Source: Longimicrobiales bacterium (GTDB taxonomy: Bacteria > Gemmatimonadota > Gemmatimonadetes > Longimicrobiales > Gaopeijiaceae). From it: a DNA stretch of 64,000 bases. This document shows, piece after piece, positions 1 to 64,000 of this stretch (position 1 is its first letter; each line of letters begins with the position of its first letter). Below the pieces are notes generated by a model that did not search any database, was not told where the DNA came from, and saw only the letters and a list, made by a program, of their open reading frames with translations. The stretch is taken from assembly GCA_028278645.1 (NCBI GenBank), contig JANQDZ010000045.1, positions 1 to 64,000 on the forward strand, written 5' to 3'. Position numbers and translations under genes: made by a program.

Positions 1-285
1 ATCGGAAAGGGAATCGCCATTCCTCACTGCCGGTCATTGGTGGTGAACCGCCTCCGACTCGCCTACGGGCGAAAACCCGCGGGGGTGGACTTCAAGGCCA
101 TCGACGGGAATCCGGTCTTCAACTTTTTCTTGATCGTGGCCCCTCCGTTGGAGGTTTCGAACCAATACCTCCCGGTCCTAGGAAAGATTGCCCAATTCGC
201 AAAAGATCCGGAGGTGCCGGAGGAGCTGAAAGGTCTAACGACCCCCGAGGAATTCCTGAAACTGCTTGAAGAAAAAGCACAATAA
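1..285 (+). CDS. PTS fructose-type EIIA domain protein (PtsN-like), 5' end missing
   Basis: The reading frame is open from the first base, so the gene begins left of the window. The visible part starts with a GxxIPHCR stretch (codons at 16-33), the pattern around the phosphorylated histidine of fructose/nitrogen-type PTS EIIA domains, and continues with the F-F-L-I-V-A core strand and the usual C-terminal helices, ending in EEFLKLLEEK. In PtsN-type proteins this domain takes phosphate from NPr/HPr and mainly acts as a regulator in the cytoplasm. A complete PTS (EI, HPr, HprK) lies at 7110-12450, so a phosphate donor exists in this genome. Whether this is a stand-alone EIIA or the end of a larger protein cannot be told here. 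The stop is 3 bases before the next start, so the two genes are co-transcribed. Confidence 0.85.
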   Translation: MGKGIAIPHCRSLVVNRLRLAYGRKPAGVDFKAIDGNPVFNFFLIVAPPLEVSNQYLPVLGKIAQFAKDPEVPEELKGLTTPEEFLKLLEEKAQ

Positions 286-288
286 TTC

Positions 289-642
289 ATGAACCCTCAG
301 CTCATGCTCCTTCTGGAGATTCAGGACCTACATCTCCAGAAAACGGCCCTGTTGGAAGAACCGGGCTTTGACTCGGTTCAGGAAAAACACTTCAATATCG
401 ATCCGAAGAGTGCCGCAGAGGCTCTCGACCAGAAGATTGAAGAGTTGAAGCAGGGCCTGGACCCTGCGATTCAGCTCCGTTGTGAGCGGGGATTCCCCGC
501 CCTTGGGCGGATGGTAGTTCCCGTGATCGGCGGTGTATGCTACGGCTGCTTTGTCTCCATCCCAACATCCAGGGTTGGTGACGGGAGCCAAAGCGTCGAG
601 ATCTGCGAGAGCTGTGGCCGGTTCATCTATACTCCGACCTGA
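289..642 (+). CDS. C4-type zinc-ribbon protein with N-terminal coiled coil (COG1579-like, short)
   Basis: The protein has 117 residues. The N-terminal 60 are charged and heptad-like, suggesting a short coiled coil. The C-terminal half carries two cysteine pairs, CYGC near residue 83 and CESC near residue 106, spaced as in the C4 zinc ribbon of the COG1579/DUF164 family. Those proteins are usually about 240 residues with a long coiled coil, so this is a shortened relative. Their function is not well defined; a nucleic-acid or protein-binding role is usual for such ribbons. It directly follows the EIIA gene and is the last gene before the terminator at 668-705. Confidence 0.7.
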   Translation: MNPQLMLLLEIQDLHLQKTALLEEPGFDSVQEKHFNIDPKSAAEALDQKIEELKQGLDPAIQLRCERGFPALGRMVVPVIGGVCYGCFVSIPTSRVGDGSQSVEICESCGRFIYTPT

Positions 643-667
643 CGCGGCCTAACACTAAGAAGAAAAA

Positions 668-705
668 AGAGATAGGGGCGCCTAGCAAGAAGCGCCCCTA
701 TCTCT
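668..705. terminator. Bidirectional intrinsic terminator
   Basis: A perfect 13-bp inverted repeat (668-680 with 693-705, arm AGAGATAGGGGCG) encloses a 12-base loop. There is an A-rich run on its left and a T-rich run on its right, and it sits between convergent genes ending at 642 (+) and 753 (-). It can serve both. Confidence 0.85.
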
Positions 706-752
706 TTCGTGTCTCTTGGTTCTCCTCCGACTCAGGGCCGGAGGAATGAAGG

Positions 753-1193
753 TCACTTGGTGACGTACATCCTCTGGAACTGAGTCTTTCCATTCACCGT
801 GAGTTGTACAAAGTACACTCCCGACGCGACCTGCCTTCCGCGTTCATCCCGTCCGTCCCAGTAAGCCTCGAACCTTCCAGGGAATGGGTATTCCAGGTCC
901 AAGACCCGGACTCCTTCCCCGTTGGGGTGGTTCAATGCAGTGGGTGCGGTGATGAATTGCTGCAGAACATTAAATATCCGAACTGAAACCACCACGGGTT
1001 TCCCATCGACAAAAAGATCCTCGAAGAGTACGAACGGGATCTTCGTCTCTGGATTGAACGGGTTCGGGTAGTTCTGCTCCAGGATAAACCCGGAATCCTG
1101 CTTTCCATCTGACCCCACCTCCTGGGCGGAGGCCGAGTTTGTGAGGCCGAGAATGGAGAGGAGGAGGAAGAGAACGCAACTATGGCGTCTCAT
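753..1193 (-). CDS. Secreted protein with type IX-style C-terminal sorting / FlgD-like Ig domain
   Basis: The 146-residue product opens with a clear signal peptide (a run of leucines, cleavage near SASAQ at about residue 24). It then has the LEQNYPNPFNPET signature that marks the C-terminal sorting domain found in Bacteroidota, Fibrobacterota, Gemmatimonadota and related phyla, followed by the FlgD-like strand pattern YWDGRDERGRQVASGVYFV. The protein is little more than signal peptide plus sorting domain, so there is no obvious enzymatic cargo. The start is set by a GGAGG Shine-Dalgarno 5 bases before ATG. It is monocistronic, with the shared terminator at 668-705 downstream. Confidence 0.75.
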   Translation of the reverse strand: MRRHSCVLFLLLSILGLTNSASAQEVGSDGKQDSGFILEQNYPNPFNPETKIPFVLFEDLFVDGKPVVVSVRIFNVLQQFITAPTALNHPNGEGVRVLDLEYPFPGRFEAYWDGRDERGRQVASGVYFVQLTVNGKTQFQRMYVTK

Positions 1194-1344
1194 TCAAACC
1201 TCCGCACAGTCTGCTGTGCTGTAGCTGTGGAACGATAGCCCTCCAAGATCAAGGGTTGCGAAAACCTACTACCTCATCACCATACTACTTACCTTGGTTT
1301 CCAATTGCAAGCAGGAAATCTTCAACTGTTTCCTACCATATCTC

Positions 1345-3288
1345 CTACTGTTTCGCGCCGGCTGTGGTTCCCCATCCCGCTGGGAGGGAGCCAGCGACGT
1401 CTCGGCTATCCCCGATCCGGGTGGTGACCCCAACGAGGTCGAAGTGCCTGAGTATGGGGAGAAGGTGCCGACGGGTGATCGGGAGGACCTCCCGGAAGTC
1501 TGCTGGTCCGAGGTTTTGCTTGCCCCCCAGGGCGCTGATCACAGCCGCCGCGGCTGAATGAATGGACTCTTTGTCGAAGAAAAATTCCCCGTCCAGATTG
1601 ATGAGATCCCCTTGGTTTTCCATCAATCGGAGGATGTTTTCCACGTCCTCCTCCTGACCCAGGGTTTCCTCCAACTCCTTCAGGTTCGGAGGTGCCAGGC
1701 CAGCGTCGGCGAGGAGTGCTCGGAGAGAACCCCTGACCTCCTTCTGCCGAGGTGAGAGGGTGGGTCGGAACGTCCCGAGAGCGGCCATACCTCCACGGAC
1801 TACCACTTCACTGACGGAGACCAGGTCCTGTATTAGAGCCTCCGCTACCTTTTGCCCGGAGTTGCCCGGGACGACTTGCCGGAGTTCTTCCAGGGGCATC
1901 CCCGGCCGAAGGGGGTGTTGTTCGTGATAGCCCGATAGGCTCGAGACGAGGACCTCCCTCCCCTGTCGCCAAACTCGGTCGGAGAAGAACCGCTCGTCCA
2001 CCTCCGCGAGCTGGTGGCTCTTTTCGAGTTCCCGGACGACATCCTTCAGGCCGGTGGGGGAGAGGCCTGTTCTTTGGTGAACCTTTTCTTTTGGCACCCC
2101 GTCCCAACCGGCCATTTCCAGAAGTGCCGACAGATTCCTTTTTTCGGAATCGCTGATTCGCCCTTCCAGGAGTTCTCCCTCGCCTGGGTGAAGCCTCCCC
2201 CGCTTGCGGGGATGTACCTCCGCTACTTGCCCACCCCCGATGGTCGTGACGGGGGAATACGACCGGATGACGAGGAAATCACGCACCCTGGCAAGCACGG
2301 GTTCTTCGAGCCGTAGCTGAACCCATCCGTGGTTTCCCCCGGTGATGCGCTCAGCTTCGAAGACCGCCGCTCTTGCCAGGACTTCGGCGGTCCCCAGGTG
2401 AACCCTGACCCGTTGGCCCTGCTCCAGCTCCCAGCCGGTATCGGGGAGCATGGACAGGCAACAGGTCAACATCCAGGAAGCCTCCCACCCGGGAGCCTGA
2501 ACGACACATTGGCCCCTATGGATCTCATGGTGATCCAGTTTGCTTCCGGTCAGCCCTACGGCGGCCCTGGCTCCTGCCCGGGCTTCGGACACCTCTTCTC
2601 CGTGGACCTGGACCGACCGAACACGACCCTCCTTTTCCCCGGGAAGGACCAATACCCGGGCCCCTTCAACCAACCGGCCCGACCAAAGGGTCCCGGTCAC
2701 GACCGTCCCAGCACCCCTGATCGTGAAGACCCGGTCGACGGGGAGACGGACTACATCGTCCGAGCCCTTCTCGTGAGCCTGAAGGCCCAGCTCCGCCAGG
2801 GCTTCCCCGAGTTCGGGCAAACCTTCGCCGGAGAGAGACGAAACAGGAATAATGGGAGCCTCATCATAGGGGGTGTCCGAGAGCAACAATTGAACGTCCT
2901 CTCGGACCAGCTCCATCCAATCGGGCTCCACGAGGTCGGACTTCGTCACGGCCACGGCAAGGCGCGGCACCCTGAGCAGGCGAACGATCGACAAGTGTTC
3001 CCTGGTTTGGGGCATCACACCCTCGTCGGCGGCGACAACCAGGAGGACGAGGTCCATTCCTGTGGCTCCCGCCACCATGTTCCTGATGAACCCCTCGTGG
3101 CCCGGGACATCCACAACCCCGAATAGGATATCCTCCCGGGGCTGGTACTCGGCGAACCCAAGATCGACTGTGATCCCCCTCTCCTTCTCCTCTTTGAGGC
3201 GATCGGTATCCACCCCGGTCAGCGCCTTCACCAACGCGGTTTTCCCGTGATCGATGTGTCCGGCAGTTCCGAGGATCAGCCTACGCAT
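1345..3288 (-). CDS. selB: Selenocysteine-specific elongation factor SelB
   Basis: SelB is the GTPase that brings Sec-tRNA(Sec) to UGA codons followed by a SECIS hairpin. The N-terminal GTPase shows the P-loop GHIDHGKT (about residues 10-17), the ERGITVDLGFA switch I segment, DVPGHEGF (G3) and TKSD (G4), in the SelB rather than EF-Tu pattern. EF-Tu-like domains 2 and 3 follow to about residue 350. The rest is the winged-helix array that binds SECIS RNA. At 647 residues it is slightly longer than the roughly 610-residue norm, with about 15 extra C-terminal residues rich in Gly/Ala. The start overlaps the end of recO by 8 bases. No selA, selC, selD or selenoprotein gene is visible in the window. 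Confidence 0.95.
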   Translation of the reverse strand: MRRLILGTAGHIDHGKTALVKALTGVDTDRLKEEKERGITVDLGFAEYQPREDILFGVVDVPGHEGFIRNMVAGATGMDLVLLVVAADEGVMPQTREHLSIVRLLRVPRLAVAVTKSDLVEPDWMELVREDVQLLLSDTPYDEAPIIPVSSLSGEGLPELGEALAELGLQAHEKGSDDVVRLPVDRVFTIRGAGTVVTGTLWSGRLVEGARVLVLPGEKEGRVRSVQVHGEEVSEARAGARAAVGLTGSKLDHHEIHRGQCVVQAPGWEASWMLTCCLSMLPDTGWELEQGQRVRVHLGTAEVLARAAVFEAERITGGNHGWVQLRLEEPVLARVRDFLVIRSYSPVTTIGGGQVAEVHPRKRGRLHPGEGELLEGRISDSEKRNLSALLEMAGWDGVPKEKVHQRTGLSPTGLKDVVRELEKSHQLAEVDERFFSDRVWRQGREVLVSSLSGYHEQHPLRPGMPLEELRQVVPGNSGQKVAEALIQDLVSVSEVVVRGGMAALGTFRPTLSPRQKEVRGSLRALLADAGLAPPNLKELEETLGQEEDVENILRLMENQGDLINLDGEFFFDKESIHSAAAAVISALGGKQNLGPADFREVLPITRRHLLPILRHFDLVGVTTRIGDSRDVAGSLPAGWGTTAGAKQ

Positions 3289-4036
3289 ATTCCCTCGCTA
3301 TCAGATCTCCCAACACGGCCATGGAACGAAGGGGAGTCCCACCGGAGATATGGTAGGTGACGAAGTCGCTGGCTAGGCGAAGGTGGACCAAAGGCTTCAC
3401 CAGAACCTCCGGCGGTGTTCCCTCCAACAAAGAGCCCAGCTGTTCCCTAGCCAGGGGGCCTATACGGGGACCTTGGGTGGCGGCCTGACAAGAATCGCAC
3501 CTGAGGCCGCCGGCTCCGAAGTCGAATCGGCCCAGTTCGTCGTCCTCGAAGCTTCGCCCACACTGAACACATTGGTGGATCAACGGCCCGAAGCCCAACC
3601 CCTGGATCAGCGACCAAAGATGCCCAAGAAGAGAGGGGAGCAAACTGGTGTGGTTGGCCTCTTCCACGCGGTCCAGACCGCGGCCCAGGTTCTCGAATAG
3701 GGCGGGGTTCCCTTCCCCCTCGCCGTGTCGGAGCAACAACTCGCCGAGGACCGAGGCAGCTGCCAATCGGGCTGGATCAGCTCCCAGGCCGGGCCGGGTT
3801 TTTGTCGTCGAGAACTCCCGGAAGGTCTGTAGATCTCGGTTCTCCCGAAATTGCACGTTCAGGATCCCTTCGGAGAAGGTCCTCAAGGGGCCGCCCCGGC
3901 GGCCGCCCGACTTCCGTACGCCCTTTGCCATGGCCCCTACCACCCCATGGGACTCGGAGTAGAACCTCAGGATCTGGCTGGTCTCGCTGAATGGGTAGGA
4001 GCGGAGGAGGATCGCGGAGGTGGAGAGGGAGGCCAA
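3281..4036 (-). CDS. recO: DNA repair protein RecO
   Basis: RecO helps RecR load RecA onto SSB-coated single-stranded DNA in the RecFOR pathway. The 251-residue protein has the N-terminal OB fold beginning SAILLRSYPFSETSQI, the helical middle region, and a zinc site formed by Cys156, Cys159, Cys180 and Cys183. The length is typical. The only plausible start in this frame is TTG at 4036, 13 bases after the previous gene's stop, with a weak Shine-Dalgarno, so expression probably depends on coupling. It overlaps selB by 8 bases. Confidence 0.9.
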   Translation of the reverse strand: MASLSTSAILLRSYPFSETSQILRFYSESHGVVGAMAKGVRKSGGRRGGPLRTFSEGILNVQFRENRDLQTFREFSTTKTRPGLGADPARLAAASVLGELLLRHGEGEGNPALFENLGRGLDRVEEANHTSLLPSLLGHLWSLIQGLGFGPLIHQCVQCGRSFEDDELGRFDFGAGGLRCDSCQAATQGPRIGPLAREQLGSLLEGTPPEVLVKPLVHLRLASDFVTYHISGGTPLRSMAVLGDLIAREYA

Positions 4037-4049
4037 GGCTCGACAGGTC

Positions 4050-5192
4050 TCAGGAGAGTCGTTTCAGCTTCGTGAGAAGGCTGTCCCGGGCAGTCCGGTA
4101 CTCCTGTCGCTGTTTCTCGGACGGAAGTTCGAGAGCATCGAACGCTTGGTCCAGCTCGGCGATCCGGAGCAGGACTCGATCCCTTTCGGTTCCTCCCACG
4201 GCTGGGCCGGGGACATCCGCTTCTTTTCGGGCCCGGAGCCGATAGGCCGCCACCCCTGCGGCTCCCAGAAGGCCGGCCATGAGCAAACCCAGCCACTCGG
4301 CCGGGAGAGACCAGGGCTCAGGGGCAATTTCACTGCGGACCTCCGCGTTCACCAGACTGTCTCCAGCGTAACGCCGGAATGCGTTCCCCGGCTCCAACTC
4401 CACAGGATCCGAAAGCTGGAGGGGATAAAACTCGGCAGGGGGGGCCGGCTCCTGAACGAGAACCTCCATCCGATCGGTCTCACCCGGCATTGGGACGACG
4501 AAGTCATCCTCCGCAATCCGATAGCGTACCATCAGGTATCGGTCCCCAGGTGGAAGAGGAGAGTAGACAGTCAACTCCCCTTCTTCGAGTCGGACCACGT
4601 CAGGGGCCATGTCGGCCTGACCTACCTGGAAGTCCGTCACTGAGGCCGGAAGCGGATAGCGCCAAACGATCCCTTCATCCGGCGAATACAGCGTGTGGGT
4701 GCCATCGTTGCGGAGCTCAAATACGTCGGTTGCCATCCAGCCGGCTTCGATCTTTTCGAGGAAGATGTTCCGTGCCGACAGCGGGAGTGTAGCTCCACCC
4801 GGAGGGGCAGACACGGTGTCGAAGGCCTGGATCAGGTAAAGGCTATCAAGCTGGAAGGCCTCGGTCACCGCTGGCCCAAAGTAGAGCAGCCCACCGTATT
4901 CCACCGATGCGAAGAAGATCTCCGGTCGGGAGGCGTGATCGGGTACGTGAGGAAGGGGGAGAACGAAAGAACCATCGGCTGCCACGCTGACGCTGTCGAT
5001 CTCTCCAGACGCATCCTCAGAAACCTGGTGTAGGACGACAGTCCCCACGGCCATCGGTTCCGTACCGACTCGAACCTCCCCGCGGATTTCAGCTTGGACC
5101 TCTTGCTGGGCGCAAAGAGGATCGGAGAGGAACAAAAGGGAGGGTAGGATTAGGAGAAGAACACTCCCCAGCTCGGCTTGGGAGGGGCGCAT
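4050..5192 (-). CDS. Exported, membrane-anchored protein with carboxypeptidase-regulatory-like N-terminus
   Basis: I do not recognise a named family. The 380-residue product has a signal peptide (cleavage near LCAQQ, residue 29) and a beta-rich region of about 90 residues that resembles a carboxypeptidase-regulatory/transthyretin-like fold (EIRGEVRVGTEPM). A second beta-rich region extends to about residue 295. One transmembrane helix follows (LLMAGLLGAAGVAAYRL, about 305-322), and then a charged cytoplasmic helix of about 55 residues. The topology is periplasmic domains with a short helical tail inside. It lies between the bifunctional-nuclease-family gene and recO with small gaps, so it is probably co-transcribed with them. 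Confidence 0.7.
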   Translation of the reverse strand: MRPSQAELGSVLLLILPSLLFLSDPLCAQQEVQAEIRGEVRVGTEPMAVGTVVLHQVSEDASGEIDSVSVAADGSFVLPLPHVPDHASRPEIFFASVEYGGLLYFGPAVTEAFQLDSLYLIQAFDTVSAPPGGATLPLSARNIFLEKIEAGWMATDVFELRNDGTHTLYSPDEGIVWRYPLPASVTDFQVGQADMAPDVVRLEEGELTVYSPLPPGDRYLMVRYRIAEDDFVVPMPGETDRMEVLVQEPAPPAEFYPLQLSDPVELEPGNAFRRYAGDSLVNAEVRSEIAPEPWSLPAEWLGLLMAGLLGAAGVAAYRLRARKEADVPGPAVGGTERDRVLLRIAELDQAFDALELPSEKQRQEYRTARDSLLTKLKRLS

Positions 5193-5199
5193 TGGGTTC

Positions 5200-5760
5200 T
5201 CAGGGCGTGAAACGGCCGAAATCTTCCGGGTTCAACTTCCTCAGATACTCCTTTAAATCCTCGGCTTTGATCTCGGGCTGGTCGGTGTCCAGGAAGGAGT
5301 CGGAATCGGGGGTGACAGACTCCTCCTCTGCGATCTCGATCGTCGCCTGTTCGAGAAGAGCTTCCTCGGCAAAAATTTTGGCCTGCATCCGGAGGGCGAC
5401 AGCGATGGAGTCCGAAGGCCGGGCGTCTACCGAGATTACCGCTCCATTCCGCCGGATAATCATCTCAGCGAAATAGGTATTCTCAACAACCTCGGTGATG
5501 ATGACCCGTTCCAGGGAACCGCCGAGGCCTCCCAGGACGGACACCAGGAGGTCATGGGTAAGGGGTCTGGAGAAGCTCCAATCGGCCAGCTGCATCGCGA
5601 TTGAGCTCGCCTCCCCTGGACCGATCCAGATCGGGAGGACACGGGGGCCGTTGCGCTCCTCCAGGATCACTACTGGGTTGTTGTTTGCGCGATCCAAACC
5701 AAGGCTCTGAACTCTGACTTCTACCAGCACGATGCCTTCCTCTTGGGGCTCCAAAGCCAT
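5200..5760 (-). CDS. Bifunctional nuclease family protein (DUF151)
   Basis: The 186-residue protein carries the DUF151 core: an N-terminal strand VEVRVQSLGLD, VVILEERNGPRVLPIWIGPGEA, the RPLTHDLL segment, and the ISVDARPSDSIAVALR signature that forms the proposed active site. Family members have been reported as DNase/RNases or stress regulators, mostly from plant and mycobacterial work; the bacterial role is poorly defined. The C-terminal 45 residues are acidic and outside the domain. The stop is 8 bases before the next gene's start. Confidence 0.9.
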   Translation of the reverse strand: MALEPQEEGIVLVEVRVQSLGLDRANNNPVVILEERNGPRVLPIWIGPGEASSIAMQLADWSFSRPLTHDLLVSVLGGLGGSLERVIITEVVENTYFAEMIIRRNGAVISVDARPSDSIAVALRMQAKIFAEEALLEQATIEIAEEESVTPDSDSFLDTDQPEIKAEDLKEYLRKLNPEDFGRFTP

Positions 5761-5833
5761 TCAAGACCCTGTGTCCAGGGCGACCGAGTCATCCGGAGAA
5801 CAGATGCCCTAACAAAGCAGTACTCCAAAGCGG

Positions 5834-5857
5834 GCGGCGGGTTCGCCGGCCCGCCGC
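5834..5857 (-). terminator. GC-rich hairpin just after metK
   Basis: An 8-bp perfect stem (GCGGCGGG at 5834-5841 with CCCGCCGC at 5850-5857) starts 2 bases past the metK stop. The downstream minus strand is only moderately T-rich, so this may be a weak or Rho-assisted terminator, or a 3'-end stabiliser. Confidence 0.5.
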
Positions 5858-5858
5858 C

Positions 5859-7043
5859 TCAGAGCGCAAGGCGTTTCTGAATTTCGTCGACCCGGTCCGT
5901 CTTTTCCCAGTTGAAAAGATGGGCTTCCCAACCATCCTCCCCCCCTCCCCGGAGAATCTCGGGTTCCCGTCCAAAATGCCCGTACGCCGCCGTCGGGAAA
6001 AAGACGGGGGCTTCCAAGCCGAGGTCCTCCGTGATGGCCCGGGGCCGGAAGTCGAAAACTTCCTGAACAATGGCTGCCAGGTCGTCATCCGGACGGACAC
6101 CCGTGCCGAAGGTGTCGACGTAAACCGCCACGGGTACGGCGACGCCGATGGCGTATGCGATCTGGAGCTCGAACCTCCTTGCTGCCCCGGCGGCCACCAT
6201 GTTTTTTGCGGCCCAACGCGCCGCATAAGCTCCGGACCGGTCGACCTTGGTAGCATCCTTTCCGCTGAAGGCTCCGCCACCGTGCCGCCCGACGCCCCCA
6301 TAGGTGTCCACCATGATCTTCCGCCCCGTCAGGCCCGCATCCCCGTGGGGACCCCCAGTGACGAACCGCCCGGTGGGATTGATATGGAAGGTGCAGGCGT
6401 CGGGGTCGAGAAACTCGGAGGGGACGGAAGGCAGGATCGCCTTCTGGACGAGCTGCTCCTTCAGATCCTCCAACTCGATATCAGGATCGTGCTGTACGCT
6501 CAAGACCACAGTGTCGATCCGGACAGGCAGGTCCCCGTCGTACAACATCGATACCTGTGCCTTCCCGTCCGGCCTGATCCACGCCAAATCGCCCGACTTC
6601 CGGAGAGAGGACACACGATGAGTCAGGGCGTGGGCCAATGTGATGGGCGCCGGCATGAAAGAAGGGGTTTCATCCGTCGCGTACCCGTACATCATCCCTT
6701 GGTCCCCTGCCCCCCCGGTATCCACACCTATGGCGATGTCCAGAGCTTGCTGGTCAATGGTGGTCAGGACAGCACAAGTGTTCCCGTCGATGCCGAAGTC
6801 CGGGTGAGTGTAACCTATGTGTTTGAGGGTGCCCCTTACGATCTCTGGGATCTCCACGTAGGCGTTGGTGGTGATCTCCCCGGCGACCAGCGCCATGCCG
6901 GTGGTGACCAGAACCTCTGCCGCCACCCGGGCTTTCGGATCCTGAACGAGGATGTTGTCGAGGATGGAGTCGGAGATCTGGTCCGCTATCTTGTCGGGAT
7001 GACCCTCGGTCACGGATTCGGAGGTAAAGAGTCGAAGGCTCAC
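5859..7043 (-). CDS. metK: S-adenosylmethionine synthetase
   Basis: MetK makes S-adenosylmethionine from ATP and methionine. The 394-residue length is normal. Visible signatures are [19 protein letters not shown] at the N-terminus with the catalytic GHPDK histidine, [13 protein letters not shown] (ATP-binding loop) around residue 120, and [16 protein letters not shown] around residue 255 (phosphate-binding P-loop-like segment). The start codon is GTG. It is the last gene of the hpf-hprK-PTS cluster, 66 bases after ptsI, and is followed by a hairpin. Confidence 0.97.
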
Positions 7044-7109
7044 GGCCAGCTCTTTTGTTCAGGGTGATGGTGGGCCGCCGGCAAATCTGCCAGCGGCTCC
7101 GAGGGGGCG

Positions 7110-8897
7110 CTACCCCCCGGAATTCGGAACGTTCAGGCTCCATCGGCCCGAGAAGGCGGACAAATCGATGCTTTCCCCGACCCCTTCCACGAGGTGGGTG
7201 GTCACCTCCCGGCTTGTCGGGGCGGCCAGAGCCTTGGCCGCCGCGGTTCGGGCGTCCTCGATGCGGAAGCCTCTGATGACCTTCTTGATCTCAGGTAGCG
7301 AAGGCCACGCCACGGATAGGGAGTGGATGTCCAACCCCAGGAGGAGGAAGGAACCGAGGGGGTTCGCCGCCAGCTCCCCGCAGACGCTGACCTCGATCCC
7401 AGCGGCTCGGGCGACCCGCGAAACCTGGTGCAGCTGTCGCACCACGGCGGGGTGGAATGGATTGAACAAGGGGGCCAGCCGAGTGTTGTTCCGGTCTACC
7501 GCAAGAGTGTACTGGACCAGGTCGTTGGTCCCGATGGAGAAGAAATCGGCATGCCGGGCCAACTCCACCGCGTCCAGGGCCGCAGCAGGGGTTTCGATCA
7601 ACAGCCCGAGCTTATAGCCGGGATTGAACGGGAGTCCCTCTTCAGTGAGGCGATCCTCTTCCTCTTTTAAGAGGGCACGCACCTGGAGAACCTCGTCCAC
7701 ATCGTTGACCAGGGGGAGCATGATTCGGACGTCCCCATGAGCGGTCGCTCGTAACAGAGCGCGCAGCTGTGGGCGGAATAGCTCGGGCTGGTCCAGGCAG
7801 ACTCTGATCGCCCTCCAACCCAGGAATGGGTTCGATTCCCTGGGCATATGGAGAAACATGGGGAACTTGTCTCCACCCACGTCGAAGGTCCGGATCATGA
7901 CGGCTGAGTCCGGGAAGGTTTCCGCTACGTGGCGGTAAGCCTCGTACTGTTCCTCCTCCCCCGGCAGCTCCGACCGACCTACAACCAAAAATTCCGTTCG
8001 ATACAGGCCCACGCCGTGGGCGCCGTGGCTCTGGGCATGGCCCGCCTCCCAGGGAAGGTCCAGGTTGGCCCTCAGGGCTATGGGCTGCCCGTCCTTTGTG
8101 ACGGGGTCCAGCTTGACGATCTCGGTGATCTCTTCCTCCCACTCCCGGATCTGTACTTCCCTGCCCCTGAAGATCTTCCACTCCCGCTCGGTCGGGTTGA
8201 GTACCACGCGCCCGATGCGGCCGTCCAGGATGGCCTCCTGGCCATCCCGGGCCAGGTTAGTGATGTCGCCCAAGCCAACAACGGCCGGCATAGAGAGGGA
8301 TCGGGCCAGAATCACCCAGTGCGAGGTCCGCGTGCCTTGGTCCGTGGCCACCCCCCGGATCTTCTCCGGATCGAACTGAACGGCGAGGCTAGGAGTGAGG
8401 TTCTTCGCGACAAGGATGATGGGTTCATCGACGTCCGTGGGATCGAAAAGGAACGGGAGGTCCATGACCCGCCTTAGCACCCGGGCATGAAGGTCCTCCA
8501 GATCGTTGATCCGATCCAGCACCATGGGTTGGTTGGTCCGCTCCCACATGGCTCGAAGCTCAAGGATCCTCCATTCGAACGCTTGGGCGGCGGTAAGGTG
8601 GTTGCCCCGGATATACTCCATGGTGCGGTCGACAAGTTCGGGGTCGTCCAGCATCATGAGCTGGGGATCGAAGATCCTCGCCTCCATGTCCCCCAGACGC
8701 TTCGACGTCGCATCTTTTAGGGCGTGAAGACGGGCCCTCGTTTTCTCACGGGCATCCTGGAACAGCTCCACCTCGGCCTCCACCTGGTCGATCTCTACCC
8801 TCCGGTGGACTACCTCCGGGATCTCCCAAGTCAAAACGCGGATCTTTCCCTCTGCTATCCCCTCCGAAACCCCAAATCCGTCGCGAATGATTGGCAC
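7110..8897 (-). CDS. ptsI: PTS enzyme I (phosphoenolpyruvate-protein phosphotransferase)
   Basis: Enzyme I takes phosphate from PEP and passes it to HPr. The 595-residue protein has the HPr-binding helical domain, the swivelling phospho-histidine domain with GTRTSHWVILARS (His193), and the C-terminal PEP-binding barrel with LYRTEFLVVGR, the RTFDVGGDK motif and the catalytic cysteine in VCGELAANP. It starts at GTG four bases after the ptsH stop codon, so the two are translationally linked. All catalytic residues I can check are present, so it should be active. Confidence 0.95.
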   Translation of the reverse strand: MPIIRDGFGVSEGIAEGKIRVLTWEIPEVVHRRVEIDQVEAEVELFQDAREKTRARLHALKDATSKRLGDMEARIFDPQLMMLDDPELVDRTMEYIRGNHLTAAQAFEWRILELRAMWERTNQPMVLDRINDLEDLHARVLRRVMDLPFLFDPTDVDEPIILVAKNLTPSLAVQFDPEKIRGVATDQGTRTSHWVILARSLSMPAVVGLGDITNLARDGQEAILDGRIGRVVLNPTEREWKIFRGREVQIREWEEEITEIVKLDPVTKDGQPIALRANLDLPWEAGHAQSHGAHGVGLYRTEFLVVGRSELPGEEEQYEAYRHVAETFPDSAVMIRTFDVGGDKFPMFLHMPRESNPFLGWRAIRVCLDQPELFRPQLRALLRATAHGDVRIMLPLVNDVDEVLQVRALLKEEEDRLTEEGLPFNPGYKLGLLIETPAAALDAVELARHADFFSIGTNDLVQYTLAVDRNNTRLAPLFNPFHPAVVRQLHQVSRVARAAGIEVSVCGELAANPLGSFLLLGLDIHSLSVAWPSLPEIKKVIRGFRIEDARTAAAKALAAPTSREVTTHLVEGVGESIDLSAFSGRWSLNVPNSGG

Positions 8898-8900
8898 CGG

Positions 8901-9182
8901 CTATTCCTCCTCAAAGCCCCGGTTCACAAGGTCGGTCAGGGCATCCAGAGCAGCCGCCGAATCAGGGCCTACCGCCGTGAAGCGCAGGATCGATCCCTGC
9001 TCGGCTGCCAGCATAAGGACACCCATGATGCTCTTCCCGTTCACTTGCAAGCCGTCTTTTTCGACATGAATCTCTGACGCGAAAGATCCGGCCAACTTCA
9101 CCAATGCAGCTGCCGGACGGGCGTGGAGGCCCGCTCGGTTCACGACCTTCACGGAAGTCTCTCTCGATTCCGTCTCGCTCAT
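8901..9182 (-). CDS. ptsH: HPr phosphocarrier protein
   Basis: The 93-residue HPr has the PEP-dependent site NRAGLHARPAAALV (His20) and the regulatory serine site VNGKSIMGVLML (Ser51), the residue that HprK phosphorylates. Both being intact, with hprK in the same operon, indicates dual control. The ATG at 9182 was chosen because it gives the normal HPr N-terminus and overlaps the EIID stop as ATGA; the frame is open further upstream but that sequence belongs to the EIID gene. Confidence 0.95.
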   Translation of the reverse strand: MSETESRETSVKVVNRAGLHARPAAALVKLAGSFASEIHVEKDGLQVNGKSIMGVLMLAAEQGSILRFTAVGPDSAAALDALTDLVNRGFEEE

Positions 9183-9934
9183 CCGATCCACCCCACCAAA
9201 AAGATCAACCCGATGGCTCCTGACACCCCTAGGAATGTCCATCTCCATACCTTTTGGCCCACCAGGCTTCCGAGCCAAAGGCCCCACACGCCACCCACGA
9301 CGGCCAAGAGAAGGATCGGCCAGTTATCGATCGACCAGCTCCTACCGATGGCGGACCCGATCACCCCACCCATGAGGAACACACCGAGGCCGGAGAGGCG
9401 GTCGGCCTTCTTCGAGAGAGCGGCCTTTCGGATGGACTCACTCACCCGGCTACCTCTCTCGAGGCCTACCCCGAACCCCCAGAGTCGAAGGGCCAGATGC
9501 CCCACATTATAGGCGAACAAAAAGAAGAGTACGGTGAACGCTGGCGTGGCTCCGGCCAAGGCCAACAAAAGGGCGGCCAAGACCGTTGCCGGCCGCCACC
9601 CCACCCAAACGAGAGCGTCACCAACACCTCCCAGAGGGCTCCGGACGGCTGCTTTGAATCGTCTGATATCCTCTTCCGAGTGCTCGTCAGCTTCCATTCG
9701 GCTGGCGGCACCGAGGGCCAGGTTCGAGAGGTAGGGGTGAGCATTAAAATGTTCTGAATGCCTTTGCAGTGCTTCGGATAAGCCGGCCGGGTCACCCCGG
9801 TTTAGCCGTTTTAGCACCGGGAGAATGGCGAAGGCGAACCCACCCCCGATCATGGTTCGATTGTTCCAAGACCCTTGGACCAGGAACGATCGGAAAAACG
9901 CCGACCAACGGGCGGTCCTTCCTATGCTCCTCAT
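9179..9934 (-). CDS. PTS mannose/fructose/sorbose-family EIID
   Basis: EIID pairs with EIIC to form the membrane channel of mannose-family PTS transporters. The 251-residue product has the family's N-terminal SFLVQGSWNNRTMIGGGFAF segment, the HSEHFNAHPYLSN motif, and a C-terminal hydrophobic helix ending LIFLVGWIG. The start at 9934 overlaps the EIIC stop by 4 bases (ATGA), which fixes it; the longer frame upstream overlaps EIIC and is not coding. Sugar specificity cannot be read from the sequence. Confidence 0.92.
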   Translation of the reverse strand: MRSIGRTARWSAFFRSFLVQGSWNNRTMIGGGFAFAILPVLKRLNRGDPAGLSEALQRHSEHFNAHPYLSNLALGAASRMEADEHSEEDIRRFKAAVRSPLGGVGDALVWVGWRPATVLAALLLALAGATPAFTVLFFLFAYNVGHLALRLWGFGVGLERGSRVSESIRKAALSKKADRLSGLGVFLMGGVIGSAIGRSWSIDNWPILLLAVVGGVWGLWLGSLVGQKVWRWTFLGVSGAIGLIFLVGWIG

Positions 9935-10590
9935 AGGACCAGACTCGCAACGAGGAATCCTGTGAGTCCCGCTCCAAAGAGGACTCCCCTCCTTCGCCAA
10001 CCGCCCAGGGTGCCGACAAAAGCCCCCGCTGTCAGGCTGGCCCCGACGGTCAGGAGCACGAATGTACCGGACAAACCGATCGGCCAGTGGCCCGAAGTGA
10101 CCTCGACCAATAATCCGCCCGCCAACAGTCCTACCAACGAGAGGGCGCACCCCCTCAGGAACTCCAGCGCTACTGCACCCAAATGGGCCCATACGATCCG
10201 GGCCGACGTCACCCTCCTGCGGGACGGGTCCGGGACTAGGCGCCCATTCAACCTCCTGAGGAACCGTGTGGAGATCGCACCGGCTTTGCTCAGCAAGAAG
10301 CCCAGGAAGGTCCCCAGGGCGATCCCGGCCGGCCCCGGAACCAGCGCGCCGGTGGCTACTGCAACCATGGTGGGGGGGCCACCCTCAGGGAACTCGGCTC
10401 CTCCCACCGGGAAGATCGAGATGAAGTAAACCTCCAGGATTCCACCGATCAGGAGCCCCGAGGCCGGATCACCTACGAGCCATCCGGTGAGGACCCCGGC
10501 CACGAGGGGCCGTGAGACCATGAACTGACCGAAGGCCGTCCCGTCCAGGGCCAGAAGGCCGCCGAGTAGGGTAAGGGACAGGATGTCCAT
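9931..10590 (-). CDS. PTS mannose/fructose/sorbose-family EIIC
   Basis: This 219-residue integral membrane protein has several hydrophobic helices. It carries the EIIC pattern with FGQFMVSRPLVAGVLTGWLVGD near the N-terminus and GGILEVYF near residue 50. It is shorter than typical EIIC proteins (about 260 residues), and the C-terminal third is the most compact part. It lies between EIIB (15-base gap) and EIID (4-base overlap). Confidence 0.9.
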   Translation of the reverse strand: MDILSLTLLGGLLALDGTAFGQFMVSRPLVAGVLTGWLVGDPASGLLIGGILEVYFISIFPVGGAEFPEGGPPTMVAVATGALVPGPAGIALGTFLGFLLSKAGAISTRFLRRLNGRLVPDPSRRRVTSARIVWAHLGAVALEFLRGCALSLVGLLAGGLLVEVTSGHWPIGLSGTFVLLTVGASLTAGAFVGTLGGWRRRGVLFGAGLTGFLVASLVL

Positions 10591-10605
10591 GATCGTTGGG
10601 TGGCC

Positions 10606-11085
10606 TCAGGCGAGAAGCCCCTCCAGGCCCACCTTTGGCGAGCCTGGAAGGTCTTGGGCCGATATGGAAAGCCCCTCGGACTCCAGGGAGCGGAGGGTGT
10701 CCCGGTCCGACGGGTCGAGGAATAAGTAGGGTAGAATCTCTTCTCTTCCCTCTCGGAGGTGAAGACCCCCTACGTTCAGCGCTTTCCCTTCCAGGGTGCC
10801 CCCATTCGCGAGCTCCAGGAAGGTATCCAGGTCCCTTGCGAGAAGGACGGATCTGAGGTCGGACTCATCCCAGGAGGAGAGCATCCCCCGGGCGTCTTCG
10901 GGGGACCAGAATTCCACCCCGGTGCCCTCTGGAACGCCCAGTTCGTAGAGTTCTTGTTCCCATTCGCTCGCAGCCACGGCAGCGTCCACCACCAAGTATC
11001 TGTCCGGGCGAAGTTGACTGCCCCATCCGACGACTACCTGGCCATGGATGAGGCGCTCGTCGACGCGGTAGAGGACGATCGACAT
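10606..11085 (-). CDS. PTS mannose/fructose/sorbose-family EIIB
   Basis: EIIB receives phosphate from EIIA and gives it to the sugar. The 159-residue protein begins MSIVLYRVDERLIHGQVVVGW, with the phospho-accepting histidine His14. Length and fold pattern are those of stand-alone EIIB. The ATG overlaps the EIIA stop by one base. Confidence 0.93.
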   Translation of the reverse strand: MSIVLYRVDERLIHGQVVVGWGSQLRPDRYLVVDAAVAASEWEQELYELGVPEGTGVEFWSPEDARGMLSSWDESDLRSVLLARDLDTFLELANGGTLEGKALNVGGLHLREGREEILPYLFLDPSDRDTLRSLESEGLSISAQDLPGSPKVGLEGLLA

Positions 11086-11495
11086 CAGGGAGTATCACTC
11101 CCAGAGAAATCAGGCACGCTGCTCATTCCCTCACGCCCCTTGGAGAGAAGCCTGGGCACAAGGTCCGGGAGGGGTAGGTCACGGTGAAAGACGAAGTCTA
11201 GGAGAACCGGTAGGTTCACTCCTGAGATGATGGCCTCTTCCCCGCCGGCTCTGCAGCAAACGCGAGCCGCAACAGCGCAGCTGCCGGAGGGAAGGTCGGT
11301 GAAGATGATGACGGGGCCGTTACCGACGAAGGCCCCAAGCTCGGCTTCGAGGATGTCGGGAGACTTTCCGTTGTTGGTGATGGCCACCAGGGCTTCGTCA
11401 GTCACGCCGGAGATCCTGGCCACGGCATCTACCAGGCCCTGGGCCATAGTGCCGTGGGCCAGCACCACTCCCTGAACCATACGCTCCTTACTCAT
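11085..11495 (-). CDS. PTS mannose-type EIIA
   Basis: The 136-residue protein has the mannose-type EIIA signature GVVLAHGTMAQGL with the active-site His14, and the later FTDLPSGS motif. It takes phosphate from HPr and passes it to EIIB. Its start overlaps the end of hprK by 8 bases. Confidence 0.93.
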   Translation of the reverse strand: MSKERMVQGVVLAHGTMAQGLVDAVARISGVTDEALVAITNNGKSPDILEAELGAFVGNGPVIIFTDLPSGSCAVAARVCCRAGGEEAIISGVNLPVLLDFVFHRDLPLPDLVPRLLSKGREGMSSVPDFSGSDTP

Positions 11496-12450
11496 AGTCC
11501 TGCTCGAGGTACTCTCGAACCGGCTTCATGGCTTCCCGCAGCTTTTGATCGAACTCCTGGGCAGGATCGATGCCCGTGTATTTGAGCAGGTGATTCATGG
11601 CTACCACCTCCGAGATCACCGTGATGTTCTTACCTGGGTTCAGCGGGACGGTGACTTTCGGGAGGGAGACCCCGAGAACCTCGGTGGTCTCTTTCTCGAG
11701 TCCCGTCCGGCTGTACTCCCGTGAATCGTCCCAAGCCTCGAGCTGGACCACCACCTCGATTCTCTTCTGCTGGCGGATCGCCCGGATGCCGAAGAGGGCT
11801 TTGACGTCGATAATCCCGACGCCCCGGATTTCCATGTGGTGGCGCCCGATCTCGTGCCCATGACCGATGATGATGTCGTAGCCTCTCCGTGTGGCGAACA
11901 CCAGGTCGTCGGCCACCAACCGGTGACCTCTTTCGACCAGATCAAGAACGCATTCGCTTTTCCCGATGCCGCTCTCTCCAACGAAGAGGAGGCCGACGCC
12001 GTACACGTCCGCGAGGGACCCGTGGAGGCTTACGGTTGGAGCCAGAGCCGCTTCCAGATAGGGGTTCAGCCTTTGGAAGAATTGGCCCGTTCCCATGGAA
12101 GTCCGGAAGACCGGGATCCCATACTCCTGGGCCGTGCTGAGGAAATCCCCCCTGACTTCCAGGTCTTTGGTCACGAACACGACCGGAACGTCGTGGCTGA
12201 ACAGATGTCTGAGACGCCCATCGACGGTTGGGCTGTCGAGGGAGTCCAAGTAGGCCATCTCGGTTTCCCCGAAAACCTGGACCCGGCCCCCCACGACCCT
12301 CTCCGTGAACCCAGCTAGCGCCAGTCCAGGGCTGGCCGGATCCGGATGAGTGATGGGGCGGCTCAAATCCGCGTTTTTGGAGAGGTTCTCGAGGCCAAGG
12401 GTGTCTTCCCGGTCCCGAAGGAGCTCTTCGACGGTTATCTGTCTATTCAC
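11488..12450 (-). CDS. hprK: HPr kinase/phosphorylase
   Basis: HprK adds or removes phosphate on the regulatory serine of HPr in response to ATP, phosphate and glycolytic intermediates. The 320-residue product has the N-terminal DRTGG-like domain (1-130), the Walker A GESGIGKS at residues 158-165, VADDLVFATR, and the family signature around MEIRGVGIIDVKALFG. Start is GTG at 12450. In this phylum-level context HprK usually senses carbon and energy state rather than driving classical catabolite repression. Confidence 0.95.
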   Translation of the reverse strand: MNRQITVEELLRDREDTLGLENLSKNADLSRPITHPDPASPGLALAGFTERVVGGRVQVFGETEMAYLDSLDSPTVDGRLRHLFSHDVPVVFVTKDLEVRGDFLSTAQEYGIPVFRTSMGTGQFFQRLNPYLEAALAPTVSLHGSLADVYGVGLLFVGESGIGKSECVLDLVERGHRLVADDLVFATRRGYDIIIGHGHEIGRHHMEIRGVGIIDVKALFGIRAIRQQKRIEVVVQLEAWDDSREYSRTGLEKETTEVLGVSLPKVTVPLNPGKNITVISEVVAMNHLLKYTGIDPAQEFDQKLREAMKPVREYLEQDYE

Positions 12451-12460
12451 GCCTTATTCG

Positions 12461-12790
12461 TCAGGTTTCTGTGGAAAAGGGCTCGGAACCGCCGGCTCGG
12501 TGGTAGTCTTTCATCTGCTTCCGCCGCCTCCGGAGCATACGAGAAAGCCGGTCGACCATCTGATCGACCGCCTCCCGGAATTCGGCTCCTTCACCGCCTG
12601 CGTGCACAGGCTCTTCACGGTCGACCTTCAGGACCGCATCGACCTTCTTTCGATGCTTTTCCACCTCGAAGACAACTTCCGCTCCGGACAGCCGGGGTTC
12701 GTATTTTGAGAGCTTTCCAAGCTGTTCCTCGGTTCGCTGGCGAATCGTGTCCGGGATCTCACAGCGGCGAGCGGCGATTTGTACTCTCAT
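12461..12790 (-). CDS. hpf: Ribosome hibernation promoting factor (short HPF / RaiA family)
   Basis: The 109-residue protein begins MRVQIAARRCEIPDTIR and has the basic HPF core with RRRRKQMKDYHR at the end. It matches the short form that binds the 30S decoding region in stationary phase; the extra dimerising domain of long HPF is absent. The ATG at 12790 is chosen because a strong GGAGGAGA Shine-Dalgarno sits just upstream, while the frame further upstream enters the repeat element. It is the first gene of the hprK-PTS-metK run. Confidence 0.9.
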   Translation of the reverse strand: MRVQIAARRCEIPDTIRQRTEEQLGKLSKYEPRLSGAEVVFEVEKHRKKVDAVLKVDREEPVHAGGEGAEFREAVDQMVDRLSRMLRRRRKQMKDYHRAGGSEPFSTET

Positions 12791-12818
12791 TTCTCCTCCG
12801 TGCTTCGAGTCTCCCCTA

Positions 12819-13204
12819 AAAGGGTGTTGCGAAAAGGGGGCGAGCCCCGTTACGAGCGCCACGGGGCCATATATGAGGCGGGGCTTCGATGGCATAGCCA
12901 TGCGCTACGTCGAGAAGTCCCAACGAAGCAGATGGCCCCGTGCCGTCGAGCCGAGCGGCCTGCCCGCTGGCAGAGTCGCGGTGATCTCCCGCGAGACCGC
13001 CAAGCGAAGCGCAGGCGAAACCCGAAGGGCATAGGGAGGTTGCGGCCGGGCACCGCCGCGGTAGCGGTGGTCGCTGCGTCAGAACTCCTCCCCGATGCTT
13101 CAGCATCGCAATCGTCGTCCTTCCTTCTCTAGCATCCGCAAGCCGGGCACCGCTGCGGAGCAGTGGTCGTGCGGGGCCGCACCCCCTTTTCGCAACACCC
13201 TTTT
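12819..13204. mobile_element. MITE-like element with perfect 23-bp inverted terminal repeats
   Basis: The ends 12819-12841 and 13182-13204 are perfect 23-bp inverted repeats with core GGGTGTTGCGAAAAGGGGG. A T-A step lies at each outer edge (12818-12819 and 13205-13206), as expected for insertion into a TA target, though one base of the left A run is ambiguous. Inside are two related imperfect copies of a hairpin-forming segment (about 13045-13073 and 13142-13169, core GCCGGGCACCG) and no convincing gene. This looks like a non-autonomous element mobilised by an IS630/Tc1-type transposase encoded elsewhere, which is inference. It occupies nearly the whole gap between the GT4 gene and hpf. Confidence 0.65.
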
Positions 13205-13253
13205 TAGCTCTGGCCGCACCGAGAGTTGGCCTGCTTCAAGGGGATAGAAAAAG

Positions 13254-14378
13254 TTATGTCTGCGGGTGAGTACCTGCCACCCGGGCTTCGAGAAAGGCTT
13301 CCATGGACCTGGCCGAGGCGTCCCACGTGAACCGCTCCGAAAAGGCGCGGGCCGCACCGGACATCTCCAGCCTGGTCTTCTTGTCAAGCAGGAGGGAGGT
13401 CATGGCATGTGCCAGAAGGGTTACATCTCCGTGGGGAACAAGGACCCCGGTTCGGCCGTCTACGACTGCGTCTCTGAGCCCGGGCGAATGGCTGGCCACG
13501 GTAGGCGTCCCGCAGGCCGCCGCCTCCAAGATCGAAATCCCCCACCCCTCTTTTGGAGATGTCAGAACGTGGATCCAACTCCGTTGGAGGACCCTCAGCT
13601 TCTCCTCCTCGGGGACATACCCCAGAAACTCCACGGTGTCTCCTAATCCCAACCTCGAGCTCAAGTCGCGGAGTTTTCGGAGAAAATCTCCTTTGCCGCC
13701 TATCAGCAAACGGAAAGAGATGCCTGCTTCTCGCATCCGGGCGGCGGCCCGGAGAACGATATCCACTCCCTTGTATCGTTTCAGCCGGCCGAGATAGAGC
13801 ACGGTAGGCTCATGGTACCTTTGGTCCTCACCGGCCGGAGTAAGGCGCTCGAGATCCACCCCGTTCGGAACCACCTCGATTTGTTCGGCGGTCATCCCCC
13901 GGTCCCTGAGGTCCGCTACGGTGCTGTCGGAGACCGCAACCGTCGGCAGGCCTTGGAACACCCTTGGAATCGGTCTTTCGAGGAGCCAGGTTGCCGCAGC
14001 CACCGGTGCGGTGGCCTCGCGAAAAGCGGTTGTCCCGAAGAGGTGGTGGACAAGGAGGACGACAGGAGTCCGGGTCCAGAAGGGCATGAAGACCGGGACC
14101 TTGTTCAGGTCCTCCACCACGACGTCGAACTCATCGGGATCCAGTGACCGCCGAAGGAACATCGGTACCCTCAGGCCGAAGGTCATTCTTGTTCCGATTC
14201 GGTATACGGATATCCCGTCGATCTCTTCTCGAGGGGGGGCGTTTTGAAATCCGGAAGTAAGGAGTGTGACGTCGTGGCCCCAGCTCGCCAGTCGGCCGAA
14301 GACTTCGTGGAGGTGGGCCTCGGCCCCCCCTGCCTGTGGGTTGGTTCGGTCCAGCCAGTTGACGACGAGAATCTTCAG
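13254..14378 (-). CDS. Family 4 (group 1) glycosyltransferase with apparent CTG start
   Basis: The C-terminal two thirds is a standard GT-B/GT4 nucleotide-sugar domain: VVPNGVDLERL, YLGRLKRYKGVDIVLRAA, SPKEGWGISILEAAACGTP with the retaining-type E-x7-E, and GTGVLVP-like GRTGVLVPHGD. The frame stays open and coding well upstream of the first ATG (14186): it gives LKILVVNWLDRTNP, then AGGAEAHLHEVFGRLASWGHDV, which is the typical N-terminal GGAE loop of GT4 enzymes. The only plausible initiator is CTG at 14378, preceded by AAGGAG with a 7-base spacer, giving 374 residues. A start at 14186 would remove 64 residues of the acceptor domain. The substrate is unknown. It follows nusB by 16 bases. Confidence 0.85.
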   Translation of the reverse strand: MKILVVNWLDRTNPQAGGAEAHLHEVFGRLASWGHDVTLLTSGFQNAPPREEIDGISVYRIGTRMTFGLRVPMFLRRSLDPDEFDVVVEDLNKVPVFMPFWTRTPVVLLVHHLFGTTAFREATAPVAAATWLLERPIPRVFQGLPTVAVSDSTVADLRDRGMTAEQIEVVPNGVDLERLTPAGEDQRYHEPTVLYLGRLKRYKGVDIVLRAAARMREAGISFRLLIGGKGDFLRKLRDLSSRLGLGDTVEFLGYVPEEEKLRVLQRSWIHVLTSPKEGWGISILEAAACGTPTVASHSPGLRDAVVDGRTGVLVPHGDVTLLAHAMTSLLLDKKTRLEMSGAARAFSERFTWDASARSMEAFLEARVAGTHPQT

Positions 14379-14394
14379 GCGTGGGCTCCTTGGG

Positions 14395-14853
14395 TCATTC
14401 TCCTCCAGGGCGGGCCTTCTTGAAAAGCGCGTCCAGCACCCCGTTCACGAAGCGGGGAGAATCTTTTCCGCCGTACGCCTCGGCCAGATGAATTGCCTCC
14501 TGGATGGACACCTTGGGCGGAATGTCTTCTAGATAAAGGAGTTCGGTCGTTGCGAGGCGAAGGATGGACCGATCCATCACCGAAAGACGGTCCAGCCTCC
14601 AGTTCTCCAGGGAGCCCTTCAGAGCACGGTCTACGTCCGGCAACTGGTCTTGCAGCGTCTCCAACAGGAGCTCGACATAGCCGACCCTTCTGGGGGAAAC
14701 CCGACGGCTCTGCAGGACCCTGGAGAGAGCTTGGGCGATGGTTTCCCCCCCCCCAGCACTCTCCCATCGGTAAAGGACCTGGAGAGCCCAGGCTCTGGCC
14801 CGGCTCCGATCACGGGGATGAGTCCCGTCCAGGACCGGGGATTCGACAGGCAA
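14395..14853 (-). CDS. nusB: Transcription antitermination factor NusB
   Basis: NusB with NusE binds boxA RNA in ribosomal operons. The 152-residue protein has SRARAWALQVLYRWE near the N-terminus and the family's RLATTELLYLEDIPPKVSIQ and AIHLAEAYGGKDSPRFVNGVLD signatures. It starts at TTG (14853), 3 bases after the ribH stop; GGAG at the ribH end gives a 6-base spacer. The ribH-nusB pairing is widespread. Confidence 0.95.
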   Translation of the reverse strand: MPVESPVLDGTHPRDRSRARAWALQVLYRWESAGGGETIAQALSRVLQSRRVSPRRVGYVELLLETLQDQLPDVDRALKGSLENWRLDRLSVMDRSILRLATTELLYLEDIPPKVSIQEAIHLAEAYGGKDSPRFVNGVLDALFKKARPGGE

Positions 14854-14856
14854 CCC

Positions 14857-15321
14857 CTACTCCATCAGTTGAAAGAGACCAGCCATCTCCAACACGCTCA
14901 AAGCAGCATCCCACCCCTTATTCCCAGCTTTGGTTCCGGCTCTCTCCAGGGCCTGGTCCACGGTATCGGTGGTGAGCACTCCCAGGGACACCGGGATTGA
15001 GGCAGTCCTGGCGACCACGCCCAGCCCTCTGGTAGCCTCTCCGGCGACGTATTCGAAGTGGGGCGTGCCTCCCCGGATCACGCAGCCCAGGGCGATGACG
15101 CCATGGTACTTCTCGTTTGCAGCGACCTTGGCGACGGCAGACGGAAGTTCCCAAGCGCCGGGGACCCGAAACAGGTCCACGTCCCCGTCATCCACTCCGT
15201 GACGCCGTAGGCAGTCCGTGGCTCCGGTTACCAGTTGCTCGGTGACGAGGCTGTTGAAGCGGGTCACAACGATGGCAAACCGCTTCCCGCTTCCGTTCAG
15301 ATCTCCATTGAACTCGTTCAC
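14857..15321 (-). CDS. ribH: 6,7-dimethyl-8-ribityllumazine synthase
   Basis: RibH condenses the aminouracil from the RibD branch with the butanone phosphate from RibBA. The 154-residue protein shows FNSLVTEQLVTGA, the substrate loop VPGAWELP, GCVIRGGTPHFEYVAGE with the catalytic histidine, and GVLTTDTVDQALERAG. Start is GTG at 15321, 12 bases after the ribBA stop. Confidence 0.97.
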   Translation of the reverse strand: MNEFNGDLNGSGKRFAIVVTRFNSLVTEQLVTGATDCLRRHGVDDGDVDLFRVPGAWELPSAVAKVAANEKYHGVIALGCVIRGGTPHFEYVAGEATRGLGVVARTASIPVSLGVLTTDTVDQALERAGTKAGNKGWDAALSVLEMAGLFQLME

Positions 15322-15333
15322 AGCAGCGCTCCG

Positions 15334-16533
15334 TTAGAAGATATGGCCGAGTTTCGTCCGCTTTGCTTTCAGGTATTCGCGGTTGAACTCGCCTGCCTCG
15401 ATTTCCAAGGGCACCCGCCCTGTGATCTCGAGCCCGTACCCTTCGAGCCCTACAATCTTTCGCGGGTTGTTCGTAAGTAATCTGATAGAGCTCAGGCCCA
15501 GGTCCAAGAGAATCTGCGCCCCCAACCCATACTCCCTCAAGTCGGCCTTAAATCCCAACGCCTCGTTCGCTTCGACCGTATCGCTTCCCTTGTCCTGAAG
15601 GTCGTAGGCACGAACCTTGTTTGCCAGCCCGATCCCTCGACCCTCCTGTTTCAGGTAGACGATGGCTCCGACCCCTTCCTCATGAATGGCCACCATCGCC
15701 GCGTGGAGTTGGTCGCCACAATCACACCTCTTGGAGCCGAAAACGTCACCGGTAAGGCACTCTGAGTGCATTCTGACAAGGACGTCTTTTGCACCCTCCA
15801 GGTCTCCTTTCACGAGGGCAACGTGATCGCGTTCATCAACGAGATTGGTGTATCCGATGAGCTTGAAGTCGCCGAAATCCGTCGGCAGCTCCGCCTCCGC
15901 TATCCGCTTCACCAGCCGTTCACGCGCCAGTCGGTAGGAAACCAGCTGGGCGACGGTGATGAACTTCAGGTCGTGCTCCTTCGCGATCACCTCCAGCTCG
16001 GGGCGCCGTGCCATGGTCCCGTCTTCATTGAGGATCTCGCAGATCACACCGGCTGCGGGAAGCCCGGCCAACCTGGCCAGGTCCACTGCGGCTTCCGTCT
16101 GCCCCACCCGTCGAAGGACCCCTCCGGGTCGGGCTCGCAGCGGGAAGATGTGCCCGGGCCGCCTGAGGTCGGAGGGCCGGGTATCCTGGTCCAACAGGAC
16201 CTGGATGGTCTTCGCTCGATCGTAGGCGCTGATTCCGGTGGTCACTCCGAAGCGAGCGTCGGCGTCAACCGAGATCGTGAAGGCGGTATTGAGCGGATCG
16301 GTGTTGTGATCGGTCATGAGAGGTAGCCCGAGCTCCGTCGCCCTCTCGTTGGTCATGGCGACACAGATGAGCCCGCGGCCGTACTTAGTCATGAAATTGA
16401 TGGATTCCGGAGTTATTTCGGAGGCCGCACAAACCAGGTCTCCTTCGTTCTCCCTGTCTTCATCGTCCGCTACGATGACCATTTTCCCCTGACGGATATC
16501 CTCGATTGCGTCCGCGACGCGGTCGAAGGTCAT
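15334..16533 (-). CDS. ribBA: Bifunctional DHBP synthase / GTP cyclohydrolase II (RibBA)
   Basis: The N-terminal half (about 1-200) is DHBP synthase, which makes dihydroxybutanone phosphate from ribulose 5-phosphate, with the acidic loop [11 protein letters not shown]. The C-terminal half is GTP cyclohydrolase II, with the zinc site [18 protein letters not shown] and [14 protein letters not shown]. It has 399 residues from the ATG at 16533, chosen because it overlaps the ribE stop as ATGA and matches the family N-terminus; the longer open frame reaches into ribE. The invariant zinc cysteines and the RGIGL arginine are present. Confidence 0.96.
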
Positions 16534-17186
16534 GCCTGTTCCCCTCCGTAACCCCAGGCCTCGAGGCCTTTCAGATTCAGTTCTTTCCCGCCCTTCCAGG
16601 ACGAAAGGATTTTTGCCACGTATTTCCCAACCAGATCCCCTTCCAGGTTCACAGGGTCCCCGGGTTTGAGGGATCCAAGGTTGGTGTGATCCCAGGTGAA
16701 AGGAATGATCCCCACCTGGCATTGGCCTTCGCCTGGGAGAGCGTTCACTGTCAAGCTAACACCATTGATGGTGATGGAGCCGTGGAGGATCGTCACTTCG
16801 GCCACCAGGTCAGGTACCTGGAAGTCGAGAAGCCAGTAATCCCCCTCCTGACGAACCGATAACAGGCGCCCGACCGCGTCAACATGTCCCTGGACGAGGT
16901 GTCCGTCGAGTCGGCCGCCCAGCACCATGGAGCGTTCCAAGTTCACCCTGCTCCCGACCCGGTACTCTCCGGCAACCGTTCTGGAGAGGGTGGTCCCGAT
17001 CGTCTCGATGGCGAACGTTTGGTCGTCGTTTCGAATCGCAGTCTGGCATGCGCCATCCACTGTGATCGAGTCTCCCGGCTTCAGTTCCCCTGAGATTTCG
17101 GGAGCGGTGATGACGAATTCCTTGGCGCCCGATTTTTCCCGCACGGAATGAATGATCCCTACGGTCTCGATAATTCCTGTGAACAT
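16530..17186 (-). CDS. ribE: Riboflavin synthase alpha chain
   Basis: The enzyme dismutates two lumazines to riboflavin and the aminouracil. The 218-residue protein is the expected internal duplication: [10 protein letters not shown] at the N-terminus with VDGACQTA, and a second half beginning [10 protein letters not shown] with INGVSLTVN. The first repeat has ACQT where ACLT is common; the change is conservative and the protein should function. It overlaps ribD by one base and ribBA by four. Confidence 0.96.
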
Positions 17187-18295
17187 CAGTCGGCCCGATC
17201 GAAAGTCAAAAGAACGTCCTTACCAAAATGCCGGGCTGGTTCCACCGGCTGCCAGGCGTTCCAAAGCTCGTTGGAAACCAGGCCGGGGAATGCAGGCACC
17301 GCCCCCTCACCCAGCACAAAGGGTGCCACGAATAGGTACAATCGGCGAGCCCAACCCTCGCCGATCAGGGTGGAAGCGAGCTCTCCTCCGCCCTCGCAGA
17401 ACACGGAACGGATGCCCTTGTCCCAGCACACGGTCAAAGCGGCTCTTAAGGAGAGACCTTTGCCGGCTCTTGGTAAACGGTAGACGGCCGCTCCGGCCTC
17501 TTCCAGCCCTCGCACGGCTTCGTCAGAGGCCTCTTCCGAAGAAAAGACGATCACCGGAGCCTCCGAAACGTCCCGGAATATGCTGGCCGACGCGGGAACC
17601 TCGGCGTCGGAGTCCAGGATGATTCGCACGGGTTGCACTCTCAGGGGCACATCTTCCCGAACGGTGAGGAGCGGGTCGTCTACCAGTACCGTGGTACTCC
17701 CGACCATGACTGCGTCGAACCCCGCCCTCAATCGGTGGGTTTCCCGTCGGGCTTCCCTCCCGGTAATGGACGTCCGCTCACCCGGGTTGGATGCGATCCG
17801 ACCGTCGAACGTCTGCGCCAACTTCACGGCGAGATAGGTGGCGGACCTTTCTTGGTTGAAAAAAAACGACGGATTCTCCGCCCGGGCCTCGTCTGGGGAC
17901 AACACCGGCCCCACCACCTCCAGCCCACTCCTCTCGAGGGTCGCGTGCCCCCCGCCGGACTCCGCCCCAGGGTCCCCGGCTCCGTAAACCACCCGGGCGA
18001 TCCCTCCCTCCAGGAGAGCCTTCGAGCAGGGCGGCGTCCGGCCATGATGATTGCAGGGCTCCAAACTCACGTAGGCCGTTGAGCCTTTTGCCGTGTCCCC
18101 TGCCCTGGCGAGGGCATGGACCTCGGCGTGGAGCCCGCCAACTTCTTCGTGCCATCCCTCGGCCACCACCTCGCCACCCTTCACCAGGACACATCCGACC
18201 ATGGGGTTGGGATGGACCCGGCCCCACCCGTTCCGGCCAATTGTTATGGCCCGTCGGAGGAAGTCACGGTCAACGGTGGGTAAGTCGCCTTTCAT
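17186..18295 (-). CDS. ribD: Bifunctional riboflavin deaminase/reductase RibD
   Basis: The N-terminal domain (about 1-145) is the pyrimidine deaminase with zinc ligands in GGLHAEVHALARAG and LEPCNHHGRTPPCSKAL. The C-terminal domain is the reductase, with KLAQTFDGRIA, DAVMVGSTTVLVDDPLL and FCEGGGELASTLI. It has 369 residues and is the first gene of the rib run (ribD-ribE-ribBA-ribH), all overlapping or a few bases apart. I see no FMN riboswitch in the 36-base gap upstream of it, so riboflavin control is not evident here. Confidence 0.97.
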   Translation of the reverse strand: MKGDLPTVDRDFLRRAITIGRNGWGRVHPNPMVGCVLVKGGEVVAEGWHEEVGGLHAEVHALARAGDTAKGSTAYVSLEPCNHHGRTPPCSKALLEGGIARVVYGAGDPGAESGGGHATLERSGLEVVGPVLSPDEARAENPSFFFNQERSATYLAVKLAQTFDGRIASNPGERTSITGREARRETHRLRAGFDAVMVGSTTVLVDDPLLTVREDVPLRVQPVRIILDSDAEVPASASIFRDVSEAPVIVFSSEEASDEAVRGLEEAGAAVYRLPRAGKGLSLRAALTVCWDKGIRSVFCEGGGELASTLIGEGWARRLYLFVAPFVLGEGAVPAFPGLVSNELWNAWQPVEPARHFGKDVLLTFDRAD

Positions 18296-18331
18296 GCGGT
18301 CCTTTTCCGAGTATCAGGCTTATGCCCGGAA

Positions 18332-19315
18332 TCAAAAGGTCAGGCGAAGCGCCACGGACCCGAAGTGGGAATCTCCGGTTGGGTCGAATCCCCCGTCACC
18401 GGAGAGTGGAATCGGGGAATCGAACCCCTCAGCCCACCCTAGCTCAGCTGAAATCTGCAGAGTAAGGAACGTGCGGGAGGCCCCCACAAAGTACAGGCGG
18501 CGGTGGGATTCCAGTGAACCTTCCCCGTTCTCATCAGCCTCGCCACCCGAGGGATCGGTGACAAAGATGGCCACATCCCCTTCATACTGGTCCCATCCGA
18601 TGCCTCCAAAAAAACCGATTCCCCAGAGGTCTTTCCCGATCAGGCCCCGGAGGGACGTGGCCTCAAGATCAAAAGTGGCCGCGCTGGGGTCACCCGCGTC
18701 CACGTCCCAAAGATCATGGCTCCCAAGGAATCGGCGGAAGCCGGAAACAGAGATGCCCGGGAGTGTGAAGGACTCCCTGAGAATTCCGACGCGGGCGCCC
18801 CCACCCCACCCAAAAGAATGATCCGCGAAGCCATGGTCTTCGGGGGGCCAGATGTACTGGCCTGAGACCGAAAGATCCAGGGATCCGAACCCGCCCACCG
18901 TTGGCCCCAAAGAAAAGCCGTCGAACAGCCCCGCGGTTGCCGAAGCGTGGAAGGAGGGAAGCGTGGTTGTGGCCTCCCCACCGGGATTCCCGGCCGTTAC
19001 GGTCATCGCCGGGAAAGGTGACCGGGTCATGGAACCCCAGAGACTCAAGGCGAAGCGAGGGGAGCCTTTGGTCCTCCACCCGAGGGTACTGGCCGACCCG
19101 GGGAGGTCGATGCCCCCGGACGCGGCCAAGCCCAACGCTCCTTGGGCTGCTTGGACGGCCATGGCCGTCTCTCTGCACCAGGAGCCGTGCGCTGGCGAGG
19201 ACACTCCGCAGGTGGAAAAGAGGTCGGAAAGGTCCTGGCCTTCGACGGTGATCGGTAAAACCACCAGGCAAAAGCAGGCTGCGGTCATAACCCACCGGCG
19301 TTTGGGGAACCTCAA
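18332..19315 (-). CDS. Predicted outer-membrane beta-barrel protein
   Basis: No named family is recognised. The 327-residue product has a signal peptide (RRWVMTAACFCLVVLPIT, cleavage near residue 27), alternating polar/hydrophobic strands rich in Gly and aromatic residues, and a C-terminal phenylalanine after VALRLT, the usual outer-membrane barrel ending. The start is a TTG that overlaps the purM stop as TTGA, so it is translationally coupled to purM; an internal ATG at 19288 would cut the signal peptide's basic region. The role is unknown; porin-like or structural is plausible. Confidence 0.65.
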   Translation of the reverse strand: MRFPKRRWVMTAACFCLVVLPITVEGQDLSDLFSTCGVSSPAHGSWCRETAMAVQAAQGALGLAASGGIDLPGSASTLGWRTKGSPRFALSLWGSMTRSPFPAMTVTAGNPGGEATTTLPSFHASATAGLFDGFSLGPTVGGFGSLDLSVSGQYIWPPEDHGFADHSFGWGGGARVGILRESFTLPGISVSGFRRFLGSHDLWDVDAGDPSAATFDLEATSLRGLIGKDLWGIGFFGGIGWDQYEGDVAIFVTDPSGGEADENGEGSLESHRRLYFVGASRTFLTLQISAELGWAEGFDSPIPLSGDGGFDPTGDSHFGSVALRLTF

Positions 19316-20346
19316 ACCGACTCTACCCCCCCTCCCGCCGTGACCTCACCCAGAATCCAGGTTGCCTCTCCGGAGGCAGCCAGGTCATTTGCCACGGAAT
19401 CTGCTTCAACCGGGGGAACGATGGCGATCATGCCCACCCCCATATTAAACACCCGGAACATCTCTTCGGGAGCGACCTTCCCGCCACTCTGGAGGATTTG
19501 GAACAGTGGGGGGATCTCCCAACTTCCCGTATCGATGCGGGCCCCTTGGCCGGGACCCAGGACTCGGGGAAGATTCCCCGGGATCCCGCCCCCAGTGATG
19601 TGGGCGAGCCCATGAAGGCGGGTGGATGCCAAGATCGACCTGACGGCGGGCAAGTAGCTCCGGTGGATCGCCAAAAGGGCTTCCGCCACGGTCTTCCCCA
19701 GCCCCGGGAGCAGATCCTCTACGTCCAACCCCATGGCGTCGAAGACGATCTTCCGGGCGAGGGAGTATCCATTCGTGTGTAACCCCGTCGATCCCAGGGC
19801 GATCAGCACGTCGCCGGTCTGGACCAAGGACCCGTCGAGTATCTTCTCCCGCTCCACGACGCCGGTGATGAACCCGGCCAGGTCGTATTCTCCCTCGGCG
19901 TAGAAATCCGGCATCTCCGCCGTCTCCCCGCCTAGGAGGGCGCACCCGTTCTCCAAACAAGCTTGGGCCACGCCACGCACGACTTGGGTCACCACCCCTT
20001 CCTCCATTTGTCCGGTGGCGAGGTAGTCGAGGAAGAACAGGGGTTTGGCGCCTTGCACAATGATGTCGTTCACGCAGTGGTTCACCAGGTCCTGACCCAC
20101 CGTATCATGAGTACCGGTGAGGAATGCCAGTTTGAGCTTGGTGCCCACCCCGTCAGCGCTGGAAACCAGGACCGGATTCTCCATCCCTCCAGGAAGGGCG
20201 TAGAGGCCGCCAAAGAGACCCATCTCGGAAAGAGTGTTCTCGTCCCGAGTTTTCGACACCAGGTTCTTCAGAGCACCCTTGGCCCTTTCGGCCGCTTCCA
20301 GATCGACTCCTGCTGCCCGATAGCTGAGGCCGTCCCCTTCAGGCAT
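19312..20346 (-). CDS. purM: Phosphoribosylformylglycinamidine cyclo-ligase
   Basis: PurM closes the imidazole ring (FGAM + ATP to AIR) in purine synthesis. The 344-residue protein has YRAAGVDLEAAERAK, the SADGVGTKLKLAF substrate loop, VNDIIVQGAKPLFFLDYLA, GGETAEMPDFY and HITGGGIPGNLPRVL. Length is normal. It overlaps argS by 8 bases. Confidence 0.97.
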   Translation of the reverse strand: MPEGDGLSYRAAGVDLEAAERAKGALKNLVSKTRDENTLSEMGLFGGLYALPGGMENPVLVSSADGVGTKLKLAFLTGTHDTVGQDLVNHCVNDIIVQGAKPLFFLDYLATGQMEEGVVTQVVRGVAQACLENGCALLGGETAEMPDFYAEGEYDLAGFITGVVEREKILDGSLVQTGDVLIALGSTGLHTNGYSLARKIVFDAMGLDVEDLLPGLGKTVAEALLAIHRSYLPAVRSILASTRLHGLAHITGGGIPGNLPRVLGPGQGARIDTGSWEIPPLFQILQSGGKVAPEEMFRVFNMGVGMIAIVPPVEADSVANDLAASGEATWILGEVTAGGGVESV

Positions 20347-22033
20347 CCTCGTTCTCCTCCGGTCGGTCCATGCGGATTGGGGCTGTCACCCCGAGAACCT
20401 CCAGCCCGTTCCTTAAAACGATTCGTACGCTCCTGGCCAGCGCCAGGCGGGCCTTCCGAAGGCCCTCGTCTTCGGCGAGAACCGCGAGCTCGGGGCTCCG
20501 GGATGGATTCCCGGCATGGTACCAGGAGTTCACCGCTCCCGCAGTTTGCTCGAGATAGTCGCAGAGGACATGGGGAGCCCTGGAGCCGGCGGCTCGTTCG
20601 ACCGTCCCGGGGAAGTCAGCCAGGCGCTTGATTAGGTCTCTTTCCAGCGGATGGGATAGGCTCTCGAGGGCGGCTCCCTCGACTCGGATATCCTCTTCTT
20701 CCAACCCTCCCTTCCTGAAAATTGAGCACATCCGCGCGTGGGCGTATTGGACCTTGTAGACCGGGTTCTTTTCGGACTGGTCGAGAGCCACGTCCAGGTC
20801 AAAAACCAGGTGAGCTTCAGGCTTTCTCATGAGGAGGAAGTACCGGGTGACATCCACTCCCACCTCCCGGTACAACTCCCGAAGGGTGGTATAGGCCCCC
20901 GCCCGTTTTGAGAGTTTCTCCTCTTCCCCACCTTTCTCTACCGAGACCATCTGGTGAAGGACGTATTCCGGGTACCCCTCTGGGAGGCCGAGAGCCTGCA
21001 ACCCCGCCCGCACCCGACTCACGGTCCCGTGGTGGTCGGCGCCCTGCACGTTCAGGGCGTGGCGGAAGCCTCGCTCCCATTTGGTCATGTGGTAGGCCAC
21101 ATCCGGGAGGAAATACGTGGGCGACCCGTCACTCTTGACCATTACCCGGTCTTTTTGGTCACCATACTCCGTGGTCCTGAGCCAGGTCGCTCCGTCCCGC
21201 TCGTACACGAGGCCCGTCTCCTCGAGAGCACGTGTGGTCGAGTCGACCAGGCCGTCAGTGTAAAGTGAGGATTCCAGGTAATACCGGTCGAAGGCGAGTC
21301 GAAAATCGGCCAGATCCCGGTCCTGTTCCTCCCTCAAGACACGGACGGCATACCTCTGGATCTCCGAGAGGGCTTCGGTTGACCTGTCATCCCGAAAACG
21401 CTCGCCTTCTTCTTCCAACAAACCCCTAGCCACATCGACCACGTACTCGCCCCGGTACCCGTCCTCAGGAAACTCGAAAGCTCCCCCGACAAGTCCCTGG
21501 TACCGGGCCCAGACACTCTTCGTGAGCAAGTCGATCTGGCGGCCGGCGTCGTTGTAGTAGTATTCCCGGTGGACGTCCCACCCGGTCCATTCCAGGAGAG
21601 AGGAGATGGCGTCTCCGAGGGCGGCTTGCCTTCCGTGGCCCAGATGGAGGGGCCCGGTGGGGTTGGCGGAAACGAACTCGACCATAAACGGCTGGTCCGC
21701 CCCTCCAGACGATCGGCCGAAGGAAAGGTCCTCGGCCAGGATCTGAGGAACCACCCCTGCTACGGCGCCTGAAGAAAGCCGGAAGTTCAGGAACCCGGGT
21801 CCAGCGATTTCCACAGCCGCGACTCCGGCGCTTCCGGCATCAAATCGGTCCAGGATCTCCTGGGCGATTTCTCTGGGTGCTTTTCGAAGGCGTGAAGCAA
21901 GGGTGAGGGGAAGGTTCGTGGCCCAGTCTCCGTGACCTGGATCTCGAGGACGTTCGAGGTGAATCTCGGCCCCCTCGACTCCCAGATCCTGGAGGGTCTC
22001 TTTCAGGGCCGCTTTAATGAGCACGTCCGACAT
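20339..22033 (-). CDS. argS: Arginyl-tRNA synthetase
   Basis: The 564-residue class I synthetase has the N-terminal Add1 domain, the HIGH-type motif GPLHLGHGR around residue 130, the KMSKS-like loop EEKLSKRAGAYTT around residue 380, and the C-terminal DALR anticodon-binding domain ending in LEVLGV. The start MSDVLIKAAL at 22033 is preferred; the frame extends 12 codons upstream without family similarity. It overlaps purM and follows the FmdB gene by 7 bases. Confidence 0.96.
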   Translation of the reverse strand: MSDVLIKAALKETLQDLGVEGAEIHLERPRDPGHGDWATNLPLTLASRLRKAPREIAQEILDRFDAGSAGVAAVEIAGPGFLNFRLSSGAVAGVVPQILAEDLSFGRSSGGADQPFMVEFVSANPTGPLHLGHGRQAALGDAISSLLEWTGWDVHREYYYNDAGRQIDLLTKSVWARYQGLVGGAFEFPEDGYRGEYVVDVARGLLEEEGERFRDDRSTEALSEIQRYAVRVLREEQDRDLADFRLAFDRYYLESSLYTDGLVDSTTRALEETGLVYERDGATWLRTTEYGDQKDRVMVKSDGSPTYFLPDVAYHMTKWERGFRHALNVQGADHHGTVSRVRAGLQALGLPEGYPEYVLHQMVSVEKGGEEEKLSKRAGAYTTLRELYREVGVDVTRYFLLMRKPEAHLVFDLDVALDQSEKNPVYKVQYAHARMCSIFRKGGLEEEDIRVEGAALESLSHPLERDLIKRLADFPGTVERAAGSRAPHVLCDYLEQTAGAVNSWYHAGNPSRSPELAVLAEDEGLRKARLALARSVRIVLRNGLEVLGVTAPIRMDRPEENEDA

Positions 22034-22040
22034 GGGCCTG

Positions 22041-22385
22041 CTATGTCTCCCCGGCCGGAGAGCCGCCACCCGTGTCGGAACCGCTTTTTGATCCTTTATC
22101 CGTCGTGGAGGGAGCCGACGGTGTCCCGGACTCCTGACTGTTATCTCCAGCGCTCACCTCGGCGGCTGACCCGGGCTCTTCCCTGGACGCGTCCTTCTTG
22201 TAGGAATCACTCCTATGATCGGTGATGTAAAAGCCGTTTCCTCTGAAGAGGAATCCGGCACCCCCGGACATGAGGCGTTCACTCTCCAGTCCACACTTGG
22301 GACAGTCGGCCTGAGGCCTGTCGCTCATTCTTTGAAAAAGCTCAAAAAGGTGTCCTTCGGGACACCGGTATTCATATGTGGGCAT
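22041..22385 (-). CDS. FmdB-family zinc-ribbon protein
   Basis: The N-terminus MPTYEYRCPEGHLFELFQR with the later ADCPKCG is the FmdB/CxxC putative regulatory domain; the first pair is CxxxH rather than CxxC. After about residue 60 the protein is a low-complexity Ser/Asp/Gly tail. These small proteins are common near translation and metabolic genes and have no firm function. It has 114 residues. Confidence 0.85.
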   Translation of the reverse strand: MPTYEYRCPEGHLFELFQRMSDRPQADCPKCGLESERLMSGGAGFLFRGNGFYITDHRSDSYKKDASREEPGSAAEVSAGDNSQESGTPSAPSTTDKGSKSGSDTGGGSPAGET

Positions 22386-22451
22386 TGCCCGAACAACCTC
22401 CGATTCCCATGGATTTTCATAGAAAAAGCTAACGGAGGATGGGGTCTGATG

Positions 22452-24020
22452 TCACCCTTGGTCGTAGGTGCCCCACTCCTGTCGAAGAACCTCGCTAATC
22501 TCCCCCAGGGTTGCCCTCACTTTCGCCGCCTCGATCATCGGGGGCAGCAGGTTCTCTCCCGATCTGGCGGCTTCTCGGATTCCCTCCAAAGCTGAGTCGA
22601 GGAGAGTAGCACCTCTGGTTCCCTTCAGGGTTCCGAGACTCTCTTTTTGGGATCGTTCGAGGGCCGCATAATCCGGCTGGTGGATGTCGGGGTTCTCTTC
22701 CTCCTCGAGAAAAGAGTTCACACCCACGACCGTTCGATCGCCACCTTCTACCTCGAGCTGGAATCGGTAGGCGGCTCTGTGGATCTCTTCGGTCATGAAC
22801 TCGACGGCTTTTGCGGCGCCTCCCAACTCGTCGATTCGCTTGAGGTACTCCACGGCTTGGGCCTCCACCGCGTCGGTGAGGTGTTCGACAAAATAGGAGC
22901 CTGCCAGGGGGTCTACGGTGTTGGTGACACCGGACTCATGAGCGAGGATCTGCTGAGTCCGAAGGGCGAGGAGGGCGGATTCTTCCGAAGGTAGCGCCAG
23001 GGCCTCGTCGAACGAATTGGTATGGAGGGATTGGGTTCCGCCAAGGACGGCGGAAAGGGCCTGGAGCGTTACCCGGACGACGTTGTTCAGCGGTTGCTGG
23101 GCTGTGAGGGTGGATCCGCCGGTCTGGGTGTGGAAACGGAGGCGGCAAGCCTCGTCCGGCGCGTCGTAACGGTCTTTTAGCAGCTGCGCCCAAAGCCGGC
23201 GAGCCGCCCGGAACTTCCCGACTTCCTCCAGCACATCGTTGTGGGCCGCGAAGAAGAACGAGAGCCTCGGCCCAAACTCAGCCAGATCCAATCCAACAGC
23301 TAAGGCTCTCTCCACGTACTCCAGGCCGTTCGCGAAGGTGAATGCAAGCTCCTGCGGGGCGGTGGCGCCGGCCTCCCTCATATGGTATCCGGAGATGGAA
23401 ATGGTATTCCATCGCGGCACCTGGTCACCGCAAAACGCCATCACATCCGAAACGAGGCGAAGGCTCGGTTCGACCGGGTAGATATAGGTGCCTCGGGCTA
23501 TGTACTCCTTCAATACGTCGTTCTGAACCGTACCTCTCAGCTTCTCCCGCGGGACCCCACGCTCATCGGCCAAGGCCACGTAAAATGCCAGGAGGATGGC
23601 AGCAGTGGCGTTGATGGTCATGGAGGTCGAGACCTCCCCCAACGGGATCTCGCGGAAGAGGTTTTCCATGTCCTCCAGCGTATCGATGGCAACCCCCACC
23701 CTCCCCACCTCTCCCTGGGCCATGGGATCGTCGGAGTCGTAACCCATCTGGGTCGGGAGATCGAAGGCCACTGAAAGGCCGGTCGTGCCTTGGTCCAATA
23801 GGTATCGGTACCGCCTATTGGTGTCCTCGGCCGTGCCGAAGCCCGCATACTGCCGCATGGTCCAGACACGGGCCCGGTACATGGTGGGATGGACACCCCT
23901 CGTGTACGGAAACTCCCCTGGCGGGCCCAGGGACCGATCCGCGGTGGTTTTCTCGTAGACGGCCTCGACGGGCAGACCGGATCCCGTCACCCTCGCCTTT
24001 CCACTCTGGCCTTCTGTCAT
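22452..24020 (-). CDS. Methylmalonyl-CoA mutase, large (catalytic) subunit without B12 domain
   Basis: The 522-residue protein is the substrate-binding barrel of acyl-CoA mutases: [48 protein letters not shown], then [15 protein letters not shown] and [15 protein letters not shown]. The sequence stops before a cobalamin-binding DxHxxG domain, so the B12-binding subunit must be a separate gene outside the window. The YTRG...TMRQYAG pattern is that of methylmalonyl-CoA mutase, which turns methylmalonyl-CoA into succinyl-CoA. It overlaps the biotin-carrier gene by 4 bases, which supports a propionyl-CoA role. Confidence 0.92.
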
Positions 24021-24550
24021 TCCCCGGGGCCTTTCTCTGATCTGTCCTCAGGGGTTTCGAACTCAACCAGGACCTGGTCCTTCTCTACGACCTGCCCTGG
24101 TTCGACCAGGATGCGCATGACCGTCCCTTCGCCCTCACTCCTGAGCTCGTTTTCCATCTTCATGGCTTCGACGATCACGAGCCCCTGGCCTGGGACAACC
24201 TGGTCGCCTTCGGATACCTCCAGTTGGACGACCAGTCCCGGCATAGGCGCCCGGAGGGGTTTTGGGCCCCTCGGCCCGTCGGGTATGGCCGCCATGGATC
24301 GGATTCGGCGAGTCCTCTCGTCCACGACCCGAGCCTGCAGCTTGTGCCCGTACAGGTGAAGGGTCCATTCATTGGGTCCGTCCATGGAGGCGAGAACACG
24401 GTAGGACTTCTGGCCCAGGATGAGGGAATGGACATCGCTCCCATCCATTTCCACCAGGCCGGCGGTGACGGGTTCCCCGTCCACGCTTATCCCGTTGGTT
24501 CCCAGGTCTACCTCCACTTCCCGATCCCCGATCGCTACAAAATATCTCAT
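24017..24550 (-). CDS. Biotin carboxyl carrier subunit of an acyl-CoA carboxylase
   Basis: The C-terminal 75 residues form a biotinyl domain with EAMKMENEL; Lys131 is the biotin-accepting residue. The N-terminal 95 residues (beta-rich, including YRVLASMDG and [15 protein letters not shown]) resemble the BT domain that joins carrier to carboxylase in propionyl-CoA carboxylases, here as a free subunit. The 177-residue protein sits between the mutase and RNA methyltransferase genes with 4-base overlaps on both sides. Confidence 0.9.
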
Positions 24551-25833
24551 GAAGGATGACGTCCGTCGGTAGCTGATAGAGTCACTACCGTTTCTATGTG
24601 AGCGGTTTGGGGGAAAAGGTCAAATGCCCTGATTCGATCCACCTGGAAAGCCCCCTTCAGTCGCCGCAGGTCTCGTGCGAGGGTGGCCGGATCGCAGCTC
24701 ACGTAAATCACCTGAGCCGGTGGGTTTTTGGCCAGGAGAGCCGGGACCGTCTCTGCCAATCCTCCCCTGGGCGGATTGAGCAGGACGGTGTCCGCAGGGA
24801 GATATCTTGGAAGGAGATCCTCTACCCTTCCCACGACGAAATCGAACCCACTGGGTTCCCGGTCGCTGGTCACCTTCGAGCCAACAGGATCGAGATCGAT
24901 CCCGGTCACGCGGGCTCCCGTTCGTGCCATGGACCTCCCTACGAGCCCGAGCCCACAATAAGCATCGACGATGGTTAGGCCATCGAGCTTCCCGACCTCT
25001 TTCAGCATATACCGGTACAGGGCCTTCCCTGCCTCCGGATTCACCTGCGTGAAGCCCCCTCCCGGCGCCTCCAGGGTTCGACCGTCCCACTCGATGATAG
25101 TCTTACCTTCACCTGCAAGGAGCCGGTTCCCCTGGCTGGGTTTCTCAGCCCAAACGGAAACGAGGTTAGGGATGGCTTCTAAGATTGCCTCCGGGTCCCC
25201 GTGTCCCCGGCCTCCTCGGAGGAACAGGGCGACTCCCTCCCGGCTATCCCGAAGTGTAATCCGAACCTCCCGGCCTCCTGGAAGGAGAGAAGCACCGGGG
25301 CCCCAGGAAGCCCGCAGGTCCGTCCATGTCTCTGCAAGGCGTACGTTTGGCAACAAACACTCTGGTCCGATGTCCAATACCCTCCCCTGCTGACCCAACT
25401 CCCTGAACCCTGCGACCACCCCCCCACCGGCCAAGCGGCGGAGGGTGAAGGTGACCCGGTTCCGGTAGCTGTACTCGTTGGGTGAAGGCACAACCTGCGG
25501 ATTCTCCAGGTCCATTCCCCCGATGCGCCGGAGGGCGTCGCCAACCAAGCTGCCTTTGATCGTCATTTGAGATTCATAGGAGAGGTGTTGGAGCGAACAG
25601 CCGTCACAGCGCGAGTAAGAGGGGCACGGGGGATCCCGCCGGTTTTCTCCTGTTTTGAGCCATTCGACCACTTCTCCTCGGGCCCACTTCGCCTTCTCCG
25701 TGACCAGACGGATTCTCACTTGGTCACCGGGGGCGGTTCTAGGGAGGAAGACTACCTTTCCATCGGGAAGGGTCCCGATCCCCAAACCCCCGCTGCCTAT
25801 CCCCCTTACCGACACCTCCGGGTTGGCGCTCAC
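24547..25833 (-). CDS. RumA/TrmA-family RNA (uracil-5-)-methyltransferase
   Basis: The 428-residue protein has an N-terminal TRAM domain, an iron-sulfur cysteine set (CPSYSRCDGC, Cys70, Cys76, Cys79, plus a cysteine near residue 165), the SAM-binding segment IVDAYCGLGLVGRSMA, LLNPPRGGL, and the catalytic YVSCDPATLARDL. This is the m5U methyltransferase family (RlmC/RlmD/TrmA-like); the exact uridine target cannot be decided here. The start is GTG at 25833. It lies inside the carboxylase/mutase operon, overlapping the biotin-carrier gene by 4 bases. Confidence 0.93.
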   Translation of the reverse strand: MSANPEVSVRGIGSGGLGIGTLPDGKVVFLPRTAPGDQVRIRLVTEKAKWARGEVVEWLKTGENRRDPPCPSYSRCDGCSLQHLSYESQMTIKGSLVGDALRRIGGMDLENPQVVPSPNEYSYRNRVTFTLRRLAGGGVVAGFRELGQQGRVLDIGPECLLPNVRLAETWTDLRASWGPGASLLPGGREVRITLRDSREGVALFLRGGRGHGDPEAILEAIPNLVSVWAEKPSQGNRLLAGEGKTIIEWDGRTLEAPGGGFTQVNPEAGKALYRYMLKEVGKLDGLTIVDAYCGLGLVGRSMARTGARVTGIDLDPVGSKVTSDREPSGFDFVVGRVEDLLPRYLPADTVLLNPPRGGLAETVPALLAKNPPAQVIYVSCDPATLARDLRRLKGAFQVDRIRAFDLFPQTAHIETVVTLSATDGRHPS

Positions 25834-25847
25834 GGTCCGAAAAGTCC

Positions 25848-27353
25848 TCAGCGGTTACCGGAGAACGGGCGCCCGGCCCTTTTCCACGCTGAGAAGCCCC
25901 CGGTTTCCGCTCTTTGAGTCGTCTGGATCTCCACCCTGCTCCGTTCTTCCTCCTGAAGGAGGGCAGCTGCCACTGCCGCCGCTTTCAGGATCTCATCCTC
26001 GTCCGGTTCGGAGATGAGGTCTGGATGGTCTTCGAGATACCGGATGGAAAGGTTTCCGGATCGGAAGTCCTCTTCATCCATGACGCTCCGGTGGAATGGG
26101 ATGCAGGTCTCCACTCCCCTTATCACCAGCTCTTCCAGACATCGGGCCATTCGCCGAACCGCAGCTTCACGAGACGGGGCGTGGACGATGAGTTTGCCCA
26201 ACAGCGGATCGTAGTGAAGGCCAACCTCGAAACCTGCGATGATCCCGCCGTCCCATCGGACACCAGGCCCGCCTGGTGCTTTGAGAAAATCCACTCGTCC
26301 TGTCGAAGGAAGGAAGCCCCGCTTCGCGTCTTCCGACGTGATCCGGCATTCGATGGAGTGGCCGGTGGGGACCAGGTCCGCCTGCTGAAGGGTTAGGTCC
26401 TCCCCGGCAGCCACCCTCATCTGGAGTTCGACGAGATCGATACCGTAAACGAGCTCGGTCACAGGATGTTCAACCTGGAGTCGAGTGTTCATTTCCAAGA
26501 AGAAAAACTCCCCGTCCTTGAACAGGAATTCCACTGTTCCGGCACCCAGGTAGTCCACGGCTTCCGCCGCCCGGACTGCCGCGGCACCCATCTCGGCCCT
26601 GAGTTCCTCGGAGACCACCGGCGACGGGGCTTCTTCGATGAGCTTCTGGTGTCGCCTCTGGATGGAACACTCTCTTTCACCGAAATGGAGGACCTTCCCT
26701 GACCGGTCCCCCATCACCTGGATCTCGATATGACGAGGGGCATCCAGGTAACGTTCCAGATAGACAGATCCATCTCCAAAGGCAGCCTGGGCTTCACGAC
26801 TGGCTGCTTCGAACGACTTCTCGAGGTCCGAGGTTTCCTGGACGACCCGCATCCCCTTCCCGCCTCCACCGGCCGAAGCCTTGAGGAGTACAGGGTAGCC
26901 GATCTCCTCGGCGACTTCCGTTGCAGAGTCTGGATCGGAAATGGCTTCCGTCACGCCGGGGACAATTGGAACGCCGGCCGCCTTCATCCGCCGTCGGGCT
27001 TCGGTCTTGTCCCCCATGGCGCTGATGGTTTCAGGGGAAGGTCCTATGAAGACCAGGCCGGCGTCCCGAACGGCTGCGGAAAAAGGAGCCCGTTCGGCCA
27101 GGAATCCGTACCCGGGGTGGATGGCCTCGGCCCCGGACTCCCTGGCAACCTCCAGGATCTTGTCCACCCGTAGGTAACTCTCGGATGAGGGAGGAGGGCC
27201 GATCAGATATGCCTCGTCGGCTTCCAGCACGTGAAGGGCCCGGCGATCGGCTTCGGAGTACACAGCCACCGCGCGGATTCCGAGTTCCCGACAGGCCCTG
27301 ATCACGCGAACCGCAATCTCGCCCCGGTTAGCAACTAGAATGCTCTCGAACAC
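25848..27353 (-). CDS. Acyl-CoA carboxylase biotin carboxylase subunit
   Basis: This subunit carboxylates biotin using ATP and bicarbonate. The protein begins VFESILVANRGEIAVRVIR and shows the ATP-grasp loop KASAGGGGKGMR and the catalytic EMNTRLQVEHPVTE. It is about 500 residues, longer than the usual 450 because of a C-terminal extension of about 45. The GTG at 27353 gives the family N-terminus; the frame is open to GTG 27431 with no similarity, and neither start has a good Shine-Dalgarno, so this start is tentative. It pairs with the carrier (24017) and carboxyltransferase (30160). Confidence 0.92.
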   Translation of the reverse strand: MFESILVANRGEIAVRVIRACRELGIRAVAVYSEADRRALHVLEADEAYLIGPPPSSESYLRVDKILEVARESGAEAIHPGYGFLAERAPFSAAVRDAGLVFIGPSPETISAMGDKTEARRRMKAAGVPIVPGVTEAISDPDSATEVAEEIGYPVLLKASAGGGGKGMRVVQETSDLEKSFEAASREAQAAFGDGSVYLERYLDAPRHIEIQVMGDRSGKVLHFGERECSIQRRHQKLIEEAPSPVVSEELRAEMGAAAVRAAEAVDYLGAGTVEFLFKDGEFFFLEMNTRLQVEHPVTELVYGIDLVELQMRVAAGEDLTLQQADLVPTGHSIECRITSEDAKRGFLPSTGRVDFLKAPGGPGVRWDGGIIAGFEVGLHYDPLLGKLIVHAPSREAAVRRMARCLEELVIRGVETCIPFHRSVMDEEDFRSGNLSIRYLEDHPDLISEPDEDEILKAAAVAAALLQEEERSRVEIQTTQRAETGGFSAWKRAGRPFSGNR

Positions 27354-27438
27354 TGGTTGGAGTCCCGTTTCTCGAAGGGATTGGAAATCAGAAAGAGACC
27401 CTGAAGGTAGGCATTTTCCGGGAAACACCACAAGCAGA

Positions 27439-27469
27439 GCGGCGGGCCCGGACAGTCCGAGCCCGCCGC
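27439..27469 (-). terminator. Strong GC hairpin after the PDZ gene
   Basis: Two nested stems (GCGGCGGGC with GCCCGCCGC, then CGGAC with GTCCG, one mismatch between) form a 14-bp hairpin between the PDZ-protein stop (27512) and the biotin carboxylase start. It lacks a clear T run on the minus strand. It could terminate the PDZ transcript or set expression of the gene after it. Confidence 0.5.
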
Positions 27470-27511
27470 AGTTCCTGAGTCGAGTTTTGGGAGAGACTCT
27501 GGCTCTATTCC

Positions 27512-29083
27512 CTATCGAATCGTTCCCGCCACCGTGATCTCGCGGCCTTTCCGGATGATGGAGAAGGAAACCTCTTCATCTTCTTCATAGGATCGAAGAA
27601 TCCTGCCCACGTCCCTCTGCTCTTCGAGTTCCCTTCCATCGATGGCGAGGATCACGTCCCCCGCCTGGAGTCCTAATGAAGAGTCATCGTCGACCTCCAG
27701 AACAAGGATCCCGGCATCGGTTGAGAAATACTCCGCCAGGCCAGGATTGAGTTCTGTCAGGTCGAGACCGTAGTACGATCCGGACCCCAGGACGTTGTAA
27801 ACGAAGGGCCTCTCGCCCTCACCACGAAAAGCGTAATTCCCGACGAGGTTCTCAGGGTGTGAATAAACCCGAAGCCGAGGGCTGTCGACGTAGAGGTCTT
27901 CCAGGTCGACTTTCATGTCTTCCAGTGCCTCCAAATCTACATGGAGGTCCTTCAGATGGACCCTCAAGTCTTCCAGGTCTTTCAACTCACCCAGCTCGGA
28001 AAGCTTCAGCTCGACCAGTTCGTCGTCAGGGAATCTGAGGCTCCAAACGCCTTCCCCACCGGGACCCACCTGGAGGATACGCCGGGCTCCCTCTTCTCCC
28101 GGAGTCCCTCCATAGACCAGGACCGACGGCTCGTCGATCTCTGCCGCTTCGAGGGTCACGGTGGCTGGCGCGCTGTCCCGCAGATATCGAACCTCCACCT
28201 CATCTCCGGCTTCCAGTTCTCCCGCCAGGGAGATGAGCCGCTGCACCGGAAGCGACCGGTCGTCATCGAACCCTTCCTCTTCTTCGCCCGGGATCGGGTC
28301 TGTGAGCCGGCGCCCGTTCAAATGGGTGATGATATCTCCTTCCCTGAGCCCAGCCGCTTCTGCCGGCGTGTCCTCCATGACGCTCTGGAGCCTCGCACCT
28401 AGGCGGTCCACCTCGGGCTCCTGAGTTCCGGCCAGGCTGACGCCGAGACGCACCCGGCTCCGGACGGACACGACCATCTCCCGAATCTTCTTTTCTTGCT
28501 CCAGGGCTTGTTGACGGAATTCCTCGGCTAATGCTCTGTATCGAGAGGCATCCCGCTCCCGGAGCCCCTTCGCCTCGGCTAGCTCTGCCCGGGCCCGGGC
28601 CTGCGCTTCAAACTGCAGTGCCCTGGCATCTTCGAAGCTCCGGCGGGCCTCTTCCATCTGTGCCATGGCCTCGGTCTGGGCTTTTTTTCGCTGCTCGAGG
28701 AACTCCCGCTGCGCCATGATCTGCCTCTCCGCGAGGGCTTGTGCGCCTTGCAGATTGGCTTGTTCGAGTTGGGCCTTGGCCTGGGCCAGAGCTTGCTCGA
28801 GATGCTCCAGGCGGGCGGCGTCGAACTCCTGAGCCCCGGCTTGGACCTGGGCCATTTGCTCCCTCGCTTTGGCGAGGGCCTCTTCCAAGCGGGCCAAGCG
28901 CTCCTCTTGGACCTCCTGGAGGCGGAATTCCAGCTCTTGGCGGATCTCCTGTTCCCGCTTTCTCAGCTCCTCCGCCCTGGCCCGTTCCTCGGCCGTCTGG
29001 GCATACAGCGGGCTGGAAAAGGCTGGAAAGAGAACTCCGAGGATCAGGAAAGAAATCCCCAGTTTTTGGCTAAGTCCCTTCAT
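27512..29083 (-). CDS. Exported coiled-coil protein with two PDZ domains
   Basis: The 523-residue product has a signal peptide (cleavage near LYAQT, residue 29). It then has about 170 residues of Ala/Glu/Gln/Arg coiled coil, a PDZ domain (around 215-305: LGVSLAGTQEP, DTPAEAAGLREGDIITHLNGR), and a Leu/Asp-rich stretch with LEDL/LKDL steps (about 355-400). A second PDZ-like domain closes the protein (LGLQAGDVILAIDGREL). There is no protease triad, so it is a periplasmic scaffold or adaptor rather than a DegP-type enzyme. It lies between two carboxylase subunit genes with no obvious link. Confidence 0.8.
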   Translation of the reverse strand: MKGLSQKLGISFLILGVLFPAFSSPLYAQTAEERARAEELRKREQEIRQELEFRLQEVQEERLARLEEALAKAREQMAQVQAGAQEFDAARLEHLEQALAQAKAQLEQANLQGAQALAERQIMAQREFLEQRKKAQTEAMAQMEEARRSFEDARALQFEAQARARAELAEAKGLRERDASRYRALAEEFRQQALEQEKKIREMVVSVRSRVRLGVSLAGTQEPEVDRLGARLQSVMEDTPAEAAGLREGDIITHLNGRRLTDPIPGEEEEGFDDDRSLPVQRLISLAGELEAGDEVEVRYLRDSAPATVTLEAAEIDEPSVLVYGGTPGEEGARRILQVGPGGEGVWSLRFPDDELVELKLSELGELKDLEDLRVHLKDLHVDLEALEDMKVDLEDLYVDSPRLRVYSHPENLVGNYAFRGEGERPFVYNVLGSGSYYGLDLTELNPGLAEYFSTDAGILVLEVDDDSSLGLQAGDVILAIDGRELEEQRDVGRILRSYEEDEEVSFSIIRKGREITVAGTIR

Positions 29084-29185
29084 GGCGCATCGCTCCAGAT
29101 CGGCTACGTGAGTGGGCTCGAAGGCGTTCTTCGGACCTGGTCAACCACTTCGATGGCGGAGAAAGAAAAAAGCGTTGCCCGAGGT

Positions 29186-30163
29186 TCAGCCGCCCTGGTC
29201 CAAGATGCTGGTCCGGAAGGCCTTGAACCCGGGGATCTCTGAAAGCTCTCCGTCCATGATAGCCGCCATTTCCTCGGCTTTCTGCCACTCGGCTTCGAGG
29301 GCTTCCAGCTCGGCCAACTCGTCGAGGGTCATGATGAGACCGGCCCGTGCCTGAAGGGTCATTCCCCCCACCGAGGTCCGGGTTGACGCCAGGGCGACCA
29401 ACCAAGCCTGCGGGCCGCCCAGATTGTCCATCTCCAAGGCTGCCCCGGCCGCGATCTTCCTCAGGGCCGGTTGGGGGGTCACGACTCCCAGGGCGATTCT
29501 CAGCGCCGGCCGGGCCTTCAGGAGGTCCAACACCACCTCGGTATCGCAGATGGCACAGGGGGCCAAAATGGATGATCCCCCGTCTCCCTGTAGGATCTCG
29601 ATTCCCTGGAACTCCCAGGGGCGGAGCGCCAGGGGGCCCCTGCACGAGGGACACGCCGGGGCCAAGGGAACCTCGGAGAAGAGGTAGGTGAGAGGGGAAG
29701 CGTGCTCTAGAAAGGGGGAGGCCAGCCAGGGGCCCGAACGGATGGCCCCCTCGAAACCTCTGTAGGGATCGTATCCACCCACAGGAGGAGAAGGGAGTCG
29801 GGACAGGAGGCGGGCCAAGAATCCGGATTTCGGGGCTCTTCTCCCGGACCGGGGGCCATATCTCCAATCGACGTATTCCAGGCGTGGCGGGGTGCCAACC
29901 CGTATGAGCTCACCGTCTCCAACGTCAACCAGACTCAGATGGGTCGAGGTGGCCAGGACCCTTCCCCGGGTTTGGACCGACGCCTCACAGGACTCAAGCG
30001 TTTCCCACCGGTCTTCCAATGGAGTGAGAATCCACCGAGTACAGCCCCGACAGACGTTCCAAAGCCGACCCCTGGCGGGGTCATATGCCAACCGATGCCC
30101 TTGTCCGGGAGCCCAGGGCGGCCCTGGAGCCAGCGTGGAGCCGCAAAAGGGACAGGCTTCTAT
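29186..30163 (-). CDS. Zinc-ribbon protein with no canonical start codon
   Basis: The family is not recognised. The protein has three cysteine pairs: CPFC at residues 4-7 and CRGC near 35-38, then ACPSC and CAIC near 180-210, so it probably binds two zincs. The first ATG/GTG/TTG in frame is TTG at 30091, but the frame upstream encodes [10 protein letters not shown], a typical zinc-ribbon start, so translation begins earlier. Back to the in-frame stop near 30357 there is no ATG, GTG or TTG. An ATA at 30163-30161 overlaps the carboxyltransferase stop as ATAG and gives a 325-residue protein. A 5-bp hairpin (30166-30178) lies just upstream. The exact start is therefore uncertain; the coding frame is not. 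Confidence 0.7.
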
Positions 30164-31710
30164 AGCGGGATATTCCCGTGTTTTTTGAGAGGGTTCTCGT
30201 CTCGTTTGTTTTTGAGCATCTCCAGGGCCGAGATGACCCTTGGCCGGGTGTCCCGCGGGTCGATGACGTCGTCCAGATACCCCCGACTCGCTGCGATATA
30301 GGGATGGGCGAACTTCTCCCGATACTCGGCCATCCGCTCTTCGGTGGCCGCCTCCGGATCATCTGCCTCGGCGATCTCCTTCCGAAACAGGATTTCTACC
30401 GCACCCTTGGGACCCATTACGGCGATTTCAGCCGTGGGCCAACCCAGGTTGATGTCACCACGGATGTGCTTGGAGTTCATGACATCGTATGCGCCTCCGT
30501 AAGCCTTCCGCGTAATCACGGTCACCTTGGGGACCGTCGCTTCGCTGAAGGCATATAGAAGCTTCGCACCGTGCCGGATAATCCCTCCATGTTCCTGACC
30601 GACCCCGGGAAGGAATCCGGGGACGTCCTCCAGGATCAGGAGTGGGATATTAAAGGCGTCACAGAACCGGATGAACCTCGCTCCCTTGTCCGACGAATCG
30701 ATGTCCAGGACTCCGGCCAGCATCGCTGGTTGGTTGGCGATGATCCCCACCGGCGCCCCCCCCAGCCGAGCGAAGCCGGTGATGATGTTTCCAGCGAATC
30801 CGGCATGGACTTCCAGAAAAACTCCGTCGTCCACGACGCACTCGATGACATCATGCATATCGTAGGGGTGATTGGGATTGTCCGGGACGATCTCAAGTAA
30901 CTTCTCATCCCTGCGGTTTGGTGAATCCGACGGGTCCACCGTTGGCGGAGGCTCCTGGTTGTTCTGCGGGATAAAGCGCAACAGCTCTCGAACCGCGGCC
31001 AACGCATGGGGCTCCGAGTCGTGGGCGAAATGAGCCACCCCCGATTTGGTGGCGTGAACATCCGCGCCGCCTAAGCTCTCCATGTCCACGTCCTCGTGCG
31101 TGACCGTTCTTACCACGTCCGGTCCGGTCACGAACATGTAGGAGGTCCCCCTGACCATAAAGATGAAGTCGGTGATGGCCGGAGAGTAAACCGCGCCCCC
31201 TGCGCAGGGCCCAAGCACCACGGAGATCTGCGGGATGACTCCGGAAGCCAGCGTATTCCGAAGGAAGATGTCCGCATATCCCCCGAGGGATACCACCCCC
31301 TCCTGAATTCGGGCGCCCCCTGAGTCGTTCAGGCCGATAAGGGGAGCCCCGTTCTTGAGGGCCATGTCTTGGAGTTTCACGATCTTCTCGGCGTGAGCCT
31401 CCGAAAGGGACCCTCCAAATACCGTAAAATCCTGGGAGAAGACATAGACCAGACGACCGTGGATCATGCCATACCCGGTCACGACTCCGTCCCCGAGAAC
31501 CTTCTTTTCCGCCAACCCGAACTCCGTGGACCGATGGGTCACAAACCGATCCAGCTCCACGAAAGATCCCTCATCCAGGAGGAGATCGAGGCGCTCCCTT
31601 GCCGAAAGTTTGCCTTTCGCATGCTGGGCTTGAAGGCGCTTCTCCCCGCCGCCAAGTTCGGTTTCCCGCTTCAGCTCTTCCAACCGCTTGAGCTTTTCGT
31701 CCATGGACAT
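30160..31710 (-). CDS. Acyl-CoA carboxylase carboxyltransferase (beta) subunit, PccB-like
   Basis: The enzyme moves the carboxyl group from biotin to propionyl- or acetyl-CoA. The 516-residue protein has both crotonase-like halves: [34 protein letters not shown] and [18 protein letters not shown], then [31 protein letters not shown] and [12 protein letters not shown]. This is the single-chain PccB/AccD5 type. Together with the biotin carboxylase, carrier and methylmalonyl-CoA mutase in the same region, propionyl-CoA is the more likely substrate. Confidence 0.93.
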
Positions 31711-31721
31711 CGGCGACTCAC

Positions 31722-33563
31722 CTAATGGAGATGGGATGAGATGTAGATCAACTCGTGGTCCTGGATCCGGACAAGCTGAGGGACTCTCCGGATTCTATCA
31801 CCTTCGACCGTGAGATGCCCGGTGGCACCTGGGAAGTCCTGGATTCTCCGCATGGCTCGCAGGAGGTCTGCGCTGGTTCGAGGGCTTTCCCTGAGGCCTT
31901 CCAGAATCAGCACCGCTGCATCGTATCCGTAGGCCGGGATCTCACTTCTGAGGGACCTCTGGAAGAGGGCTTCGTACCTCAACCGGAATCGCCTGAAAGC
32001 TTCCGTTTCGTCCTGACTCTGGCGGGTGGTCGACGCGATCACTCCGTCCGTGTGCCTTGAATCCACCTCGAGGACGACCCCGTCATCTGTCCATTCGTCG
32101 GTGCCAAGAAGTTGGATGCCGAGGGTGTCAAGGCCGTAGTAGGTGAACTGGGGAGCCAGTAGCTGGATGTCCGGGGCCGTGAGGGGGAGGAATAGCCCGT
32201 CGGGAAGGACCGATCCCACCTCGTCGAATTCAGCCTGAAAGAAGGTGGCGCCGGAATCATAGACCACCTCTCGCGGGACGATGCCCCCAAACCCAACGAA
32301 GGCTTCTTGGAAGGCCCGGGAATCCAGTGATGCCTCCTGGGTCCGGGGACGGAGGATCACCACCCGCTCCAGACCGAGATCCCAGGCATACCGAGCCACA
32401 ACCTCCGCCCCTCCGGGGTCCGGACCGGAGAGAGACAGCACTCCTTCGGCATCTTCGGGCGGAAGGGGCGCAAAAGGTGAGATGAGGGGGAAACCCGTCC
32501 TCCTGGCATCCGCCCCCTCAACGAGGAGGCTCTGGTTGAGGGGCCCGATGGCTCCCACGGCATCCATTCTCTCCAGGTTTCCGACGGCCTCCCTGGTCAA
32601 AGAAGGAGATCCCTGATTGTCGGCTACCTCCAGTCGTATCGGCCGCCTCAACTCGCCCTGGTACTCTTCTACCGCGACCTGAATCCCCTCCAGGACCCAA
32701 TCACTGTATTCCATCAGCCCAGGGGAGACGCCCGAGCGCGGCAGGATCGCACCCAATGTCAGGGGCTGCCCCAGGACCTCCTCAAGGTTCCCTTCCAAGA
32801 TCGCGGAACACCTTTCTCGCTCCCGGGGATGGAGGTTCCCGGACAAGGCTGATTCGGCCCAAGCCCGTGCTTCTCCTTCTTCCCCGCCAAGGAACAGGGA
32901 GACAGCAAGCTCAGTGGCCAGGACGCCTCGGAAGGGATGCCCGAGTTCCATGGCGTTGGTGAGATCCCTCAGGTCATCGATGGCCAGTGAACCCGACACT
33001 TCCCTCAGGAGCTCGACCCCTGGATCCAAGACTTCGGCAGAAGCTCCCGCGGGGATCAGGAGAAGGGCTGAGAGGGAGCCACTGAAATCCCCATCTTCGG
33101 CAAGGGCCGTTGCATACAGGAGGGCGGCTCCCGGGAATTCCGGATGGAGGGTCTCAAGGAGATCCAAGAAATGGGCGGAAGCTTCGATTGCCTCCCCTGT
33201 GTCCCCCAGGGCCAGAGCGGCTTGCGCCTGAATGCTCAGGGCCTCTCCCGAGCCTCGGGCGCCGGCGTAGTGTTGAATGACACGGCGAGCCGCGTCCCTG
33301 GCCTCAGCGAAAGATGATGTAGCCAGAAACTGCCTGGCCTCATCCAGGACCGATTCGGCCTCACTCTCCAACACGGGTGGGAGCCTACCCTGCTCCAAAG
33401 ACGGGATGGACGGCGGAGCCGGTGCCGGCTCGGCCTGGGTCACACCCACGGGTTTACAGCTGTTCGCTCCGAATCCCAGGACCAGTGCCAAAAGAACCGC
33501 CCGAACACTTGTAGTGCCCGGGCGAGTCTTTTGTCTGGGAGGGCGCGGAATCCGATGGATCAT
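31722..33563 (-). CDS. Lipoprotein with TPR-like N-terminus and periplasmic-binding C-terminus (LpoA/LppC-like)
   Basis: The 613-residue product has a basic N-terminus, a hydrophobic stretch and the lipobox GFGANSC (Cys36). Residues about 70-270 are Ala/Glu-rich helical repeats; residues about 275-610 fit the Leu/Ile/Val-binding-protein fold ([35 protein letters not shown]). That layout is the LpoA penicillin-binding-protein activator arrangement; alternatively it is a plain ABC-type substrate-binding lipoprotein. No transporter genes are adjacent, which favours the LpoA-like role. Confidence 0.75.
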
Positions 33564-33579
33564 TTCCCCTCCACGTTGA

Positions 33580-35952
33580 CTAAACCTCTTCCTTCGGCTC
33601 CTCGGCCTCCTCCTCAGCAGGAGCCTCCTCTGCAGCCGATTCCGCCTCGGCTTCCGTCTCCACGGGCGTCTCTTCGGCCGTAGGCTCCTCTTTCGGCTCG
33701 GCCTCAGCTTCTACCTCGGGCTCCCCTTCTGCCTCTGCTTCTGTCTCAGGCTCCGCCTCAACCTCTGCTTCGGGCTCGGTTTCTGCCTCAGACTCCGCCT
33801 CAACCTCCGGTTCGGCTGCCTCTTCGGTAGGAGCCTCTTCTTCGGCCGCTTCCGCCGCGGGTTCTTCCTCGGCTGGCGGCTCTTCAGACTCTCCTGCCGC
33901 CTCAGAAGTCACATCGGCCTCTTCGGCGGCTTCCCCGTCGGGGCTCTCTCCGCCCTCAGCCTCTTCAGCTTCCTCCGGCTCGGGCTTGGGTGGCTTGAGC
34001 TCGGGGGTGGAGGTGATCTCTAGTACGATCCTCCGGTTGGCAGCGTCCGACTCCATCACCTTCAGCTCACATGCGTCGCCAGCTTCATAGTAGCGCTCGA
34101 GTTCCTCCGGATTTTCGATGGAAGCATGTGACCCCGGGACAAACCCCTCGATGTCTTCGCCCAAGTCCACGACCAGGCCTTTGTCCTGGACCCGGGTGAC
34201 TGTCCCCGGACCCTCAACCCCTGGGGCGAACCGTTCCGAGATCGTGGGCCAGGGATCATCCAGGAGTTGTTTCAGGCCGAGAGAGATCCGCTTGTTCTCG
34301 GCGTCCACGTCCAGGACCATGACCTGCACGTCCTCACCTTTCTGGAGAACCTCGGAGGGGTGTTCTACCCGCTTGGTCCAGCTCATGTCTGATACGTGGA
34401 CGAGCCCGTCGATGCCAGGCTCGATTTCCACGAAGGCTCCGAAAGAGGTGAGGTTCCGGACGGTCCCGTCCAGTTTTGTCCCGGTGGGATATTTCATCGG
34501 GAGGGCGAGCCACGGATCCTCTTCGATCTGCTTCATACCCAGGGAGATCTTCTCGTCCTGGGTGTCGACCTTCAGGACCACGGCTTCGATTTCGTCCCCG
34601 ATGGAAACGAGCTTGGATGGGTGCCGCACGTTCCGAGTCCAGGACATCTCGGAGATGTGGACCAGCCCCTCGACACCCTTCTCGAGCTCGACGAAGGCGC
34701 CGTAGTTCGTGATGGAAACGACCTTCCCGACCACCCTGGCACCGATGGGGTACTTCTTGTCGATCTCAGTCCAGGGATATGGGAGGAGCTGCTTGAGGCC
34801 CAGGGAAATCCGCTCCCTGTTCCAATCCACGTCGAGGACTTTCACGTCGAGCTTGGCGCTGATATCGACCACCTCGGATGGATGACCGACCCGGCCCCAC
34901 GACATGTCGGTGATGTGCAGCAGGCCGTCGAGCCCACCCAGGTCGATGAAAGCTCCGAAGTCCGTGATGTTCTTGACCACGCCTTCTCGTACCTGACCGA
35001 CCAGAAGTTCCTTCACCAACGTCGCCCGCTTCTTCTCCCTCTCGCCTTCCAGGATCACCCGGCGGGACACCACGATGTTCCTACGCCGCTTGTTCAGCTT
35101 GATGATCTTGAAATCGTATTTCTGACCGAGGAGGTCGTCGATGTTCGGGACCCGCCGGAGGGCGATCTGTGACCCTGGAAGGAACGCATCCACTCCCATG
35201 AGATCCACGGTGACCCCGCCCTTGATCTTCCTGACCAGCATCCCTTCCACCGGTCGGTCGGCCTCGTGGGCTTCTTTGATCTTCTCCCATACCCTGAGGA
35301 AGTCGGCCTTTTTCTTCGAAAGGACCACGACCCCGTCTTCATTCTCCAGGCTCTCAAGGAGAACCTCGACTTCGTCACCCACCTCGATCGAGTCCGTTTC
35401 CTTGAACTCGTCTCGTGGAACGGCACCTTCGCTTTTGAAGCCAAAGTCGAGGATCACCGATGCGTCGGTGACCCGAAGCACCTTGGCTCGGACGATCTCC
35501 CCTTCCTTGACCTCTCCGAAAGTGTCCTGATGTTGCGAGAGGATCGCTTCGAAATCGTCTCGGGATAGGTCGAACTCTTCCTCTCCATATGGATCCGAAT
35601 AGAGGTCGCCCATGGCCGATGGCGATGAAGCCTTGGGGTCCAGAGCGGCAGGGGTACGGTCCGTAGTTTCTGCAGGCGGAACCACAGGGGGCACCGCCGG
35701 TGCAGCGGCGGGCTTGTCCGCATCCGCGGCTGCGTCAGGCTCTGGAGTCGTCTCCTCGGGAGTCTCGGAGTCCGAAGCTGCATCGGGTGATTCACCGGAC
35801 TCCGCCGCTTCTTCGGCCACAGGGCTGGCGGAAGCGTCGTCGGGAGCTTGGGTGGGTGGGGTGTCAACCGCCGGGGTTTCGACCGCGTCTGTTTCTTGAG
35901 ACTCGGCTTCGGGGTTGGGGGTTAGGGCCTCGTCCTTCGTGGATTCGCTCAT
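33580..35952 (-). CDS. rpsA: Ribosomal protein S1 with long acidic termini
   Basis: Six S1 RNA-binding domains run from about residue 155 to 625, with typical starts such as GEIVRAKVLRV, VREGVVKNITDFGAFIDL, VVGKVVSITNYGAFVEL and LDGTVRNLTSFGAFVEI. The last three canonical domains end in SW-type loops (DMSWGR, EMSWTR, DMSWTK). At 790 residues it is about 230 longer than E. coli S1 (557); the excess is an Ala/Pro/Asp/Glu-rich N-terminal tail of about 110 residues and a C-terminal tail of about 150 made largely of Glu/Ala repeats. S1 binds mRNA leaders on the 30S subunit. Its leader holds two hairpins, suggesting self-regulation. Confidence 0.93.
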   Translation of the reverse strand: MSESTKDEALTPNPEAESQETDAVETPAVDTPPTQAPDDASASPVAEEAAESGESPDAASDSETPEETTPEPDAAADADKPAAAPAVPPVVPPAETTDRTPAALDPKASSPSAMGDLYSDPYGEEEFDLSRDDFEAILSQHQDTFGEVKEGEIVRAKVLRVTDASVILDFGFKSEGAVPRDEFKETDSIEVGDEVEVLLESLENEDGVVVLSKKKADFLRVWEKIKEAHEADRPVEGMLVRKIKGGVTVDLMGVDAFLPGSQIALRRVPNIDDLLGQKYDFKIIKLNKRRRNIVVSRRVILEGEREKKRATLVKELLVGQVREGVVKNITDFGAFIDLGGLDGLLHITDMSWGRVGHPSEVVDISAKLDVKVLDVDWNRERISLGLKQLLPYPWTEIDKKYPIGARVVGKVVSITNYGAFVELEKGVEGLVHISEMSWTRNVRHPSKLVSIGDEIEAVVLKVDTQDEKISLGMKQIEEDPWLALPMKYPTGTKLDGTVRNLTSFGAFVEIEPGIDGLVHVSDMSWTKRVEHPSEVLQKGEDVQVMVLDVDAENKRISLGLKQLLDDPWPTISERFAPGVEGPGTVTRVQDKGLVVDLGEDIEGFVPGSHASIENPEELERYYEAGDACELKVMESDAANRRIVLEITSTPELKPPKPEPEEAEEAEGGESPDGEAAEEADVTSEAAGESEEPPAEEEPAAEAAEEEAPTEEAAEPEVEAESEAETEPEAEVEAEPETEAEAEGEPEVEAEAEPKEEPTAEETPVETEAEAESAAEEAPAEEEAEEPKEEV

Positions 35953-35964
35953 TGGTCACATTTC

Positions 35965-35989
35965 CTCGCGATGCCGTATGCACCGCGAG
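35965..35989 (-). promoter_or_regulatory. Leader hairpin overlapping the rpsA Shine-Dalgarno
   Basis: On the minus-strand transcript a 10-bp stem (CTCGCG/CGCGAG plus four further pairs, one G-U) with a 5-base loop ends inside AGGAAA (35966-35961), which sits 8 bases from the rpsA ATG. It could limit access to the ribosome-binding site. Confidence 0.55.
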
Positions 35990-36036
35990 ACCTCTCAGGC
36001 CGGCTCGAAAAGTGTCGCCGGGTTTAAATGAAGAAA

Positions 36037-36072
36037 GGCCCGAGGAAGCCCTCGAAGGCCCTTCGGAATATA
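36037..36072 (-). promoter_or_regulatory. Candidate rpsA promoter -10 box and first leader hairpin
   Basis: TATATT (minus strand, 36072-36067) is a good -10 box; no convincing -35 box is at the right distance. Just downstream an imperfect stem (GGCC-CGAGG with CCTCG-aa-GGCC, 36037-36060) could form at the 5' end of the transcript. Confidence 0.35.
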
Positions 36073-36090
36073 CTTGCCCCTATCGGAACC

Positions 36091-36135
36091 AAAAAAACAC
36101 CAAAAACCGTAGGGAGAAAAGCTCTTTATCCTACG
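36091..36135 (-). terminator. Intrinsic terminator after cmk
   Basis: A 6-bp stem (CGTAGG at 36108-36113 with CCTACG at 36130-36135, 16-base loop) is followed on the minus strand by GTTTTTGGTGTTTTTTTGG. It starts 6 bases past the cmk stop and separates cmk from rpsA. Confidence 0.65.
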
Positions 36136-36141
36136 CGAAAA

Positions 36142-36828
36142 CTACCGTTCCGTCAAGGATTTTACGTGGTCGATGATGACTTGAACTTGGGCCTCAAAAC
36201 TCAGGAAGGAAGTGTCGACTTCAATGGCGCCGGGGGCTTTTTTTAGGGGTGCAAAGACGCGACTGGAATCCCGCTCGTCCCTTTCCTGGATTTTTCCCGC
36301 CTCCAGGGTCAGTTCCGCATCCGAGGGTTCCGTCCCACTCCGCTCCAGAAAACGCCGAAAGGCACGCTCACGCAGGTCGGCCGTCAGGTAGATTTTTACC
36401 TCGGCGTTGGGGAATACCACCGTTCCCATGTCACGGCCGTCGGCTACCAGTCCCCCTTCCCTACCGGCCTGTCTCTGAGCGTCCAAAAGCCACTCCCGAA
36501 CAGCCGGTAGAGCTGACAGTGGGGACACCTTGGCCGTCACCTCCGGGGTCCGGAGCTCGTCGGTCAGCACCCTCTCCCCGAGCAATACTTCGAACCTGGG
36601 GCCTTCGGGGCGAAGCCAGATATGGAATCGATCGAAGTCCTTCCTGGGGAGCTCAGGCCAGTCTTCCTCCGGCGTCCCGGAGGTCAGGAGGGCAAAGGTC
36701 AGAGCCCGGTACAGGGCGCCAGAGTCCAGGTGCCGGAACCCCAGCCGGCGGGCTACTTCCCGAGCGGTGGTGGATTTCCCCGAACCGGCGGGACCGTCCA
36801 GGGTGATGATGGGTGGACGGCTGTTCAT
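36142..36828 (-). CDS. cmk: Cytidylate kinase
   Basis: Cmk phosphorylates CMP and dCMP. The 228-residue protein has the P-loop LDGPAGSGKSTTAREVA, the RHLDSGALYRALTF segment, and VADGRDMGTVVFPNAEVKIYL near residue 130, all diagnostic. It overlaps aroA by 4 bases; a cmk-rpsA neighbourhood is common in bacteria. Confidence 0.96.
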   Translation of the reverse strand: MNSRPPIITLDGPAGSGKSTTAREVARRLGFRHLDSGALYRALTFALLTSGTPEEDWPELPRKDFDRFHIWLRPEGPRFEVLLGERVLTDELRTPEVTAKVSPLSALPAVREWLLDAQRQAGREGGLVADGRDMGTVVFPNAEVKIYLTADLRERAFRRFLERSGTEPSDAELTLEAGKIQERDERDSSRVFAPLKKAPGAIEVDTSFLSFEAQVQVIIDHVKSLTER

Positions 36829-38126
36829 TGGGCTTTGGGCCCCCCTTGCCCTTCTGCGGCACGCTCCAAAAGACCCCAGAATCCCGGAAAGCTCACGCTG
36901 GCTACCTCCGGGCGGTCAACGGTGATTTCATTCCCCTGCAGACTCCCTAACACCCCGAAGGCCATGGCGATCCGGTGGTCTCCGAAGGTTTCGACCCGGC
37001 CTCGGAGGGGTTGATCGGATCCAACGATTTCCATGCCGTCCTCCAGCTCGTCCACCTGGATCCCGAGAGCTCTGAGGTTCTTGACCATTGCTGAGATACG
37101 ATCGGTCTCTTTTACCCTCAACTCCTTCGCACCCGTGATTCGAGTGACCCCCTGGGCTCGGGCAGCCCCGACGGCAAGAATGGGGATTTCATCGATTAGG
37201 CCCGGAACCTCCTTCTCGACCAGCGAAAAGGCCTCGAGGCCGGACCTTCGAACCAGCAGGTCACCCATTGGCTCGCCCTCGCCCGTTGCCCCGGTCCCTT
37301 CCACCTCGATCTCGGCACCCATCCGCCGCAACACGGGCAAGAGCCCAATCCGGGTGGGGTTCAATCCCACACCTTTGATCATGAGGTCCTCTCCCGCCCC
37401 ACCCAGGAGGCCGAAAAGGACAAAAAACGCAGCGGAAGAAAAGTCGCCTGGGACTTCCATGTCCACGGGCGGAAGATGAGTCGGAGGTTCGGTGAGTTGA
37501 ACGCTCCAGCCGTCATCTGCCGGTCCACAAACGACGGGAACGCCTAGGCCCGAGAAAGCTCTCTCGGTGTGATCCCGGGACCGCCCCGGTTCCACCATAT
37601 CCACCTCTACGCCTCCCACCAACCCGGCAAGGAGAAGGGCACTTTTTAGCTGGGCGCTGGCCACGGGCATGCGGTACGAGAGGGGGACCAGGTCTCCGCC
37701 ACGTACTTTGATGGGGAGGCGACCTGCCGCCTCCAATGCCTCGAAACGGGCTCCCATGGTGGCGAGTGGGTCCGTGATCCTGGCCATAGGTCGTTTCCGA
37801 AGGGACGCGTCACCCGTCACCACTGCTTCCAAATGCTGGCCGGCGAGCACTCCCAGGAGCAGCCGCGCCCCGGTGCCGCTGTTCTCCAGGTCCAATGGAG
37901 CCTGCGGGGGGCGGAGGCCTCGTAGGCCCAGCCCCTCGACAGTTACTTCGGGCCCAGCCTTTCCCAGGTCCGGGATGTGGGATCCCAATCTTCGTAGAGC
38001 GTTGGCGGTGGAGGCCGGGTCACCTTCGGGAAGCAAGCCGCGGATGCGGCTTTCGCCGGAGGCCAGCGTAGCCATAATCAGCGCCCGCTGAGAGATGGAC
38101 TTGTCCCCTGGCACACGGACGATCAT
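36825..38126 (-). CDS. aroA: 3-phosphoshikimate 1-carboxyvinyltransferase (EPSP synthase)
   Basis: AroA joins shikimate 3-phosphate and PEP in the shikimate pathway. The 433-residue protein has PGDKSISQRALIMATLASGES at the N-terminus, the LENSGTGARLL loop near residue 82, and RVKETDRISAM near residue 340. Overlaps of 4 bases on each side bind it to tyrA and cmk. Confidence 0.96.
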   Translation of the reverse strand: MIVRVPGDKSISQRALIMATLASGESRIRGLLPEGDPASTANALRRLGSHIPDLGKAGPEVTVEGLGLRGLRPPQAPLDLENSGTGARLLLGVLAGQHLEAVVTGDASLRKRPMARITDPLATMGARFEALEAAGRLPIKVRGGDLVPLSYRMPVASAQLKSALLLAGLVGGVEVDMVEPGRSRDHTERAFSGLGVPVVCGPADDGWSVQLTEPPTHLPPVDMEVPGDFSSAAFFVLFGLLGGAGEDLMIKGVGLNPTRIGLLPVLRRMGAEIEVEGTGATGEGEPMGDLLVRRSGLEAFSLVEKEVPGLIDEIPILAVGAARAQGVTRITGAKELRVKETDRISAMVKNLRALGIQVDELEDGMEIVGSDQPLRGRVETFGDHRIAMAFGVLGSLQGNEITVDRPEVASVSFPGFWGLLERAAEGQGGPKAQ

Positions 38127-38983
38127 CCGTCCCCCTTGGACCAGGCCCGCGTCTTCTGCATGAGATCTCGCAAGTCCTCACCCTTTCCGGCTTCGACCAG
38201 GGTTCGGATCTCTGCAAGGCGCCCCTCGAAAGTGACCAAAGCGTCATTGAGAGCGGCTGGAGCGTGCTCGAAGAGGTCGGTCCACACGTCGGCGCTGCTG
38301 CCGGCAAGTCTGGTCATGTCCGTCCCCCCGGGTCCAAGGTCGGTCCGGAATACCTCAAGATCCTCCAGTGTCAGGGCTAGAGCGTTGGCCGTCAGCTGTG
38401 GAAGGTGGCTGACAACGGCCATCAGGGTGTCGTGGGCCGCGGCTTCGATGGATACCGCTTTCGACCCGAGGGACCGCCAGAAGTCCTCGATAAACCCCAC
38501 GATGGTTGAATCGGCTTCCCCAGGCACGACCCAGACTTTTGAGCCGGAGTAGAGATCCTCTCGTGAGGCATCAAAGCCCGATCCCTCTCCTCCGCAGAGT
38601 GGATGACTCCCGACAAAACGGCCTTGAAGCCCGAGGGCCTGTGCCTGCTCCACTACAGGCACTTTCAGGCTCACCACGTCCGTGATGGCAGTGGTTGGAC
38701 CCAGGAGGCCCTCGTGGTGGGAGAGGAGAGCCAGCGTAGCGTTCAGAGGTGTGCAGTATACGACCAGATCGAGGCCCTCCAGGAAAGCTCCCGGATCGTT
38801 CTCGGTCCTGTCGACAATCCCCAGATCCAGGGCCTTCTTCAACTCCACGGCATCATTCGAAAGCGCCACGACGGATGGGGTCTCCGGGAGCCTCCGGAGG
38901 GCTCGGGCCAGGGAGCCGCCCATCAGCCCGAGACCGACGATCCCGATCTTGGAGAAGGGGCGCGAGGGGGCCGCCGAGCTCAC
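38123..38983 (-). CDS. tyrA: Prephenate/arogenate dehydrogenase
   Basis: TyrA makes the tyrosine precursor from prephenate or arogenate using NAD(P). The 286-residue protein has the Rossmann start IGIVGLGLMGGSLARAL, the DVVSLKVPVVE segment and the FVGSHPLCGGEGSG motif with its histidine, and a helical C-terminal domain including HLPQLTANALA. There is no ACT or chorismate-mutase domain. Start is GTG overlapping the previous stop. Cofactor preference is not decided. Confidence 0.92.
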   Translation of the reverse strand: MSSAAPSRPFSKIGIVGLGLMGGSLARALRRLPETPSVVALSNDAVELKKALDLGIVDRTENDPGAFLEGLDLVVYCTPLNATLALLSHHEGLLGPTTAITDVVSLKVPVVEQAQALGLQGRFVGSHPLCGGEGSGFDASREDLYSGSKVWVVPGEADSTIVGFIEDFWRSLGSKAVSIEAAAHDTLMAVVSHLPQLTANALALTLEDLEVFRTDLGPGGTDMTRLAGSSADVWTDLFEHAPAALNDALVTFEGRLAEIRTLVEAGKGEDLRDLMQKTRAWSKGDG

Positions 38984-39339
38984 GGCGCGGGCACCGGCTC
39001 TGGTTCGAAGACGTAGACCAGCGATACCTGGCTCAAGATAGGATCATTCTCCGCCCACGAGAGAAACAAAGACTGCCGCTCCGTATGGTGCTCCAGAGTC
39101 CGGAATGGAACGGTCAAATACAGGAGGCCCCTAAAACTCCGGTAACCCGGCCGGCCTACCAAACGGGCTGCCACCTCTCCTCCGAACGCCATCTCGGCGA
39201 ACGCCCGGGCTCGCCACTGGGCTGACCTGAGCTCCCATGGGCGGGCTTCGACAAACCGATCCAGGAACGGATCGACGTGCTCGGTAGCTTCAAGGTCGGG
39301 AGGGTGCCATGCCGGCGAGGGGGTCCACCAATCGTCCAT
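38980..39339 (-). CDS. Small uncharacterised protein in the tyrA-rnz operon
   Basis: I do not recognise it. The 119-residue protein is Trp- and Arg-rich with no signal peptide, membrane segment or cysteine motif. It is coupled to tyrA by a GTGA overlap and starts 3 bases after the rnz stop, so it is a real operon member. A mixed alpha/beta cytoplasmic protein is the most that can be said. Confidence 0.7.
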   Translation of the reverse strand: MDDWWTPSPAWHPPDLEATEHVDPFLDRFVEARPWELRSAQWRARAFAEMAFGGEVAARLVGRPGYRSFRGLLYLTVPFRTLEHHTERQSLFLSWAENDPILSQVSLVYVFEPEPVPAP

Positions 39340-39342
39340 GGG

Positions 39343-40299
39343 TTATCCCTTCACCACCCGTTCGTCCAAGGGACCCTCCTCGTCCGGGGCTTTCAAATAC
39401 CCCAACTCGATGCTCAATCCGTCATAGGCTACCGAGGTATCCGGGAAAACGGATTTCGCTTCCTCCGCCAGTGGTCCCGGGTCCTCCGAATACCTGGCAG
39501 ACACGTGGGTCAAGAGCAGCCTGCGGGCTCCCGCCCCCTTCGCTACCTCCGCAGCACCTCTGGCGGTGGAGTGGAAGGTCTCATGAGCCCTGTCGGCCTC
39601 GTCTTCGAGGAAGGTCGCCTCGTGAACCAGGAGGTCAGCGCCTTCCGCCGTTTTGACCGTTTCCGGGGTCGGCCTGGTGTCTCCGGTATAAACCACCAGT
39701 CGACCGGGCCGAGGCTCGCCCACGACCTCTTCCGGATTGATGATCCTTCCATCCACCTCCACCGATTCGCCCCGATGGAGCTTCCCGAAAAGCCTCCCCT
39801 CCGGCACCCCGAGAGCCTTTGCCCGTTCCACGTCGAATCGACCGAGGCGGGGGTGCTCACGCAGCGCGTATCCGACTGCGGGAGTCCCGTGGCGAACCGG
39901 GAAAGCGACGACATCGTACTCCCCGAACGGTACCTGATCTCCCGGTTGCAGCTCCCGAATCGGGACCGGGAAAGGAACGCGCTCCACGCCTAGGTGGACC
40001 GCGGCCTCGAGGACCTCTCCGGCCCCCGGCGGGCCAAAGAGAGGGAGGGCTTCTTCCCTTCCCTGCAAGCCCATGGTCCGAAGGAGTCCAACAATCCCGA
40101 GGAAGTGGTCTGCGTGGAGGTGAGTGATGAAGATCGCTTGGAGACCGAACCCGGTCCCATACTTCATCATCTGCCGCTGGGTGCCCTCACCGCAGTCGAA
40201 GAGCATCAGATCCCCCTCTCGCTGGACACACAAACTGCTAACGTTACGACCAACAGTGGGTCGGGACGCTGCGGTGCCGAGGAAGGTGATCCTGATCAT
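39343..40299 (-). CDS. rnz: Ribonuclease Z (tRNA 3' processing)
   Basis: RNase Z cuts tRNA precursors just after the discriminator base. The 318-residue metallo-beta-lactamase protein has [10 protein letters not shown] at the N-terminus, the zinc motif [12 protein letters not shown], the [12 protein letters not shown] segment and [13 protein letters not shown], then LTHVSARY. These are the tRNase Z-type marks rather than other members of the fold. The tRNA-Leu gene at 51892 lacks an encoded CCA, which fits a need for this enzyme. Confidence 0.94.
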
Positions 40300-40461
40300 G
40301 GGGTTTCGGGTTTCGGGTCGAAAAACTACCGGCCTATCGGGTGCCGTCGAGGCATCGGGAAACTAGCGCTTCGACGCGTCCGATCAAACGGGTTCGAGCC
40401 TTCAGCGGATAGGAAGGGAGAAAGGAAAAGGCGGAAGTGCGGGAAGGCGAGGTCGGGCTCA

Positions 40462-42549
40462 CTACCAGATGCGGAGTTGGAACCGGATGGTTCTGCCTGG
40501 CTGGGGTAGTCCGCACTGATCGAAGACCAGCCCGTCGGTAACATTGTCGATGTTCAACAAAGCTTTCGTCTGCGAGAGCAAACCACCCAGTGAACCGAAG
40601 ACACGGCCGAGACTCAGGTCCAGGTGCTTGCTGGAGGAAAACGGCTCCAATCCCCCCACCTCGGGGTTCTCACAGAACTGGCGCCCCATGAACCGTCCGG
40701 ACGCCGCGCCTTCGAAGCCAAAAGGGAGCCGGACCTGCACGGAGGCTTTTCCAGCGACCGCGGGCTCATACTCCAGCCGTATTTCGCCGCCGCCGGGGGT
40801 GATTCCACGGGCCCTCTGGATGGTCAGGTCCCCGCTCCAACCCAGGGAGCCGGTTCGCCCCGACGCCAGGATCTCCAGTCCCCTGCTTCGGACTTTGTGC
40901 TGGTTTACCCGTTTGAACTTGGTTCCTTCTTCGGTCGAAACCGAAGACCGGACGATCCCATCCGACAGGACCTGATAGAACCCGACCGCTTGTAGCTCCA
41001 CCTCCTTGTCCATCAAGGTGAACCCGAGTTCCCCGCCGGTGAGGACCTCCGGCACCAGGTCCGGATTTGGAACGAACCTTCCGAGGGCCCCTGAGTAGAG
41101 CTCTCTCAGCGCTGGGAAACGGGTTCTACGGCCGACTGATCCGTGGAGGAGGAGATCTTCTCGCCCGGCAAAGGTGGTGAACCCGAGCCTCCCTCCCCAG
41201 GCCCAAAGAGTTCCCAGAGAAGGCTTGTCCCCCGATTCCGGCGTGTCCGCACCGTCCACCGCAAAACCCACCGAAAGACGAGAGGGCCGTGCGCCCTGGA
41301 GTGAGGCGTCATGGCCCATGAGCCACTCCCCTTCCATCCCGAGGCTCCAGAGGCGCTGCCGGTACCCGGCTTTCTCCGCCCCGTCCAGGACCTCGTCGTG
41401 ACTCACGTCGCCGTACGTCAAAGCACTACGCAGCTCCCCATTACTTCCGAGGGAGTGGTCACCCATGAATCTGATGGTGATGGTGCGGTCGTCCGAGCTT
41501 TCGGTGCCCACCACTTCCTGGTAGGAGGATGATTGGAACCGCTCAATCTCCTGGGATCCGAGATCCAGGCCGACGCTGGTTTCCAGATCGCCCTCGCCCC
41601 AAGGGGTGTCCCGTTGCCCCGTTCCGGCGGAGAAAGCCGTGATAAGCCTCTTCTGGGACGGGTATCTCCAAAGCCTCGGCTCCTGAACATGGGCCTCCGG
41701 CGCTACGCCTCTCTCCTCCGAAAAGCCCGAAGAGCTGAGGCTCATCCACAAGCCCTGCTCCGACCGATACCGCGCCGAAAGGAAGCCGTCATAACGGTGT
41801 GAATCGGTATTCAGACGAAGGTCGCCGTCCTCCGAGAGTAAGGTGGGGTGCAGCCCCTCTTCCCTTTCCGCGCCTCCGGGAAGGGTGATGCCATCACCAG
41901 CCTGGTGCCCTGCACCACCCCTGACGACCCAGCTGCCGGCGTTTGTCTGAAAAAGCGTGCCAGCGTTGGCAGAGAGGTTTCGAGCACCGATGTGATCAAG
42001 ACCGACGTCGAACTGGAGCGGCCTAGGCGCCACCTGCCGTTCGGCCCCCCTTGCCACGTCGATCTCAATCACCCCTCCGAGAACGTTCGGGCCGTGGAGG
42101 AGAGATGAAAGTCCCCGAACGATCGTGATCCTCTGAGCAGAGGTAAGTGGGATCACGGAGAGGTCGGTCCGGGCATCCCATCCGAGGGTGAGGGGCACTC
42201 CATCCATGAATACGCCGATCTGCCGGTCTTCCCCACCCCGGAGGGCCGGCTGAGCCTCCCCCCTCGAGTTCCGCCTGATTTGAATTAGTGGCAGTTCCCT
42301 GAGGATTTGCTCAAGGGTAGGCGCCGGCCGCATCACCAGGGAATCGAGAGCCACCTCTACGGCACTGGCTCCGCCGGTTGTCGACACCGGTCGCGGGACC
42401 ATGATGGTCAAGCCTTGGAGCTGAAAGACCGGTGTGCCAGTGGTATCGACCCTGGTCGAATCCGGCACCTGGGCCCCAAGGCGTCCGAAGGCGAGGACGA
42501 AGAAGAAAACCGAGGTCAGAAAGGTGGTCTGGATGGCGAGCCTGTTCAT
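40462..42549 (-). CDS. TonB-dependent outer-membrane receptor (BtuB/FepA-like)
   Basis: The 695-residue protein has a signal peptide (cleavage near RLGAQ, about residue 26). A plug domain follows (PAPTLEQILRELPLIQIRR, GVFMDGVPLTLGWDA, ITIVRGLSSLLHGPNVLGGVIEID) and then a barrel ending in IRFQLRIW with a terminal aromatic residue. There is no carboxypeptidase-like SusC domain. The substrate is unknown; its divergence from the Tat-exported enzyme set suggests it imports the compound those enzymes use. No good Shine-Dalgarno is visible, and the leader may fold (42577-42605). Confidence 0.9.
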   Translation of the reverse strand: MNRLAIQTTFLTSVFFFVLAFGRLGAQVPDSTRVDTTGTPVFQLQGLTIMVPRPVSTTGGASAVEVALDSLVMRPAPTLEQILRELPLIQIRRNSRGEAQPALRGGEDRQIGVFMDGVPLTLGWDARTDLSVIPLTSAQRITIVRGLSSLLHGPNVLGGVIEIDVARGAERQVAPRPLQFDVGLDHIGARNLSANAGTLFQTNAGSWVVRGGAGHQAGDGITLPGGAEREEGLHPTLLSEDGDLRLNTDSHRYDGFLSARYRSEQGLWMSLSSSGFSEERGVAPEAHVQEPRLWRYPSQKRLITAFSAGTGQRDTPWGEGDLETSVGLDLGSQEIERFQSSSYQEVVGTESSDDRTITIRFMGDHSLGSNGELRSALTYGDVSHDEVLDGAEKAGYRQRLWSLGMEGEWLMGHDASLQGARPSRLSVGFAVDGADTPESGDKPSLGTLWAWGGRLGFTTFAGREDLLLHGSVGRRTRFPALRELYSGALGRFVPNPDLVPEVLTGGELGFTLMDKEVELQAVGFYQVLSDGIVRSSVSTEEGTKFKRVNQHKVRSRGLEILASGRTGSLGWSGDLTIQRARGITPGGGEIRLEYEPAVAGKASVQVRLPFGFEGAASGRFMGRQFCENPEVGGLEPFSSSKHLDLSLGRVFGSLGGLLSQTKALLNIDNVTDGLVFDQCGLPQPGRTIRFQLRIW

Positions 42550-42576
42550 TCCAGTCCGGTGAAAGTTGTTTGCTGT

Positions 42577-42605
42577 CCACGGCCTGAGACGTGGTGCGTT
42601 TCAGG
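42577..42605 (-). promoter_or_regulatory. Possible H-type pseudoknot in the TonB-receptor leader
   Basis: Two interleaved 5-bp pairings occur: CCTGA with TCAGG and CCACG with CGTGG, read on the minus strand as CCTGA-6 nt-CCACG-2 nt-TCAGG-1 nt-CGTGG. The end lies 27 bases before the ATG. It does not match a riboswitch class that I can name. Confidence 0.25.
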
Positions 42606-42688
42606 TTTCGAGGAGACCGACATCCCCCAGAAGGCGATGCCGCCGGTGCTTCGGTTCTTAAGACACCGACGGCTTGAACAATGTTACA

Positions 42689-42710
42689 GGAAACAGAGCG
42701 CTTTGTTTCC
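42689..42710. promoter_or_regulatory. 22-bp near-perfect palindrome, candidate operator
   Basis: Half-sites GGAAACA and TGTTTCC flank an AGCGCT centre; 10 of 11 base pairs match, and weaker symmetry (GTTACA / CGTGAC) extends it to 34 bp. It lies in the middle of the divergent region between the TonB receptor and the PLP-enzyme gene, where a shared operator would be expected. Confidence 0.5.
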
Positions 42711-42813
42711 CGTGACACCAGGGGGCTCGGACCCTATTCTCACCTCCACCGCTCTGGTTCCAGGGTGGTTCATGCCCCGGGTTTTGGGACCAATTCGCAT
42801 GGGAGGAGAAGCA

Positions 42814-44118
42814 ATGCACACTCGCCGCCAGTTCCTCGGAACCATGAGCCTTCCCACTGCAGCCGCGCTAGCTGGGGTACCGATGCCGGCTCTCCGAAAA
42901 GACGGAGTGGCCATTGCAGAGGAACTCGCGTCCCACGCTGGCTCTCCGGATGAGGTCGCTTCGGATGAGATGTTCTGGGCCGAGGTTCAGCGAGCATTCA
43001 CCGTGGATCGGACGCTGGTGAACTTGAACAACGGGGGGGTCAGTCCGTCACCCGCCTTTGTCCAGGACGCCATGAAAAAGCACCTGGACCTCTCAAACAA
43101 AGCACCGACCTACTACATGTGGCAAATCCAGGAGCCGATGCGAGAGGGCGTCCGGCTCAGAATGGCGAGACAGTGGGGGGTGGATCCGGAGGAAGTCGCA
43201 TTTGTTCGGAACGCGTCCGAGGGACTTCAAACCCTCCAGTTCGGAATGGACCTTAAGCGGGATGACGAGGTCCTCACCACCACCCAGGACTATGGGAGAA
43301 TGATCACCACCTTCCGCCAAAGGGAGCGGCGGGAAGGCGTGGTCCTTCGCCAGATCGAGGTCCCCGTCCCGGCTGAGGACCCGGATGAGGTGGTTCGCCT
43401 TTTTGATCAGGCCATCACCGATCGGACTCGGATGATCCTGATCTGCCACACCATCAACCTCACCGGTCAGATATTCCCGGTCCGGGAGCTCAGTGACTTA
43501 GGCCGTCGGCGAGGGATCCCCGTGATCGTGGATGGAGCTCACGGGTTGGCCCACTTCGAATTCAAGCTGCCCGACCTCGGTTGTGACTACTACGCAACTA
43601 GCCTCCACAAATGGCTTTTCGCTCCCCATGGTACCGGGCTCTTGTATGTGAAGAGGGAGAAGATCCCTGAGGTATGGCCGCTGATGGCCGCTCCCGAGCG
43701 CATGGATGATGACATCCGAAAATATGAAGAGATCGGGACTCACCCTGCCGCCAACTACCTTGCGATCGGTGAAGCTCTCACCTTCCATCAGGGATTGGGG
43801 GGAGCGCGGAAGGAAGCCCGCCTTCGGTACCTGAGGGATTACTGGGCGAACGCTCTCATGGAGCACGACCGGTTCCGGCTACACACCAGCCTGCTGCCGG
43901 AATTCTCCTGCGGGATCGGTAACATTCAACTGGAAGGGATCGACTCTGGGGCGCTGAACACCTGGCTATGGCAGGAACACAAGATCATCAGTGTGGCCAT
44001 CAAACACCAACAATTCGAAGGCCTGCGCGTGACGGCGAGCGTGTATACACATCCGGAGGAGCTGGACCGGTTCGTGGACGCTATGCTTTTCGCGGCCAAA
44101 CACGGTATTTCCGCCTAG
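42814..44118 (+). CDS. Tat-exported class V PLP-dependent enzyme (isopenicillin-N-epimerase/aminotransferase-like)
   Basis: The protein opens MHTRRQFLGTMSLPTAAALAG, a twin-arginine signal, so a folded PLP-loaded enzyme would be sent to the periplasm. The body is a class V aminotransferase fold: LNNGGVSPSPAFVQDAM, RNASEGLQTLQFGMDLKRDDEVLTT, VIVDGAHGLAHFEF with the cofactor aspartate, and ATSLHKWLFAPHGTGLLYV with the PLP lysine. It resembles isopenicillin-N-epimerase/cysteine-desulfurase relatives, but the substrate is unknown. The ATG at 42814 has GGAGGAG 5 bases upstream; ATG 42799 is an alternative. It leads a plus-strand operon of exported enzymes. Confidence 0.9.
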   Translation: MHTRRQFLGTMSLPTAAALAGVPMPALRKDGVAIAEELASHAGSPDEVASDEMFWAEVQRAFTVDRTLVNLNNGGVSPSPAFVQDAMKKHLDLSNKAPTYYMWQIQEPMREGVRLRMARQWGVDPEEVAFVRNASEGLQTLQFGMDLKRDDEVLTTTQDYGRMITTFRQRERREGVVLRQIEVPVPAEDPDEVVRLFDQAITDRTRMILICHTINLTGQIFPVRELSDLGRRRGIPVIVDGAHGLAHFEFKLPDLGCDYYATSLHKWLFAPHGTGLLYVKREKIPEVWPLMAAPERMDDDIRKYEEIGTHPAANYLAIGEALTFHQGLGGARKEARLRYLRDYWANALMEHDRFRLHTSLLPEFSCGIGNIQLEGIDSGALNTWLWQEHKIISVAIKHQQFEGLRVTASVYTHPEELDRFVDAMLFAAKHGISA

Positions 44119-44195
44119 CTTCCCAAGAGCATCCCGAAGGGGAAAAAGGCGGGGACACGGTTGGATAGCTTTTCAGGACTAGACAGGAGGATGGG

Positions 44196-44405
44196 ATGAA
44201 GGAGACACGGTTCAGGGTGCCGGATATGACCTGCGGTCATTGTGAGGCGGCGGTGCGGGGATCCCTGGAGACATTGGAGGGGGTTGAGGCGTTAGACGTC
44301 TCTCTGGAGACCAAGGAGGTAAAGGTCCGATCCATTGCGGAGCTGGACCTCACTGACCTCATGGGGGCCGTGAGAGCCGTGGGGTTCACCCCGGAAGCCT
44401 ATTAG
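44196..44405 (+). CDS. Heavy-metal-associated (HMA) domain protein, CopZ-like
   Basis: The 69-residue protein is a single ferredoxin-fold metal-binding domain with MTCGHC near residues 11-16, the copper(I)/zinc-binding motif, and the expected GFTPEAY end. It has no signal peptide, so it is cytoplasmic. A strong AGGAGG precedes the start. No copper ATPase is adjacent, so its partner is unknown. Confidence 0.9.
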   Translation: MKETRFRVPDMTCGHCEAAVRGSLETLEGVEALDVSLETKEVKVRSIAELDLTDLMGAVRAVGFTPEAY

Positions 44406-44420
44406 GAGTGGGAGGAATCC

Positions 44421-44660
44421 ATGGCCGGTCGTAAAAACCTCGCTGTCATCGTGGCGGCCTTATCCGTATCAGGTGTGGGCTTGGCTTGTGGGGGCGGGGG
44501 AAACAAAGCGGATGACGCGACCCAGGACACCCTTACCCGAAGAGAGAAGGACAGCATCATCAGCACCCTTCCTGTTCCGGGTGCCGATGCCGTCGGAAAG
44601 GCCCTTGATGCCGCCGACGCGGCCAAAACGAGGGCCGAGCGGCACGATACCATCGGGTAG
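44421..44660 (+). CDS. Small lipoprotein of unknown function
   Basis: The 79-residue product has a basic start, a hydrophobic stretch and a lipobox at LACGG (Cys23). The mature part of about 57 residues is charged and probably helical (DADAVGKALDAADAAK-like). AGGAG sits 5 bases upstream of the start. It is between the HMA gene and the Mo-hydroxylase genes on the same strand. No family is recognised. Confidence 0.65.
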   Translation: MAGRKNLAVIVAALSVSGVGLACGGGGNKADDATQDTLTRREKDSIISTLPVPGADAVGKALDAADAAKTRAERHDTIG

Positions 44661-44690
44661 GTCGATCCTAGCGAAATCTTAAGCTCGCGC

Positions 44691-44720
44691 GGGAGCCAAC
44701 CGGGCCCCATCTTGGTTCCC
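44691..44720 (+). other. Intergenic hairpin before the Fe-S subunit gene
   Basis: GGGAGCCAA (44691-44699) pairs with TTGGTTCCC (44712-44720) with one G-T, around a 12-base loop. There is no T run after it, so attenuation or mRNA processing is more likely than termination. Confidence 0.35.
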
Positions 44721-44751
44721 ATCAAGCCAACCAAAAAGGAGGATGTTCGCC

Positions 44752-45213
44752 ATGGCAGTTTTTGATCTCCGGATCAACGGAGAGCAGATGTCCGTTGACG
44801 TTCCCCCGGACATGCCTCTTCTGTGGGCGCTCCGGGACCATTTGAACCTTACCGGCACGAAGTTTTCATGCGGGATTGCGTTTTGCGGGTCCTGTACAGT
44901 CCTCGTCGACGGGGAGCCAATCCGGTCCTGCATTGCCACCGTGGAGAGCATCGGGGACCGGGAGGTCACGACCATCGAAGGGCTTTCTCCCAATGGGGAC
45001 CATCCGCTCCAGAGAGCATGGTTGGCCGAGCAAACGGTCCAATGCGGTTACTGCCATCCTGGACAGATTCTCCAAGCGGCGGCCCTCCTGGAGGAGAACC
45101 CTCATCCCTCCGATGAGGATATCGACGATTACATGGCCGGGAATCTCTGCCGTTGTGGGACTTACCAGAGGATTCGGAAAGCCATTCGCCGGGTCGAGGA
45201 AGGGAGGATCTGA
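44752..45213 (+). CDS. (2Fe-2S) subunit of a molybdenum hydroxylase (IorA-like)
   Basis: The 153-residue protein has the plant-type [2Fe-2S] site [15 protein letters not shown] (about residues 40-55) and the C-terminal helical [2Fe-2S] site with CGYCHPGQI and CRCGTY. It matches the small subunit of isoquinoline 1-oxidoreductase and aldehyde-oxidoreductase relatives. The ATG at 44752 is preferred over 44743 because AGGAGG is 9-10 bases upstream of it and abuts the other. It overlaps the large-subunit gene by one base. Confidence 0.93.
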
Positions 45214-47324
45214 TGAGCACCAAAGATCTGAGCCGCAGGGACTTCATGAAGACCACCGGCGTGGCCGGCGCCGGCCTTGTCGTAGGTTTCCATATCCCGT
45301 GGATTCAGGGGTGCGGGGGTCCTCCCCCGGTTCCGATGGAGGGGGGCGCCCAGCCGAACGCCTACATCCGGATCGATCCCGCTGGGTTCATCCACATCGT
45401 CTACGATGACCACGAGATGGGCCAGGGAAGCTCAACAGGTTTCTTGATGATGGCTTGCGATGAGCTCGAGGCCGATTGGTCGAAGATTGTCATGGAAGAG
45501 GTCCCAACGGACCCGTCCAACTGGCACCAATCCATTTCCACGGGTGGGAGCACGACGATCAGACTGGGGTGGGTTCCCGTTCGCACGGCCGCGGCCCAAG
45601 CGAGGGAAGTATTAAGGGAAGCGGCGGCGCGGCGTTGGGAGGTGGCCGTGGACGAGTGCGTCGCCAAAGAACACAAAATCACCCACGAGCCGTCCGGCCG
45701 CTCGGCCGACTATGGCGAATTGGCTGATGAGGCGGCACTCCTTTCGGTCCCGGAGAACCCCGAGCTGAAGAGCCACGAGGATTTCTGGCTCATTGGCCGC
45801 TCCACGGACCGCTTGGACCTCCCGGACAAAGTGACAGGGAAAACCCAATTCGGGATGGATTTACGCCTTCCGGGTATGGTTTACGCTTCGGTGTCCCGTC
45901 CACCGGCATTCCAAGGTGGGATTCGGAGTTTCGACGATACGGCCGCCCGGCAGGTTCCCGGGGTGCTGGACGTGTTCGAGGTGGAGGGTGGGATCGCGGT
46001 GGTGGCTTCCGACACCTGGGCAGCTTTCAAAGGTCGCCAGGCCCTCGTTGTGGATTGGGACCCGGGGCCCAACGCCGATCAGAGCTCCGACACTCTCAAG
46101 GCCCGGGGCGTGGCACTGGAAAACGAACCCGGGGATGTCGTGGGGGATGAGGTCGGAAACTTCGCCCGGGCATTTGCCGGGGCGCCGAGGAAGGTGGAGG
46201 CGGCTTACGACACACACTTCCTCGATCATGTACCCATGGAACCCATGAACGCCACGGCCTGGGTTCAAGGGGACCGCGTGGAGGTGTGGTGTCCGACCCA
46301 GGGAGCCACTTCGGGTCAGCGAATGGCCGCTAGGGTAGCCGGGGTCGATAGGGAAAACGTGATTTTCCACTCCATGCTTTCAGGGGGTGGCTTTGGACGC
46401 CGCTTGAACTCGGACGACACCGAGTTCGCGGTGAAGGTGGCCATGAACGTGGACGGGCCGGTCCAGGTGGTCTGGACCCGGGAAGACACTTTCGCCCACG
46501 GGTTCTACAGGCCCTACACCCACCAAACCATGAAAGCCGGGCTGGACGCTGAAGGCTGGCCGGTAGCCTGGCTACACAGGGTCTATGGCATGGGTGGGGG
46601 TACCAGCACCGGGGGGGCCAACAACCCCCCGTACGAGTTCCCGAACTTCCGGTGTGATGCCCACATGGAGGACTGGGGGATCCCCATCGGGCCGTGGCGC
46701 TCCGTGGGGAACACCCATACCTGTTTTGCCGTCGAGTCCTTCATGGACGAGTGCGCGCATGCCGCTGGGATCAACCCGGTGACGTATCGCCGACGTCTGA
46801 TGGAACCCAAGGACCCCCGGCTTCTCACGTGCCTTCTCAGGGCAGCCGAGCTGGCGGAGTACGGCAAGGAAATGGGCGACAGGCAGGGGCAGGGAGTGGC
46901 CGCCTGGGCCTGTTTCGGCGGGTACGGCGCCATGGTGGCGGATGTCACCGTGGCCGACGACGGGGCGGTGTCGGTGGACAAGATCGTCGCGGTCGTGGAC
47001 CACGGGACAATCGTGAACCCGGAGGCGGTTAGGAGCCAGATCGAGGGTGGGATCGTCCTCTCGTTGACGGCTACCCTGAAGGCTGAAGTGCACATAGCCA
47101 ACGGGGCCGCGGTGGAGAGCAACTTCCACGATCATCCCATCCTATCCATGGGCGAAATGCCTTTGGTGGAGGTCCATTTCGTGGAAAGCACGGAGCGCCC
47201 TGGCGGTGTTGGTGAGCCGCCAGTCCCGCCACCTGTCCCCGCCGTCTGCAACGCGATTTTTGCGGCCACAGGTGTGCGAATCCGTGAGTTGCCCGTGGAT
47301 GAGGAACTCCTCCGCGTGACTTGA
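45213..47324 (+). CDS. Tat-exported molybdopterin-binding subunit (isoquinoline 1-oxidoreductase beta-like, IorB)
   Basis: The 703-residue protein begins with a Tat signal ([21 protein letters not shown]). The body is the molybdopterin-cytosine-dinucleotide subunit of the xanthine dehydrogenase superfamily in the IorB arrangement: [21 protein letters not shown], and the catalytic glutamate loop [10 protein letters not shown] near the C-terminus. There is no FAD subunit gene, as in isoquinoline and some aldehyde oxidoreductases that pass electrons to a cytochrome. With its [2Fe-2S] partner it probably works in the periplasm, hydroxylating an N-heterocycle or oxidising an aldehyde. The substrate cannot be read from the sequence. 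Confidence 0.93.
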
Positions 47325-47382
47325 ACTCCGAGGCAATGCCCCTTGGTTTGACCGAGTGGTTTGGTCTGGACGGCAGGAAAAA

Positions 47383-47413
47383 AGCGGCTGAAGGGAACCC
47401 CCCTTCGGCCGCT
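47383..47413. terminator. Bidirectional intrinsic terminator
   Basis: AGCGGCTGAAGGG pairs with CCCTTCGGCCGCT (one G-U) around a 5-base loop, with an A run on its left and CTTTTCTT on its right. It ends the plus-strand operon (47324) and the minus-strand arcC (47458). Confidence 0.8.
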
Positions 47414-47457
47414 CTTTTCTTGACCCGGTCGGCCCTGACTGGCCTCAGCGGTGAGCC

Positions 47458-48378
47458 TCAGTCGGGTACGACGATGGTTCCGGCCTCCTGCCGAACGATG
47501 GCGGGCGCGTCAGCCAGGGAACCGATTGCCGCGAAGCCGCCGGTGGCCTCCACGAACTCCAGCGCGGCGGTGATCTTCGGCCCCATGGAACCGGCCGGGA
47601 ACTCATGGGCCAGAGCCCGGAGTTCGGACGGGGTGGCACGGTCAATAGGTTGTGCGTCAGGGCGCCCGAAACCCACCTCGACCTTTGGTACGTCGGTGAG
47701 CATGACGAGACCATGGGCACCCACCTCCTGGGCCAACAGAGAGGCCGTCCGGTCTTTATCGATCACGGCTTCAACACCCTGCCAACCCTCTTTTTCATCC
47801 CATGTCACGGGGATCCCGCCCCCGCCTGCGCAGACGACCAGGACGCCCCGCACCAAGAGCCTCCTGAAGATCTTCGCCGGGATGATCTCCTTCGGGAGTG
47901 GAGACGGGACGACTCGGCGTAGCTTGTCGCCATCGGGAGCCAAACTCCAACCCAGATTCGCTGCGATCCGCCGGGCTTCCTCCGGCTCAAAAAGGGGTCC
48001 GATGGGTTTGGTCGGGTTTTCGAATGCGGGATCCGAAGGATCGACCTGGACCCTGGTCAGCAGTGTGAGGATTTCCCGGCCAGGGAGCCGGTTGGAAAGC
48101 TCCTGCTCGATGAGGTATCCGATCATCCCCTCGGTTTCAGCGCCCAGTACGTCGAGGGGGTTCTGGAAAATGTCTGAATAGGATGCTTCTTGGAGGGCCA
48201 GCAGGCCCACCTGTGGGCCGTTTCCGTGAGTGAGGACGACATGGTGCTCCCTCGCAACCTCGGCGATGGAGGCCCCAGCTGTCCGCATGTTCTTCCTCTG
48301 GAGTTCGGCCGAGACCGGTTCACCTCGCTGGAGTAGGGCATTCCCACCGAGGGCGATAACGACGATTAACGGATCCAT
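47458..48378 (-). CDS. arcC: Carbamate kinase
   Basis: The enzyme makes ATP and carbamate from carbamoyl phosphate and ADP (or the reverse). The 306-residue protein starts [17 protein letters not shown] and shows [30 protein letters not shown] and [18 protein letters not shown], all amino-acid-kinase marks of ArcC. Usual partners arcA and arcB are not adjacent, so it may serve another carbamoyl-phosphate route, such as purine or allantoin breakdown. No good Shine-Dalgarno is visible. Confidence 0.95.
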
Positions 48379-48414
48379 TCGTATAAGTCCGACTCATTTG
48401 ATGTTTTGTGACCA

Positions 48415-48432
48415 GGAAATTCAGTAATTTCC
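48415..48432. promoter_or_regulatory. 18-bp palindrome upstream of arcC
   Basis: GGAAATT and AATTTCC are a perfect 7-bp inverted repeat with a 4-base centre, 37 bases upstream of the arcC ATG. It could be an operator or a leader hairpin. The rest of 48433-48564 shows nothing I can identify. Confidence 0.35.
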
Positions 48433-48564
48433 CGGCGCCAATCTGGGCCGAGAAGGGAACCCGCGGCCCGAAAAGGACCAGAAGTCTATCGGAGGGTAAT
48501 GAGAGGGGCAAGAACGATGGGGGGGGCCTGGTTTTCCCCGGGGGTTTGGGACTCGTTCGGGTGC

Positions 48565-48780
48565 CTAATGATGTGGATCGAAACCAGCAATAGGAGCAGC
48601 AAGGGCAACAAGGATCGCCAAGGCCACTCCCACCACAACAATCGAATGGCCCCAGAGAGGCGGCGGATCCCCACGCCCGATCCATCGAAGGTTGGGCCGG
48701 GCCTTCTGGTCGAGGATGACGAACAAAACGGGTAAGCCCAGGGTGAAAATACCTACCAAAAGCTCCAGGATGTGGTCCAA
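48565..48780 (-). CDS. Small two-helix membrane protein
   Basis: The 71-residue product has two hydrophobic segments (LLVGIFTLGLPVLFVIL and SIVVVGVALAILVALAAP) joined by a basic loop, giving a hairpin in the membrane. The start is TTG with AGAGG just upstream. No family is recognised; gene-like composition and topology are the only evidence. Confidence 0.5.
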   Translation of the reverse strand: MDHILELLVGIFTLGLPVLFVILDQKARPNLRWIGRGDPPPLWGHSIVVVGVALAILVALAAPIAGFDPHH

Positions 48781-48813
48781 AACCTCTTTCCCTTCTATGG
48801 GTTGGCCGAGGGT

Positions 48814-50844
48814 TTAGGGGATCAGTACACCCCTAACGAGCATTCGGGGAATGTCGAGATCCACCGTGTTTCCGACTCCCAGCTGCCCGAAGGCGTTCGG
48901 GCCCCAGCAGTAGCTCTCACCGACAAGGGAGATGGCGCAGGTATGTGTCCCCTGCGTATCCACCGACCTCCAGTTGAAGGGAGGAAGAACAACAGCGGGA
49001 GTCGGGGATCCGAAGGGTCCCAACCCGATCAAACCGCCTTGCCCCCAGCAATACAGTTTGTTGCTCGAGTCCACACCACAGGAGTGTACTTGACCGGCGG
49101 TTATGTCGTTCCAGAGGTGCCCGCCCGCGACCTTCACCGGGCTCGTCTGGTCGGCAGTGAATCCGTTTCCGAGTTGGTTGAATCCACCCTCGCCCCAACA
49201 GAACGCCTCGCCGTCGGTGGAGATCCCACAGGTATGGAACCTTCCGGCTGTGATGTCGGTCCACTTCACTCCACCCGCCACCTTGACCGGGCCGGTTTGG
49301 TCGGCCACGCCACCGTCTCCCAGCTGGCCCTCTTGGCCACGGCCCCAGCAGTATGCGTCACCGACGGGTGTGATACCGCACGAGTGGAAATGCCCAGCCG
49401 TGAGATGGGTCCAGGTCATGCCACCGCTTACGGCCGTCGGAACGTCCGTGGGCACCAGCGTACCGTTTCCAAGGCGACCCTCCAACTCGTCACCCCAACA
49501 CAAAGCCGTACCATCGGCCTTGAGTCCACAGTTGTGAGCCGCGCCAACAGCAAGATCTTGGAAGGTCCCGCCGGGGACTTCCGTGGGAGTGTCCACAACA
49601 CTCAAAGAGTCCCACGGCTGTCCCGTCTGCCATCCCAGGCCCCAACAGAGGGTCTGCCCGCCCGCGGTGAGGCCACACGTGTGGAATTGTCCTCCGCCGA
49701 TTTGGCCCCAGATCGTTCCCGTGGGGACGGCCTGGGGAGATTCCACCGGAAGGGTGTCAGTGGAAGCGAGCTGGGACTGTTCGTTGTTACCCCAACAAAA
49801 GGGTGCTCCCAGGTTATCAACAGCACACGTGTGGGAGAACCCCGGTGCGGTCACCTTGAAAGGCCATGGATCCAGGGTGCCGGTGGCCACGGCCGTGAGC
49901 GGTAGCTCGGCATCGATATCGGTTCTGACGACAGTAAGCTCCTGGGGCCCGGGAGTGGGTCCAAGAATCCAACCGGCGTTCAGCTCGCCGTTGATGTCGC
50001 TTGTGGTGGGACCCTGAGCGATTTCTCCGAATCCGCTGATGTCCTGGAAGTTGATCGGGATGCCGGCCTCCGGGAGACCGAGTGAGTCCCGGGTCAGGAG
50101 CATTGCGGTCAGGGTATCGAGCATCGGCCCCGTCAACGCCCCCCCGTTCATCAAGGTGATAGGCGCCGATCCAGTGGCATTGAAATAGACCGGATCCAGG
50201 TCGGAGACCGTGGCGGATACCTGTTGTGGCCCCGAGTCTCCAGTTCCCAAGGTCCACGCTGCGGTCACCTCCCCTTCAAGATCCGTTTGATCCGCCGAAG
50301 GGATGATCGTTCCCTCGCCGTCGATGACATCCCAATTCACATCGGTTCCCACAACGGGTGTCCCTGCGGCATCGGTCAGTCGAACCTTCAATGGATCCCG
50401 GAGAACGAACCCGGTCCAATGGAACTGGTTGTCTCCCTCCAGTGCCTCGAGGACATCAGGTTCTTGCGTGACCTCGACGCCGAGGGAAGCACGGATGGTC
50501 CCGCCTTGAGCCCTGATCTGGGTTTCCCCGTCCTGAACCGAAGTAATCAGGCCGGTCTGGTCTACCGAGGCTACGTTCGGGTTATCGGACGCCCAGGTAA
50601 CTGTCACCTCCAGCATCAGGTCGCCGTATTGGTCGAACACGGTCGCCGTTACCCGGATGGTGTCCCCGATCGCGTCAAAAGAAATGGTGGACGGGTTCAA
50701 AGCGATGGAATCCGCTCTGGGGGGATCCGGATCCGGCTCTACTTTCTTGCCGCCATCTCCGCAGGCCAGGGCAAGTGGGAGAGAAATCAAGGCAACGGCA
50801 AAGAAGACCTTGGGGATAGATGTGCTTCTTTCAGGAACCGTCAT
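48814..50844 (-). CDS. Surface lipoprotein with Ig-like (BIG2) and seven RCC1-type repeats
   Basis: The 676-residue product has a lipobox LALACG (Cys about 28) and a Pro/Asp-rich linker. A BIG2-like Ig domain (ITVTWASDNPNVASVD-type pattern, about 45-125) and a further Ig-like region (about 130-320) follow. Then come seven RCC1-type repeats from about residue 330, each built around a CWG sequence with a second Cys 10-12 residues earlier (for example HTCAVDNLGAPFCWG). Seven repeats suggest a seven-bladed propeller, and the paired cysteines fit disulfides outside the cytoplasm. The function is unknown; adhesion or binding is likely. The ATG at 50844 is preferred over TTG 50847. Confidence 0.85.
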   Translation of the reverse strand: MTVPERSTSIPKVFFAVALISLPLALACGDGGKKVEPDPDPPRADSIALNPSTISFDAIGDTIRVTATVFDQYGDLMLEVTVTWASDNPNVASVDQTGLITSVQDGETQIRAQGGTIRASLGVEVTQEPDVLEALEGDNQFHWTGFVLRDPLKVRLTDAAGTPVVGTDVNWDVIDGEGTIIPSADQTDLEGEVTAAWTLGTGDSGPQQVSATVSDLDPVYFNATGSAPITLMNGGALTGPMLDTLTAMLLTRDSLGLPEAGIPINFQDISGFGEIAQGPTTSDINGELNAGWILGPTPGPQELTVVRTDIDAELPLTAVATGTLDPWPFKVTAPGFSHTCAVDNLGAPFCWGNNEQSQLASTDTLPVESPQAVPTGTIWGQIGGGQFHTCGLTAGGQTLCWGLGWQTGQPWDSLSVVDTPTEVPGGTFQDLAVGAAHNCGLKADGTALCWGDELEGRLGNGTLVPTDVPTAVSGGMTWTHLTAGHFHSCGITPVGDAYCWGRGQEGQLGDGGVADQTGPVKVAGGVKWTDITAGRFHTCGISTDGEAFCWGEGGFNQLGNGFTADQTSPVKVAGGHLWNDITAGQVHSCGVDSSNKLYCWGQGGLIGLGPFGSPTPAVVLPPFNWRSVDTQGTHTCAISLVGESYCWGPNAFGQLGVGNTVDLDIPRMLVRGVLIP

Positions 50845-50902
50845 CAAGAACGGGCCTCCGAACCAGACTCATTAAGGAACCGACTGTTGTAGATCCACCT
50901 GG

Positions 50903-51006
50903 TGCCGGGGGCGGGGTTGAGCTGCGGGGCCTCCCGGCCCTCGCTCGTCTCGCGTGTCAGCCACACTGTTCTTTCATAGCTACCGTGGCGCTCGGCTCGA
51001 ACCCGC
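50903..51006. repeat. tRNA-Leu 3'-end-like repeat, copy A (interrupted)
   Basis: TGCCGGGGGCGGGGTT (50903-50918) resembles the tRNA-Leu 3' end at 51892. It is followed by a 77-bp segment that starts GAGCTGCGGGG and ends GCTCGG (50919-50995), and then CTCGAACCCGC (50996-51006), the rest of a T arm. The remaining bases of the 50848-51151 gap show nothing further. Confidence 0.6.
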
Positions 51007-51151
51007 GGGGGGAGAGAAAACGGAGGACGGCCCCGTGGAACAACCACGGTTGAGCCATCCCCGAACCCCCCACCACCTTCATAACCCCGACATTATTCAA
51101 ATCTAAACTCGGTGGGGAACCAAATGGAAGAACATATGTTTCCGGGATTCG

Positions 51152-51625
51152 TCAACCCCCCGAGTGACCACCGCCCCGCTCTCGGGTGAAGGTAGAATCG
51201 GTTCGATGGGGATCCGGGCCACCGCCAGAAACTTCCCACGACCAGGTTCCTTGAAGGCCAGAAAAAGAAAGGTCGAAGATCGCCTGAGGCATAACTGACC
51301 AATGGTTACCGGGTCCTTGTTGGACGACGTTGGGCGTAGTGAAACCGGCTTCCGTCTCCGTAGTTTCAGACTCCTCGTCGGGCCCCCCGGTCACCGCCCG
51401 ATAGATGAGGTATCCGCCCACCACCACCAGGGTCGCTATCCCCACAGTGGCGCCGGTGGAAGACTTTCCGGTTCCTCCCTGGGGGTCTTCCCCGGAATCT
51501 CCTCCACCGGATCCCGGTTTCAGCGAAGCGATCTGAAGAGAGGCACAACTCGCCTGCGAAAGCACCAGCAGGCAGGTGACGATCACCATAATGGAACGAG
51601 TGAAAGAAAGCTGCCGAGGTTGCAT
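51152..51625 (-). CDS. Small exported or lipid-anchored protein with one membrane helix
   Basis: The 157-residue product has a hydrophobic N-terminal segment (IMVIVTCLLVLSQASC, a poor lipobox at Cys27) and then a Gly/Ser-rich linker. A second hydrophobic helix (VGIATLVVVGGYLIY, about residues 58-75) precedes an acidic C-terminal region. GGAGGG is upstream of the start. No family is recognised. The minus-strand continuation lies against the repeat region. Confidence 0.55.
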   Translation of the reverse strand: MQPRQLSFTRSIMVIVTCLLVLSQASCASLQIASLKPGSGGGDSGEDPQGGTGKSSTGATVGIATLVVVGGYLIYRAVTGGPDEESETTETEAGFTTPNVVQQGPGNHWSVMPQAIFDLSFSGLQGTWSWEVSGGGPDPHRTDSTFTRERGGGHSGG

Positions 51626-51660
51626 CGATCCCTCCCCTTCGAATGCCTTTCCCCTCTCAG

Positions 51661-51718
51661 TGCCGGGGGCGGGACTGAGCTGCGGGGGCTGTCGCCCCCT
51701 CGCTCGTCTCGCGGGTCA
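51661..51718. repeat. tRNA-Leu 3'-end-like repeat, copy B (58 bp)
   Basis: The 58 bases are identical to the first 58 bases of copy C. The first 16, TGCCGGGGGCGGGACT, are identical to the complement of the tRNA-Leu(UAA) 3' end, and the five bases before them (CTCAG) also match. A GGGGGC/GCCCCC hairpin lies inside. The distal half seen in copies A and C is missing. Confidence 0.7.
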
Positions 51719-51729
51719 GCATTCCTGAA

Positions 51730-51840
51730 TGCCGGGGGCGGGACTGAGCTGCGGGGGCTGTCGCCCCCTCGCTCGTCTCGCGGGTCAACGGCGAGGTCTT
51801 GCTTGTGCCCCTCAGCCGCTCGGCTCGAACCGGGTTCGAG
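51730..51840. repeat. tRNA-Leu 3'-end-like repeat, copy C (interrupted)
   Basis: TGCCGGGGGCGGGACT (51730-51745) is followed by a 78-bp segment (51746-51823, starting GAGCTGCGGGG, ending GCTCGG), and then CTCGAACC. The end is a near-perfect palindrome, CTCGAACC-G-GGTTCGAG (51824-51840). The first 58 bases equal copy B. Confidence 0.7.
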
Positions 51841-51891
51841 AGGCTAACCCAGCCCTAGGCCCCCCAGACGAACAGGAGTTTCCTTCCTCAG

Positions 51892-51975
51892 TGCCGGGGG
51901 CGGGACTCGAACCCGCAAGGGATTTCTCCCGGGGGATTTTAAGTCCCCTGTGTCTGCCTGTTCCACCACCCCGGC
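51892..51975 (-). tRNA. tRNA-Leu (anticodon UAA)
   Basis: The 84-nt gene has a 7-bp acceptor stem (GCCGGGG/CCCCGGC, discriminator A) and a GGGGA/TCCCC anticodon stem with the loop CTTAAAA, anticodon TAA at 51941-51939. A long variable arm typical of leucine tRNA and a GCGGGTTCGAGTCCCGC T arm follow. CCA is not encoded. Confidence 0.95.
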
Positions 51976-52108
51976 CTGCCCTTTAATCAACGGGGTTTCC
52001 CCTCGCGGATCAAGGAGAAAGAACCAGGGGACCCTCGCGGGTTATCAAGGGGGAGTCTAAACTGGCCTCCAGGGTTTCTCTCGGCCTCCATCCTTTCACA
52101 TCCCCGTT

Positions 52109-54310
52109 ATGAACGACCACACGAAAGCTGAGGCAGAACGTTCCACCGCGGTCGAGGGCACGCCTAAGGACCAGCCGACCTCGGTCGCTCAACCAAGCGC
52201 TTCAGGGCCTGCCGAAAGTCCGGGAGAGAACCCGGACAGATTCCTCAACCGAGAAATCACCTGGCTGGCCTTCAACGGTAGGGTCCTCCAGGAGGCTATG
52301 GACCCTCGGGTCCCTCTTTTTGAGCGTCTCAAGTTCTTGGCGATCTTCTCCTCCAACCTGGATGAGTTTTTTCGTGTCAGGGTGGCTTCCCTCCGAAGCC
52401 TTCTGCGGTTGAAGAAGAAGAAGCTGAGGAAGTTGGATTTCCGCCCTCGACGCCTCCTTAGAGACATTCACTTCGTGGTCACGAGCCAGCAGGAGATGTT
52501 CGGTAGTACACTCAGAAGTCAGATCCTCCCCGAACTCGAGGCCAACGGCATCTTCCTTCTCAACCATCGAAACCTCACCCGGTTACAGACGGCGTTCCTC
52601 GAATCTTTCTTTACGGAAAAGGTTCGGCCACTGATGGACCCCCTGCTCCTGACCGAGACAGAAGGGCCCACGTTTTTGGACGACGGCCGGATCTATCTGG
52701 TTACCGAGCTGTGGCCCAAGGTTGACATCTCTCTCGGGTCGGAACGACCCACCTACGGGATCATCGGAGTCCCGACCCCACCGTTACCCAGGTTCGTGGT
52801 CGTCCCAGGGGAAGGCCACAACGTTCTCTTCATCGAGGACGTGATCCGACAATTCCTCCCGACCCTTTTTCCGGATCACGAGGTGGGATCCGCTTATGGG
52901 GTCAAACTCTCTCGCGATGCGGATCTCTACCTGGAGGACGAGTTCGAGGGTGATCTGGTAGGGAAGATCCGAAAGAGTCTCGGGAAGAGAGATCTGGGTA
53001 CGCCAAGCCGGTTCCTGTACGACCTCCAGGCTCCGTATGCGTTGGTCTCGTTTTTAAAAGACCACCTGGCGCTGGAGGACGATGACCTCGTTCCCGGGGG
53101 CCGGTACCACAATCTCCAGGATTTTTTCCAGTTTCCCCGTCCGAAGAATGGACAGGGCCTGACCCGCCCACCCCTGGAGCCTTTGCCCCACGCCGACCTG
53201 AGAAACGTCCCGTCTCTCCTCGATGCCACCAGGGAACGAGATAGGATCCTTCATTTCCCTTACCAGTCCTTCTCCTACGTGACACGGTTCTTCCAAGAAG
53301 CAGCCAGGGACCCAAGAACCCGAAAGATCTGGATCACTCTTTATCGTGTGGCCGAAGACTCGGCCGTTGTGGAAGCCCTCATCGAAGCTGCCAGGGCCGG
53401 AAAAGAAGTTTCTTGTTTCGTCGAGGTTAAGGCTCGCTTCGATGAAGCGAGGAACCTGAAATGGGCCGGGGAGATGGAGGAAGCGGGTGTACGGGTTTTC
53501 TACAGCAAACCGGGCATAAAAGTCCACTCAAAAATTGCCCTGGTGACCCGGGAGGAGGAAGATGGAATCCGGGACTACGGGTTTTTGGGAACCGGCAACT
53601 TCAACGAGTCCACTGCCCGGATCTATGCCGACCACGCCCTACTCACGGCTGATTCCCGGCTCACCAAAGACCTGGATCAAGTTTTCAGGTTCCTTTGGGA
53701 GGATATCCCGGAGCCCCACTGCGACCACCTTCTAGTAGCTCCCGCGAAACTCCGGGAGGGGTTGGAGAGAGCCATAAAAGGGGAGATCGCCGCGGCCCTC
53801 TCGGGGGGGATCGCCGGGATGGCGCTCAAGATGAACAGCCTGGAAGACCCCCGGATGATTGATCTCCTCTATGAGGCGAGTCAAAAAGGGGTCCGTGTGA
53901 ATTTGATCATCCGTGGGATCTGTTGCATGCGGCCGGGCCTGGAAGACCTCGGCGAGAACGTAAAAGCCAGGAGCATCGTGGATCGATTCCTGGAGCATGC
54001 TCGGATCTACAGGTTCGTCGACGGAGGGTCCCCGGTGATGTACCTCTCGTCCGCCGACCTCATGAAAAGGAATCTCAATCGGAGGGTGGAGGTTGCTTTT
54101 CCCATCCTCGACGAAAAGGTCCGAGAAGAGATGGAGCAGTTCCTCCACCTCCAGCTCTCAGACAATGCCAAGGCCCGAGTCCTGGATCCAGAGCAAACGA
54201 ACACCTACGTGAGTCGGCGGGTCGGAGAACCCAGGGTCGAGGCTCAGGAAGGGTTCTATCGGTGGCTGGAAGAGCAGCTTGTCGACTCCGGTCCCGGGGG
54301 CGGGAGTTGA
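52109..54310 (+). CDS. ppk1: Polyphosphate kinase 1
   Basis: Ppk1 builds polyphosphate from ATP. The 733-residue protein has an N-terminal low-complexity tail of about 45 residues and then the PPK core, beginning NREITWLAFNGRVLQEA, NPNLDEFFRVRV-type SSNLDEFFRVRVASL, and the phospholipase-D-like catalytic histidines in KPGIKVHSKIALVTR and ARIYADHALLT. Length is normal apart from the tail. No PPX or pho gene is adjacent. The trmH ATG lies 4 bases after its stop. Confidence 0.96.
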   Translation: MNDHTKAEAERSTAVEGTPKDQPTSVAQPSASGPAESPGENPDRFLNREITWLAFNGRVLQEAMDPRVPLFERLKFLAIFSSNLDEFFRVRVASLRSLLRLKKKKLRKLDFRPRRLLRDIHFVVTSQQEMFGSTLRSQILPELEANGIFLLNHRNLTRLQTAFLESFFTEKVRPLMDPLLLTETEGPTFLDDGRIYLVTELWPKVDISLGSERPTYGIIGVPTPPLPRFVVVPGEGHNVLFIEDVIRQFLPTLFPDHEVGSAYGVKLSRDADLYLEDEFEGDLVGKIRKSLGKRDLGTPSRFLYDLQAPYALVSFLKDHLALEDDDLVPGGRYHNLQDFFQFPRPKNGQGLTRPPLEPLPHADLRNVPSLLDATRERDRILHFPYQSFSYVTRFFQEAARDPRTRKIWITLYRVAEDSAVVEALIEAARAGKEVSCFVEVKARFDEARNLKWAGEMEEAGVRVFYSKPGIKVHSKIALVTREEEDGIRDYGFLGTGNFNESTARIYADHALLTADSRLTKDLDQVFRFLWEDIPEPHCDHLLVAPAKLREGLERAIKGEIAAALSGGIAGMALKMNSLEDPRMIDLLYEASQKGVRVNLIIRGICCMRPGLEDLGENVKARSIVDRFLEHARIYRFVDGGSPVMYLSSADLMKRNLNRRVEVAFPILDEKVREEMEQFLHLQLSDNAKARVLDPEQTNTYVSRRVGEPRVEAQEGFYRWLEEQLVDSGPGGGS

Positions 54311-54314
54311 GCCG

Positions 54315-54962
54315 ATGAACCCGGAGCGATTCCGACGGATCCGTGAGACCCTGGCCAGACGGCAACCGGACCTCACCGTCCTCATGGAGAGGGTGAACAA
54401 AACCCACAACTTTTCGGCGATCTTGAGGAGTTGTGACGCTGTGGGCGTTCTGGACGCACATGTGGTTCTCCCGGAGAAAGGGATCGACCTCCATCACCAC
54501 ACGTCTGCGGGTACGACCCGGTGGATGGGGATCCAGGTTCATGAGTCCGTTGATGTCGCTGTCCAGGCCCTGAACCGGGAGGGTTTTAAGATACTCGCCG
54601 CCCATCCAGGAGAGGGCGCAAAAGACTACCGGGATCTCGACCTGACCAGGCCCACGGCATTCATGGTAGGAGCCGAGTTGTTGGGTTTGTCCGAGGAAGG
54701 GATGTCCCTGGCCGACGAGACCGTGGTGATTCCCATGGCGGGCATGGCCAAGTCCCTGAATGTCTCCGTGGCCACCGCCCTGCTCCTCTTCGAAGCCTTC
54801 AGGCAGCGGCAGTTGAAGGGGATGTACTCCCAGACACGACTCTCCAAGGACGAGTTCGAACGCCTCCTGTTCGAATGGGCCTACCCGGAGGTGGCGCGGA
54901 TCTATCGAGACCAGGGCCAGCTATACCCGGACCTCTCCGCCGAAGGCGAGATCCTGTCGTAA
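54315..54962 (+). CDS. trmH: tRNA (guanosine-18-2'-O)-methyltransferase TrmH
   Basis: TrmH methylates G18 in the D loop of tRNA. The 215-residue SPOUT protein has RVNKTHNFSAILRSCDAVGV near residue 27, the TAFMVGAELLGLSEEGM segment and the knot IPMAGMAKSLNVSVATALLLFE. The start at 54315, just after the ppk1 stop, gives the family's normal N-terminus. Its partial overlap with the ppk1 end in another frame is a shadow. Confidence 0.93.
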   Translation: MNPERFRRIRETLARRQPDLTVLMERVNKTHNFSAILRSCDAVGVLDAHVVLPEKGIDLHHHTSAGTTRWMGIQVHESVDVAVQALNREGFKILAAHPGEGAKDYRDLDLTRPTAFMVGAELLGLSEEGMSLADETVVIPMAGMAKSLNVSVATALLLFEAFRQRQLKGMYSQTRLSKDEFERLLFEWAYPEVARIYRDQGQLYPDLSAEGEILS

Positions 54963-55060
54963 ACATACGGCGTCGCTATCTTTTTTCTCCACAAAATGCC
55001 CCTACCCGGACCCCTCCCCCCTCGAAGGCGGGACGAGAGCGGAGTGCCTCCTTCGAATGA

Positions 55061-55109
55061 AGACACAAAGGTGTCCCACGAACGTGATCGATACGGCGCG
55101 TTTGTGTCT
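55061..55109 (+). terminator. Candidate terminator after trmH
   Basis: AGACACAAA (55061-55069) pairs perfectly with TTTGTGTCT (55101-55109), and the second arm runs into TTTTT. The 31-base loop is long, so this is only a fair candidate. A second stem (TCGAAGG at 55022-55028 with CCTTCGA at 55050-55056) lies just upstream. The rest of 54963-55186 shows nothing else. Confidence 0.45.
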
Positions 55110-55186
55110 TTTTCAGCCAGAACCGCCACATTTGGTTGGTGTCTCATGAAGTCAGTGAGATGAGGGTTCGGCCCGGAGGGCAGGAG

Positions 55187-56584
55187 CTAGTCTCGGGGAT
55201 CCGAGGGTCTTTCCATTCGCCCCAGCTGGAACCGGAGGGAATCCTCGAGGTCAGAGAAGAGAAACTCGTATCCGGTGTCCAAGGCCTTTTGAGGGATGAC
55301 CCGAGCTCCTTTCAGGAGGAGTTCACTCCCCATCTCTCCGAGCAGGCCTTTAACCGCCACAGCCGGCAGCGGGACGACGGTGGGCCTGTTCAGCACCCTG
55401 CCGAGGGCATCCGTGAACCTGGAGTTCGGGACAGGATTGGGTGCGGTGGCGTTGAGGGGGCCGGACACTCCGGGGCGGGTCAAAGCATGGTGGATCAACC
55501 CGACCTGATCATCTAGGTCGATCCAGCTCATGTACTGGCGGCCGGCTCCAATGCGACCGCCGAGGCCTGCTTTGAATGGTGGAAGCATCTTTCCGAGGCC
55601 GGGGCCCAAGGGGCTGACTACAAACCCCGTCCTGAGCTTCACGACCCTTATCCCAGCTTTCCGGGCCGGGCCGGTCGCTCCCTCCCATTCCCTGCAGACC
55701 ATGGCAAGATAGCCCTGCCCCGCGGAGCTCTCCTCCGTCACGATTTCATTTCCTCGGGACCCGTAGTATCCAACGGCCGAGGCCGAGATCAGGAGCTTGG
55801 GTCCTCTCGGAATTTTTGAAAGGGCCCGGGAGATCAGCTCGGTCCCCTGTCGTCGACTCTGGAGGATCCTCTTCTTCTTCTCCTCGCTCCAGCGCAGGGC
55901 AGCCAAAGACTCGCCGGCCAGGTGGACCACGGCGTCGGCACCCTCGAACGGGCTCGGATCGATTGTATCAGCCAGAGGGTCCCAAGCCGGCCCCCCCGTT
56001 GAATCGCCAGCACCTCGGCGGGATAGCGTTCTTACCTCGTGGCCCCCGGAAGTCAGGAAATCTTTCAGAGCCGTCCCGATCAAACCCGAGGCGCCGGTGA
56101 TGACCACGCACAGGGGAGGGCCCTCATAGCGCCCATGAAGTGTGAGATCGTTTCCCAGCCGTGAGTGCCGGAACTGGAAAAGGCGCTCCAGTTCCCGGTC
56201 GATGAACCCTTCTGCGAAGAGGCGGCCGGCGGCACCCAGGGGCGCGGCCCATTCAACCTCGTCCTCCACAAGGCACCCACCGTCGTCTGCGGGGAGGAAG
56301 CGATGTGTATGTGACCATTTTTCAAAAGGGCCGGACTCCTGCTCATCCCTGAATAAACGATTCTCCTCGAAGGCCGTGTGGCGGACTTCCCACTTCATAT
56401 CGGTGGGTCCTTGGCGAATACCCAGCACGACCCGGCCTCCCTCGTGGATCCCCCCTTCCTTCTCCAAGACCCTGACATTGGCCCAAGGGGGCACAAGCCG
56501 TTGGAATGCTCCGGGGCGGAGGTGCCACGCGAACACCTCCTCCGGGGGGAACGGATAGTGCGACCGTTTGCGATAATAGGGCAT
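55187..56584 (-). CDS. TIGR01777-family epimerase with N-terminal SRPBCC domain
   Basis: The first about 150 residues form an SRPBCC (START-like) domain with PFPPEEVFAWHLRPGAFQRLVPPW, fused to an extended short-chain reductase domain with the NAD(P) loop VVITGASGLIGTALKDFL, HLAGESLAALRWSEEKKKRI and SASAVGYYGSRG. This is the SulA/YfcH-type TIGR01777 family, whose substrates are unknown. ATG 56584 is preferred over TTG 56593 because the family starts near MPYYRKRSHY. Confidence 0.92.
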   Translation of the reverse strand: MPYYRKRSHYPFPPEEVFAWHLRPGAFQRLVPPWANVRVLEKEGGIHEGGRVVLGIRQGPTDMKWEVRHTAFEENRLFRDEQESGPFEKWSHTHRFLPADDGGCLVEDEVEWAAPLGAAGRLFAEGFIDRELERLFQFRHSRLGNDLTLHGRYEGPPLCVVITGASGLIGTALKDFLTSGGHEVRTLSRRGAGDSTGGPAWDPLADTIDPSPFEGADAVVHLAGESLAALRWSEEKKKRILQSRRQGTELISRALSKIPRGPKLLISASAVGYYGSRGNEIVTEESSAGQGYLAMVCREWEGATGPARKAGIRVVKLRTGFVVSPLGPGLGKMLPPFKAGLGGRIGAGRQYMSWIDLDDQVGLIHHALTRPGVSGPLNATAPNPVPNSRFTDALGRVLNRPTVVPLPAVAVKGLLGEMGSELLLKGARVIPQKALDTGYEFLFSDLEDSLRFQLGRMERPSDPRD

Positions 56585-56659
56585 CTGAATCAATCCAATC
56601 CGTCCGCGGTGCGGGGCATCAACCAGTCCTTACCCACCAGACTTTCCCTCGTTTCCAAC

Positions 56660-57355
56660 CTATCCGATCAGCCACCACGCCGCTAAGGACGGAATCACCT
56701 GGACCCAGAAGTTGTCGGTCCTCGGACCGCTTAGCCCTTCGGCCAAGGAGCCCACCCCGCCGCAGGCCAATGCGACGACGAGAAGCTCGGGCAGGGTAGA
56801 GCCGAGGAGCGAGAGGGCGACCGCAGCCGCCAGGGCTCCGAAGAGAAACACCCCAATGGATCCTTCCAGGGACCGAGGACCGGCCTCTGGGTCCGAGAAG
56901 GGTGACCTGTACCTGTGTTTGCCCCACTTTCGCCCCACCAGTTCACCAGCCGCATCTCCAAAGCCACAGACGAGATAACCCACGATGGCGAACTCCCCCA
57001 ATAACAGGATTGAGGAGAGGCCGCCGAAGCCCGTGGAAAGGAACGGAATCAGGATGGATCCGGCGGGTCCTGGAAGCTCCTTGTCGGCCCTGGTGAGTCC
57101 CCGCCAAAAGGGCAAGCTCGGCCGGAGCTGATAGGAGGAGAAAAGAAGTAGGGAGATCCCGGTCCCGTACGTGACAACGCCCCAAAAGCCTAAGAGAAGC
57201 TGTGCCGGCACGGCTCCGGCAAAAACCGCTGCATGGAAGACCTTCCGCGGGATCGGTGGGCTGACATCACCTGATGTCACAAGGCCGCCGACCACCGTGG
57301 CCATGGTGATTCCGAATCCGAGGCTAGCCACTCCCAGGATCAGGAAGGGAATCAT
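56660..57355 (-). CDS. Polytopic membrane protein, dolichol/diacylglycerol-kinase-like (phosphatidate cytidylyltransferase family)
   Basis: The 231-residue protein has about seven hydrophobic segments, a RKVFHAAVFAG motif near residue 36 and a GFGDAAGELVGRKWGKHRYRSPF motif near residue 130. That arrangement is typical of the SEC59/DGK1 polyprenol-kinase family, which uses CTP to phosphorylate a membrane alcohol. The ATG at 57355 is used because it overlaps the glycosyltransferase stop as ATGA; the open frame upstream overlaps that gene. It ends the signalling operon and may supply or recycle a lipid carrier. Confidence 0.8.
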   Translation of the reverse strand: MIPFLILGVASLGFGITMATVVGGLVTSGDVSPPIPRKVFHAAVFAGAVPAQLLLGFWGVVTYGTGISLLLFSSYQLRPSLPFWRGLTRADKELPGPAGSILIPFLSTGFGGLSSILLLGEFAIVGYLVCGFGDAAGELVGRKWGKHRYRSPFSDPEAGPRSLEGSIGVFLFGALAAAVALSLLGSTLPELLVVALACGGVGSLAEGLSGPRTDNFWVQVIPSLAAWWLIG

Positions 57356-58767
57356 GCCGTCTCCGAGCCGAACCCGCTCCGTGTCATCACGCCCCAGCCG
57401 CCCCGGCCGATCATGGCAGAGATGGTTCCCCGTACCCGCCAGAAAGTGTTCAGCTGTCGGTACCCTAGGTTCTCCAGAACCGCGATCCAGAACAGGGTGA
57501 GGAGGTCCTTTCTCTCCGGGTAGCGGCGGAATGTGATCTCTTCCAGGCAAACGGCCGCGATTGAAAGCACCATCCCGAATGCGAAGGCAACAATGAGGAA
57601 TGCCAGTACATAGGCCAACGACGCTCTACCTGCTAAGACCGTGAGGATGAATGAGGCATAACCCAGGACCTCAATGAGGGGCCCGATCATCTCCAGAAAG
57701 AAAAAATAAGGGTAGGCGACCAACCCCAACCGACCATACTTCGGGTTGAAGAGCATCACACGGTGTTTGGCCAGGGACTCCAAGAGACCCCTCTGCCACC
57801 GATCCCGTTGACGCCCCAGGACGTCGAGGGTCACGGGGCACTCGGTCCACGCCACCGGATCCGGGATGAACCCGATCCGGTAGGGGGTCCGTTTTTCCCG
57901 GCAATGACGGTGGAGCCTCACGATGAGCTCCATGTCTTCCCCAACAGTCTCTGTGGAGAAGCCTCCGACCTCCACCACCAGGGAGCGATCGAACACTCCG
58001 AACGCGCCGGAGACGATCAACGTTGATCTCAGCGCATCCCAGCCCATCCGCACCGCAAGGAAGGCCCGGAGGTACTCCATCACCTGAAAGCGGGCCAAGA
58101 GGTTCCTGGGGAGGCCTACCCTCTCCACCTGCCCCTTGTTGATCGTGCAGCCGTTGGCGATCCGGATGATCCCACCGGCTGCTACCGTTCGCGAGTCTTC
58201 CAGGAAGGGGCGAACGATCCGCAGGAGAGAATCCCGTTCGAGGATCGTGTCGGCATCCATCGCACAGAAGAGCGCGGAACGGCAGTAGTTGATCCCGGCG
58301 TTTAAGGCGTCCGCCTTCCCGCCGTTCTTTTTATCCAGGACCCAGAGGTTCGGGTACCGGCGACTCCGGAAGGTCCGATGCACGTTCGCGGTAGGAATCT
58401 CTCCCATGGGGACCCGGTCCACAGGCTCCAAGTTGAACGCCTTCGTCAGTACCTCTAAAGTCCCGTCCGTCGAGCCATCGTTGCTGACAAGGACTTCGAA
58501 CTCCGGGTAGTTCAGGGAGAGGAGAGAACGAACCGACTCGACGATGGTCGATTCCTCGTTGAAGGCGGGACTGATGAGGGTGATCGGGGGAGCCCCACCC
58601 GTCCTCAGGAACCTCTCGAGGTCTACCGTCTTCAGGCGCAGGGCGTACCGACGGAGAGCCCCGTAGGCGAAAAGGCTCGTGGAGAGATAGAATCCGTTGA
58701 GGACGAGGAAGTAGAGAATCACCAATCCGTTGAAGGAGAGAACCAAACCCCAGAACAGATCGATCAC
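57352..58767 (-). CDS. Processive GT2 glycosyltransferase (PgaC/cellulose-synthase-like)
   Basis: The 471-residue protein starts with membrane segments, then has a GT2 catalytic core: NDGSTDGTLEVL, FCAMDADTILERDSLL, GVFDRSLVVEVGGF and the processive motif RQRDRWQRGLLE (Q-x-x-R-W), and then more membrane helices near the C-terminus. It could make a beta-linked surface polysaccharide from UDP-sugars. Start is GTG, overlapping the HEAT gene stop by 4 bases. Confidence 0.9.
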   Translation of the reverse strand: MIDLFWGLVLSFNGLVILYFLVLNGFYLSTSLFAYGALRRYALRLKTVDLERFLRTGGAPPITLISPAFNEESTIVESVRSLLSLNYPEFEVLVSNDGSTDGTLEVLTKAFNLEPVDRVPMGEIPTANVHRTFRSRRYPNLWVLDKKNGGKADALNAGINYCRSALFCAMDADTILERDSLLRIVRPFLEDSRTVAAGGIIRIANGCTINKGQVERVGLPRNLLARFQVMEYLRAFLAVRMGWDALRSTLIVSGAFGVFDRSLVVEVGGFSTETVGEDMELIVRLHRHCREKRTPYRIGFIPDPVAWTECPVTLDVLGRQRDRWQRGLLESLAKHRVMLFNPKYGRLGLVAYPYFFFLEMIGPLIEVLGYASFILTVLAGRASLAYVLAFLIVAFAFGMVLSIAAVCLEEITFRRYPERKDLLTLFWIAVLENLGYRQLNTFWRVRGTISAMIGRGGWGVMTRSGFGSETA

Positions 58768-59840
58768 TTTCCGGCTTCCTCGGCCAGGACCTGACGGAAC
58801 AGCGGCCGGGCTGGATCCTCGTCCCGGCTCAGGGCCCCCAGGGCCTTCTTCCCCCCGATCCGATACACCCCTCTGGCGGCGGCCATTCGGACCCAGGCCG
58901 ACGGGTCTCCGAGTTTTTCTACCAAGAGGGGGAGATGGTCCTCGTTCCCAAGCTCCGACAGGGTCCTGGTGGCTGCGGCCCTGAGGAAGAACTCCTCAGA
59001 GTCGAGGTGACCCCTGGCCGCATGGGCGTGGGCCCCGGTCCCAACCTGTGCCAGGAGGCGCATGAGGGAAGTGAGGAGTGTGGGGTCGTCCTCTTTTTCG
59101 GCCAGCTCCCCGGCCAGATCGGCCGAGGCAAGGTCACCTAACACTGAGAGTGAGTCAGCCGCCACGGCCCGGATCTGGACGGGGCACGCAGGATCCGAGA
59201 GGGTATCCCGGATTGCCGGGACCGCGCCGGGTCCCATCTCGACGACCATATCCACCAAGTACCAGGATCGGAATGTCTTGAACCGGGTCAACTTGCGGCA
59301 AAAGCCCTGCGCGATCTCGGGAGTCGCTTGCCGGGCCATGAGTCTGGCAGCCAGGGCGGCGACGAACGGCGAGGGATCATCCACTGCTGCGTTGACTTCG
59401 GGTAGGTAATCAGGCAAGCCCAAGGTTCCCAAGGTCTGAACCGCCCTCGCCCGAATGCCTACGCGTCGGTGGCCGAGGAGGGGCAGGACCTTCTGCAGGT
59501 ACGGGGCGGCAGCCTGTTTGAGGACATCCCGTTCCGCTCCCCCCAGGCGCTGGGCGTAGCGGAGGGCAAATTCGAGGAAGTGGAGTTGGTCTTTGTCCTC
59601 TACTTGATCCCAAAGGTCGGACAGCCTTCGAGAATCGGATAGGGCCTCGAGAAGAATGGGTTCCCACGTCCCTTTTAGCTTTGCCCAGAGCCGGTCCTCT
59701 CTTTCGTTCCGCAATCTCAACAGGAATACAACGACCGCGAACACAACGGCCAGCGTCAGGAGTATGAGGATTAATCCGGTGAGGATCAGGAAAATCTGGT
59801 CCGTGAGAACGGTATCGATCGCGGTACCGGGGCGGTCCAT
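58764..59840 (-). CDS. Membrane-anchored HEAT-repeat protein
   Basis: An N-terminal transmembrane helix (FLILTGLILILLTLAVVFAVVVFLL, about residues 17-42) is followed by about 300 residues of paired helices in HEAT-like repeats (for example GIRARAVQTLGTLGLPDYL and ALAARLMARQATPEI). Such scaffolds often bind partners or regulate glycosyltransferases. ATG 59840 is used rather than TTG 59843. Its function here is inferred from position only. Confidence 0.85.
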   Translation of the reverse strand: MDRPGTAIDTVLTDQIFLILTGLILILLTLAVVFAVVVFLLRLRNEREDRLWAKLKGTWEPILLEALSDSRRLSDLWDQVEDKDQLHFLEFALRYAQRLGGAERDVLKQAAAPYLQKVLPLLGHRRVGIRARAVQTLGTLGLPDYLPEVNAAVDDPSPFVAALAARLMARQATPEIAQGFCRKLTRFKTFRSWYLVDMVVEMGPGAVPAIRDTLSDPACPVQIRAVAADSLSVLGDLASADLAGELAEKEDDPTLLTSLMRLLAQVGTGAHAHAARGHLDSEEFFLRAAATRTLSELGNEDHLPLLVEKLGDPSAWVRMAAARGVYRIGGKKALGALSRDEDPARPLFRQVLAEEAGK

Positions 59841-59844
59841 CAAG

Positions 59845-61371
59845 TCACCGGTTCAGAAGGCGTCGTACGCGGGCAAGGACCTCCACTGGAGAGAATGGCT
59901 TCACCATGTAGTCATCCGCCCCCAAATCGAAACCCCTCGCGATATCCTCTTCTCTTCCCATGGACGTGAGCATCATGATGGGAAGCTCGTAGTAGGCAGG
60001 CACCTTCCGGAGCCTCTCCAGGAGCTCGAACCCATCCATTCCCGGCATCTTTACGTCCAGAACGGCCATGGAGATCTGGTTGGCAAGGGCACCCTCCAGA
60101 GCTTCCGATCCGTCCGGGAAATGCAAGACGTTGAACCCTTCTTTCTCGAGCCGATGAATAAGGATCCCAGCGGAAAGAGGGTCGTCCTCCGCAACCAGGA
60201 TCGTGGCTACTTCCTCCGGCCCAGCCACTTCGGCCAGGGTGTTTCCTCCCGCCTCGAAGGCTTCCTCCAGGAGTGCGTAAGCGTCCTCCACGGCATCATC
60301 GAACGTTGCACCCGAGATGATCTCCACAACCCCGCCGGACGCTGTGACCCGGAAGGTCTCACCCCTCCGGTCCCGATGAGTGATCTCGCGAATCCTTTCC
60401 AGTAGCTTCTGCAGCAGGCCGGTCGTGGTGTCGCGATCCAACCCAGGGCAAAGCAGAAGGAATTCGGACTCCTCCCACCGCGCGGCCACCGAACCTTTTG
60501 GAACCGTATCGCGGAGCAAGGTGCCAACTGACGCGAGAACGCCGTCCGCGATTTCGTGATCGAAACGCTCCTCGAGGGCTCGGAACCCGTCGAGGCCGAT
60601 GATCCCCACTGAGCTCGGAGCCGGGAAGGTCCATCGCTCCCAAAGATCCCGGATCACGTTCCTCTTCAGCAGGTGGGTCAGCGGGTCGGTGGTTTCGTTC
60701 AAGCGACGTTTCGCCACGCCGTGAAGGCTGGAGCTTGCTGCAGTTGCTATGGCAGTAGGATCGACCGGCTTCTCGAAAAAAGACCGAGCCCCGAGAGCGA
60801 GGCATTCCGCTTTTATCTCCGGAGTGCCCCGCCCGCTTACTACGAGGAGTGGGAGGTGTTTATAGCGGTCCTGGTCTCTCACCTGAGCCAAGAGAGTGCG
60901 CCCGTCCCCATCTGGGAGATAGAGGTCGGTCAAAAGGAGGGCTACGTCCTCCCTCCGTAGAATCTCCTCTGCCTCGGCTATAGTGGACGCTGTATGGATG
61001 GTCCGATCGGGAGCGTCGAGCCCTAATTCCAGCAGGGCGGCATCGTCAGGGTTTTCTTCCACAGCGAGGACGACGAAGTGCTGGGAGGGTTCGGGCCCCA
61101 GAGAGGCTAGGACCTCCTTCAGCTGGGTCTGCAGAACCGATCCGACCTCCAACAACTCATTCTCACCTGCACCGACCAGGTCGAATGCGGCCTTCTCCAC
61201 CTCCTCCAACCCCTCGCCGATGGCCCAGTTCAGGAACACCTTCCCCATCCGGCGGATGGTCCCGGCGCCTTCCTGTTCTCCCTTCTCCAACCGCATGAGG
61301 CCGGCGGTCAAAACGGCCAACCGGGGCCGCAGCAACTCCGGAGCCCGGAGCCTTCCGCCAGGGCTAGTCAA
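59845..61371 (-). CDS. Two-receiver response regulator with degenerate GGDEF domain
   Basis: The order is an N-terminal helical region (1-110), a receiver domain (about 115-235, with LLTDLYLPDGDG and FEKP), a GGDEF-like domain (about 245-385), and a second receiver (about 390-508, with VLDVKMPGMDGFELL, MLTSMG and YMVKPFSP). The GGDEF signature is replaced by ARWEESEFLLL, so diguanylate cyclase activity is very unlikely; it may bind GTP or c-di-GMP or serve as a dimer core. It overlaps the histidine-kinase gene by 8 bases. Confidence 0.88.
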   Translation of the reverse strand: MTSPGGRLRAPELLRPRLAVLTAGLMRLEKGEQEGAGTIRRMGKVFLNWAIGEGLEEVEKAAFDLVGAGENELLEVGSVLQTQLKEVLASLGPEPSQHFVVLAVEENPDDAALLELGLDAPDRTIHTASTIAEAEEILRREDVALLLTDLYLPDGDGRTLLAQVRDQDRYKHLPLLVVSGRGTPEIKAECLALGARSFFEKPVDPTAIATAASSSLHGVAKRRLNETTDPLTHLLKRNVIRDLWERWTFPAPSSVGIIGLDGFRALEERFDHEIADGVLASVGTLLRDTVPKGSVAARWEESEFLLLCPGLDRDTTTGLLQKLLERIREITHRDRRGETFRVTASGGVVEIISGATFDDAVEDAYALLEEAFEAGGNTLAEVAGPEEVATILVAEDDPLSAGILIHRLEKEGFNVLHFPDGSEALEGALANQISMAVLDVKMPGMDGFELLERLRKVPAYYELPIMMLTSMGREEDIARGFDLGADDYMVKPFSPVEVLARVRRLLNR

Positions 61372-64000
61372 CGGTTCCCCCGTCAGGGTTTACGTCGTCT
61401 TCTTGCTCGAGTGGGAAGAATTCAGCCAAGGCCGAAGCCAGGTCCGCTTCGAATTCGTCTCCCTTTTCCAGGACTCTGCTTGCCTGGGCCAGGAGTCGCT
61501 TCCTCTCGGTCAGTGACAGTTCCTTCCCCGTGCAGATGATGACAGGAAGCTCAGATCGCCGTGGATCCTCCCGGAGTCGCTTCAAAAAGGCGGTGCCGTC
61601 CATTACCGGCATCACCAAGTCCAGCAGGATCAGATCGGGGTCCAGTGTTTTGAGGGCTTCTTCGGCCTCCTCCCCATTCCCCGCCAGTGTGACGCGGATC
61701 CCCAGCTCTTCCAAAGAAATCCGAAAAAGCTCCTGAGTCCCTGGCTCGTCCTCGACGACCAACACCCTCCGGCCTCGGGGTTCCCTCAGGTTCCTTCTCA
61801 GGACCGTCAGAAGGTCACCCTTGTGAACCGGTTTCGTGAGGAGGTCCACCGATCCAAACAGGCTTCCACGATCCTGTTCCTCGGCCACCACCGAGATAAT
61901 GACCACGGGGATTTCCTGGAGGCTCGGGGACTCCTTGAATTCCCGTAAAGCTTCCCATCCTGTCATGTCCGGCATGATCAGGTCCAAAGTGATCAGGTCC
62001 GGGCGTTGTTTCTTCGCGACCTCCAGCCCCACCTCGGCGGAAGGCGCAGTGAGGACCTCGAAGCTCAGGTCCTCCAACTGGGCCCGGAGGAGACGCAGGG
62101 AATCGGGATCGTCATCGATCGCGAGGATCCTGGCCCGGTGCCCCCCCAAATGAGAAGCGATCTCGGTCGTGGAAGCAGGACGGGTGGACTCGATCGGGGC
62201 CAGAGCCTCCTGCATCAACTCCTCCTCCGCCCGTCTTTCAGGGGAAGCCCCCTCAGTCAGAAGGATCGTGAAGGTTGACCCTTCCCCAACCTCACTCTCC
62301 ACCCGAAGGTCGAAACCCATGAGCTGGCATAGCGACCGCGAGATCGTGAGGCCCAGCCCGGTACCGCCGAATTCCCGATTTGTTTCTTTGTCTGCCTGTT
62401 GAAAGGCTTCGAAGATTGCCTGGAGTCGGTCGGGGGGAATCCCGATGCCGGTGTCCCGCACGGCAATGGCGGAAGGCGTTCGACCGTCGTCTTGAACTTC
62501 GACCTCGACCGCCACTTCTCCCTGGGTGGTGAACTTCAGGGCGTTACCAACCAGGTTTATGATGACCTGCCGGAGCTTCCCTGAATCGGTCTGGATGACC
62601 TCCATGCCGTCGGGAATGACACTCCTGAGGACAACGTTCTTTTCTTTCACCTGCCCTTCAAGTTGTGAAAGCGTATCGCCTACGAGCGCTCCCAGATCGA
62701 CGGTCTGCAGGTCCAACTCCATACGCCCGGCTTCGATCTTCGCGAGGTCCAGGACCTCGTTGATGAGGTCCAGGAGGTGCTTCCCGTTTGCGATGATCCT
62801 CTCCAGGAAACTGAGCTCCTGCTCCTCCAGGTTCCCTGTCCGGTTCTTCAGGAGGATGTTTGTGAAGCCGATCACGGAGTTCAGTGGGGTCCGGAGCTCG
62901 TGACTCATGCTTGCAAGGAACTGACTCTTGGCTTGGTTCGCGGTTTCCGCTTCCTCCTTCGCCATACGGAGGGCCAGCTGAGTTCGACGCCGGGCGGTGA
63001 CGTCCTTCTCGAAAACCGCAACCCCGGTGATCCCCGCGGCCTCCCGAATCGGGTTAAAGAAGAACTCATAGGTTCTGATTTGGCCGCCAATCTCCTCCTC
63101 TCGGAGCTCGCTGAAGGCGTTCCCGTACAGGGCCTTCTCGTACATATCCACGTACCAGGCTACGTCCTCGGGCGGGAGGCAGTCCGACGGCCGGTCGCCG
63201 ACTTTTGGCTCCCTGTCGGTTCTCACCTCCAAGGCCATGGAAAAGGCTGTGTTGAAGGTGATCAGCCGCTTGGCACGATCCACGGACCAGATGGCATCCC
63301 CGGTGTTCTCGACGAGGGCCCGAAGGTTCGCCTGAAATGCTTCGAATTTCCTCCTGGCCTGCGTCTGCTCGGTGATGTCCCTGAAGATTCCTCGAGTTGC
63401 GACGGCCTCACCATCTTTTTCCCAGACGGTGGCGCTCCCGGCTACCTGAATGACCTGACCGTCGGCGGCCACGAGGTCCACCTCCAGGACCGGGAGATCT
63501 TCCCCTTGAAGAACGCGGGCAAAATCCCGTTTGCACCTCTCGCGGCACCCTGCGTCGAGAATCTGGAAGAGGGTCAGGGTTTCAATGTCCTCGTCGCTAT
63601 ATCCGAGGGCGTTCTTCCACGCCTGGTTGACGTAGATGAACCGGCCTTCTGGGTCCACACTCTGGATCAGGTCGTGGGCGTTGTCCAGAAAGTCTTGGAG
63701 GCGCTCTTCCTTCTCCTGAATCAGGCGCTCGGCCTGTCGGCGGTAGTCGATCTCCCGGGCAAGAGCTTGGTTGGCCTCCCGAGTGGCATCGGCCACCTCC
63801 CCTTCCCTCCTGAACGTCACGTAAACGCTGGCGAGCAACCCCACGAGTGCACAGGCGTAGCTCAAGACTTTCAGGGCGTGGGCGGAGACGAAAAGGGCAT
63901 CATGGTACTGGGAGGAAAACGGCATGTACCCTGCGTGGGCCATGACACCGATGAGGAGGGCGACGATGAGCCAATGCTCGAAGGCATCCACCCGCCAATG
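61364..64000 (-). CDS. Hybrid sensor histidine kinase, N-terminus outside the window
   Basis: The frame is open to the right edge, so the gene starts beyond 64000; at least 878 residues are visible. The order is two or more membrane segments, a coiled linker, PAS 1 (DNAHDLIQSVDPEGRFIYVN), PAS 2 (ENTGDAIWSVDRAKRLITFN), HisKA (MSHELRTPLNSVIGF), HATPase (NLVGNALKFT, GTGLGLTISRSL), and two receivers (ILAIDDDPDSLRLLR with LIMPDMTGWEA, VLVVEDEPGTQELF with LVMPVMDGTAF). It can phosphorylate itself, its receivers and probably the next gene's two receivers. It is coupled to 59845-61371. Confidence 0.92.
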   Translation of the reverse strand, partial: HWRVDAFEHWLIVALLIGVMAHAGYMPFSSQYHDALFVSAHALKVLSYACALVGLLASVYVTFRREGEVADATREANQALAREIDYRRQAERLIQEKEERLQDFLDNAHDLIQSVDPEGRFIYVNQAWKNALGYSDEDIETLTLFQILDAGCRERCKRDFARVLQGEDLPVLEVDLVAADGQVIQVAGSATVWEKDGEAVATRGIFRDITEQTQARRKFEAFQANLRALVENTGDAIWSVDRAKRLITFNTAFSMALEVRTDREPKVGDRPSDCLPPEDVAWYVDMYEKALYGNAFSELREEEIGGQIRTYEFFFNPIREAAGITGVAVFEKDVTARRRTQLALRMAKEEAETANQAKSQFLASMSHELRTPLNSVIGFTNILLKNRTGNLEEQELSFLERIIANGKHLLDLINEVLDLAKIEAGRMELDLQTVDLGALVGDTLSQLEGQVKEKNVVLRSVIPDGMEVIQTDSGKLRQVIINLVGNALKFTTQGEVAVEVEVQDDGRTPSAIAVRDTGIGIPPDRLQAIFEAFQQADKETNREFGGTGLGLTISRSLCQLMGFDLRVESEVGEGSTFTILLTEGASPERRAEEELMQEALAPIESTRPASTTEIASHLGGHRARILAIDDDPDSLRLLRAQLEDLSFEVLTAPSAEVGLEVAKKQRPDLITLDLIMPDMTGWEALREFKESPSLQEIPVVIISVVAEEQDRGSLFGSVDLLTKPVHKGDLLTVLRRNLREPRGRRVLVVEDEPGTQELFRISLEELGIRVTLAGNGEEAEEALKTLDPDLILLDLVMPVMDGTAFLKRLREDPRRSELPVIICTGKELSLTERKRLLAQASRVLEKGDEFEADLASALAEFFPLEQEDDVNPDGGTVD

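Follow-up and report, generated by a model that had tools for sequence, protein, structure and literature searches.

The repeats that follow the tRNA-Leu(UAA) gene in the 64,000-nucleotide stretch of DNA analysed here (the window) are probably (probability about 0.7) units of a divergent branch of the RtT superfamily, which occurs at many different tRNA genes, is co-transcribed with them and mimics the T-stem and acceptor end of the tRNA. This reading is supported by the anatomy of the units, their covariation, the tracking of their own tRNA, gain and loss between congeners, and profile similarity to RtT of Escherichia coli and other proteobacteria; we infer that an RNA is released and has a function.

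On the strand of the tRNA-Leu(UAA) gene the order going downstream is unit C, unit B, an open reading frame of 157 amino acids and unit A (Table 1), with C about 58 bp and B 164 bp downstream of the gene. Read on the plus strand, the tRNA 3' end is TGCCGGGGGCGGGACT, the source sequence for the copies in C, B and A. B at 51661 and C at 51730 both begin with TGCCGGGGGCGGGACT and A at 50903 begins with TGCCGGGGGCGGGGTT, which confirms the 16-base tRNA-Leu(UAA) ends that a preliminary description had placed at all three copies. The interruption of A and C at the identical point of the T loop was likewise found as described: the inserts of 77 bp in A and 78 bp in C start with GAGCTGCGGGG and finish with GCTCGG, after which CTCGAACC is met again. 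Compared with the last 14 nt of their own tRNA-Leu, the tails agree at 13 positions in C and at all 14 in B. The 58 identical bases of B and C were recovered at 51661-51718 and 51730-51787. B had been listed as a copy like A and C, and it does copy the tRNA end, but as a tandem repeat of C with a 69-bp period it is truncated to the 3' half and is without the resumption of the T arm.

Folding, which had been suggested as a check, gave structures better than shuffled sequence on the tRNA strand for B (z -3.65, weaker on the other strand) and C (z -2.9, more exactly -2.86, against -1.2 on the opposite strand); unit A was unremarkable. The closing helix P0 described below is absent or rudimentary in A and C. 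The window copies are a degenerate example, with C devoid of P0, B half a unit and A lying in a pseudo-tRNA-like sequence. A scan of the window for terminators and promoters delivered no signal above chance.

Table 1. Features at the tRNA-Leu(UAA) locus of the window, and loci of a tRNA-Pro variant in several genera. R2 is a covariance model defined in the text; all E-values given here and in the text rest on short calibrations, and the sequences are not independent.
Feature	Position	Strand	Evidence
tRNA-Leu(UAA)	51891..51975	-	ARAGORN; Rfam tRNA 54.8 bits
Unit C: T-loop-like GGTTCGAG, structured insert 51746-51823, tRNA-Leu 3' end copy 51730-51745	51730..51841	-	R2 62.7 bits, E 8.7e-15
Unit B: partial tandem copy of the 3' half of C, closing with tRNA-Leu 3' end copy 51661-51676	51661..51729	-	R2 25.4 bits
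157-aa ORF with lipoprotein-like N-terminus, between B and A	51152..51625	-	no Pfam match
Unit A: T-arm-like sequence split by 77-bp insert 50919-50995; diverged tRNA-Leu 3' end copy 50903-50918	50903..51009	-	R2 40.7 bits, E 5.5e-9
tRNA-Pro 5'-half variant	L061:969-1095, L086:954-1052, L119:1501-1595, L204:3906-4000, L171:399-515		

A full unit, read in the direction of the tRNA, consists of a 5' arm, the sequence GGATGAGAACC-NNN-GGTTCGAG-CCGA, a hairpin P1, the motif GAGAC, a hairpin P2 and, last, the copied 3' end of the tRNA that lies upstream. P1 is GCGG/CCGC around a variable loop and also occurs as GGGG/CCCC, GCGA/TCGC and GCGC/GCGC. P2 is the hairpin GAGC-GA-GG ... CC-GCA-GCTC with the variants GAGC/GCTC, GATC/GATC and GACC/GGTC. 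The 5' arm is complementary to the end of the upstream tRNA, and P0, the helix of the 5' arm with the tRNA-end copy, follows the tRNA, with 16 perfect base pairs for a Cys unit and 11 for a Pro unit. Given this pairing, which tracks the tRNA, P0 imitates the T stem together with a portion of the acceptor stem. For the best units, minimum-energy folding yields P0 and several hairpins, and a unit looks like a tRNA minihelix in which 80-130 nt of additional hairpins stand in for the T loop.

Among 145 sequences 256 double-change cells were counted, versus 59 +/- 6 in shuffled and at most 42 in slid controls, the latter being important because the first alignment was fitted to its model. In an alignment of 18 full-length sequences 14 of 25 pairs show double changes, P0 included. 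Together with the conserved unpaired bases (GAGAC, CGA), this compensatory change indicates long-term selection on structure.

The insert core also occurs at several other loci of the same genome, with two units each at tRNA-Cys and tRNA-Arg(CCG) and further occurrences at tmRNA and at two contig ends, which is far beyond chance. A covariance model of the insert built from 17 units (R1) has matches in 67 of 121 genomes of the window's family, with up to 19 per genome. A longer model built from Gemmatimonadota units only, with no proteobacterial sequence (R2), matches in 54 of 395 genomes sampled across the phylum Gemmatimonadota, 49 of them in the window's own family, and the carriers named by a pattern scan are Gemmatimonadota as well. 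The copies are therefore not confined to the locus of the window but reside at many tRNA genes of the genome and its relatives. Most units are 150-250 bp long and without coding capacity, whereas some long units hold genes (0.76 to 7.7 kb). Many arrays have a tandem spacing of 156-250 bp and contigs often terminate within them, so that the units offer a reason for the frequent contig breaks at these tRNA genes. Exact-pattern matches outside Gemmatimonadota (Leucobacter, Acidobacteria and others) had no adjoining tRNA in those tested and were treated as chance. A weak R2 match on the minus strand at 28075-28229 of the window (17.1 bits, E 0.0085) lies away from any tRNA gene.

Whether the copies abut other tRNA 3' ends can be answered positively: units sit downstream and on the same strand of genes for tRNA-Ser, -Pro, -Arg(CCG), -Cys, -Leu(CAA/UAA) and -Gly(CCC) and for tmRNA. 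Of 150 hits, 91 have an upstream same-strand tRNA or tmRNA gene inside the fetched stretch and are testable. The 3' end matches the last 14 nt of the unit's own upstream gene at 12 or more positions in 72 of these 91 units, and in 68 of the 91 the fit to the own upstream tail is equalled by fewer than 2% of the tails of other tRNAs. Within multi-gene tRNA operons units lie behind Ser and Pro genes only; in this sample no operon unit was found behind Gln, Thr, Ala, Val, Asp, Glu, Trp, Phe, Met, Arg(ACG), Leu(CAG/GAG) or Gly(GCC). The loci were picked for holding units, which biases occupancy figures but not this within-operon contrast. Genome G073 carries five dispersed units with the tmRNA 3' end (L258:8985, L259:5260 and 8519, L260:8378, L261:10697) on stretches in which no tmRNA gene was detected; some of them have at least 150 bp of flank and a terminator-like hairpin in common.

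The preliminary description knew of no named family that matches the repeats. This view has to be abandoned, as their layout and part of their sequence are those of the little-studied RtT RNA (Rfam RF00391), a relation supported by R2 matches to E. coli and proteobacterial RtT. In the E. coli tyrTV operon (rttR) three 178-bp units, called RtT by Rfam, end with the last bases of tRNA-Tyr, AATCCTTCCCCCACCA, and the arm GGGGAAGGAT stands before these. R2 scores these units with 25.0, 21.2 and 18.8 bits and has no further match in 33 kb of tRNA loci from E. coli; for the leu, arg, pro, gly, met and gln tRNA operons of this species neither Rfam nor R2 indicates an RtT-like unit. A third model, R3, built from 19 Gemmatimonadota units and one E. 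coli unit, gave 16 matches in 398 Pseudomonadota genomes. Fifteen of them follow a gene for tRNA-Gln, -Lys, -Tyr or -Ser and reproduce the end of the tRNA in question. Most of these matches are labelled RtT by Rfam, and R2 scores proteobacterial RtT units with up to 47.3 bits (E 6.5e-11). The control phylum Actinomycetota delivered one match in 396 genomes, with no tRNA nearby. Across both phyla with units, 8.74 of 12 P0 pairs are formed with the own partner versus 7.38 +/- 0.21 with shuffled partners. Weak R3 matches in Vicinamibacterales, Jannaschia and Leucobacter had no tRNA there and were discarded.

With RtT RNA the Gemmatimonadota units share the tandem, same-strand arrangement downstream of a tRNA and the closure of each unit with the 3' end of that tRNA (an exact copy in E. 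coli) and a common core, GGATGAGAA...AGGTTCGA...CGAGCG, with GGTTCGA in its middle. The pairing of the 5' arm, which in E. coli joins GGGGAAGGAT to ATCCTTCCCC of the tRNA-end copy, is seen in many Gemmatimonadota units but hardly or not at all in A and C of the window. They differ in the 3' half with P1 and P2, which holds a conserved CCGCGAGACGAGCGAGG block, in their phylum, and in that a single genome can carry them behind tmRNA and numerous types of tRNA. The RF00391 model (cut-off 45 bits) found no RtT in the window or six related loci, and in none of 117 genomes did it exceed the cut-off, the best overlap being 18.5 bits at two true Pro units of genome G112. The units are thus a related variant of RtT and not a member of the curated family. 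An Rfam scan up to an E-value of 1 showed no other named family. The 3'ETS-leuZ and other tRNA trailer RNAs, known from E. coli annotation, likewise derive from sequence 3' of a tRNA within its transcript, but no homology to them was found and R2 is silent at leuZ.

The literature found reports RtT RNA from enterobacteria and Pasteurellaceae only, and a search for the element in Gemmatimonadota returned nothing; tRNA-mimicking elements are more widespread than the catalogued RtT family. A large, covarying, multi-tRNA branch in another phylum that follows the same own-tRNA rule suggests a general kind of element. We propose only tentatively a cross-phylum class of minihelix RNAs with an expanded T loop, selfish or regulatory, which might colonise tRNA and tmRNA genes by copying the T-stem and acceptor end, be matured as false tRNAs by the enzymes that process tRNAs, and pass from one tRNA to the next by swapping the tRNA-derived end while keeping the structured core.

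For E. coli RtT, release from tRNA-operon transcripts and a link to the stringent response are described (Bosl and Kersten 1991, as cited in PMC4986893 and PMC2965389). If Gemmatimonadota units behave like E. coli rtT, each would be transcribed together with its tRNA, and the tRNA-processing machinery could mature it at its tRNA-like 3' end and free a discrete small RNA. Of 71 first units, 24 are located between tRNAs of one operon and 63 are without a preceding terminator-like hairpin, which would place most units within tRNA precursors. The other eight first units, among them those at Cys and Arg in the window's genome, come after an intrinsic-terminator-like hairpin and may therefore rarely be transcribed. 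Since the hairpin precedes the first unit at these Cys and Arg loci (stretches L075:1690-1930 and L076:1990-2050), what is repeated may be a segment made up of tRNA end, terminator and core. In the helices G.U exceeds A.C on the tRNA strand with 15:3 and 20:10, and in 84 of 138 cases the fold of the sense strand is slightly better than that of the antisense strand (p 0.007); both effects are modest and come from sequences that are not independent, and they lend modest support to selection at the RNA level. Spread along and between tRNA genes may proceed by recombination through the common T-arm and 3'-end sequence. How units get the right tRNA end, their processing as tRNA mimics and why only certain tRNAs carry units thus become testable.

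Sites without a unit exist in relatives. The congener G051 retains the neighbourhood of ppk, tRNA-Leu, the 157-aa ORF and an RCC1-like gene but has neither B nor C, and its T arm at site A, TGCCGGGGACGGGAG-TCGAACCCGC, runs on unbroken at the point where the window holds the insert; a covariance-model search of the G051 locus gave no match. As the ORF is syntenic in G051 without B and C, it is not evident cargo. In another genus, g36, the unit that genome G098 carries between Pro(CGG) and Ser(CGA) is absent from G100, in which only 29 bp separate the two genes. Both differences represent either a gain in one genome or a loss in the other. The core identity is 0.536 between different tRNA loci in one genome versus 0.528 for the same tRNA across genera; since it is no higher within a genome than between genera, there was no recent burst, homogenisation inside a genome is weak, and movement between tRNA types is slow. 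In the place of unit A, G051 has a tRNA-like sequence (contig C261, L277:2422-2530) that possesses a T arm and an acceptor stem, whereas its D and anticodon arms are poor, scored by Rfam as tRNA-Sec with 20 bits, below the cut-off; it is either a decayed tRNA or an insert-free unit.

The rival that survives best, although we consider it a good deal less probable than an RtT-like RNA, takes the units as selfish foldback DNA of the MITE, REP or BIME kind without RNA function, with arms that match tRNA ends, passive spread, and similarity kept by recombination or gene conversion. It would account for the presence and absence between congeners together with the exact T-loop boundaries at A, for the tandem arrays and for the five tmRNA-tail units of G073 away from any detected tmRNA gene. 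RtT-like sequences are moreover reported in some enterobacterial BIMEs (PMC2965389), and an RtT-like core lies within a real MITE of the window's genome. BIME and REP sequences are dispersed intergenic foldback repeats like these, but they are not defined by a tRNA-end copy, whereas most testable Gemmatimonadota units follow a tRNA and copy its end. The lack of a recent burst in the core identities, the structural selection implied by compensatory change and conserved unpaired bases, and the G.U bias of the tRNA strand, unexpected for DNA alone, argue against selfish DNA.

The MITE is a 389-bp repeat at 12817-13205 of the window with 26-bp terminal inverted repeats (TAGAAGGGTGTTGCGAAAAGGGGG...). 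This genome has six copies in which both ends were found, about 90-95% conserved per column, and the middle holds the RtT-like core (R2 31.7 bits). The repeat either picked up the core or gave rise to it, which recalls the RtT-like parts of BIMEs. The units themselves are not terminal-inverted-repeat transposons of this type, as their ends vary with the tRNA and constant terminal inverted repeats are confined to the separate 389-bp repeat.

An improbable reading is that the units are attachment-site scars or cassettes of a tyrosine-recombinase element acting at the tRNA T loop, the insert being a phage or island arm and the units stacked cassettes. The copies span the T loop to the 3' end, the classic attB segment, the tRNA types that carry units overlap known integration targets, and some long units contain genes. 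The folded repeats also recall integron attC sites, as the duplicated segment recalls tRNA-integrating islands. Pfam searches and inspection of the open reading frames in long units and flanks, however, revealed no integrase or recombinase beside the units, and the cargo is ordinary and different everywhere. In addition, most units are short and non-coding, the 157-aa ORF keeps its place in G051 without B and C, and such a site has no need of a 5' arm that tracks tRNA identity. Of the two origins considered in the preliminary description, a small mobile or self-inserting element at tRNA ends is upheld as to a small repeat tied to tRNA 3' ends, present at many tRNA genes and variably in congeners; remnants of island insertion and excision are not, as there is as a rule no integrase, transposase or common cargo and the genes between distant units are ordinary. 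Fragments of tRNA ends at these genes are not automatically island scars.

Chance, or simple duplicated tRNA debris with an unrelated common filler, could appeal to the likeness of T arms among tRNAs and to the commonness of tRNA-end duplications, but it is refuted by the spread over 67 of 121 genomes, the own-tRNA rule, the massive covariation and the Actinomycetota control, and deserves practically no credence.

A variant recurrent in several genera has the core joined to the 5' half of tRNA-Pro (CGGGACGTGGCGCAG...GCGCACCTGA) in place of the T arm, with the right flank CCATGGGGTTCAG. It is situated about 200-230 bp upstream of a complete tRNA-Pro gene (Table 1).

Follow-up and report, generated by a model that had tools for sequence, protein, structure and literature searches.

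The gene row described here may represent an arrangement in which the synthesis of a surface sugar is switched by direct contact between proteins, not by gene control or c-di-GMP. Specifically, we give an even chance to the reading that a phosphorelay ends on the C-terminal receiver (REC2) of a response regulator, and that this receiver gates a polysaccharide synthase, composed of a HEAT protein and a GT2 glycosyltransferase (GT), by protein contact, without c-di-GMP or DNA binding.

The gene row and its predicted membrane synthase

When considering the possibility of such a switch, the layout of the genes comes first. Five minus-strand genes, which a preliminary description had placed at 56660-64000 of the window (the whole stretch of 64,000 nucleotides that was analysed), are present there (Table 1) and are joined as tightly as had been claimed: the distances, computed from the first possible start codon, are -8 between the hybrid kinase (HK) and regulator genes, +1 between the regulator and HEAT genes, and -4 both between the HEAT and GT genes and between the GT gene and the fifth gene. 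The domain content read earlier for the kinase, namely, two PAS domains, HisKA, HATPase and two receivers, is borne out by Pfam. The kinase is truncated by the window end; with the start codon chosen, its gene reaches about contig position 64606, and its N-terminus beyond the window is a MASE3 membrane sensor domain (Pfam). Farther upstream, the row continues with genes for a lone receiver and an HPt protein; the two genes past HPt, which show -4 overlaps, are, judging by eye, presumably rpe and rpi.

Table 1. Features of the gene row, with window positions unless the contig is named
Feature	Position	Strand or placement	Basis
Hybrid histidine kinase, 3' part (PAS-PAS-HisKA-HATPase-REC-REC)	61364..64000	-	Pfam; upstream extension from contig
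Regulator: Hpt-like N-terminus, REC1, degenerate GGDEF, REC2	59845..61371	-	Pfam REC x2 + GGDEF
Degenerate GGDEF domain, A-site RWEESEF, without RxxD I-site	60241..60690	-	Sequence
C-terminal receiver REC2, proposed output surface	59857..60204	-	Conservation
HEAT protein: one TM helix, then HEAT solenoid	58764..59843	-	Pfam, AlphaFold2, hydrophobicity
Membrane GT2 glycosyltransferase, BcsA/HAS/PgaC-like, QRDRW	57352..58767	-	Pfam, alignment, AlphaFold2
Small hydrophobic (membrane) protein, fifth gene	56660..57355	-	ATG 57355, 4-base overlap with GT
Lone REC	contig 64669-65043	about 60 bases before HK	Contig sequence
HPt	contig 65040-65414	upstream of lone REC; -4 overlap	Contig sequence

In relatives, the order of the five genes, the conservation of which had been put forward as a check, is not kept as a unit; what persists is the HEAT-GT pair, to which the fifth gene does not belong. 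Of 113 distinct loci, counting that of the window, 95 have the HEAT gene immediately before GT2, 34 of them with an overlap of exactly 4 bases, counted from the first possible start; the two genes also stand this way in 68 of the 78 loci found by the GT. A HEAT profile was also applied to the phylum of Pedobacter, where 20 of 62 HEAT places were fetched: the GT is next in 19 of the 20, and a receiver or GGDEF gene is directly upstream of HEAT in 17. This check is only partly independent, the HEAT proteins behind the profile having themselves been GT-linked. Sampling of genomes gave a GT match at E<=1e-95 in 99 of the 395 taken from the window's phylum, and a match to the HEAT profile in 57 of the 296 taken from that of Pedobacter. 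What recurs is HEAT-GT2, in many cases with a receiver gene before it.

The membrane HEAT protein is as previously described, with a Pfam HEAT_2 match of 66.8 bits and a single hydrophobic segment (aa 8-47); its AlphaFold2 model has a pLDDT of 95.3, and the solenoid probably faces the cytoplasm. The 50 matches listed by a fold search are all proteins built of repeats, among them alphaRep and importins (Z up to 19.6), which is uninformative on function. The next protein is GT2 by Pfam and carries the expected QxxRW motif as QRDRW; across an alignment of 66 sequences, Q320, R321 and R323 are invariant and W324 is kept in at least 90% (the GT alignment omits L035, L068 and L086, and the HEAT alignment L050, L054, L085 and L086, each along with ten loci that have no HEAT-GT pair). 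Its AlphaFold2 model (pLDDT 90.4) aligns with hyaluronan synthase over 392 residues (Z 28.9, rmsd 3.3) and with BcsA over 377-388 residues (Z 23.9-25.7). This modelled membrane GT-A fold, together with QxxRW, is that of the processive GT2 synthases (BcsA/HAS clan), and polymer synthesis is predicted.

YaiO-type outer-membrane barrels or sulfatase-fold proteins, the latter presumably resembling BcsG in some relatives, adjoin several GT copies: ten downstream genes that were scanned comprise two YaiO, three sulfatases, one penicillin amidase, one DnaB_2 and three without a family. At the window row, a Pfam scan of the five next genes yielded no YaiO or sulfatase, which leaves export without an explanation there. 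The top structural match of the GT, the archaeal membrane mannosyltransferase PcManGT (Z 32.4, 337 residues), would fit a lipid-linked sugar transferase of the glycolipid or dolichol-phosphate type, to which the small membrane protein would contribute lipid kinase activity. We regard this as highly improbable, given the invariant residues of QRDRW, the longer alignments to hyaluronan synthase and BcsA, the barrels and sulfatase-fold neighbours, and the absence of joint conservation of the small protein and the GT.

Indeed, the fifth gene does not accompany the rest of the row in relatives: it has no match in the congener genomes G001 and G002 (90% and 67% complete), and at L010 (contig G002:C260 of a congener, by coordinates) another gene follows 13 bases after the GT. 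The label "polyprenol-kinase-like", which we take to derive from the motif GDA..E..G...G...EGS, was not upheld: neither Pfam at E<=10 nor NCBIfam at 0.01 gives a match for the protein. A PDB profile search gave one irrelevant match, and 11 homologues gave one weak match to an unrelated family and otherwise none at 0.1. A CTP-dependent polyprenol, phytol or dolichol kinase was considered and rejected, PF01148 finding no support in 19 relatives and matching only another gene in the protein's own genome; remote kinship to CTP-dependent lipid kinases may nevertheless exist.

The receiver in front of the HEAT protein

The preliminary description of a double-receiver regulator without a DNA-binding domain holds as to the two receivers and the absence of a DNA-binding Pfam domain; it overlooked a GGDEF domain between the receivers (54.5 bits against a Pfam cut-off of 23.8), so that the architecture is REC-GGDEF-REC, preceded by an Hpt-like N-terminus without the phospho-His motif. 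The acceptor Asp and the Lys are readable in both receivers, and the only other Pfam domain is the dead GGDEF. On this domain content the regulator is a response regulator with receiver output, the phosphorylation of which is predicted.

Within the regulator, conservation is highest in REC2, which is 98% identical to its counterpart in the congener G001, as compared to 79% for REC1 and 84% for GGDEF. REC2 is under strong constraint, with a dN/dS of 0.013 in the same comparison (dS is near saturation), and its identity exceeds that of REC1 in 383 of 406 pairs drawn from 29 proteins. Such conservation need not mean HEAT binding, because receivers of the PhoB/OmpR type are constrained by their own dimer face, and the best NCBIfam matches of REC2 include PhoB/OmpR-type regulators.

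Across loci, the regulators range from a lone REC through REC-REC up to Hpt-REC-GGDEF-REC, and every listed architecture ends in a receiver (followed by a long tail at L146). A Pfam scan at 1e-4 of the 50 multi-domain regulators, with short lone receivers left out, detected no DNA-binding family in 46, an N-terminal ArsR- or MarR-type HTH in 4 (L025, L028, L062, L145) and an HD domain in 1. In Pedobacter's phylum, HEAT often has a bare receiver of about 120 aa as its immediate upstream neighbour, and all phosphorylation residues examined are retained in 14 of the 15 short receivers that occur among the 20 HEAT loci. Thus, the earlier suggestion of output by protein contact, not transcription, gains indirect support from the 46 regulators and the bare receivers. 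Single receivers beside HEAT/GT are also nearer to the terminal-receiver model than others (median T-N 13.7 versus -6.0, n=30 and 103, p 0.0013); the support from this kinship is weak because T-O is positive in only 40% of the 30 versus 14% of the 103. The lone receivers of Neomarinimicrobiota do not resemble the terminal-receiver type.

The signalling genes could instead act elsewhere, on transcription via a partner or as a phosphate sink, with HEAT no more than a scaffold that serves the GT in assembly or in the envelope, and with co-expression accounting for the neighbourhood. Consistent with this rather unlikely possibility, no receiver was detected immediately before HEAT in 37 of the 97 rows that contain it (at L044, one of these, a LacI-type gene precedes HEAT), and four regulators carry an HTH; the receiver is one gene further away in L039, L056, L058 and L061. 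Furthermore, by eye we take the N-terminal parts of the HEAT proteins at L055, L049 and L056 to be LysM-like or SPOR-like. No receiver-HEAT fusion was found among 2853 ORFs of L009-L087 or in the 20 HEAT loci, including the ten longest HEAT frames; long HEAT frames bear other N- or C-terminal parts. However, a receiver before HEAT recurs in several phyla, in the same position despite very varied regulators, and the predominance of regulators without a DNA-binding domain likewise speaks against action elsewhere.

Decay of the GGDEF domain and the possible role of c-di-GMP

The GGDEF domain brings c-di-GMP into consideration. The diguanylate cyclase signature GG[DE]EF is replaced by RWEESEF in the window, RWEESDF in L010 and RWEEAEF in the congener G001; the RxxD I-site upstream of it is absent from the window regulator, which has VPKGS there, and from L010. 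More generally, of 38 GGDEF domains that lie no more than 2.3 kb upstream of a GT (42 before removal of 4 duplicates), 9 have a canonical A-site, versus 39 of 47 control GGDEFs (Fisher p 5e-8), the controls having been hand-picked down a score-ordered list of the matches listed, 4 of them from the window's own genome, so that they lean to well-scoring domains and therefore favour canonical sites. The count near the GT takes in some loci without a called HEAT and domains found by the custom profile alone (at 1e-4, Pfam does not call that of L017 a GGDEF); the gapped domain of L048 was scored as dead, and in L024, L031 and L034 the canonical GGDEF is encoded by a separate gene preceding a short receiver.

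A degenerate GGDEF might still serve as a c-di-GMP receptor gating the synthase, as in PelD, BcsE and PssE, with the receivers merely tuning it. Polysaccharide operons are well known to encode such degenerate GGDEF receptors (PMC8461298, PMC4125290). Along the same lines, the RxxD I-site is retained in 13 of the 29 A-site-dead GGDEFs near the GT and in the sole GGDEF of each of G457, G562 and G410, which is A-site-dead and adjoins HEAT (in G410, HEAT has no adjoining GT, L242); the window's genome has other GGDEF domains, canonical in 3 of 4 fetched. Against these points stand the lack of the I-site in the window copy and L010, the short-receiver loci, where the regulator has no GGDEF, and the genomes of the phylum of Pedobacter: of the 21 that carry HEAT and were checked, 15 yield no GGDEF match (E<=0.001), and in these a short receiver gene lies directly before HEAT in 14 and one gene further in 1. 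Among the remainder, G572 and G638 show several GGDEF matches and G547 one. On balance, a c-di-GMP receptor is unlikely. With both GGDEF sites lost, c-di-GMP is disfavoured for the window copy, and it appears not to be a general requirement of the HEAT-GT2 module.

Proposed switch and comparison with known systems

The REC2-contact reading can be envisaged as follows. The membrane-bound hybrid kinase, together with the HPt and lone receiver encoded upstream, would hand phosphate to the regulator, the output of which would be carried by REC2 and involve neither c-di-GMP nor DNA binding. Phosphorylated REC2 would dock on the HEAT solenoid, which would be anchored next to the GT2 in the inner membrane, and this docking would switch the enzyme, which is expected to make a sugar polymer and push it out; in the window lineage the GGDEF would be a kept, non-catalytic linker. 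We count against this reading the 37 rows without a directly upstream receiver, the four HTH regulators and the one with an HD domain, the PhoB/OmpR-type matches of REC2, the absence of a fusion, the nine canonical A-sites, the I-sites of the dead GGDEFs, the GGDEF matches in G572, G638 and G547, the receivers of Neomarinimicrobiota and the lack of a YaiO or sulfatase gene among those scanned next to the window row.

A broader proposition, which we advance only tentatively and consider somewhat improbable, is that receiver-HEAT-GT2 forms a separate, widespread class of synthases in which a phosphorylated receiver on HEAT replaces c-di-GMP as the on/off signal; the GGDEF regulators could then record a passage from diguanylate cyclase to c-di-GMP receptor, inert linker and, finally, bare receiver, or one in the opposite direction. 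Should the contact prove real, synthase-type polysaccharide machines could be driven by phosphorelays without an intermediary, and a large group of surface polymers that appear uncharacterised would come within reach of simple genetic tests. No HEAT-GT2 synthase is described in the titles and abstract openings of the open-licence papers that the searches listed.

The closest parallel in logic appears to be EpsW of Myxococcus xanthus, a single-domain response regulator that is reported to activate EpsZ and exopolysaccharide synthesis by contact when phosphorylated (PMC12802240). In both cases a phosphorylated receiver without an output domain steers polysaccharide synthesis post-translationally, here by proposal only; EpsZ, however, is a monotopic phosphoglycosyl transferase that starts a Wzx/Wzy pathway, whereas the putative target here is a synthase-type HEAT-GT2. 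According to the same source, post-translational control of synthase-type pathways frequently involves c-di-GMP (PMC12802240), and the PNAG synthase PgaCD is, by another, bound and activated by it (PMC8461298). PgaCD, too, pairs a GT2 with a small membrane partner, and PgaC_IcaA (NCBIfam TIGR03937) is the nearest NCBIfam model of the GT; yet that partner is PgaD, not HEAT, and the 127.7 bits of the match are far below the cut-off of 422.3. The fold is shared with BcsA (Z up to 25.7), and the cellulose and Pel systems have degenerate GGDEF proteins, BcsE and PelD (PMC8461298); unlike BcsA-BcsB and Pel, the window row has no PilZ by Pfam, and its GGDEF has no I-site and is flanked by receivers. 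In Listeria, PssA-E likewise encodes a degenerate GGDEF protein with a GT2, but PssE retains the I-site and binds c-di-GMP, and the accessible part of that source mentions no receiver or HEAT protein with PssA-E (PMC4125290). Finally, the regulator resembles PleD-type REC-GGDEF proteins in combining receivers with GGDEF (154.2 bits with the PleD model) and differs from them in scoring below the cut-off of 474, in its REC-GGDEF-REC order and in its dead catalytic site.

Gene row and its conserved core

In the source assembly, a 4.9 Mb draft of 103 contigs in which the window is contig C101, 1-64000, five coupled genes follow one another from the kinase to the small membrane protein with junctions of -8, +1, -4 and -4 bases. 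Farther upstream, outside the window, lie genes for a lone receiver and for an HPt protein (both by Pfam); a 4-base overlap links the HPt gene to an rpe-like gene, and the latter likewise to an rpi-like one, so that genes resembling those of sugar-phosphate enzymes (rpe and rpi by eye) stand at the head of the signalling row. Homologues of rpe, HPt, REC, HK, RR and HEAT are also grouped in the congener G001 (stretch L225).

Genes of the row and its upstream extension
Feature	Position	Strand	Place
Hybrid kinase gene (HK)	61364 to about contig 64606	minus	first in reading order; runs past window end
Regulator gene	59845-61371	minus	second
HEAT protein gene	58764-59843	minus	third
GT2 glycosyltransferase gene (GT)	57352-58767	minus	fourth
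Small membrane protein gene	56660-57355	minus	fifth
HPt/rpe-like/rpi-like stretch	contig C101 65040-66085 and beyond (= L009 11041-13036)		outside window

A GT-based scan of species genomes yielded 78 loci from many phyla, the closest named relative being L010, from a Gemmatimonadota bacterium (82% GT identity); the window is accordingly assigned to this phylum. The HEAT gene lies immediately upstream of the GT gene in 68 of them, and the pair is found in 95 of 113 distinct loci, window included, when 40 stretches chosen from matches in genomes of the window's phylum are added. In Pedobacter's phylum, 57 of 296 genomes match a HEAT profile, a check that is only partly independent because the profile was made from GT-linked HEAT proteins. 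Among 20 of the 62 listed HEAT places there, ten of them picked for long frames, the GT gene directly follows HEAT in 19, and a receiver or GGDEF gene immediately precedes it in 17.

Of the five-gene operon proposed in the preliminary description, the HEAT-GT pair is conserved and the fifth gene falls outside the conserved unit, both in L010 and in other relatives. In L010, a homologue of the window's 55187-56593 takes the fifth gene's place, 13 bases past GT. The fifth gene is matched in 20 of 59 relatives (own genome counted), and in 11 short loci among these matches no GT was detected next to it. The 55187-56593 gene encodes a two-part protein (polyketide-cyclase-like, then SDR with DUF1731), with homologues within the fetched GT stretches of L010, L147, L131, L130 and L132; its product is perhaps a loosely linked partner. 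On the plus strand, 52109-54962 holds first a polyphosphate kinase 1 gene and then an overlapping SpoU-type RNA methylase gene.

The regulator and its input

The two receivers described earlier are present, with a previously overlooked GGDEF domain between them (Pfam, 54.5 bits). Its active site reads RWEESEF, and the sites of two congeners are likewise dead (RWEESDF in L010, RWEEAEF in G001). L010 is equated here with the congener genome G002, since their contig coordinates agree. The I-site is lost as well; as judged from its sequence, this domain is unable to bind c-di-GMP by that site. The regulator's N-terminus aligns with the Hpt domain of relatives, which Pfam recognizes in 17 of 50 regulators; the N-terminus itself has no phospho-His motif. 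A canonical active site occurs in 9 of 38 distinct GGDEF domains near GT, as against 39 of 47 controls from own and related genomes, a sample leaning to well-scoring domains (Fisher p 5e-8). RxxD is kept in 13 of the 29 GGDEFs near GT with dead active sites, and these 13 could bind c-di-GMP.

The last receiver, REC2, is the most constrained part of the regulator: compared with G001, identity is 98% for REC2, 79% for REC1 and 84% for GGDEF, with dN/dS of 0.013, 0.057 and 0.054, respectively (dS near saturation). REC2 also shows the higher identity of the two receivers in 383 of 406 pairs among 29 REC-GGDEF-REC proteins and in 50 of 55 pairs among 11 REC-REC proteins, and all examined phosphorylation residues are intact in 14 of 15 short receivers from the 20 HEAT loci of Pedobacter's phylum. 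This conservation and the kept residues fit REC2 as the output surface. Dimer formation also constrains PhoB-type receivers; hence, the constraint does not prove this role.

The regulators before HEAT are very diverse, comprising lone receivers, receiver pairs, REC-GGDEF-REC and Hpt-REC-GGDEF-REC proteins; no receiver was detected immediately upstream in 37 of 97 HEAT rows, one sometimes lying a gene farther. An N-terminal HTH, ArsR- or MarR-type and ahead of REC-GGDEF-REC, is found in 4 of 50 multi-domain regulators (L025, L028, L062, L145), some of which may additionally bind DNA. As to c-di-GMP, no GGDEF match was found in 15 of 21 HEAT-bearing genomes from Pedobacter's phylum (completeness not stated; GT adjoins HEAT in 20), and 14 of these 15 carry a short receiver gene directly before HEAT. 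In three more (G457, G562, G410), the single GGDEF is a dead copy adjoining HEAT. G572, G547 and G638 hold one or more GGDEFs each, the first two being the genomes that lack a receiver before HEAT. The module therefore seems not to depend on c-di-GMP in general.

Effector and proposed mode of action

The predicted HEAT structure has high confidence (pLDDT 95.3), with residues 7 to 69 forming a helix that runs into the solenoid and is hydrophobic at residues 8-47. In Bacteroidota relatives (L049, L055, L056, L230-L234), HEAT proteins have long extra parts: some are extended tails at the C-terminus, and others precede the membrane helix at the N-terminus and, by eye, resemble LysM or SPOR. The GT model (pLDDT 90.4) matches the folds of PcManGT (Z 32.4, 337 aligned), hyaluronan synthase (Z 28.9, 392 aligned) and BcsA (Z 25.7, 377 aligned). 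Some relatives have YaiO outer-membrane barrels (L012, L055, L039, L053, L056) or sulfatase-fold proteins (L024, L043, L071) next to the GT row; the remaining neighbours scanned were unrelated or matched no family. The barrels and sulfatase-fold proteins suggest that the polymer in relatives is secreted and perhaps modified. Neither gene type is among the window's own next genes scanned by Pfam. In L068 (9950-13543), one 1197-aa open frame joins a GT2 and a sulfatase-fold (LtaS/MdoB-like) part, a fusion recognized by eye.

Taken together, the row most likely encodes a phosphorelay-gated HEAT-GT2 polysaccharide synthase: the phosphorelay would act on the synthase through protein contact, GT activity would be switched, and a polysaccharide would be the product. 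EpsW-EpsZ, which belongs to a different pathway, provides a published precedent for such a mode of action (PMC12802240).
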